Source: Planctomycetaceae bacterium
GTDB lineage: Bacteria > Planctomycetota > Planctomycetia > Pirellulales > Pirellulaceae
Assembly (NCBI GenBank): GCA_007694185.1
Contig: RECD01000168.1
Location: 1-32,710, forward strand
Length of the DNA: 32,710 nt
Direction: 5' to 3'
Part shown: one piece after another, positions 1-32,710 of the stretch
Position numbering within the stretch: the stretch's first letter is position 1
How the letters are laid out: each line of letters opens with the position of its first letter
The notes under the pieces: generated by a model
The model's input: only the letters and a program-made list of their open reading frames with translations
Told to the model about the DNA's origin: nothing
The model's database searches: none
Translations under genes and position numbers: made by a program

Positions 1-53
1 ATTGAAAGAAAATTAGCGATGGAAGCGGAAAAACGCCGTGGACAATGCCATTC

Positions 54-123
54 GTGTCCGGAACCTTTTGTGCAAAGCACCCGAAGGGCGAGTTCCTCGC
101 AAAAGGTTCCGGACACTTTTTTT
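54..123. repeat. REP-like cloverleaf palindrome, copy 1
   Basis: Two perfect 17-nt arms (54-70 and 100-116, starting GTGTCCGGAACC) enclose three consecutive mini-hairpins with triloops: GTGC/AAA/GCAC (70-80), CCC/GAA/GGG (80-88) and GCGAG/TTC/CTCGC (88-100). A T7 run follows at 117-123. Folded, this is a four-armed cloverleaf. A second copy lies at 30599-30673. It resembles REP/BIME elements mobilised by REP-associated transposases, but no such transposase is in the window. The fold is seen in the sequence; the REP assignment is inference. Confidence 0.8.
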
Positions 124-136
124 CGCTCCTTGCTTG

Positions 137-165
137 GGAACGGCCAGCCTTTTACTGGCCGTTCC
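137..165. repeat. 11-bp hairpin joined to the cloverleaf repeat
   Basis: A perfect 11-bp stem (137-147 pairing with 155-165, GGAACGGCCAG) has a 7-nt loop. It is separated from copy 1 of the cloverleaf by CGCTCCTTGCTT. A similar tail and a smaller hairpin follow copy 2 at 30691-30706, so the hairpin is probably part of the same repeat unit. It carries the stop codon that ends the transposase remnant on the minus strand, so it may have inserted there. Confidence 0.65.
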
Positions 166-538
166 TAACGCAGTGACTTCGATGCTCCACGCCCCGCTTG
201 AAATCGATCGCATCCCACGCAGCCAGCCCAAATTGGCAGCAACTGAAAAAACTCACCTCGCGCGGCTTGGTACCCGCGATCTGAACGCTGCCAAACGCCG
301 TCGTTCGGATCGCGTTGTACGCCACCATCGTCACCCAAAACTCGATCCGGACCATCTCGGGGCTCTGGCAAGGAAGATGGTGAAGGCTCAGGTGCGTCTT
401 GATGCTGCGGATATCCAACTCCGCGTTCCAACGGAAGCCGAATAACTCGGCAAACTCGTTAGGCCGCACCCCATTTTCGCCCTTAGCCTCGGTCAGCGTG
501 CTGACAATCACGAACGGTTGTTGGCGCCGAAAAGGGCT
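152..538 (-). pseudogene. IS4-family transposase, C-terminal remnant
   Basis: About 129 codons remain open on the minus strand. They contain the IS4 signature Y-(2)-R-(3)-E-(6)-K in the form F..R...E......K (FRWNAELDIRSIK), which carries the catalytic glutamate of the DDE triad, followed by an EFWVTMVAYNAIRTTA-type segment typical of the family. An in-frame TGA lies just upstream (539-541), and the N-terminal part with the two catalytic aspartates is absent. The C-terminus ends early inside the hairpin at 137-165, so the basic tail usual in this family is also lost. It cannot encode an active transposase. No terminal repeats of the parent element were recognised. Confidence 0.8.
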
Positions 539-891
539 TCACTGCAAGATCATTCGTCCTGCGTCGGAAATTTACCGAAAAAAACGACTTGCAGACAAAC
601 GAGTTTTGCTCCGACCCTCCCCCCTCCCCCGGCTCGAAAAAGACTGTGCTATTCATGGGTGGCACCTTTCGGGCGGCACCGCACCTTTCGGGCGGCACCT
701 TTCGGGCGGCACCGCACCTTTCGGGCGGCACCTTTCGTCGGGCGAAAGATAGGTGGCACCTTTCGTCGGGCGGTGTCGAGGCGGTTGATTCCGCGGGGGT
801 GCCGACTTGCCTGACGGCGGGGCCGGAGGCGATAATGGCAGGAGTCGCAGGATTCGGTTGACTAAATTTTCCTCGCACCCTCTGGGTTTCC
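539..891. other. Gene-free stretch upstream of the HMA-like gene
   Basis: No convincing coding region is present. The stretch holds a C-rich run near 614-632, the tandem CACCTTTCG repeat at 661-773, and whatever promoter serves the gene at 892. Short open frames here are translations of the repeat. Confidence 0.6.
661..773. repeat. Tandem CACCTTTCG repeat with 33-nt higher-order period
   Basis: A 14-nt unit (GGCACCTTTCGGGC) alternates with a 19-nt variant carrying an extra CACCG: 661-674, 675-693, 694-707, 708-726. This gives two copies of a 33-nt block. Two diverged units with TCGTCGGG follow at 727-773. CTTTCG (732-737) can pair with CGAAAG (743-748), so the right part also forms a hairpin. 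Function is unknown; the alternation suggests duplication by slippage or unequal exchange. Confidence 0.8.
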
Positions 892-1299
892 ATGCGTCCG
901 ACGATCTATCTCGTTGCCTCGCTTGCCGCGGCCGGTATCGCCTATTTCCTCGCCTCGCCAACCAGCAGTACGCCGTTGACGGAAACTCGGACGGCCGATT
1001 CTGCGGATTCGGGGGCCGGCTTGGCTGCGACTCCGGTCACTTCGCAGGTGATGGTCGATTCCGGGTTGTTGGTTCTGCGGGTCGAGGACATGCATTGCGA
1101 GTACGCTTGCTACCCGAGAGTCCGGGAAACGCTGGAAGGTTTCGACCAGGTGGTTTCTGTCGAATTGGACGACCAAGCCGAAGAGGGGGCCTTGGACAAC
1201 CCGCAGGTCTTGATCACCTACGACCCTGGCTTTGACCTCGGCGCTGCCCGAGCCGCTCTGGCCGAGCGAGGCTTTGCCAAGTCGAGCGTGGTTCCCTGA
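892..1299 (+). CDS. Membrane-anchored HMA-like (heavy-metal-associated) protein
   Basis: This 135-residue protein has an N-terminal hydrophobic segment (about residues 5-21) that should act as a signal anchor, then a Ser/Thr/Ala-rich linker, then a ferredoxin-like HMA-type domain (about 58-130). The metal-site loop reads MHCEYAC followed by YPRVRETLEGF. It sits where heavy-metal-associated domains carry GMxCxxC and is followed by the usual helix and V-x-V-E-L strand. The two cysteines (C69, C73) are spaced CX3C rather than CXXC. A role in binding or delivering a soft metal outside the cytoplasm is inference. The next gene on the same strand starts about 100 nt downstream and has no obvious functional link. 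Confidence 0.72.
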   Translation: MRPTIYLVASLAAAGIAYFLASPTSSTPLTETRTADSADSGAGLAATPVTSQVMVDSGLLVLRVEDMHCEYACYPRVRETLEGFDQVVSVELDDQAEEGALDNPQVLITYDPGFDLGAARAALAERGFAKSSVVP

Positions 1300-1401
1300 G
1301 CCTGCGCCGCTGACCTGAGCCCGCTGCTGTCTCTCCAACCCGTCGGCCGCTGCCGTCCGGGGTTGTTTCTCCGTTCCCACACCTCCTACGGATCCGTCTC
1401 T

Positions 1402-2505
1402 ATGAAAGCGATCGCGGTCACCCCCGGGATCCCCAACAGCGTTCATTTGCAGGACATCCCCGATCCGACCTTGGGCGAAATCCCGGACGGCAAAGGGGTG
1501 CTGGTGAAGACGTTGAAGGTCGGGGTCGATGCCACCGACCGCGAGATCAACGAGGCGCTCTATGGCAACCCGCCTCCCGGTGACAAGCACCTGGTCATCG
1601 GTCACGAGTGCTTCGGAGTCGTCACGGCTGTCGGCCCCAACGTCTCGGGCCTGAAGCCGGGCGACTACGTCACCGCCACCGTCCGCCGGCCGGGCGGGTC
1701 GATCTACGACGTGATCGGCACCTACGACATGACGAGCGAGGAGACGTACTACGAGCGCGGCATCAACCTTCGTCATGGCTTCATGACCGAAGCGTTCGTC
1801 GATCACGAAGACTACATCGTTCGCGTTCCGTCGGGCTTGAAGCACTTGCACGTGTTGATGGAGCCGATGTCGTGCGCGGCCAAGGCCGTCCATCAGGCGT
1901 TCGAAGCCCAGCGGCGGATGCGGGTTTGGCGACCGCGCGTCGCCTACGTGTTGGGGGCCGGCCAGATCGGGTTGCTCACCACGCTCGCGCTGCGACTCCG
2001 CGGTTTGCAAGTTTACACGCTGGCCCGAGGGGCGGCCCCGAACCTGAAGAGCGAGATCGCGACCGGGTTTGAGGCGCAATACGTCAGTACCGCCGAGACG
2101 TCGATCGCCGATTTGGTGAAGCAGTCCGGGCGTCCTGACTTGGTCGTCGACGCGACGGGGAGCAGTCGCTTGGCGTTCGAAGCGATGACGGCTGTTGGCC
2201 ACAACGGCGTGGTGGTCTGGACCAGCATCACCGGGGGGAAACAGCAGATCGAAATCCCGTCGGACATGATCAACATCCAGTGGGTGCTCGGCAACAAGTT
2301 GTTGCTCGGCAGCGTCAATGCCAACCGCGAGCACTTCGAAATGGGCATCCGCGATCTGGCGATGGGGGAAATGATGTTCCCCGGGGTCGCGGAAAGGATC
2401 TTGACCAACCCCGTCGATGGGTTGGATCAGTATCACGAGATGATGCGGCTGCTGGTCGAGGACCGCGACGCCCTGAAGGTCTTTGTCAACGTCGGCCAGG
2501 AATGA
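1402..2505 (+). CDS. Glucose 1-dehydrogenase-like zinc-dependent MDR enzyme
   Basis: A medium-chain dehydrogenase of 367 residues that resembles archaeal-type glucose 1-dehydrogenases, which oxidise glucose to gluconolactone with NAD(P)+. The GroES-like domain has [10 protein letters not shown] (D43), GHE (H68, E69) and a glutamate in LMEPMSC (E154). The Rossmann domain starts at VLGAGQIG (183-190). Asp43 replaces the usual catalytic-zinc cysteine, as in the haloarchaeal enzyme. The lobe that holds a four-cysteine structural zinc in many relatives (RRPGG onward, about 96-130) has no cysteine, so that zinc is probably absent. The ATG at 1402 is preferred over the upstream in-frame start at 1363, whose extra residues match nothing in the family. 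Cofactor and exact sugar cannot be read from sequence. Confidence 0.8.
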
Positions 2506-2615
2506 ACCGACTAAGTCACTGGTTTCGACCGAGAACGGGATTCCGATCGGCGGCGGGATTCCGTTTGGGGGGCGGCGGTGGTGGTCGAGCGATCTTTGCG
2601 TGACGGCGATGCCGT

Positions 2616-3557
2616 ATGAGAATCCTGTCGCTGTTGCCGGCGGCTACCGAGATGGTCGCCTACCTCGGTTTGGCCGATTCGCTTTGCGGGATCTCGCATG
2701 AGTGCGATTACCCGCCCGAGGTCGTCGGGTTGCCGCGGGTTACTCGGTCACTCGTTCCGGCCGACGCATCCGCAGCGGAAATCGATGCGATCGTCCGCGA
2801 GCGTGCGAATTCCGAAGCGTCGCTTTACGATTTGGACGCTGACTTGGTGGCGGAACTCCGTCCCGATTGGATCATCTCTCAAACGCTGTGCGACGTCTGT
2901 GCGGTCGCGGACGCGGACGTCGAGCGGGCTGTCCGCGGTTTGGCTCACCGGCCGCAACAGGTGAATTTGCAACCTCAGCGCTGGGCCGATGTGATCGCGG
3001 GGTTGCGGCAGATCGCGGAGGCTGTCGGCGATGCGGGCCGAGCCGAATCGCGGATCGCGGAGTTGTTGGAGCGGGTCGAACGGGTTCATCAGCGGAGCGT
3101 TTCGAGCCGTCGATCGCCGCAATCCGTCGTGGTCTTGGAGTGGCTCGATCCCCCCTTCACCGCCGGGCACTGGACACCGGAATGGGTCGAAATCGCTGGC
3201 GGCCGCGAATTGCTGGGGCAAGCCGGGATGCGATCGCGACCGACCGATTGGCGGACGATTTGCCAGGTCGACCCGGACGTGTTGTTCATCGCCTGTTGCG
3301 GCTGGGAACCGGCACGGACGCGGGGCGAATTGCCACTTTCGCCCGACCGGTTGTCGGCGGTGCCGGAATTGGCCGAATTGGCCTGCGTGCGGCATGAACG
3401 CGTTTACCTGGCGGATGGAAACGCCTACTTCAACCGTCCCGGGCCGCGGTTGGTCGACAGCCTTGAAATCCTCGCCCATGCGATCGACCCCGAGGTGCAT
3501 CCGTTGCCCGAGGGATTGCGCGACCGGGCTGCCGTGCCGGTCCGATTGGTGTTGTGA
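2616..3557 (+). CDS. Cobalamin-binding-type periplasmic-binding-fold protein (BtuF-like)
   Basis: At 313 residues this matches the class III (helical-backbone) substrate-binding fold of BtuF and iron-siderophore binding proteins. It opens with MRILSLLPAATEMVAYLGL and then SHECDYPPEV. It also contains TLCDVCAV, WLDPPFTAGHWTPEW and a C-terminal YFNRPGPRLVDSLEIL segment, all typical of proteins annotated as cobalamin-binding. There is no signal peptide or lipobox, so as started here the protein looks cytoplasmic, unlike classical BtuF. No BtuC or BtuD permease/ATPase gene is next to it. Cobalamin or corrinoid handling is the likely role, but the ligand is not proven by the sequence. Confidence 0.75.
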   Translation: MRILSLLPAATEMVAYLGLADSLCGISHECDYPPEVVGLPRVTRSLVPADASAAEIDAIVRERANSEASLYDLDADLVAELRPDWIISQTLCDVCAVADADVERAVRGLAHRPQQVNLQPQRWADVIAGLRQIAEAVGDAGRAESRIAELLERVERVHQRSVSSRRSPQSVVVLEWLDPPFTAGHWTPEWVEIAGGRELLGQAGMRSRPTDWRTICQVDPDVLFIACCGWEPARTRGELPLSPDRLSAVPELAELACVRHERVYLADGNAYFNRPGPRLVDSLEILAHAIDPEVHPLPEGLRDRAAVPVRLVL

Positions 3558-3594
3558 GGCACGGCGGTTCGGAAACGGCGGGTCGCAAACGCCA

Positions 3595-3623
3595 ACGGGC
3601 GGCACCGTGAAGGCACCGCCCGT
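3595..3623. terminator. Hairpin in convergent spacer, possible bidirectional terminator
   Basis: An 8-bp perfect GC-rich stem (3595-3602 with 3616-3623) lies between the converging genes ending at 3557 and 3684. No clear U-tract follows, so an intrinsic terminator role is only suggested by position. Confidence 0.4.
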
Positions 3624-3648
3624 CGTTGAGGCTGTCATTCAAACTGCT

Positions 3649-3670
3649 GACACGACCCTGTGGCCGTGTC
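3649..3670. terminator. Second hairpin in the same convergent spacer
   Basis: GACACG (3649-3654) pairs with CGTGTC (3665-3670) around a 10-nt loop, 14 nt before the end of the minus-strand gene. No T-run is present. It may help terminate either transcript. Confidence 0.3.
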
Positions 3671-3683
3671 GCGCGGTAGCTGA

Positions 3684-5579
3684 CTACTTCGATTCGAACC
3701 GATAGATGTTCGCTTCTTTGGCGCTATCGATCATGTAGTAGACTTCGCCTTGGGCGTCCTCACCGAAGGCGAGCACCGGGATGCCGCCGCGGACGACCAG
3801 TTCGCTGCGGGTCACCTTGTCGGCCGCTTCGTCGTAGGTCAGTGCCCAGATCCCGCCGCTGACGTAATCGGCGAACAGGTACTTGCCGGCCAACTCCGGT
3901 GCCGACTTGCCGCGGTAAACTCGGCCGCCGGTGATCGACTTGCCTACCCCGTGGTCGTATTCCCAAACCGGTCCGATCGGGCTGGGGAGCGACGGATCGA
4001 CGTCCGCGTTGCCGAACGGGTAGGAGCCTTCACGAACGCTCCATCCGTAGTTGCCACCCTTGCGGATGACGTTGACTTCTTCCCACAACTCTTGGCCGAC
4101 GTCACCGGCCCAGAGCAGACCCGTTTCCTTGTCGAAGGCGATTCGCCAGGGGTTACGAAGTCCGAAAGCATAGGTTTCCGGCCGCGCCCCTTTGACGTCG
4201 ACGAACGGGTTGTCCTTGGGGATACCGTACTTGCGGTCGCCGGCGGGTTGATCAACGTCGATGCGGAGGATCGAACCGAGCAGCGTGCCGAGGTTCTGAC
4301 CGTTCCCTTCGGGGTCGTTGCGGAAGCCGCCGTCACCCATCGCGATGTAAAGGTATCCGTCCGGCCCGAACTCGATGCTGCCGCCGTTGTGGTTTTTAAA
4401 CGGCTGGGCGATTTCCATCAGCACCTCTTCCGATGCGGCATCGGCTTTGTTCGGATCGTCCGAAACGCGGAACCGGGAAACGACCGTGCGGTCATCCGAC
4501 TTCGCGGTGTAGCAGACGAAGAGCTCGCCGTTTTCCTTGTAGTTCGGGTGGATCGCCAGTCCGAGCAAGCCCTGCTCGTTGGCTCCCGATCCGGTGAACA
4601 TCGAGACCCTGTCAGAGAGGTCGAGGAACAGTTTCGACTCGGTCGCTGCGGGGTCGTTCGGGAAGACGTAGATCATCCCGTTCTGCGACATGGCGAACAG
4701 GCGATCGGTTTCGCCGGGGGCGTAAGTCAGTTCGAGGAACCGTAGGCGGCGAACGTTGCCGGCGTCATCGACAGGGTCCCAACCGTCCCACTTCAGGTTC
4801 GGGAAAGCCAACGTCCCTTCCGCGGCGACTTCGCCATGCGAGGGGCTGGGGACCGTCAAATCATCACCCCATTCGCGGATCTTGATGTTCCGATAGGAAA
4901 CCAAGTCGCCATGGTCTTGAAGGCAGATGTGGCCTTCGCCGGCGGCGCCGAAGCCCGACATGTTGGCGAACTTGCTGGCGGCGACACGGGTTTTCCAGTC
5001 GTTGTCACCCAGCTTGAAGCGGTAGTAGAGCACGCCGTTCATGGAGACTTCGCAGCCCTGCGGCGCGATGCGGACGTACAACTGGTTCCACTCGCCGGCC
5101 GGGCGGGTCGAGTCGATCGGTTCGTTCGAGTTCCGTTCGTTGGCCGGCTTGTAAAGCTGATACAGCCATCCGGACTTTTCCGGGTCACGTCCGGCGACGT
5201 TGTCCTGAACTTGAATTTCCGGGCCGCTGTGCCAGGGAGCCGGGTTGTCTTCGGTGACGTGGAACATCACGCCGCTGTTGCCTGCGGGCGAGATCTTGTA
5301 TTCCAGCGACAGGTCGAATGCCTTGAATTTTTCTTTGGTGACGATGTCGCCGGCACCCCGTTCGGCTCGTACGAGCGCCCCGTCGATGACCTTCCAGCCA
5401 TCGGACAGGCCATCCTTGCGGTAATTCCGCCAGCCGTCGGTCGTCTTGCCGTCGAACAACAATTTCCAGCCGCTGAGCTCTTCGGAAATGGTCAATTCGT
5501 TGCCATGACCTCGCGTGTGCGGGGCAAGCAGCCCGAGCAGCATGGTGGCGAGGGTGAGGCGTAACAGCGGTCGATTCAT
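3684..5579 (-). CDS. Secreted DUF1080 + PQQ-type sugar dehydrogenase (GSDH) fusion
   Basis: This 631-residue protein starts with a signal peptide (about 1-25). Residues 36-237 form a DUF1080 (3-keto-disaccharide hydrolase-like, concanavalin-type) domain, shown by LLFDGKTTDGWRNY, NSGVMFHVTE, GPEIQVQDN and ICLQDHGDLVSYRNIKI. Residues 260-630 form a six-bladed GSDH propeller like soluble PQQ aldose dehydrogenases. It has GLLGLAIHPNY, FKNHNGG with the likely catalytic-base histidine (H397), DGYLYIAMGDGG, and GLRNPWR (473-479) in the cofactor-binding region. It should act outside the cytoplasm on sugars or sugar-derived substrates. The upstream gene on the same strand ends 72 nt away and also carries DUF1080, so an operon is likely. 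Whether the propeller truly holds PQQ is not certain. Confidence 0.85.
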   Translation of the reverse strand: MNRPLLRLTLATMLLGLLAPHTRGHGNELTISEELSGWKLLFDGKTTDGWRNYRKDGLSDGWKVIDGALVRAERGAGDIVTKEKFKAFDLSLEYKISPAGNSGVMFHVTEDNPAPWHSGPEIQVQDNVAGRDPEKSGWLYQLYKPANERNSNEPIDSTRPAGEWNQLYVRIAPQGCEVSMNGVLYYRFKLGDNDWKTRVAASKFANMSGFGAAGEGHICLQDHGDLVSYRNIKIREWGDDLTVPSPSHGEVAAEGTLAFPNLKWDGWDPVDDAGNVRRLRFLELTYAPGETDRLFAMSQNGMIYVFPNDPAATESKLFLDLSDRVSMFTGSGANEQGLLGLAIHPNYKENGELFVCYTAKSDDRTVVSRFRVSDDPNKADAASEEVLMEIAQPFKNHNGGSIEFGPDGYLYIAMGDGGFRNDPEGNGQNLGTLLGSILRIDVDQPAGDRKYGIPKDNPFVDVKGARPETYAFGLRNPWRIAFDKETGLLWAGDVGQELWEEVNVIRKGGNYGWSVREGSYPFGNADVDPSLPSPIGPVWEYDHGVGKSITGGRVYRGKSAPELAGKYLFADYVSGGIWALTYDEAADKVTRSELVVRGGIPVLAFGEDAQGEVYYMIDSAKEANIYRFESK

Positions 5580-5651
5580 GGAGTGACTCCTAGGCGGGTG
5601 GGAAAGGAAAAAGAAAACGGACTCGTTGGCAGGCGGGCATCATGATGGACA

Positions 5652-8600
5652 TCACCAGTCGATCCGCTGGGTGATCGTTACCGACGAAGGGGTTTGGCCC
5701 AAGTCGACCATGACCCTCAATTCGTCCCGATCACCGAACCGGACGATGCGAAGATCGCTTTCACTCATTTGCAAACGATAAACGTCGTTCACCAAGAACA
5801 TGGTCGCGGCATCATCCGCGGTCAATCCCGGCGATGGGTCCGGGATGACGCGACCGACGGCGGCCAGCAGCGCGACCGGGCCGGTCCCGTTGATCTTCCA
5901 CGTGCGGACCAGCGACGCTTGCCCAGATGCGGACGCGAGCGGTTGCGGCGTGTCTTCGACCTCCAAGTCGCCGATGCGATAGCGGAAAGTCGGCAGGCCG
6001 GCTTCATCAAGTCGATAACCCAAAAAGCGAGGCGGATCGGCGGTTGGCGATTCGGGCCAGGCCGCGTCGGGGTCGATCGTGCGAGCGATCGGCGTGGCGG
6101 TGTCGATGGTGAGCACGGCGTCGCCGAGCGGTTCTTGAAAGCCCGGTCCGCGACCGATCCAGTGCTTGCCGGCATCGATAAAAGCGTTCTTCCAGACCCG
6201 CGCGAGCGTCATCCGCTGCGCGTCCCAAGCGACGTGGATGCCGGCCGGGTAGGCGACCGCGATCCCGCGAGGTGACAAACCGCTGATGAAGTTGCGGTAG
6301 ATCAGCGGCCGATCGTCGGCGCGCAATTCGATCGCGTCGGGGAACAAGCCGCTGGGCGGTTTCGCTTCGGCACCTTGCGAGAAGTAGGCCCACATCGCGA
6401 CCGATTGCGGGGCAGGTTCGCCGTCGGCGATCGACGTCACGACCGATCGGCCATCCGGGAAACTGGCGGGCATCCGTGTCCCGGGACGATAAGCTTGCGG
6501 ATCGAGCAGGTATCGGTGAAACCATTCTTCCCGCAGCCGCGTCGGCATTTGCAGCACGTCGATCGCTTGAATGCCGGCCAGCCCGACACCGCCGAAGGTG
6601 TGGCACTTGATGCATGCCAAGCCGTCGTTGCCGGCGAGCAACCGGCCGTCGGCGAGTTGCTGGTGCGCGAGCGCCAAGCCGGCATCTCGCTCGGTCGCGT
6701 TCGTGGTGGTCGGGCTCGGACCGGACGTTTCGATCCCCGTTCGGTCAGCCTCGATCAACCAGCCGGCGAGCGCCGCCGTCGGTACCGCGCCAAACCCAGG
6801 CATCCGCGTCTTCATGTAGGGACGCAAGTTCGCCCCTTCCGCCAACACCCGGTGCAGGTACTCGTCGTTCAGTTTGTCGCCGACGCCGGTCAGCAGCGGC
6901 GCCAAACGCCCTTCATCCCCCATTTCCGGGGTCGTCGTGAGAAAATGGTCTCGGCGTTTTCCTTCGGGCCCGCCGATCCCGTCACGAACGTGGCAGGCGT
7001 AACACTGGAGCGACAACAGGCGATCGTCGAGCCGGTCGATGAAGAGATCATGCGACACCAGCGATTCGCCTTGCCCCCGCCCGATTGTCGCGTGCAGCGT
7101 CCGCCGCTGGTGATCGGTCAGGTCGTAATTCACGGCCCCGCGAGGCACGTCGCTCGCCAAGCATCCTCGCTCGGGCCGCAGCACATCCCACCGCAACGCG
7201 TCCCAGTCGCGTTCCCCGGCGATCGCTCCCGCTGTCAGCTCCGCTTGCATCGAATGGCAGCGGTTGCAGCCGACTGACACAAACAGCGAACGTCCCGCAT
7301 CGACCTGCGATGGGTCACGGCGAAACTTCGTCTCGGCCAATTCGAACGGTTGGCGACCTGTCGGTTCGGTACTGACCAGCGACGTGATCGGCACCGTCCC
7401 CAATTCGGGGACTTCGACCCGCACCGCCAGATCGCGTTGACCGCCCGCTTCGAAGTATTCGATCCTTAGTGGAAAGACGCCGGCCTGACGCCGCACCCGT
7501 CGGCTCCGTTCTGTCGCCGGGTGGACGCCATCATGATCGACAATCGTCTCGCCATCCAAGATCAGCCGCGCGCCGTCGTCGCTGACGAGCCGAAAGGTGT
7601 AGCTGCCGGAGCGAGGCAATTCGATGTAGCCGTCGTAAACCACGCCGAACGTCCCCTTCAGGTCGGCGGCGTGGACGTCGAGTTTGCCGACGCGATCTTC
7701 CGATACCGGCGTGAGCGTTTCGAAATCGGGCAGCCGGTCCCACTTGCCGTGATAGACCCGGCGACGCAGCGTTTCACGCGGAGGCACGACGACGACGTCG
7801 CGAAGCAGGTAGGTCGCCAGGTCACGCGATTCCGTCGCGTCGGCTGCCAAGCGTGGCATCCGACCGTGAGGCCGGACGGCGACCGGGTCTTGCAGGAACC
7901 GCGTCAAGGAATCGAGCGTGTACTTGGCGGCGAGATCGCCCAGCGGCACGGAGTCGTCCGCCCCCGGCGACATCTCGGCCAGCGGTTGGCCGGACGGATC
8001 GAGTCGCGGGGCGTGGCAGGCGACGCAACCGATCGTGTGAAACAGCGACTCACCTCGCTCCGCCGCCGATTCCTCGCCGACCTCGTCGACCAGTGGCGGG
8101 CCGACCGCCAGCAGGAATTGCGTGATCGCTTCAGCGGCTTGTCGACGCTCCGCCGGTTCGTACCCCGCCCACGGATCGGGCATCGTCGTGCCGGGCTTGA
8201 TGTCGTGGGGCGAGGCGATGAAATCGACCAAGTGTTCCGCGCGGACGCGGCCGGCGACTTCCGACAGATCGGGGCCGACGGCATCGGTAGGGTTTGCGGG
8301 TTGGTCGCTGATGGCATGACAGGCGGCACAGCCCAACGCGTTCACCAACAACCGTTCCCCGCGAGGGTCGCTCGATCCGGTGGCGGCGAAAAAGCGTTCG
8401 AACGCCGGGACGATCGGACGCCTTGCTTCTTGCTCCAGATCGCGCGGGATCAACCAGACGTTGCGGAAATGAACCGGGTTGCCGTGGTCTTGCAGGTAGA
8501 TCGGCCCGGGAAGCGGCGATTCGCTGATCGGGGCCGCCGTCGTCGGCCCGGGAACGGCCACGTCGTTTTGGACGACGATCCCGTTGAGCCGCACGGTCAG

Positions 8601-9386
8601 CCGCGCCGGCGCGAGTTTCTGGCCCGCTTCATCGAACCGCGCGGCGGTGAAGTCGACGTCGTAGGTTTGCCAGGCCAGCGGCGGCAGGCAGGCATTCAGT
8701 TCCGGGGAGCTGACCGAGTAGATCCCGCCCGACTCGTTGTCCTTCCCAGCTAAACCGAAAGAATCGAGGATTTGCGTTTCGTAGCGACCTTGGTGATACA
8801 CGCCGCTGTTGCCTCGGCCTTGTCCCCGGGCGGCCGGCATGAAGGGCGTGCGGAACTCCAGGTGCAGGCGATAATCGGCAAAACTTTGGCGGGTCGTCGC
8901 GCCTTGAATCAGCAACCCGTCAGCGGTCATCCGGGCGCCGTCCGACCAATGTTCCTGCAGCGATTGGGGCGTCCCATCGAACAGCACGATCGCACCGGGC
9001 GGCGGTACGGTACCGAGCGTCGGGCTTTGTCGTTCGGTCCTTGCCAGCCCCATCGATTCGACCAATTGGGCGACCACTTCCTCGTCGCCATCGAGTTGGC
9101 GTGGCGGCTGGCGGTCCCAACCGGCGCCGGGCAGGCCGCCTTCATAAATCACGATTTGGAATTCGCCGTCCCCCAGCGCGATCACCTGCATCGCGCGGTT
9201 GCCGGCGACGTATTCACCTTGGACGGCGAAGTCCGGGTCGGTCGCGGCCGATTCGATCGTGGCGTGGGTTTGGGCGTGAGCCATCGGCAGCACAAGCGCT
9301 ATCGGCAGCAGGGCGGCTATCGACAAGGGGCTAGCCAGCAGCAGCGGGAGTAGCCGCAGGAACGGCAAACGGAACGAAGTCGGCAT
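5652..9386 (-). CDS. Large secreted penta-haem cytochrome with DUF1080 and PA14 domains
   Basis: A 1244-residue protein with a long hydrophobic leader (about 1-38, ending AHA). A DUF1080-like domain follows (about 130-315; VLFDGTPQS, NSGVYHQGRYETQILDSFG, IYLQDHGNPVHFRNVW). There are five CXXCH c-haem sites at C353, C454, C707, C795 and C925. Candidate distal methionines in [TR]MP contexts are M402, M510, M862 and M972, so one haem lacks an obvious Met partner. A PA14-like segment (about 538-665; YDGYIELPRSGSYTFRLVSDDGARLILDG) lies between haems 2 and 3. The last 250 residues have no recognised domain. A periplasmic or surface electron-transfer role linked to carbohydrate oxidation is inferred from the domains and from the downstream sugar-dehydrogenase gene. 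Confidence 0.85.
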   Translation of the reverse strand: MPTSFRLPFLRLLPLLLASPLSIAALLPIALVLPMAHAQTHATIESAATDPDFAVQGEYVAGNRAMQVIALGDGEFQIVIYEGGLPGAGWDRQPPRQLDGDEEVVAQLVESMGLARTERQSPTLGTVPPPGAIVLFDGTPQSLQEHWSDGARMTADGLLIQGATTRQSFADYRLHLEFRTPFMPAARGQGRGNSGVYHQGRYETQILDSFGLAGKDNESGGIYSVSSPELNACLPPLAWQTYDVDFTAARFDEAGQKLAPARLTVRLNGIVVQNDVAVPGPTTAAPISESPLPGPIYLQDHGNPVHFRNVWLIPRDLEQEARRPIVPAFERFFAATGSSDPRGERLLVNALGCAACHAISDQPANPTDAVGPDLSEVAGRVRAEHLVDFIASPHDIKPGTTMPDPWAGYEPAERRQAAEAITQFLLAVGPPLVDEVGEESAAERGESLFHTIGCVACHAPRLDPSGQPLAEMSPGADDSVPLGDLAAKYTLDSLTRFLQDPVAVRPHGRMPRLAADATESRDLATYLLRDVVVVPPRETLRRRVYHGKWDRLPDFETLTPVSEDRVGKLDVHAADLKGTFGVVYDGYIELPRSGSYTFRLVSDDGARLILDGETIVDHDGVHPATERSRRVRRQAGVFPLRIEYFEAGGQRDLAVRVEVPELGTVPITSLVSTEPTGRQPFELAETKFRRDPSQVDAGRSLFVSVGCNRCHSMQAELTAGAIAGERDWDALRWDVLRPERGCLASDVPRGAVNYDLTDHQRRTLHATIGRGQGESLVSHDLFIDRLDDRLLSLQCYACHVRDGIGGPEGKRRDHFLTTTPEMGDEGRLAPLLTGVGDKLNDEYLHRVLAEGANLRPYMKTRMPGFGAVPTAALAGWLIEADRTGIETSGPSPTTTNATERDAGLALAHQQLADGRLLAGNDGLACIKCHTFGGVGLAGIQAIDVLQMPTRLREEWFHRYLLDPQAYRPGTRMPASFPDGRSVVTSIADGEPAPQSVAMWAYFSQGAEAKPPSGLFPDAIELRADDRPLIYRNFISGLSPRGIAVAYPAGIHVAWDAQRMTLARVWKNAFIDAGKHWIGRGPGFQEPLGDAVLTIDTATPIARTIDPDAAWPESPTADPPRFLGYRLDEAGLPTFRYRIGDLEVEDTPQPLASASGQASLVRTWKINGTGPVALLAAVGRVIPDPSPGLTADDAATMFLVNDVYRLQMSESDLRIVRFGDRDELRVMVDLGQTPSSVTITQRIDW

Positions 9387-9637
9387 GGAGGGGAGACCCG
9401 GCGTGAATCAGATGGTCGCCCGCCAGTCGCGGCGTCGCTGCGCAGCGGCATGCGGGTAGACGAGTGGCGAAGGAGTTGGTCGAAGGGTTCGGTCGCCGAC
9501 CTTGTTATGGGCCGACCGGCCGATAGGCCAGTGTAATCCATGCGACCGGGAGATTGGATCCCCGCCGAACAATCGGCTTTCCTGCGCGCGGTCACCCCGC
9601 TCGGTTACCCGCGGTCATTGGGCATGAGCGCCCGCGG

Positions 9638-10372
9638 TTACTCCGCCGGCGAGATCGTGAAATCGGCGACCAGCGGCAGATGGTCCGAAGCCTGTTTCGC
9701 TACCGCGGTATGCCCGACGAAGGCCGATTCCAGACCCACGCCGCCACGGAAGTAGATCGCATCGAGGCTGCGAACCGGCCGGAATGCCGGAAAGGTTCTC
9801 GATTTACCGGTCGCGCACTGAAAGCCGTGCGGGGCCAGGAACTTTTTCCCCAATGATCCCCAAACGTCGTTCAGGTCGCCACCGATCAACACCGGCGTGT
9901 CGCGGCGGACGTGCCGCAGCGGGTCGCTCGCTAACAGCCTACGCAACTGCAACGCCCGCTCGAAACCGGCTAGCCCCAAGTGCAAGTTGGACAGCACGAC
10001 CGAGCGGTCATGCCCGTCGATCCGCACGTGGGCCTTGGCGATTAGCGCTCGCCGGCGTTTCTTCAGCGGGATCGACAGGTCGATGTCCCAGAGGTGTCGC
10101 AGCGGGTGACGCGACAGGATCGCGTTGCCGTAGTGCCCGCGGGTCAGTTTTACGTTAGCTTGGAAGGCCCGGTGAGCCATTCCGATGGCGTCGGCGATCG
10201 CGTCGACCTGGCGTTCGAACCGAGACCTCGGTACCCCGTCATCGACCTCCTGCAGGAAGACGAAATCGGGCTCGTAGTGACCGATGGTTTCGGTCACGCG
10301 GCCGAGGTCGTAGCGGCGATCGACGCCGCCGATCCCTTTGTGAATGTTGTAAGTCAGCAATCGAAAGGCCAT
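9638..10372 (-). CDS. Endonuclease/exonuclease/phosphatase (EEP) family protein
   Basis: This 244-residue protein has the complete EEP motif set. It includes LLTYNIHKGIGG (N9), FLQEVDD with the metal-binding glutamate E42, GNAILSRHPL, LSNLHLGLAG, IGGDLNDVWG, RSLDAIYFRG, and the C-terminal SDHLPLVADF with the catalytic Asp-His. There is no signal peptide or extra domain. The family hydrolyses phosphodiester bonds in nucleic acids, phospholipids or inositol phosphates, and this sequence does not say which. It is divergent from the adjacent cardiolipin synthase gene (65 nt between starts). EEP and cardiolipin-synthase genes often occur together, so a membrane-lipid link is plausible but unproven. 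Confidence 0.88.
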   Translation of the reverse strand: MAFRLLTYNIHKGIGGVDRRYDLGRVTETIGHYEPDFVFLQEVDDGVPRSRFERQVDAIADAIGMAHRAFQANVKLTRGHYGNAILSRHPLRHLWDIDLSIPLKKRRRALIAKAHVRIDGHDRSVVLSNLHLGLAGFERALQLRRLLASDPLRHVRRDTPVLIGGDLNDVWGSLGKKFLAPHGFQCATGKSRTFPAFRPVRSLDAIYFRGGVGLESAFVGHTAVAKQASDHLPLVADFTISPAE

Positions 10373-10437
10373 ATCTCAACCGATGAAAACGGGTTTTCGG
10401 CGAGTCGGCAGTTTACCCCTTGAGGATCGCTGAGACG

Positions 10438-11886
10438 ATGTGGCAATCGGCAGTCTGGGTCCTCGCGTTGGACTGGGTCCTTCGGATCAGCTTCGCGACT
10501 CATGTCGTCATGCGGCGGCGCCCGATCGGGATGTCGCTGTCGTGGCTGATGATCGTCTTGCTGTTCCCGTTCATCGGCCCGGCGATCTATTTGGTGCTCG
10601 GACAAAATTGGCTGGGTGTCATCCGGGCCCGTTGGGCTCGCCAGTTGGAGGGGCACTACGCGTCATGGAAGAAACGCCAAGAACCTTGGATTCATCGGCA
10701 TTGGCCCGAGCGGTTGAGCGACCCGGCGCAGTTGTCGCGGATCATCACCGCGACGTTGGGTGACCAGCCGATCGGCGGCAACCGGCTGCAGTTGATCGAG
10801 CCGACGGAGGCGGTGTTCCAGGCGATGATCGCGGACGTCGAAGCGGCCCAGAAGTCGTGCAACATGGAGTTCTACATTTGGGAAGTCGGCGGGATGGCGG
10901 ACGAGTTCTCCGACAGCCTCCAACGAGCCGCGGCTCGCGGACTGCAAGTCCGGATTCTCGTCGATGCCGTCGGCAGCCGCGGGTTCCTCAAGAGCGATTC
11001 CTGTCGGCGGCTGCGGGAGGCCGGGGCGGAGGTTCGTGCCGCCCTGCCGGTATCGCCGTTTCGCGCCCTGCTGTATCGCTTTGACCTGCGGATGCACCGC
11101 AAGACACTGATCATCGACGATCGCGTCGGCTACGTCGGCAGCCAAAACATGGCCGACCCAAAGATCTTTCGCAACGGCGCCGGTTTCGGTCAATGGGTCG
11201 ACGCGATGGTGCGGATGGTCGGCCCGGCGGTCGATTCCCTGTCGATGATCTTTTTCGAGGATTGGCACTTCGAGCAGAGCGATTTCGCGATCGCCAACCA
11301 GTGGGAATCGGTCCGGCCGGTCCCGCAGGTGAAGGGCAACGTGCCCGTCCAGGTCGTCCCGTCAGGGCCGGGCACTCAGGCTGAGGCGATCGGCCAAATC
11401 CTGCTGAACGCGATCTACATGGCCGATCACGATCTGATGATCACCACGCCCTACTTCGTTCCCGACGAATCGCTGCAGCGGGCGTTGATCTCCGCAGCCC
11501 GGCGGGGCGTTCACGTGACCCTGATCGTCCCCGACAAGGTCGACTCGTTGCTGGTCCGCTTGGCCAGCCGCCCGTTCCTCCGGGAATTGGCCCAAGAGGG
11601 CGTGGTCGTCGCGGAATACACCAGCGGGATGCTGCACACGAAATCGATCACGATCGACCATGACACGAGCATCTTCGGGTCGCTGAATCTCGACCCACGC
11701 AGCCTCGAGCTGAACTTCGAGTTGATGATGGTGATCTATGACGACAAGTTCACCCGCGAACTGATCAAGCTGCAACAGGAATACGCCGCCCATAGCCGGT
11801 TGCTGACCGAGGACCGGCTCAAGCCGCCTCACTTCGCCAGTCGGTTCGCCGAAAGCTGCGTCCGGCTGCTGTCACCGCTGCTCTGA
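10438..11886 (+). CDS. cls: Cardiolipin synthase (phospholipase D superfamily)
   Basis: The protein has 482 residues, the usual length for bacterial cardiolipin synthases. Two N-terminal membrane segments (about 4-20 and 33-54) precede two phospholipase-D HKD motifs: MHRKTLIIDD (H220, K222, D227), followed by GYVGSQNMAD, and LHTKSITIDH (H400, K402, D407), followed by SIFGSLNLDPRS. It condenses phosphatidylglycerol into cardiolipin at the inner membrane. The ATG at 10438 with GAGG 12 nt upstream is chosen over the TTG at 10420. The gene converges on the DUF1501 gene with only 3 nt between the stop codons, so no separate terminator fits between them. Confidence 0.92.
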   Translation: MWQSAVWVLALDWVLRISFATHVVMRRRPIGMSLSWLMIVLLFPFIGPAIYLVLGQNWLGVIRARWARQLEGHYASWKKRQEPWIHRHWPERLSDPAQLSRIITATLGDQPIGGNRLQLIEPTEAVFQAMIADVEAAQKSCNMEFYIWEVGGMADEFSDSLQRAAARGLQVRILVDAVGSRGFLKSDSCRRLREAGAEVRAALPVSPFRALLYRFDLRMHRKTLIIDDRVGYVGSQNMADPKIFRNGAGFGQWVDAMVRMVGPAVDSLSMIFFEDWHFEQSDFAIANQWESVRPVPQVKGNVPVQVVPSGPGTQAEAIGQILLNAIYMADHDLMITTPYFVPDESLQRALISAARRGVHVTLIVPDKVDSLLVRLASRPFLRELAQEGVVVAEYTSGMLHTKSITIDHDTSIFGSLNLDPRSLELNFELMMVIYDDKFTRELIKLQQEYAAHSRLLTEDRLKPPHFASRFAESCVRLLSPLL

Positions 11887-11889
11887 AGC

Positions 11890-13365
11890 TCACGCCAAAA
11901 TCTCGCGGATCACCGACGCCCCTTCGACGCCGGTCAAACGGGCGTCGAGCCCTTGGAACTTGACGCTGAACGCGTCGTGACGAATGCCGAGTTGGTGCAG
12001 CATCGTGGCGTGCAGGTCATGGACGGAACAGACATCTTCGACCGCGTTGTACCCGAGTTCGTCCGAAGCCCCATGAACCAGCCCGCCGCGGATGCCGCCG
12101 CCCGCCAGCCAAACGGACATCGCCTTGTTGTGGTGGTCGCGGCCGTTGGAACCTTGGGACATCGGCGTGCGGCCGAACTCGCCCGCCCACACGATCAGGG
12201 TGTCGTCGAACATCCCGCGTCGCTTCAGGTCGCGGATCAAGGCCATGCAAGCCCGATCGATCTCTTCCGCCTTCAACGCCACGCCGTCCTTCACGCCGCC
12301 GTGATGGTCCCAATCCTTGTGATAAAGTTGAATGAAACGGACACCCCGTTCGGCCAACCGACGGGCCAATAGGCAGTTCGCGGCAAAGGAACCGTCGCCC
12401 GGTTGGCAACCGTACAATTCCAGCGTCTCGGCCGTTTCGACCTGCAAGTCCATCAGCTCGGGGATGCTCGACTGCATCCGAAACGCCAACTCGTACTGGG
12501 CGATCCGCGTCGCGATTTCGGGATCGCCGACAACGCTTTCCAGTTCCCGATTCAACCGATTGATCGTCGCCACGTCGACGCCCTGCTGGGCCTGTGATAC
12601 GCCGGGCGGGCTGCTCAGATAGAGCACCGGATCGCCGCTGGAACGCAATTGTACCCCCTGATGCCGACTCGGCAGAAAACCGCTGCTCCATTGCCGCGCC
12701 GCGATCGGTTGGTTCTGCCCGCCCCGGCCGAGCGACGTCATCACGACGAAACCGGGTAACTCCTCCGCTTCCGATCCCAACCCGTAAGTGACCCACGATC
12801 CCATGCTGGGACGACCGGCGATCTGGGAACCCGTGTTCATGAACATGTGAGCCGGGTCATGGTTGATCGCGTCGGTCGTCATCGACCGGATCAGACAGAT
12901 GTCGTCGATCACCGACCCGATCTGCGGGAACAGCGAACAGATTTCGATCCCGGACTTGCCGAACTTTTCGAACGGATGCTGCGGCCCAAAGCAAATCAGC
13001 TTCTGACCTTGCAACTGGGCAACCTGTTGTCCCTGAGTCAAACTTTCCGGCATCGGCTCCCCATGCAGCTCGCCCAGCTTCGGCTTGGGGTCAAACGTTT
13101 CCAGTTGCGAAGGGCCTCCCGCCATCGTCAACCAGATCACCCGCTTGGCCCGCTGCGGCAGCGGCGGTTCGCCCAGGACACCCCGAGAGGACACCGCTGG
13201 GGTTGGCGCGGCCGCGGTTGAAACCGAACCCGAGGTAGCGAGCGAGTGCAGCGCGACGGCCCCCAACCCTTGCGAGGCCCTGGCCAAAAAAGCACGACGA
13301 GTTGCGGGCGGATAGACTGACGCGGGCGACGGCGAATCGCTGTTTGAAGTGGGCCGAAGGTTCAT
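11890..13365 (-). CDS. DUF1501 family protein with twin-arginine-type leader
   Basis: A 491-residue protein of the DUF1501 family, which is very abundant in planctomycetes and related to the alkaline phosphatase/sulfatase fold. It starts with a leader containing TRRAFLARASQGLGAVAL (22-39), which looks like a Tat signal. The core has VIWLTMAGGPSQLETFDPKP, SMTTDAINHDPAHMFMNTG, FIQLYHKDWDHHGG and IVWAGEFGRTPMSQGSNGRDHHNKAM. In planctomycetes these genes usually pair with DUF1549/DUF1553 cytochrome genes, and none is adjacent here. The ATG at 13365 is preferred over 13494 because the 43 upstream residues look non-coding and would precede the Tat leader. Its substrate is unknown. Confidence 0.85.
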   Translation of the reverse strand: MNLRPTSNSDSPSPASVYPPATRRAFLARASQGLGAVALHSLATSGSVSTAAAPTPAVSSRGVLGEPPLPQRAKRVIWLTMAGGPSQLETFDPKPKLGELHGEPMPESLTQGQQVAQLQGQKLICFGPQHPFEKFGKSGIEICSLFPQIGSVIDDICLIRSMTTDAINHDPAHMFMNTGSQIAGRPSMGSWVTYGLGSEAEELPGFVVMTSLGRGGQNQPIAARQWSSGFLPSRHQGVQLRSSGDPVLYLSSPPGVSQAQQGVDVATINRLNRELESVVGDPEIATRIAQYELAFRMQSSIPELMDLQVETAETLELYGCQPGDGSFAANCLLARRLAERGVRFIQLYHKDWDHHGGVKDGVALKAEEIDRACMALIRDLKRRGMFDDTLIVWAGEFGRTPMSQGSNGRDHHNKAMSVWLAGGGIRGGLVHGASDELGYNAVEDVCSVHDLHATMLHQLGIRHDAFSVKFQGLDARLTGVEGASVIREILA

Positions 13366-13603
13366 CAATGCGACCGAAGGGGGCAGGGGAAGGAGCGACA
13401 GAAGGCGGGAATGGGACAAACGCGGGCCAATACCAGCATTGTATCCGCTACCGGCTCCCTCAGGGGAGTTGCTCCGCCGCAGAAGGCCGATCATGCCTCT
13501 CGATTGGGACGCCCGAATCGATCATGCTAGAGGGTGAAGTGGGAACGCTGCCGTTCCTCGTGTGGCCAACCCCGGCCTGCAAAAAATTGTCGGAGAACCC
13601 GCC

Positions 13604-14797
13604 GTGAAACGCTCGACCTTCCGGATTGCCATCGCGTCGCTGCTCAGCTTCGCCTCGCTCGTCGTGATCGTGTCGCCGCTCGCGGCCGACGCGCCGGCAA
13701 GCCCGGCCGCGCCGCGGATCGACAGCGTCGTGATCTCCGTACCCCAACCGCAAGCCGTCAGCCCCGCCGTGATCTGGTTCGATGATTTTGATGACGAGCC
13801 GCTCGCCTATACCGAATCCGACGGACCGAACGTCGATGCCGAAGCGTTCGGTGGCTCCGGCCGGTCGATGCTGTCACATTACCCCCAGGAAGGTCGCGGG
13901 GTTGGCAACCGTAAAGTCTTCTTCGGCGACAGTCCTACCGGCAAAGTCGTCCGGCGGGGGGAAACGTTCACCGATGTCTATTGGCGGATCTACATCAAGC
14001 ACCAGGCAGGATGGACGGGCGGCGGGCCAGCGAAGCTGTCTCGGGCCACCAGCATGGTTTCGCCCAATTGGGCCCAAGCGATGATCGCGCACGTTTGGAG
14101 CAGCGGCGAAGCGTTGACGTTGGACCCGGCCAGCGGCGTGCGGGACGGACGGATCGTGACGACCCGCTACAACGATTTCGCCAACCTTCGCTGGTTGGGC
14201 AACCGCCCGGCGTCGAACTTCCCCCTGCACAGCACTCAGGAATCAGGCCGCTGGGTGTGCGTCGAAGCCCGTGCGAAGCTGAACACGCCCGGCGAACTCG
14301 ACGGTCTGAATCAACTCTGGATCGACGGTCGCCTGGAAGCCGAACGTCAGAACCTCGATTGGCGAGGGGATTACGACGGCCACGGCATCAACGCGGTCTT
14401 CCTCGAATCGTATTGGAACGACGGCTCGCCGGTCACCCAATCTCGCTGGATCGACAATTTCGTGATTTCAACCGAACCGATCGGCCCGGTCGTTTGCCCC
14501 CGCAATCCCGAATTGATCAGGACCCCACCGGCCGAAGCCGACGGCGCGACGTCTTGGCAAGTCGAAGTCGCGACCTTTGCCGAACCGCAGCGGTTGGTGT
14601 GGCGTTCGTCCCCCATCACCAGCGGCGACCGGGTGCGGGTCGATGCCGAAAGCGGCCAATTCGTCGACGGGCAAGCGGCACGAAATTCGCTCGATCCCGA
14701 CCGACTCTATCACTTCCGCATCCGCCAAACCGCCGGCAACGGCCGGACATCCGCCTGGAGCCCCTGGCATCAAACGGTGCGGACCGCGGCGGAATGA
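13604..14797 (+). CDS. Secreted protein with lyase/lectin-like N-terminal region, function unknown
   Basis: The GTG at 13604 is chosen because GGAG lies 8 nt upstream (13592-13595) and it directly opens a signal peptide: positive VKRSTFR, a hydrophobic stretch, then a possible cleavage site near ADA. An earlier GTG at 13562 would put 14 unlikely residues ahead of it. The mature part (about residues 50-290) has features of a concanavalin-type or polysaccharide-lyase-like sandwich: VIWFDDFDDEP, VYWRIYIKHQAGW, WVCVEARAKLNTPG and LWIDGRLEAERQNLDW. The C-terminal 90 residues look like a fibronectin-III-type module (LYHFRIRQTAGNGRTSAWSPW). Polysaccharide binding is inference. It is divergent from DUF1501 and convergent with the beta-helix gene. 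Confidence 0.7.
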   Translation: MKRSTFRIAIASLLSFASLVVIVSPLAADAPASPAAPRIDSVVISVPQPQAVSPAVIWFDDFDDEPLAYTESDGPNVDAEAFGGSGRSMLSHYPQEGRGVGNRKVFFGDSPTGKVVRRGETFTDVYWRIYIKHQAGWTGGGPAKLSRATSMVSPNWAQAMIAHVWSSGEALTLDPASGVRDGRIVTTRYNDFANLRWLGNRPASNFPLHSTQESGRWVCVEARAKLNTPGELDGLNQLWIDGRLEAERQNLDWRGDYDGHGINAVFLESYWNDGSPVTQSRWIDNFVISTEPIGPVVCPRNPELIRTPPAEADGATSWQVEVATFAEPQRLVWRSSPITSGDRVRVDAESGQFVDGQAARNSLDPDRLYHFRIRQTAGNGRTSAWSPWHQTVRTAAE

Positions 14798-14897
14798 GCC
14801 GCCGGCCGAAGCAGGGCGTCACAGCCGAATCGACGACGGGATCGCGACCCTGGAATCGCAGACACGTGATCGCACACGCGTCGTTGCGACCTCGGGT

Positions 14898-16196
14898 CTA
14901 GCGAGCGGATTCACGGCTGACGACATAGGCACAGAATTGCCCCCTGCCCGTCCGCTCCTCGACCGGCACCGCCACTTCGATCGGCCGACCGTCGTAGCTG
15001 CCGGCGCTCACAGGCTGACCGTCATAATCCAGGACGTTCAGAATTCGGTACCCTTCCCCCACCCTCAGGAATGACGACAGGTCGACCGCAACGCGTGCGT
15101 CGCGGCGCCAGTTGAACACCGCCAAGTGAGCTCGTCGCGGGTCGTACCGGTTCGGCCGCAGCTTGATGTCGGCCGCTCGGTCGGTCGGGATTTCCGCCGC
15201 CCCGATCACCAGGTTCCCGGATTCCTCGACGCTCTGAAAACGCTGAATGCTCAAGCCGGCGTGGACGATCAGATTGTCCCTGACGACCGCATTCTCGTTA
15301 TAAGGCGCGGTGTAGCCGAGTTGGAGCGGAACTTCGTACAACAGATTTTCTGCGACCAAAATCCTGCGACTGGGACGACCACCGCCGACCAAGACCTTCT
15401 GACGATTCCCCGCCTTGATGGGAGCAAAAGCGATATTGCCCTCGATCGCAAAACCGCTCACCGAAGCGTTTTGGCTGCCATACGCTTGGATCGTTGTCGA
15501 GTGGATGTCAAATAGGATGTTGTCGGTCAGCCGTTTGGTACCCTCTTCGTTTTGCGTGTAGATGCCGGGGCCGTGGTAACGATCCGGTCCGATCCCGCCG
15601 ATCCCAAAAATCAGGCAACCGTGCAGCTCGGCGTTCAGCGAAGGTCGCCAGAAGCCGACGCCGCTGTACATGTCATGAATCACCAAGTTGATGAACTTGC
15701 TGCCGCCGCCGCCGAGAATATTCAGGCCACCCTGGGGCATCTGATGGTCGCCGACAAGCTCCAAGCCCCCGGCGGTAACCTGGCGATCCCAGGTCGCCGT
15801 TTCGGAGACCGTGATCTCCAAGTCCCACAGTTCCAAATACCGGCTGTCCGGCTTGACCTCCACCCGCCCATCGATGGTGACCCGTTGGCCATCGACCGGG
15901 CGGATCCGAATCGGAAATTCCTCGGTCCCTTGCAACGCGATCGCGTATCCAGGGCTCGCCCAAGACCGATCGGGATGACGATAGGTCCCCCCCTTCATCA
16001 GCACCGTCGCGCCGGGCGCGACGGTCTGTTGGCCTGACCACGCCGACGCGATATCCCAAGGAGAATCGGCGGTGCCTCGATTCTGAGGATGCCCGTCCGT
16101 CGCGACATAATGGATCGATTCAGCAGACGCGACCGTGACGGTGCCGAGCAGAATCCCAAGCCAAAGGAACAGCCGCCCAACCTGCCAACCGGTCAT
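14898..16196 (-). CDS. Secreted right-handed parallel beta-helix protein
   Basis: This 432-residue protein begins with a signal peptide (MTGWQVGRLFLWLGILLGTV, cleaved near VASAES). It then shows HYVATDGHPQNRGTADSPWD, the usual start of pectate-lyase-like or polysaccharide-degrading beta-helix proteins, and GATVLMKGGTYRH. Short repeating coils follow, such as LELWDLEITVS, INLVIHDMYSGVGFW, ELHGCLIFGIGGIG, ISFNIA-like turns and AVVRDNLIVHAG. The family includes lyases and glycosidases, but no catalytic residues can be assigned. The start at 16196 is preferred because GAGG lies 7 nt upstream and the 25 residues of the longer frame do not fit a leader. It converges on the secreted protein ending at 14797. 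Confidence 0.78.
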   Translation of the reverse strand: MTGWQVGRLFLWLGILLGTVTVASAESIHYVATDGHPQNRGTADSPWDIASAWSGQQTVAPGATVLMKGGTYRHPDRSWASPGYAIALQGTEEFPIRIRPVDGQRVTIDGRVEVKPDSRYLELWDLEITVSETATWDRQVTAGGLELVGDHQMPQGGLNILGGGGSKFINLVIHDMYSGVGFWRPSLNAELHGCLIFGIGGIGPDRYHGPGIYTQNEEGTKRLTDNILFDIHSTTIQAYGSQNASVSGFAIEGNIAFAPIKAGNRQKVLVGGGRPSRRILVAENLLYEVPLQLGYTAPYNENAVVRDNLIVHAGLSIQRFQSVEESGNLVIGAAEIPTDRAADIKLRPNRYDPRRAHLAVFNWRRDARVAVDLSSFLRVGEGYRILNVLDYDGQPVSAGSYDGRPIEVAVPVEERTGRGQFCAYVVSRESAR

Positions 16197-16314
16197 AGAA
16201 CAACCTCGCCATCGCCAATGAAAACGTGTGAACGAAACCCCGTGAACGAACAGCGCCAGGGAACATCGCACGTCAGCTCAACCGGCGAAAAGTATACCTC
16301 AGCCTTGCGGCGAT

Positions 16315-16337
16315 TAACCACAGAGACACCGAGGCAC
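16315..16337. repeat. Left terminal inverted repeat of the GxxExxY unit
   Basis: This copy begins TTAACCACAGAGACACCGAGG and runs almost into the stop codon of the GxxExxY gene (16353-16355). The wider segment to about 16360 resembles a shortened, inverted version of the units at 16745-16860 and 17344-17452. Confidence 0.75.
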
Positions 16338-16352
16338 AGAGTGGGGAGGTGG

Positions 16353-16721
16353 TTAGAGGGCGAGCCGTTTGATTCCATCTTTGACCACGGGGACGTTGAA
16401 ATTGATCAGGAGGCCGAGAGGAACATGGCTCAGTTTCATGTAGGAGAGTGTTTGGGCGACGTGGACGGGGGTGAGCGATTCGACGGCCTTGAGCTCGACG
16501 ACCAATTGGCCTGGAAAGTAGAAGTCGATGATCAGGTCGTCACCCAGGACATGCCCTTTGTACTGCAACGGGACACGCGATTGGGCAGCCGCGGCAATGC
16601 CACGAAGTTGAAACTCGACTGCCAGACTGCGCTGATAAATCGACTCCAACAAACCAGGCCCCAACACTTTGTGAACCTCGATCGCCGCACCAATCACCCT
16701 GCCCGTCAATTCCGAGTCCAT
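16353..16721 (-). CDS. GxxExxY protein (PD-(D/E)XK nuclease-like)
   Basis: A 122-residue protein with the name-giving motif GLLESIY (G23, E26, Y29), preceded by VIGAAIEVHKVLGP. A nuclease-like core follows: DDLIIDFYFPGQLVVELKAV, where D66, E76 and K78 fit a D-x(n)-E-x-K arrangement. The C-terminus (QTLSYMKLSHVPLGLLINF) is also typical. The family is small, widespread, often multi-copy and functionally undefined; nuclease activity is only predicted. The start at 16721 is preferred over 16748, whose extra residues run into the repeat unit. The gene is the only cargo between the terminal inverted repeats at 16315 and 16860. Confidence 0.85.
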   Translation of the reverse strand: MDSELTGRVIGAAIEVHKVLGPGLLESIYQRSLAVEFQLRGIAAAAQSRVPLQYKGHVLGDDLIIDFYFPGQLVVELKAVESLTPVHVAQTLSYMKLSHVPLGLLINFNVPVVKDGIKRLAL

Positions 16722-16744
16722 CAACGGCCCACCCCCATTCAAAA

Positions 16745-16860
16745 TCAATCACAGGGACATAGACATCCTACTGTCATCCCACGGCTCACCAACCACCCAA
16801 TGCCCCTCCCCCGTCTTTTCCACCCCCAGCCTTCTTCGTGCCTCCGTGTCTCTGTGGTTA
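16745..16860. repeat. MITE-like repeat unit A
   Basis: This segment aligns over its length with unit B at 17344-17452. Both share CAGGGACA near the left end, ATCCTAC/TGTCATC, the block ACCAACCACCCAATGCC, and the right end GTGCCTCCGTGTCTCTGTGG. The left terminus is degenerate and the right terminus intact. It lies directly upstream of the GxxExxY gene and may carry its promoter. Confidence 0.75.
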
Positions 16861-16897
16861 TATCGAGTACAACATTCAAGTCGAGCAGAACCTTCAT
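16859..16897 (-). pseudogene. PIN-domain (VapC-like) toxin, truncated after about 12 codons
   Basis: The frame starts ATGAAGGTTCTGC and encodes MKVLLDLNVVLD, the classical opening beta strand of PIN-domain toxins, including the first catalytic aspartate (D6). The ATG overlaps the stop of the upstream antitoxin-like gene as ATGA (16894-16897), the usual arrangement in toxin-antitoxin operons. From codon 13 the frame becomes a translation of the inverted repeat (ITTETRRHEE), so the rest of the toxin is missing. No remaining PIN sequence was found beyond the unit (16200-16314). The toxin must be inactive. Confidence 0.7.
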
Positions 16898-17139
16898 GAT
16901 CCGTACTTCCGAACTCGCTCGGCATCGAGCATGCGCCGGCATTCCTCGTCATTCGGTGGCGGTTGCGGCATCTTCAGCATTGCGATCACATTGTCGGCCG
17001 AGTAGCCACGTTTTGACGGCGTCGGTGATTTCTCGACAGACTCCAGTATTTGCCTCGCCAATGCGATGCGGTCATTAACGGACCAATTAGTCACCTGCGA
17101 AAGAACCTCTCGAATCTCTTCGTTCGATCTCGTGATCAT
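16894..17139 (-). CDS. Small antitoxin-like protein paired with the truncated PIN toxin
   Basis: An 81-residue protein (MITRSNEEIREVLSQV..., ending ERVRKYGS). It has a charged helical N-terminus with SVNDRIALARQILESVE, which resembles addiction-module proteins, and a hydrophilic C-terminus (MPQPPPNDEECRRMLDAERV). It is assigned as an antitoxin mainly because its TGA overlaps the ATG of a PIN-type reading frame by ATGA. The longer frame from 17253 is rejected because those 38 residues are basic, low-complexity and lack a ribosome-binding site. No DNA-binding fold could be identified with certainty. It is apparently left without its toxin. Confidence 0.55.
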   Translation of the reverse strand: MITRSNEEIREVLSQVTNWSVNDRIALARQILESVEKSPTPSKRGYSADNVIAMLKMPQPPPNDEECRRMLDAERVRKYGS

Positions 17140-17343
17140 GTCTGCTGTTTCCAAAAAAAATTTTCGTCGTCGCCTTTCGGCACGCCGGGACGGTAATCCG
17201 TTGAAATTCCTCGGCCGAGTCGGGCTGATTCCTGTGGTCCAGCAGGATTGCATTCGGCCAGGCGCCTCTGGTTGGCCGACAGGAACTGAGACGCAGGTCC
17301 GGTAGCAGTCGCCATCGTTATCGATTCCGTGATCAGTTCAATG
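17140..17343. other. Upstream region of the antitoxin-like gene
   Basis: This should contain the promoter and any operator of the toxin-antitoxin operon. An A8TTTT run lies at about 17153-17164. One minus-strand frame stays open and reads somewhat protein-like (containing AILLDHRNQPDSAEEF), but it has no start codon and no family I recognise. It may be the end of a lost gene. Confidence 0.35.
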
Positions 17344-17452
17344 TTAACCGCAGGGACACAGCGATCCTACCGTCATCTCACCGCTTACCAACCACCCAAT
17401 GCCGCTCCCCCCACCTTCTCCGTGCCTCCGTGCCTCCGTGTCTCTGTGGTTA
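17344..17452. repeat. MITE-like repeat unit B
   Basis: A free-standing unit of 109 nt with its own terminal inverted repeats: TTAACCGCAGGGACAC (17344-17359) and GTGTCTCTGTGGTTA (17438-17452), two mismatches in 15. Internal sequence matches unit A, including ACCAACCACCCAATGCC, and CGTGCCTC is duplicated near the right end. It carries no gene, so it looks like a non-autonomous copy of the same family. Confidence 0.75.
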
Positions 17453-17525
17453 TCCCGTTCGCCGTCCCTTGTCGAGGTTTAGAAGTGGCGGGCGATGGGA
17501 TTGGGGTGGTTTTCACGCTCACCGC

Positions 17526-19121
17526 TCAGTCGGCCGGTTGTTCGGCTTCCTGGCGGATACCGGATAGCATCGATTGGAAGACGAAGTAGTGCAGCGGTAC
17601 GACGGCGTACCAGTAGCAGATGCCGAGTAGCCCCAATGGCCGGAAACGGGCGGTCTGGGTCAGCTTTGTCTTGCCCACTCCTGACGATTCGACTTCGAAC
17701 TTCAACTCCGCCTCGCCTGGCAATTTCATCTCCGCCCGGAGGCTGAGCAAACGATCGGGCTGATACCCCGTGACCCGCCAAAAATCGACGGCTTCTCCGA
17801 ACACCAAATCGTCGGGGTGCCGGCGACCGCGGCGCAGGCCCGGCCCGCCGATCAGCTTGTCGAGCCAACCGCGGAGCGACCAAAGGAAGTCGGAACCCCA
17901 ATAGCCGTGGTCTCCACCGATCCGGCGGACGACCCGAAAGACCTCTTGCGGTGACGCGTCGATCTCGATCTCCCGCCGGTCTTGGTAGACCGTCCCGCCG
18001 GCCCACTCCGGGTCGCTGGGGATCTTACCCGCCGTCGACCAACGGGTCTCGATCTGCCCCGACAACTGCTTGCCAAGCGCCGCTTCGATCGCTTCCTCCA
18101 CCCCCATCACCGGACCGGGCATCAGCATCCGAACCCGATCGTCACGGCAGACCGTGGGGTTGCGGAGCCCCTCGGCCAACGGACGGGCGATGCGGCTGTT
18201 GACCGGCGTGACCAACCCGATCCACAACGAACTGAGCCGGGGAGTCAACACCGGGACGGGGATGATCCAACGCCGTGGAAGCCGGATCTTGGCCGCCATC
18301 AGACGCATCATCTGAAGGTAATTCACCACGTCCCTACCGCCGATGTCGAGCGTCTGACCCGCCGTCTCCGGCTTTGACAAGCATTCGACGAGGTACCGCA
18401 GCACGTCCCGTACGGCGATCGGTTGCGTTTGTGTCTTGACCCAACGCGGGGTGATCATGATCGGCAACCGGTCGACAAGATACCGCAGGATCTCGAACGA
18501 CGCCGACCCGGAACCGATGATCATGGCAGCCCGAAAGGCGGTGACCGGTACGCCGCTGCCGCTGAGAATCGATTCGACTTCGCGACGGCTTCGCAGGTGC
18601 AGGCTGAGGTCCGCCCCCATGTCGCCCAACCCGCCAAGGTAGATCATCCGCCTCACACCGGCCAGCTGAGCGACTCGACCGAGGTTCGCTGCCAGTCGGC
18701 GGTCCTGTTCGGCATAGTCCGCACCGGCGGCGATCATCGAGTGGACGAGGTAGTAGACGACCTGTGCGCCTTCGCAAACCTGACGAACGGCTTCGACATC
18801 TTCCAGGTCACCCGGCACGATTTCCAGCCGGGTGTGCTCGCGCCAGGGAGCGCCGGCGAGCTTGTCGGGGCTGCGAACCAGGCAGCGGACGCGGTAGCCT
18901 GCATCCAACAGGCGTGGTACCAACCGCCCGCCGATGTATCCGGTCGCCCCCAGCACGACGACGACGCCGCCAGGATCGATCAGGACGGAGTTGCCTTGCG
19001 AAGCGAGCTCGGAGTTCGGTAACCCCGAGCCGTCCAAATCCGGCGTGGGCTGATCTTGGATCGCTACATCTCGGCTGGGACGCTCGTGGCTAAACGAGCC
19101 ATCGGACCGTGTTTCCCCCAT
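17526..19121 (-). CDS. NAD(P)-binding SDR-type protein with C-terminal DUF2867 domain
   Basis: This 531-residue protein has a polar N-terminal extension (1-50). An atypical short-chain-dehydrogenase Rossmann domain follows, with VVVVLGATGYIGGRLVPRLL (GxxGxxG, about residues 53-72), CLVRSPDKL, VPGDLEDVEAV and YLVHSM, in the style of NmrA/complex-I-assembly-type proteins. The C-terminal half (about 370-525) matches DUF2867: IPSDPEWAGGTVYQDRREIEID, GYWGSDFLWSLRGWLDKLIGGPGLRRGRRHP, LGICYWYAVVPLHYFVFQSML. The catalytic YxxxK of classical SDRs is not evident, so it may bind rather than reduce a substrate. It lies 83 nt downstream of nqrF on the same strand and could be read through from that operon. 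Confidence 0.8.
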   Translation of the reverse strand: MGETRSDGSFSHERPSRDVAIQDQPTPDLDGSGLPNSELASQGNSVLIDPGGVVVVLGATGYIGGRLVPRLLDAGYRVRCLVRSPDKLAGAPWREHTRLEIVPGDLEDVEAVRQVCEGAQVVYYLVHSMIAAGADYAEQDRRLAANLGRVAQLAGVRRMIYLGGLGDMGADLSLHLRSRREVESILSGSGVPVTAFRAAMIIGSGSASFEILRYLVDRLPIMITPRWVKTQTQPIAVRDVLRYLVECLSKPETAGQTLDIGGRDVVNYLQMMRLMAAKIRLPRRWIIPVPVLTPRLSSLWIGLVTPVNSRIARPLAEGLRNPTVCRDDRVRMLMPGPVMGVEEAIEAALGKQLSGQIETRWSTAGKIPSDPEWAGGTVYQDRREIEIDASPQEVFRVVRRIGGDHGYWGSDFLWSLRGWLDKLIGGPGLRRGRRHPDDLVFGEAVDFWRVTGYQPDRLLSLRAEMKLPGEAELKFEVESSGVGKTKLTQTARFRPLGLLGICYWYAVVPLHYFVFQSMLSGIRQEAEQPAD

Positions 19122-19204
19122 CCGATTGGTCTCCGCCTCGAGTGCAGCGAACGAGCCGAAAGCTGTTCGCTTTGCGATCCGCGGGCAATTGCCGCCGGCC
19201 GCGA

Positions 19205-20425
19205 TCAGCCTCCGAAATCATCGTACGCGATGTTTTCCGGTTCGACACCCAACTCATCGAGCATCTTGAAGACCGCGGCATTCATCATCGGCGGTCCACA
19301 GATGTAATACTCGATATCCTCGGGCGCCGGATGGTTCTTCAGGTAGTTCTCCAGCAACACTTGGTGGATGAACCCGACGTAACCTTCCCAATTGTCCTCG
19401 GGGGCCGGTTCGCTGAGGGCGATGTTGAATTTGAAGTTCGGGAAGTCCTGTTCGATCTGCCGGAAGTGATCGACATAGAACAGTTCCCGCATGCTGCGGC
19501 CGCCGTACCAATAGCTGACCTTGCGATCGGTCTTGCCACGCTTGAACAGTTCGAAGATGTGGCTGCGGAGCGGCGCCATCCCGGCCCCGCCACCGATGTA
19601 GACCATTTCGGCTTTGCTGTCCTTGATAAAGAATTCGCCATACGGACCGCTGATCGTCGCCTTATCGCCCGGCTTGAGGTTGAAGATGTAACTGCTCATC
19701 TTCCCCGGCGGCGTCCCTTCGGGAGCCCGCGGCGGCGGCGAGGCGACACGGACGTTGAGCATGATGATGCCCTTCTCGCCCGGGTAATTCGCCATCGAGT
19801 AGGCTCGCACGACGGTCTCGTCAACCTTCGACACGTACCGCCAAACGTTGAACTTATCCCAATCCTCGTGGTACTTCGGGTTGATATCGAAATCTTTGTA
19901 CGCCACCGTGTGCGGCGGGCATTCGATTTGGATGTAGCCACCGGCGCGGAAATCGACTTCCTCGCCCTCCGGCAGTTCCAGCACCAATTCCTTGATGAAG
20001 GTCGCGACGTTGTCGTTGCTGCGAACCGTGCAATTCCACTTCTTCGTATCGAAAGCCTCGGCGGGGACCTCGATCTTCATATCCTGCTTGACAGCCACCT
20101 GGCAGCTCAACCGCTCGCCTTCGGCCGCTTCGCGGTTGTTGATGTGCCCCTTTTCGGTGGCCAAAATGTCACCGCCGCCCTCGAGCACCTTGACCTTGCA
20201 CTGGGCACAGGTGCCGCCGCCGCCACAGGCGCTGGAGACAAAAATGCCGGCATCGGCCAACGCCGACAAGAGTTTGCCGCCGGCCGGGACTTCGATCGAC
20301 TTCTGGTCATTGATCAAAATCTTCACCGGGCCGCTGGCCACCAGTTGGCTCTTAGCGATCAGGATGAAGCAGACAAGCGTGATCACCACGACGGTGAACA
20401 TCGACACGCCCAATACGATCGTCAT
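19205..20425 (-). CDS. nqrF: Na+-translocating NADH:quinone reductase subunit F
   Basis: NqrF is the NADH entry point of the sodium-pumping Nqr complex. At 406 residues it matches known NqrF (about 408). It has one N-terminal membrane helix (3-23) and a plant-type 2Fe-2S domain with C67, C73, C76 and C108 ([12 protein letters not shown] ... LSCQ). An FAD-binding domain ([13 protein letters not shown]) and an NADH-binding ferredoxin-reductase domain ([31 protein letters not shown], ending in an aromatic-rich DDFGG) follow. It is the last nqr gene. A 152-nt gap separates it from nqrE, much longer than the other junctions, so extra control of nqrF is possible. Confidence 0.97.
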
Positions 20426-20577
20426 GGTTCAATGTCCGCTGGCTAGGATCAGGTCAAAGGTACTGAAGGGGAGAACAGAAGCGACACGAAAATTGAGCCG
20501 CTCACCGATCGCGCCCCGGGGACACCGCGAACGGAACGAGCGAGTCGATGCCGCAGGCGAACAGAAACAGGCATGAA

Positions 20578-21207
20578 TCAGAGCTGAATGCCACCGAACG
20601 ACATGAAGGCCAACGCCATCAGCCCGACGGTGATGAAGGTAATGCCTAGCCCCCGCAAGGGAGGTGGCACGTCGCTGTATTTCATCTTTTCACGGATACC
20701 CGCCAACGCGGCGATCGCCAGAGCCCAACCGACGCCACATCCGAAGCCGAACACCGTCGACTCGACCAAATCGTACTCACGCTGGGTCATGAACAACGCC
20801 GCCCCGAGGATCGCACAGTTCACCGTGATCAACGGCAGGAAAATCCCCAGCGCGTTGTACAGCGGCGGGAAAAACCGGTCGAGCGTCATTTCGAGAATCT
20901 GCACCATCGCCGCGATCACGCCGATGTAGCTGATGAAACTCAGGAACTCCAGGTCGACCTCCGCGAAGCCGCTGCCCATCCAACCGAGCGCACCCTTCTT
21001 CAGTAACAGGGTGTAGATCAGGTTGTTCGCCGGCACGGTGATCGTCAGGATCACGACGACCGCGACGCCGAGCTGCAAGGCGGTTTTGACGTTCTTGCTG
21101 ATCGCCAGGAAAGTACACATCCCGAGGAAGTACGCCAAAGCCAGGTTTTCGATGAAAACCGACCTCACAAAAATGCCGGCGTAGTGTTCAAGTCCGTATT
21201 GGAACAT
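20578..21207 (-). CDS. nqrE: Na+-translocating NADH:quinone reductase subunit E
   Basis: A 209-residue integral membrane subunit with about six hydrophobic helices. It belongs to the NqrD/NqrE (RnfA/RnfE) family that forms the inverted pair in the membrane core. The cysteines in [14 protein letters not shown] (C31) and [13 protein letters not shown] (C131) are in the positions known to bind the intramembrane iron-sulfur centre with NqrD. It starts 4 nt after the nqrD stop codon, and GAGGAGG precedes the ATG by about 9 nt, so translation is well coupled. Confidence 0.97.
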
Positions 21208-21211
21208 CGGC

Positions 21212-21838
21212 TCACGCCTCCTCGATTTGTTCAGGTTTGTAGGCCCGCAACGCCCAGATCAGAAATCCGATCAGGAAAAACGCGCTGGGCGGCAACAGCA
21301 TCATGTTGTTCGGGTTGTACCACCCGCCGTCGCGGGTCATCTCCATGATGGTGACGCCGAACAGGCTTCCGGTACCGAACAGTTCGCGGAAGAACGCGAC
21401 GAACATCAGCACGGCGGCGTACCCGAGTCCGTTACCCAGCCCGTCTAGGAAACTCATGAAGACGCCGTTCTTCATCGCGAAGCCCTCGGCCCGTCCCATC
21501 ACGATGCAGTTGGTGATGATCAGACCGACGAACACCGACAACTGCTTGCTGATGTCGTACAGGAAGGCCTTCAGCACCTGATCGACGACGATCACCAGCG
21601 ACGCGATCACGACCATCTGCACGATGATCCGGATGCTGCCGGGGATGTAGTGCCGGATCGCCGAAACGGCGACGTTGCTGCAGGCGAGCACCGCGATCAC
21701 CGCCAGTGACATGACGAGCGAAACCGTCATGCTGGTCGTCACCGCTAGGGCGCTGCAAATCCCCAAGATCTGCAACGCGATCGGGTTGTTGTCGATAATC
21801 GGACCGAACAACACCTTGCCGACTTTACTGGTTGCCAT
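21212..21838 (-). CDS. nqrD: Na+-translocating NADH:quinone reductase subunit D
   Basis: A 208-residue six-helix membrane subunit, partner of NqrE. It has [20 protein letters not shown] (C28) and [18 protein letters not shown] (C111), whose cysteines match those holding the iron-sulfur centre in characterised Nqr. Two ATGs lie 6 nt apart (21844 and 21838). The second is chosen because AGGGG is correctly spaced for it and the product then begins [13 protein letters not shown], as relatives do. The start lies inside the end of nqrC (14-nt overlap). Confidence 0.95.
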
Positions 21839-22655
21839 TCCCATCCCCTTCTGCGGAAGAAAGTTCCACGGCCAACTTCTCTAGGTATTTCTGATAGCCC
21901 TCTGGCCCGGTCCAAAACTGGACCAGCGACGTGACACCGTTGCCGGTGATCGTCGCCCCGGAAAGCCCGTCCACCATGTGCTGGCTGCCACTCGGGGCAG
22001 AACCCCGCGCGACCGCCAAGGCGGGATTGCCTTCTTCATCGAACGCCTGCAAGCCAACCCACTGGGATTTCCATCTCGGGTTGTCGACCTCACCACCCAA
22101 ACCGGGCGTCTCGCCGTGCTCGTAAAAGGTCAAGCCCTGAACCGTTTCGAGGTCTCGACGCAACGCCAAGTAGCCGTACAAGGTCGACCACAAACCTTGT
22201 CCTCGGACCGGCAAGACGACTTGCGAGATCTCGTCCGTCTTCGGATTCTTGACCAAAAAGACTCGCGCCACCTTTTCACGTCGCCGTGAGCCGAAATTGA
22301 ATTCCGAGTCGCTGACGTCGACGCTCAAGTCTCTGTTCTTGGCGGCGTCAGCCGGGTTGTAGTCTGCGGGATTCAAGTCGGTGTCGTAATCACCCGTCTC
22401 CAGGTTGACCAGCCGCTCTTGAACCCGGCTGTATAACTCGCCGACCTGGTCCACCGACAAGCGGTTGGCCGGCAAACCGAATTCGCCCAAAGCCAAACCG
22501 GAAGCGTCGAGGATGTTGCGTTGGCGATCGAGAACTTCGTTCATTTCCTGTCGGTCCCGCAACGCCACCGCCGCGGCACTCACCGCGAGCGAGCAGACGA
22601 CGCAGAGGACGAACGAAACCAAAAAGGTGTTCGCAAGGGAATCACGTGGCGGCAT
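21825..22655 (-). CDS. nqrC: Na+-translocating NADH:quinone reductase subunit C
   Basis: This subunit carries covalently bound FMN. It has one N-terminal helix ([19 protein letters not shown]) and a periplasmic FMN-binding domain. The flavinylation motif is DGLSGATIT near the C-terminus, with FMN expected on the threonine of SGAT (about residue 235). The ATG at 22655 is chosen: GGAGGG lies 9 nt upstream, the product starts [11 protein letters not shown], and the overlap with nqrB is only 14 nt. The longer frame from 22694 uses TTG and would overlap nqrB by 53 nt. Length is 276 residues, close to the family. Confidence 0.95.
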
Positions 22656-23898
22656 AGCGAGCGGCCCTCCGTTTGATGTTGGCTTCGATGACAAAGTAAT
22701 CGATCAAAGGTGCGAAAACGTTGCCGAACAGGATCGCCAACATAATGCCTTCGGGGAACGCCGGATTGACGACGCGGATCAGGATCGTCATGAACCCGAT
22801 CAATCCGCCATAAATCCACTTACCGGTTTCGGTCATCGAGGCGCTGACCGGGTCGGTCGCCATGAAGACCAACCCGAAAGCCAGCCCGCCGATGCAGAGG
22901 TGCCAGTAGAACGGCACCGCCATCATCGGGTTGGTGCCAAAGTCGAACGCGTTCATCAACAGCGTCGTCACGACCGTCCCGCCGACCACACCGGCCATGA
23001 TCTTCCAAGACCCGATCCCGGTGGCGATCAGGATCGCGGCCCCGACGATGCATAACAGGGCACTGGTTTCGCCGATCGATCCCTGGATCGTCCCCACGAA
23101 GGCACTCAGCAGGCTCATCGACCCGTCGCCCCAGGGATACTGGATCGACGATAACGACGCCACCGCGCCCCCTTCGGCGACCGCCATTTGGCCGAGCGCC
23201 GTCGCCCCGCTGAAGCCGTCGACCGCGGTCCAAACTTGGTTGCCCGAGATCTGCTCGGCGTACGCGAAGTAGAGGAACGCCCGAGCGGTCAGGGCGACGT
23301 TCAGGAAGTTGCGGCCTGTACCGCCGAACACCTCCTTCGCCACGATCACCCCGAACGCGATCCCGATCGCGACCTGCCACAACGGGATGCTGGCGGGGAG
23401 CGTCAGCGGGAATAGCAACCCCGTGACCAAGAAGCCTTCGTTGATCTCGTGACCCCGCAGGACGCTGAATACCAACTCGATGTGCCCGCCGACAAACATG
23501 CAGACGATGTAGATCGGCAGGAAGTGGATCGCCCCATAAACGAAGTTATCCAAAAAGCTCGTCGGGTCGTGACCGAACCCGAAGGCCGAATGGATCGTGT
23601 GGTGCCAGTCGAGTGAGTAGTCCTGACCGGCCGCGGCCATCTTGGTGATGGCGTTGTTCGCCTGGTAACCGGCGTTCCACATCCCGAACAGGGTGACCGG
23701 GATCAGGGAGAGCACCACCATGCTCATCATCCGCTTCAGGTCGATGCCGTCGCGGACGTGGGTCACCCGTTTGGTCGTTTCACCCGGGGTGTACAAGAAC
23801 GTGTCGAGCGCCTCGTACATCGGATAGGCTTTTTCGAGGATCCCGCCCTTGACAAACAGGGGATGGACGCGATCCAGAATATCACGCAGTGCTTGCAT
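22642..23898 (-). CDS. nqrB: Na+-translocating NADH:quinone reductase subunit B
   Basis: A 418-residue multi-helix membrane subunit that forms the main sodium-conducting core and carries covalent FMN. The motif [13 protein letters not shown] gives T233 as the flavinylated threonine. The start reads [19 protein letters not shown], as in other NqrB proteins, and [21 protein letters not shown] and [21 protein letters not shown] are family signatures. It starts 8 nt after nqrA and overlaps nqrC by 14 nt. Confidence 0.97.
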
Positions 23899-23906
23899 CT
23901 TGAGGA

Positions 23907-25253
23907 TCAGCCTTCACGTAGAATCGTGGTCAAATTATCTCGCAACAGCGAACCGTATTCGTATTTACCGGGGCAGACGAACGTACACAACGCGACGTCC
24001 TCTTCCTCCAATTCCAACGCCCCGAGTCGCTTGCAGTCCTCGGTGTCGCGGACGATCAACGCCCGCAATAATTGAGTCGGCAACAGATCGAGCGGCATCA
24101 CTCTCTCATAAGTCCCCAGCGGCACCATCGCCCGCTCGCTACCACCGGTGCTGGTGGTCAGCGGGAATCTCTTGCCCGCCGCCATCGCCGAGGCGAAGAC
24201 CTTGGTGACCGAAAACTTGTCGAAGCCAGGCTTCTGCCAACCGAGGAACTCACGCTCGTTCCCCTCTTGCAACGCCGAAACCTGAAGGTGGTAGCGACCG
24301 AGAAAATTGCGGGGCGATTTCGAAGTCCGGCCGCAGAGCACCGAACCGCTGATCACGCGGGATTCGACCCCCTCAACCAACTCGCCGCGGGTCAATTCGT
24401 CCAACGACGCGCCCAAGCGGGTTTCGATCAACCGCGGACGGGTCACCGTCGGGCCGGCTAGGGACACCACCCGGCGGGTGTCGAGCTTGCCAGTCAAAAA
24501 GAAGCTGCCGATCGCCAACACGTCCTGATAATTCAAGTACCAAACGACCCTGCCGCCAGGCCCGACCGGGTCGAGGAAATGGATGTGCGTGCCGACCAAA
24601 CCGGCCGGGTGAGGCCCGGAAAAAACCTCAGGCTGAACGTTCCCGCCACCGCCCGGGATCTGACCCTTGGGCCCTTTGCAAAGGAAAACCTTGCCCTCGG
24701 TCAGCCGCGAAATCGCCTTCAAACCAACCAAAAAAGCCTCATCGCGTCCGGCGATCACCATCGCGGGATCGGCGGCCAACGGGTTGGTGTCGATCGCTGT
24801 CACGAAGATCGAATGCGGTTGACTCGAGATCGCCGGCACCTGGCCGAAAGGTCGAGTTCTCAACGAAGTCCACAGCCCGCTGATCACCAGGTTGCCGACG
24901 ACCGTGTCCCGGTCCATCGCGTCGACCGAAACCTTGCCGACATCCGGGAATTCGACCGCCGCGTCCCCTTCGACGTCGATCACCAGCGATTCGAACTTCC
25001 GTCGCGAGCCACGATTGACCGCCGCCACCTTGCCGGCGGCCGGTGCCGTGAACAGCACGCCCGGGTTCTTTTTGTCTTCCATCAGCGGTTGACCGAGCGA
25101 CACCACGTCGCCTTCGGCAACCAGCATCGTCGGCTTCATGCCGATGTAATCGTCGCCGACCAATGCGACCTGGGACATCGTCGGCCCGATCTCGATCCGC
25201 TGCTCGGGCTCGCCCGAGATGGGAATATCCAACCCGCGTTTGATTTCCGTCAT
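23907..25253 (-). CDS. nqrA: Na+-translocating NADH:quinone reductase subunit A
   Basis: First gene of the operon, 448 residues, the usual NqrA length. NqrA is the cytoplasmic subunit with an RnfC-like barrel region. It begins [18 protein letters not shown] and contains [70 protein letters not shown] and a C-terminal [15 protein letters not shown]. No strong ribosome-binding site was seen. A perfect palindrome with a Rex-type operator lies 53 nt upstream of the start, so the operon is probably controlled by the NADH/NAD+ ratio. Confidence 0.97.
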
Positions 25254-25672
25254 AGGTGACCGTCGGTGCTGAAAAAGTCGTCAGTACGAAAGATTCAAAG
25301 CGGGCGACTTTGTGAAAATTTTCACAAAGTCAGCGGTGAAAGTAGCCACCGAGCCAGGGCAGGCGCGGTGGCAATGCAGGACCGCCGAATCAGATGAAAG
25401 CCTATGATGCCATGCCGACCGCGAGTTGACAACGGCAAAGGCTGGGTGTCTCAGGACATTCTCAAACCACACCAGACAGCGGGGCGATCAACGCCAGTAA
25501 CGTGCCCTAACAGCATTCGATTTTCCGTTGGGCCTCCGCAGGCGGCTTCGGGTCTCGTTGCCGTTGACCAGTTGGCGGAGCGACGATCATCTTGAGGGTG
25601 AAAACGCCCGTTTCTTCGGGGCGGAGGGGCAGGTCCAAACGGGTGGACACTGCCCGACCAAGCATCTTTTAA
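25254..25672. other. Divergent regulatory region between nqrA and typA
   Basis: A 419-nt spacer with no credible gene. The half next to nqrA holds the 26-bp palindrome at 25306-25331. Nothing palindromic was seen near typA. Both promoters should lie here, but no -35/-10 pair could be assigned with confidence. Confidence 0.6.
25306..25331. promoter_or_regulatory. Perfect palindrome containing a consensus Rex operator
   Basis: A 13+13 nt inverted repeat with no spacer and no mismatch. Its centre reads TTGTGAAAATTTTCACAA (25310-25327), which matches the Rex consensus TTGTGAA-N4-TTCACAA exactly. Rex is a repressor released by a high NADH/NAD+ ratio, and it usually controls respiratory and fermentative genes. 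The site lies 53-78 nt upstream of nqrA, where a bound repressor would block transcription. The palindrome is seen directly; the Rex assignment is inference from the consensus and target gene, and no rex gene is in the window. Confidence 0.72.
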
Positions 25673-27499
25673 GTGAACTTTCCCTTGCGTCGTCAAGACA
25701 TCCGCAACGTCGTCATCATCGCTCACGTCGACCATGGCAAGACGACTCTCGTCGATTGCTTGCTGCGCCAGAGCGGCCAGTACCGAGAAACCGAATTGCG
25801 AGGCGAACGGATCCTCGACAGCAACGATTTGGAACGCGAACGAGGAATCACGATCCTCGCCAAGAACATCGCGATCCACTACCGCGGCGTGAAGATCAAT
25901 CTGATCGATACCCCTGGCCACGCCGATTTTGGTGGCGAGGTCGAGCGGGTTGTCAGCATGGCGGACGGGGCGCTGGTTCTGGTCGACGCCGCCGAAGGCC
26001 CGATGCCGCAAACCCGCTTCGTGCTGGAGAAGGCGTTGCAGGCCGGCGCCAAGCCGATCGTTGTGGTGAACAAGGTCGACCGACCGGACGGCCGCCCGAA
26101 AGAGGCGCTAGACGAAGCGCTCGAATTGCTCGCCGAACTCGGTGGCGAACATTTGCTGGACGATGTCGAATTCGTCTTCACCTCGGCTAAGGAAGGTTAC
26201 GCGACGCGGAACCCGGATGTATTGACCGACAGCATGTGCCCCCTGCTCGACATGCTCGTCGACGGCTTGCCCGGGCCGGAAGTGGAACCGGACGCGCCGT
26301 TGCAGATGATGGTCACGACACTCGATTGGTCCGAATACGTCGGCCGAATCGCCGTCGGACGGATCAACACCGGCAAGCTTCGCGCCGGCCAAATCATCGA
26401 TTTGCACGGCCACGAGGGTGTTCGCCGCACGAAGATCGCCGGGTTGTACGTCTTCGATAAACTAAGCCGGATCGCCGCCGACGAGGTGAGTGCGGGCGAC
26501 TTGGTCGCCATCGAAGGGCTGGAAGACGTCGAAATCGGGGACACGATTTCGGCGATCGAGTCGGGCGCGGCGATGGTCCGCTTGGCGGTCGATGAACCGA
26601 CGCTCGAAATGGTGTTCAGCGTCAACTCGTCGCCGCTAGTAGGCCGCGAAGGGAAGTACGTGACGACCCGCCAATTGAAGGCGCGGCTAGAAAAAGAACT
26701 GGAACGCAACGTCGCCCTGAGGGTCGAGCCGGTGGTGGGGACGGAAGCCTACGCCGTCCGTGGCCGCGGCGTCCTGCACCTGGCCGTGCTGATCGAAACG
26801 ATGCGGCGGGAAGGGTACGAGCTGAGTGTCAGCAAACCGCGAGTGGTCTTCAAGCAGATCGACGGCAAGACGCACGAGCCGTTCGAAACGTTGGCGGTCG
26901 AAGTGCCGGCCGACAACATGGGCCCGGTGATGGAATTGGTCGGCAACCGTCGCGGCCAGCTAGAAGAGATGAACCAGCGGGGCGATTACAGCTTGCTGCG
27001 GTTCCTGATCCCCGCCCGGGGGCTGATCGGCCTCCGTACCCGCCTGCTCAACGCGACCCGCGGCACGGCGATCATCAATCACCGATTCGAGAGCTACCGG
27101 CCGGTCGAAGGGGATGTGCCGCACCGCAGCAACGGCGTGCTGGTTTCGATGGTCGCCGGCAAGGCGATGCCGTTCGCCCTGTTCGCACTCCAGGATCGCG
27201 CCGAACTGTTCGTCGCCCCCGGCGAGACGATTTACGAAGGGATGATCGTCGGCGAAAACGCTCGCGATAACGATCTGGTCGTGAACCCCTGCCGCGAAAA
27301 GAAACTGACGAACATGCGGGCGTCCGGCAGCGACGAAAACGTGATCCTCAAGCCGCCTCGCCAAATGTCGCTCGAAGCGGCACTGGAATACATCGAGGAT
27401 GACGAGTTAGTTGAGATCACGCCGCAAAGCATCCGCCTCCGCAAGACGATGCTGCTCGAATCGGATCGACGTCGCCAAGGTCGCCAGAACGCATCTTGA
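25673..27499 (+). CDS. typA: Ribosome-associated translational GTPase TypA/BipA
   Basis: A 608-residue GTPase, the expected size for TypA/BipA. It has G1 AHVDHGKT (17-24), the switch-I region with RERGITI, G3 DTPGHADF, G4 NKVDRPDG and G5 TSAKEG. EF-Tu-like domain II, EF-G-like domains III and V and the BipA-specific C-terminal domain follow ([64 protein letters not shown]). It acts on the ribosome, mainly under stress or low temperature. The start is a GTG at 25673; a TTG at 25684 is an alternative. No clear Shine-Dalgarno sequence is present. It is divergent from the nqr operon. Confidence 0.97.
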
Positions 27500-27566
27500 T
27501 CGGACCGTCTTCTGCGAACCGCGTGACCGCAGACCGACACGAAGTGGCCCGTCGGTTGTCGAACGC

Positions 27567-27584
27567 CGCTTGTCTCGGCAAGCG
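27567..27584. terminator. Weak hairpin between convergent typA and DUF255 genes
   Basis: CGCTTG (27567-27572) pairs with CAAGCG (27579-27584) around a 6-nt loop in the 95-nt convergent spacer. There is no T-run, so termination is suggested only by location. Confidence 0.3.
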
Positions 27585-27594
27585 ATCCACGCCA

Positions 27595-30111
27595 CTACTC
27601 GGACCCCGTGATCTCCAGCGGCAGACGAATCCGCGTCTGCTGGGCCTCCAGGCAGCGGCGGTCGTCGCAGGCCTGTGTCGTGAGCGACATGCTGAGCACG
27701 ATCGGTCCCGCCGTGGCGGTCTGCGTCGCCGTCACCGGGACGCGGAACTCGATCGTCCCCCGATAGATTTGCAACTCGCGTTTCAGCACCGAATCGGCTT
27801 TCACCACCGCGGCCGGTCGGATGACATTCCCGATCTCCAGCCGGTCGCTGGCACCGACAACGATCCCGCTGGGTTGCACGAAATCGGCATCGACGTTGTC
27901 CGCGTAGAGGTGCCAACCTTCGTCGATGACGAGCCGGACCGTGATCATGCCGGACTCGCCGGGAGCCAGCTTGGTCGGTGCGGCGGTGACAACGATCGTG
28001 ACCGGGTCGACCCGCAACCGCAGGCCATCCGCGTCGGCCTCGGAAGGCAGCGTTTGCCGTTCGTCATCCGCGGTTTCGAGCAGTCGCGAAGTGGCGATCA
28101 ACAGATGCTCCGCCGCGAAAGGTTGCTGCGACATCAGCCCGGCGAGCGACCGCAACGCCCGCTCGGCCGCCTGACGATATTCGGCCTGTCCCGTCAACTC
28201 AGCGAGTTCGATCAACACCCGTGCCGCAACCCCGTTGGGATCAGGCAGGTTGCCGCCGCCGGTGAGATGCTTGGACCGCACCATCAGCTCCTCGTGGTCG
28301 ACCGAGGTAAAGAAGAATCCGCCGTCTTGTTTGTCTTCGAAGTCGCTGAGCAAACGATCGGCCAACGACCTGGCGGCGGTCAACCACCGCGGATCATCGG
28401 TCGCGAGGTGCAGTTCGAGCAGCCCGCGAATGAAGTAGACGTGGTCATCGAGGTAGCCGGCCGTTTTCGCTTGACCGGCCCGGTGGGTGCGGAGCAATTT
28501 GCCGTCGCGAACCATCGAATCGAGGATGAAGTCGGCCGCCCTCTCGGCGGTGCGAACGTACTCGGGGACTTCCAAAACCCGTCCCGCGTAAGCCAAGGAG
28601 CTGATCATCAGCCCGTTCCAACTGGCCAACACCTTGTCGTCTTTGTGCGGTTGCGGCCACTTCTGCCGAGCGGCTAACAGCCGCTGGCGGATCGCCGCCA
28701 TCCGCGCCGCGAACGCCTCGCGATCGACGCCCCGCTCGTCCGCGACATCATCGAGCGGCCGGCGCAAGTGGGGGATGTTGGCTCCGGTCAGTTTACCGGT
28801 AGCCTCCTCGCGAAAGTTTCCCTCCGGACGGAATTGATAGACCTCGCGGAACAGCGGCGCGTCCTCGGCATCCAAAGCCTCGTCCACCGATGCGGCGGTC
28901 CAAACGTACGCTTCGCCCTCCTTGCCGACTTCGCCCGAATCGAGCGCCGAATAAAATCCTCCCGACTCTGCGGTCATCTCGCGGACGACCCAACCGTGGA
29001 TGTCAGCGACCGCGTCGCGATATCGTGGGTTGCCGGTCAATTCGAAGCCGCTCGCGTAAACTTGCACCAGTTGCGCGTTGTCGTAGAGCATCTTTTCGAA
29101 GTGCGGCAGCAACCACTCGGCGTCGGTCGAGTAACGGTGAAAGCCGCCACCGATGTGATCGTGCATGCCGCCCAACCACATCGCATCGAGCGTCCGCGTG
29201 ATCGGTGACATCAGCTTCTCGTCACGCGTATCGTGGAAATGCCGGATCAGCAATTCCAGCGTCGCGTGCGGAGGAAATTTGGGGGCACCGACCATACCGC
29301 CGTGGACCGGGTCGAACCGACCGACCAACCCGGCGACGCCTTGACGAACCAGGTCGGCGGTCACCGGCACCACAGCGGCCGCCTCGGGTTCGCCGACCCG
29401 TGCCGCCATGGCAACCAAGTTGTCGGCTTGGCGATCGACCTCCTCACGCCGCGTCTTCCAGACATCGGCCAAGGCTTTGAGCGAATCGATGAATTGTTGC
29501 TTAGGGAAATACGTCCCCGCCATCCACGGCTTGCCATCCGGTTTCAACCAGACCGAATTCGGCCAGCCGCCGCGGCGGGTGATCAGTTGGGTGATCAGCA
29601 TGTACTGCTCGTCGATGTCGGGACGCTCCTCGCGGTCGACCTTGATCGCGATGAAGTGTTCGTTCAGTACCGCCGCCACCTCCTCGCTCTCGAACGACTC
29701 GATCTCCATCACGTGACACCAATAGCAAGTCGAATAGCCGACCGACAGGAAGACCGGCTTGTCCTCCCGCCTCGCCTTCTCGAACGCCTCCTCGCCCCAC
29801 GGGTACCAGTTCACCGGGTTGTGAGCGTGCTGCAACAGGTACGGGCTGGTCTCGTCGATCAGCCGATTGGTGTGGGCGTGTTCCGACTCGGATCGCGACA
29901 CGGCACTGGGCTCCTGCGGTTCGGTGGGTGGTGGCGTGGCTGCCTGGCCGGTGACCGTCAACGCCGTGATGGTAACCAGAGCCACAACGACCGGCACGAT
30001 CCGACCGCAGGTGCTCGCGCCACGTGGTTCTGAACGCCAGTGGCTCAAGCCAGGCCGGAGCGTCCGCCCCCCCGGGAAGCGGGGCGTCAATCGTGGCGGG
30101 TCGACGGTCAT
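27595..30111 (-). CDS. DUF255 (YyaL-type) thioredoxin-like protein with DsbD-alpha-like C-terminus
   Basis: An 838-residue protein. A hydrophobic segment (about 38-57) gives export or membrane anchoring. The DUF255 thioredoxin-like domain (80-240) has [24 protein letters not shown], a redox CYWC pair in [12 protein letters not shown] (C129, C132) and [14 protein letters not shown] long helical-barrel region follows, like the (alpha/alpha)6 glycosidase-type part of YyaL/SPATA20 ([42 protein letters not shown]). The last 125 residues resemble the alpha domain of DsbD ([40 protein letters not shown]), an addition beyond the usual family length. A role in disulfide or quality-control chemistry outside the cytoplasm is inference. 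Confidence 0.85.
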
Positions 30112-30598
30112 CGCATCGGCTCGGTGAGTAGCGAGGATTCGGACTGCGGTAACGATTCGAAAGTGGCTACCGGGATCATTCCGGGCGTCCCCATGCGTTC
30201 CATGACAGGGCTTCCGGACCGCTCGGTACGCACCTGCCCCAAGTCGTTGGCGTTGGCGTTGGCGTTGGCGTTGGCGTTGGCGTTGGCGTTGGCGTTGCTT
30301 TCCCGATGATTTGGGAGTTCAACCGTTGTTTTTACCAAAACTCTGATCGCTTGGGAGCGCTCCAGCAACGACCGGGATCGTGCCAGCCACGAATTCTGCC
30401 ATGGCCCCACGAGGGATCGGCAACGAAACTTCATTGCCCCAAAAAACGCAAACGGTGATAACCCAGGACGCCAGAGCTTGCCCGCTTCATTGCATCGCGC
30501 TGAGGCGCACACCCAAGCCTACTCAGAACTGAAATCTTCGCGTCAGTATGCCGATTACTCAGCCGGCAAAGTCCGGCAACCCCTTAGGGTCGTGCGGT
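30112..30598. other. Gene-free stretch with hexanucleotide repeat
   Basis: No supported gene. It holds the promoter side of the DUF255 gene, the (GTTGGC) array at 30246-30297, and a hairpin GCCGG/CAAAGT/CCGGC near 30562-30577. A minus-strand frame covering it is only a readthrough of the repeat. Confidence 0.55.
30246..30297. repeat. (GTTGGC)8 microsatellite
   Basis: Eight perfect GTTGGC hexamers plus a partial ninth, upstream of the DUF255 gene (start 30111). On the minus strand it would encode alternating Asn-Ala. Copy number could vary by slippage. Confidence 0.9.
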
Positions 30599-30673
30599 AA
30601 AAAAGTGTCCGGAACCTTTTGCGAGGAACTCGCCCTTCGGGTGCTTCGCACAAAAGGTTCCGGGCACTTTTTT
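30599..30673. repeat. REP-like cloverleaf palindrome, copy 2
   Basis: Same element as at 54-123. Arms at 30605-30621 and 30651-30667 pair with one wobble-type difference (GGGCAC for GGACAC) and are extended by A6/T6. Inside are GCGAG/GAA/CTCGC (30621-30633), CCC/TTC/GGG (30633-30641) and GTGC/TTC/GCAC (30641-30651). The inner hairpin block is in inverse order compared with copy 1, while the right flank (T-run, CGCTC-TTGCTT, then a hairpin at 30691-30706) is in the same order. Confidence 0.8.
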
Positions 30674-30722
30674 CCGCTCATTGCTTAATCGCCGACCGCA
30701 ATCGGCCTCGTATATACACGGT

Positions 30723-31058
30723 TCATTCACTTTGCACGATGTCGGCGGACAGCATTTCAGGGTCATGAATTTCAAGCACGACGCCATTCGCCACGTCGCG
30801 TGCGCCTTCAGCGAGCGAGAATACCGCACCAATTTGCAATCGGTTGCGCTGCAACTCGGGTCGAAAGAATGTCAGGTCGGCAGTGACGCATTTGCCGGGG
30901 GATACAGATTCAGCGTCGTGTAACGTGATTGACACGTCGTTGTTGCGTCCGAGGTATCGGAATTGCGGTCGGTACCCGCTGGAAATCGGATAAAGGCGTC
31001 CGCCGTTTTCCGTCGTCATTAGCTTGATTCGAGCGCGCAGATGTGGGTTTGAATCCAT
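30723..31058 (-). CDS. Stand-alone EF-Tu domain-like small protein
   Basis: This 111-residue protein resembles the beta-barrel domain of elongation factor Tu without the GTPase part: HLRARIKLMTTENGGRLYPI, SSGYRPQFRYLGRNNDVSITL, SVSPGKCVTADLTFFRPEL and FSLAEGARDVANGVVLEI. In EF-Tu this barrel binds aminoacyl-tRNA and partner proteins, but a role for the isolated domain is not known. The ATG at 31058 lies 17 nt after the crossover point of an attC-like site (31076) in the same orientation, as in integron gene cassettes. No attC was recognised on its other side, where cloverleaf copy 2 sits. Confidence 0.75.
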   Translation of the reverse strand: MDSNPHLRARIKLMTTENGGRLYPISSGYRPQFRYLGRNNDVSITLHDAESVSPGKCVTADLTFFRPELQRNRLQIGAVFSLAEGARDVANGVVLEIHDPEMLSADIVQSE

Positions 31059-31069
31059 TTTTAAGACTT

Positions 31070-31165
31070 AGCGAACGGGGGCGCATCAGCGGGCCAGCGC
31101 CATGTGCATGACTTCAAAACCGACCCGACCGCCGCCGCTCCCGTGCATGCGATGGCTCTGTCACG
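31070..31165 (-). other. attC-like integron recombination site 1 (degenerate)
   Basis: Read on the minus strand, the site ends with an R' box GTTCGCT (31076-31070). One arm contains GCCGCTCCCGTGCAT (31134-31148), identical to the arm of the better site at 32358-32372. CGCAT pairs with ATGCG, and the rest of the stem (CAGCGGG, CCAGCG) is only partly complementary. The R'' box near 31153-31160 is poor. Position just ahead of the EF-Tu-like gene and the shared arm support the call. Confidence 0.55.
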
Positions 31166-31252
31166 TCTTGTTGATCGGACCGGACCAAACGAAACGCTCC
31201 GATCTGGTGGCTTCGTTGCTGAACAAGGGAGCGCCGGGCATGCGTGCCAAGC

Positions 31253-31486
31253 CTAGCGGTTAACAGTCGGAGTCCATGTAACCGTGAGACGATCCGATGC
31301 AGCGTTCGTCAGTGTAAGCATATCAACAGGATTGTTTCGGTACAATCTGGTAAGTCGGCCAACGGCGGTGTCGTTCTGCGCGTTCGATTTGTACGAGATG
31401 AGGCCTGTCGAGGTGCTCAGGTTGTGTAAATGCCAAGCTTTGTCGGCACCGCTGAAAGAATGTGTCGCCCTCCGGGCTCTGTGAGT
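31253..31486 (-). other. Unassigned open frame before attC-like site 1
   Basis: A 77-codon minus-strand frame lies between stops, with no convincing start codon. It ends ...DRLTVTWTPTVNR about 90 nt before attC-like site 1 and has cassette orientation. The composition is protein-like, but I recognise no family. It could be the tail of a damaged cassette gene. Confidence 0.25.
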
Positions 31487-32181
31487 TTATTTTCCTGGTT
31501 CCGGTGGCTTACGCCACCGGCAAGTCTGTGTCGCCCTGCGGGCTGAGATCTGCCTGCCGGTTGCGCTAGCGCTACTGATGCCGACGCGGGGTCTCAGGTG
31601 CTGCGAGGAACTGGGGACAACGTTCGGATGTTGCCGGCAATCGCTCGCGCCGTTGGTGCCGTTGGAGGGCTGGGGCGTACTGGCTGCGGGTAGCTGCGAA
31701 GGTTTTCGGGCTTGGTGGGCAGCGTCTTGGGAGCGGTTCGCGCGAAGGCGCGAAGACGCGAAGTTTTGAAGGTTCGTGTAGCGATTTTTTGTAGGTGATT
31801 TTCGTGGATTTGATGGCCGTGGGGCGCGGCGGAGCGTGAGGACCGAGAAGTGAGGTACACAGCGCGGTGGGTGAGCCGATCGAGTGCGCTGTTGATCTGC
31901 GACCCCTGCGGGGTCGACGGCGTTTTTTTTGCGTCTATCCCCGGGTGCGCTGCGCGACCCGGGGCTTATAGCTTTGATGCCTTCGGCATAGGGAGGTGAG
32001 AGGGGCGGTGAGGCTTGGCGGGATGTGAAGCGGGGGACAGCCGTGCGTTGGCGAGGCGGCCGGTTTCATTGGCAAGTATGTGTCGCCCGCCGGGCTAAGA
32101 AGACAGGCGGTCATGCTCCGGGCTATCACCGTTTGTGCCGTTGGCACGCTGACGGCCATCTTCCGTTCCGTCCGACGGAAC
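31467..32181. repeat. Cluster of mini-hairpins with mostly three-base loops
   Basis: Ten small inverted repeats occur in 715 nt: GCCC/TCC/GGGC (31467), an 8-bp stem with TTAC loop (31501-31520), GCCC/TGC/GGGC (31533), GCGCTAGCGC (31563), CGACCCC/TGC/GGGGTCG (31900-31916), CCCCGGGT...ACCCGGGG (31939-31964), ATGCC/TTC/GGCAT (31977-31989), GCCC/GCC/GGGC (32085), GTGCC/GTT/GGCAC (32135-32147) and GTTCCGT/CCG/ACGGAAC (32165-32181). A GCGCGAAGGCGCGAAGACGCG direct repeat lies near 31739-31760. No intact gene occurs in the cluster. Confidence 0.7.
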
Positions 32182-32284
32182 AGAAGTTGGGTGGTACGTT
32201 CCGCCGGTCTGCGATGACGAGGTTGGGATGCACTCTCCCCGTCAAGTGACCGACGATCGTAGTCTCGATGTAGACGGTGTCCAT
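32123..32284 (-). pseudogene. Second PIN-domain gene, truncated integron cassette
   Basis: The frame starts ATGGACACCGTC and reads MDTVYIETTIVGHLTGRVHP, then NLVIADRR. This is the conserved opening of a PIN-domain subfamily in which YIETT replaces the usual LDTN. About 28 residues fit the family. The rest is a translation of the mini-hairpins and stops at 32123 after 53 codons, where a full protein would need about 130-150. The start is about 22 nt from the crossover point of attC-like site 2, so it occupies the first-gene position of a cassette. Confidence 0.65.
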
Positions 32285-32300
32285 CACGACAGTCTAGCAC

Positions 32301-32380
32301 GACGAACGATCACGGGGCGGCGACGATTGATCTTCCATTTCACCTCCGCCCGACTTCGCCGCTCCCGTGCATCGAATTGT
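32301..32380 (-). other. attC-like integron recombination site 2
   Basis: On the plus strand CGAT (32307-32310), CACGGG (32311-32316) and GCGGCG (32317-32322) pair with ATCG (32371-32374), CCCGTG (32364-32369) and CGCCGC (32357-32362). This leaves single unpaired bases C32370 and T32363 on one arm. Two extrahelical bases on one arm of a long stem are the hallmark of attC sites. The R' box is GTTCGTC on the minus strand (32307-32301). The opposite box is interrupted after AATTGT by a group II intron. The integrase gene is not in the window. Confidence 0.72.
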
Positions 32381-32710
32381 GTACGCCCGGCATGGGCGTG
32401 ATTGTTGTGGGGTGCGAGTCCCCTGTACGAGTTTGGGAACCTTTTTTAGTCGGAGGTCAGTATACCAAATGATCGCTCTGCAAAGGGAAGTACGAGGCGA
32501 AGGCAACTGCGTCCGGGTGACCGGGGGTGGGAAGGAAGCCTGCGGACGTATGGGTAAGCGCCGGGTCTGTTCAGCCCCACCCGGATGCGTCCACGCCAAA
32601 GCTGCGAGGTCACGAACAGAAACGCGGTACAAGGCCGGAGAGGTCAGGCGAGTGTGCCCAACATCACGAAGCCGTCCCCAGACGACCGCTCAGGTAAACC
32701 GCGGGCTTGT
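32379..32710 (+). ncRNA. Group II intron, 5' part (probably class C, attC-inserted)
   Basis: The intron starts near GTGTACG at 32379 (plus or minus 2). ACGCCC/GGCAT/GGGCGT (32383-32399) and GGGG/TGCGAGT/CCCC (32409-32423) follow, which are familiar helices at the start of domain I in bacterial group II introns. Sequence such as GGCAACTGCGTCCGGGTGAC continues in the same style. It begins inside the R'' box of attC-like site 2 and runs opposite to the cassette genes, as known for class-C introns that insert into attC sites. The reverse-transcriptase gene and 3' end lie beyond the window. Exact boundaries are not proven. Confidence 0.7.

Follow-up and report, generated by a model that had tools for sequence, protein, structure and literature searches.

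A group IIC-attC intron of the planctomycete kind directly behind an attC-type hairpin at the end of a Planctomycetaceae contig

The last 413 bases of a 32,710-nucleotide stretch of Planctomycetaceae DNA (GenBank assembly GCA_007694185.1, contig RECD01000168.1; this complete contig, C29 in our numbering, is hereafter called the window) consist of an attC-type hairpin followed without a gap by a group II intron, both on the plus strand. The intron is well supported as a planctomycete representative of the already known group IIC-attC introns, and we regard it as highly probable that a mobile intron of a planctomycete lineage was reverse-spliced into the bottom strand of the attC site, just after TTGT. 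For introns of this group it has been described, in the part of the source consulted, that the bottom strand of attC takes the place of IBS2 and that insertion occurs in the R'' box at TTGT/T, opposite to the cassettes (PMC7923331). The original prediction, made from the letters of the window, was a class C attC intron, and the covariance model of the hairpin, the junction, the orientation, the intron core and the clade of the relatives' reverse transcriptases (RTs) all agree with it.

The start of the intron was read from its relatives. A DNA search with the intron as query hit 31 of 147 genomes, counting the own one, over lengths between a few dozen bases and the full query, and the matches of the relatives start mostly at query positions 5-9, equivalent to 32377-32381 of the window. 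A start at 32412, where a GTGCG motif had been the first candidate, was dropped because the relatives' homology begins at 32377-32381. Side-by-side comparison of the flanks in 40 stretches fetched around the relatives' intron matches places the first conserved intron base at 32381 (GTACGCCC onward) and leaves TTGT (32377-32380) in the exon, as a 5' half of the target that fits the published TTGT/T. The upstream hairpins vary between copies, even inside one genome, while the intron is conserved from GTACGCCC; the hairpin is therefore the exon and the intron the mobile part. The junction GAATTGT/GTACGCCC is identical letter by letter over 15 bases between the window and a class 1 integron intron of Pseudomonas putida, and a T directly follows the intron end in all 11 copies printed. 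The 5' part of the intron, covering the domain I region (32381-32710, plus strand), was also aligned with six other copies, that of P. putida among them, and the group II covariance search suggested with the original prediction found the D1-D4 core at 32511-32710 on the plus strand (Rfam RF02001, 69.3 bits, E 4.7e-12, gathering score 32), a match that is cut by the contig end at 32710.

The 5' exon, 32298-32380 on the plus strand, is an attC-type site (site 2) and presents its bottom strand. Its stem (32307-32374) pairs a 5' arm CGAT-CAC-GGG-GCGGCG (32307-32322) with a 3' arm CGCCGC-[T]-CCCGTG-[C]-ATCG (32357-32374), and the two extrahelical bases first proposed from the letters were found as T32363 and C32370, both on the 3' arm only. 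Its fold energy (32290-32415) has a z-score of -1.66, 13 of 200 shuffles being equally good, which is weak evidence by itself; single-strand fold energy was therefore set aside as evidence of attC, since the values of -1.66 for this site and +2.14 for a second site upstream (site 1) are not decisive, and a covariance model was used in its place. This model, R1, was built from 23 hairpins of other genomes, with the site of the window kept out of the training set. From 51 blast matches, 28 sites were picked by eye (two of the loci had been fetched twice, L041 being the same as L076 and L042 the same as L077), and the 23 that entered the alignment (A1) were selected for an AACG 79-83 nt before the intron; the invariant AACG of the model is thus there by construction, and the covariation of its stem is not. 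R1 has a stem of 17 pairs with two unpaired positions on the 3' arm, the same two that are unpaired in the window. In the 23 model sites, 90.1% of the stem cells are paired against 62.3% after shuffling (reached in 0 of 500 shuffles), two-sided changes occur in 97 cells against 31.7 (0 of 500), and 15 of the 17 pairs show a change on both sides against 11.9 (2 of 500). In the window, R1 matches 32298-32380 on the plus strand with 52.7 bits (E 6.4e-13), and the match ends at 32380, the last exon base. That the hairpin arose by chance and the intron was misread has the unremarkable fold energy in its favour and nothing more; at this level it is refuted by a hairpin with an E of 6e-13 and an intron with an E of 5e-12 that adjoin to the base, and we give it practically no credence.

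Site 2 departs from its counterparts at the far outer box. Comparison with the 28 relatives' sites, 23 of which have AACG 79-83 nt from the junction, puts its R'-side core at CACG (32298-32301), 83 nt from the junction; an AACG does exist at 32305-32308, but at 76 nt it lies 3 nt below that range. The outer box named originally as the place of the intron start is thus right in part: TTGT, the putative IBS1, directly precedes the intron start at 32381, and the core on the R' side is either CAC or displaced. With CAC instead of AAC at 32298-32300, the site may recombine poorly, and its core letters suggest that it may be a poor substrate for the integrase.

A further R1 match in the same orientation lies at 31074-31155 on the plus strand (25.6 bits, E 2.9e-5). 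This site 1 is weak and degenerate, with several mispairs and, as judged by eye, a GCT where the GTT of the R'' core is expected, and its single-strand fold is worse than in 200 of 200 shuffles. Beside it, in a cassette-like position, a 111-aa ORF (30723-31058, minus strand) encodes a stand-alone homologue of EF-Tu domain 3 (PF03143, 30.9 bits, cut-off 27); its best match in 98 genomes, self excluded, is a 108-aa frame in G036 with 38% identity, and many other matches fall in frames of some 400 aa, the size to be expected of EF-Tu itself. The intron, on the bottom strand of attC, thus lies opposite to this ORF, and its proposed antisense orientation to the cassettes is confirmed. R1 had no third match in the window at E <= 10, and hence no attC match after the EF-Tu-like ORF, so that the array here is short or decayed. 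Dispersed repeats also occur in this region: an inverted repeat with AAAAAAGTGTCCGG arms (30599-30673) is found at roughly a dozen other places in the genome, and a repeat of about 230 nt (31315-31548) recurs, whole or in part, in more than 20 further places at 75-91%, one copy adjoining an RT fragment on contig C210 and a partial copy adjoining a domain V-like end on C274. The same genome has other integron traits. R1 scored at least 15 sites in it at E <= 1 (150 of 4142 first-look candidates were scored), two of them those of the window and four standing consecutively on C4, and the C-terminus of an integron integrase (89 aa) was found at the start of C144 (TIGR02249, E 2e-36, 125.9 bits against a full-length cut-off of 265), besides four further Phage_integrase matches.

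The association of the intron with attC sites that differ from each other is repeated among the relatives. In 45 loci (40 from relatives and five from the own genome) R1 found 100 sites, of which 41, including the 23 model sites, have an intron start listed within 12 bases of their end. The other 59 were scored empty, at least two of which (L061:2818 and L085:147) precede intron-like starts missed by the list of copies; NTG[GT]T stands at the insertion position in 42 of the 59, and the stricter TTG[GT]T in 23. Across the sites scored empty (44 of 59 usable), complementarity between the four outermost bases of R' and those of R'' is weak, at 1.86 against 1.58 after shuffling, with 34 of 1000 shuffles as high. 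Site and intron of the same locus agree in strand for 92 of the 100 sites by script, an agreement that is trivial for the 23 model sites; seven more sites, all in L073, accompany an intron match that is also on the plus strand and absent from the script's list, and one site in L074 disagrees. At E <= 0.01, five genomes contained 24, 41, 65, 85 and 115 R1 matches. The model had no match in L101, a real class 1 integron with attC sites, and is therefore tuned to planctomycete sites rather than a general model of attC.

Full-length relatives supply the half of the intron that the window lacks. Five of them, 2012-2040 nt long, each encode an RT with YADD and carry a domain V-like motif at the 3' end, recognized by motif; the Rfam domain V model RF00029 had no match at its gathering score in these five copies, and it matches all five ORF-less copies of genome G023 (see below), the shorter copies of G027 and one intron of L064. 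The RT of L057 scores 406 bits with TIGR04416 (group II RT/maturase), and the class C RT GsI-IIC is its best match of solved structure. Among named RTs, those closest to the RTs of the relatives come from Pirellulaceae, Gemmatales and Planctomycetales records, and plasmid matches to a relative's RT reach up to 57.8% identity among the 12 matches listed, in a search of up to 5000 records. In a tree of 65 RTs, the rows labelled attC and those labelled terminator, the labels being assigned by eye from the flanks and 21 rows being unlabelled, fall on two sides (100/100). Eleven planctomycete RTs group together in a single branch (99/98) on the attC side of class C, and a twelfth planctomycete row, L126 from Sedimentisphaerales, stands outside that branch and elsewhere on the attC side. 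For this tree, 79 loci yielded 58 translations, 57 of which were used, most of the others being left out as near-copies; L134 was excluded for its 25 stops and the plasmid locus L102 for an RT match in two pieces. As observations apart, an intron copy of L106 starts near 3473 directly after the 3' end of another intron (..CCCTTACCCGAT/GTACGCCC), a tandem insertion, and L053 has two copies of 1424 nt, 98% alike, with a frame that lacks the first 111 residues of the RT, in the same attC array as a full-length copy.

Class C introns are found mostly behind transcription terminators, according to the parts of two sources consulted (PMC4424553; PMC8919778), and in one relative, L076, the intron lies in a long, perfectly paired hairpin unlike attC. 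It could thus be argued that the intron of the window is an ordinary class C intron behind a terminator hairpin whose likeness to attC is accidental. We consider this very unlikely, because the hairpin fits the attC model with its bulged bases and conserved spacing and has no T run, R1 matched 0 of 12 terminator-labelled loci against 12 of 67 loci in the same search, the own genome has the attC array on C4 and the integrase C-terminus, and the RTs of related introns are on the attC side of the tree.

The contig of the window, which stops 330 bases into the intron, before the 3' exon base and the other half of R'', contains neither an RT nor a domain V, and the rest of the genome was searched for the missing half with PF00078, RF00029, TIGR04416 and the intron DNA of a full-length relative. 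No group II RT exceeded the TIGR04416 cut-off of 300 in the assembly, whose RT-like remains are a piece of 37 residues on C210 and RTs on C180 and C130. The two latter were rejected as the RT of this intron, that of C180 (L017) with 260 bits, below the group II cut-off, and that of C130 with 25 bits in the group II RT model. The C180 RT adjoins cas1- and cas2-like ORFs, as read from translations, and is possibly a CRISPR-associated RT. C274 has a domain V-like intron end that continues into other sequence, C129 breaks off within a domain V-like stretch whose last bases are the same as on C274, and weaker pieces are present on C48 and C97. On C193, the bases after an unoccupied attC are TCTGGCGTTTCTTCGGT, and identical bases come after the intron end on C274. 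An exact search with 26 bases from near the end of the window had no match among the genome contigs searched.

The window copy could be a dead 5' fragment, the contig ending at a true truncation instead of a break in the assembly: neither an RT nor a domain V is joined to it, relatives have truncated copies as well, and in the own genome there are domain V pieces that stand without the rest. We hold this to be rather unlikely, since alignment of the 330 bases to full-length planctomycete copies needs only short gaps, the homology reaches the contig end, and the domain V-like stretch in which C129 ends is what an assembly broken on both sides of a repeated intron would show. An intron present in several copies would break a short-read assembly on either side of the repeat, and this is the likely origin of the contig end.

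The more unusual points are not in the intron of the window but in its relatives, some of which insert within the stem or have lost their ORF. In at least nine copies (two in L055, one each in L056, L062, L063 and L066, two in L078 and one in L081), the 5' exon stops within the stem of the hairpin, five of these copies having the exon end TGCA/; joining the exons of L066, GTGCATG/CCGTTGTTCC, completes a basal stem of five pairs, GGCAT/ATGCC. The RTs of L055, L076 and L110 form a sub-branch (100/99), and the single locus L055, together with the likeness of the intron 5' ends, suggests a link between this sub-branch and the in-stem copies. Genome G023, a single contig, contains ORF-less copies, at least five in number, that measure 804-808 nt and are 96-99% alike; all five are matched by the domain I-IV and domain V models and retain some 77 residues from the beginning of the RT. 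The single RT-like match of this genome (70 bits) is under the cut-off, so that copies this much alike stand in a genome with no group II RT over the cut-off; they may have spread in trans, or the RT may just have been lost. It is conceivable, if somewhat doubtful as a whole, that the window intron belongs to a planctomycete IIC-attC branch with large integron arrays as its niche, two target modes (after the hairpin at TTG[T or G]/T, and inside the basal stem, e.g., GTGCATG/CC in L066) and shedding of the RT. In the parts of the literature that we searched, attC introns and ORF-less introns are each described, and nothing was found on their combination.

As to how the window insertion would have come about, published class C work suggests that the excised intron RNA with its RT/maturase would recognize the attC hairpin folded from single-stranded DNA instead of an IBS2, EBS1 pairing with TTGT and EBS3 with the T after it. 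The intron RNA would then insert by reverse splicing and be copied into DNA by the RT, leaving an intron antisense to the cassettes, presumably capable of splicing, that splits the R'' box and would block the use of the site by the integrase.

A covariance model of Planctomycetes attC sites has already been published, in a paper whose main text does not contain the word intron (PMC8352920, consulted in part), and in the literature searched we found no report of IIC-attC introns in planctomycetes; we make no claim of priority. Our results indicate that planctomycete attC arrays, with many sites per genome, harbour resident introns of the kind known from hospital integrons. These arrays offer a natural setting for studying how an RNA recognizes a folded DNA hairpin and how its insertion affects the mobility of cassettes, as well as for asking whether ORF-less copies are mobilized in trans.

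The closest known counterparts are the IIC-attC introns of class 1 integrons, such as the two on the P. putida plasmid pVIM_Pse-KSS14, which has intI1 and both introns antisense to the cassettes; we read them as being of the S.ma.I2 type, a name taken from reviews consulted in part and not from the record. They likewise stand after TTGT at an attC hairpin, they have the 5' end GTACGCCC.GCATGGGC.TGA in common with the planctomycete introns, and one of their RTs is 51.3% identical to that of a full-length planctomycete relative. Unlike them, the planctomycete introns have RTs in a branch of their own, the last base of their target is T or G, and their attC sites are of a kind that R1 finds, whereas those of class 1 integrons are not. 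With the terminator-targeting class C introns of Bacillota, they share a class C RT, GsI-IIC being the nearest solved one, and a related intron 5' end, but those introns have upstream hairpins that, by eye, resemble terminators, and their RTs fall on the other side of the tree.
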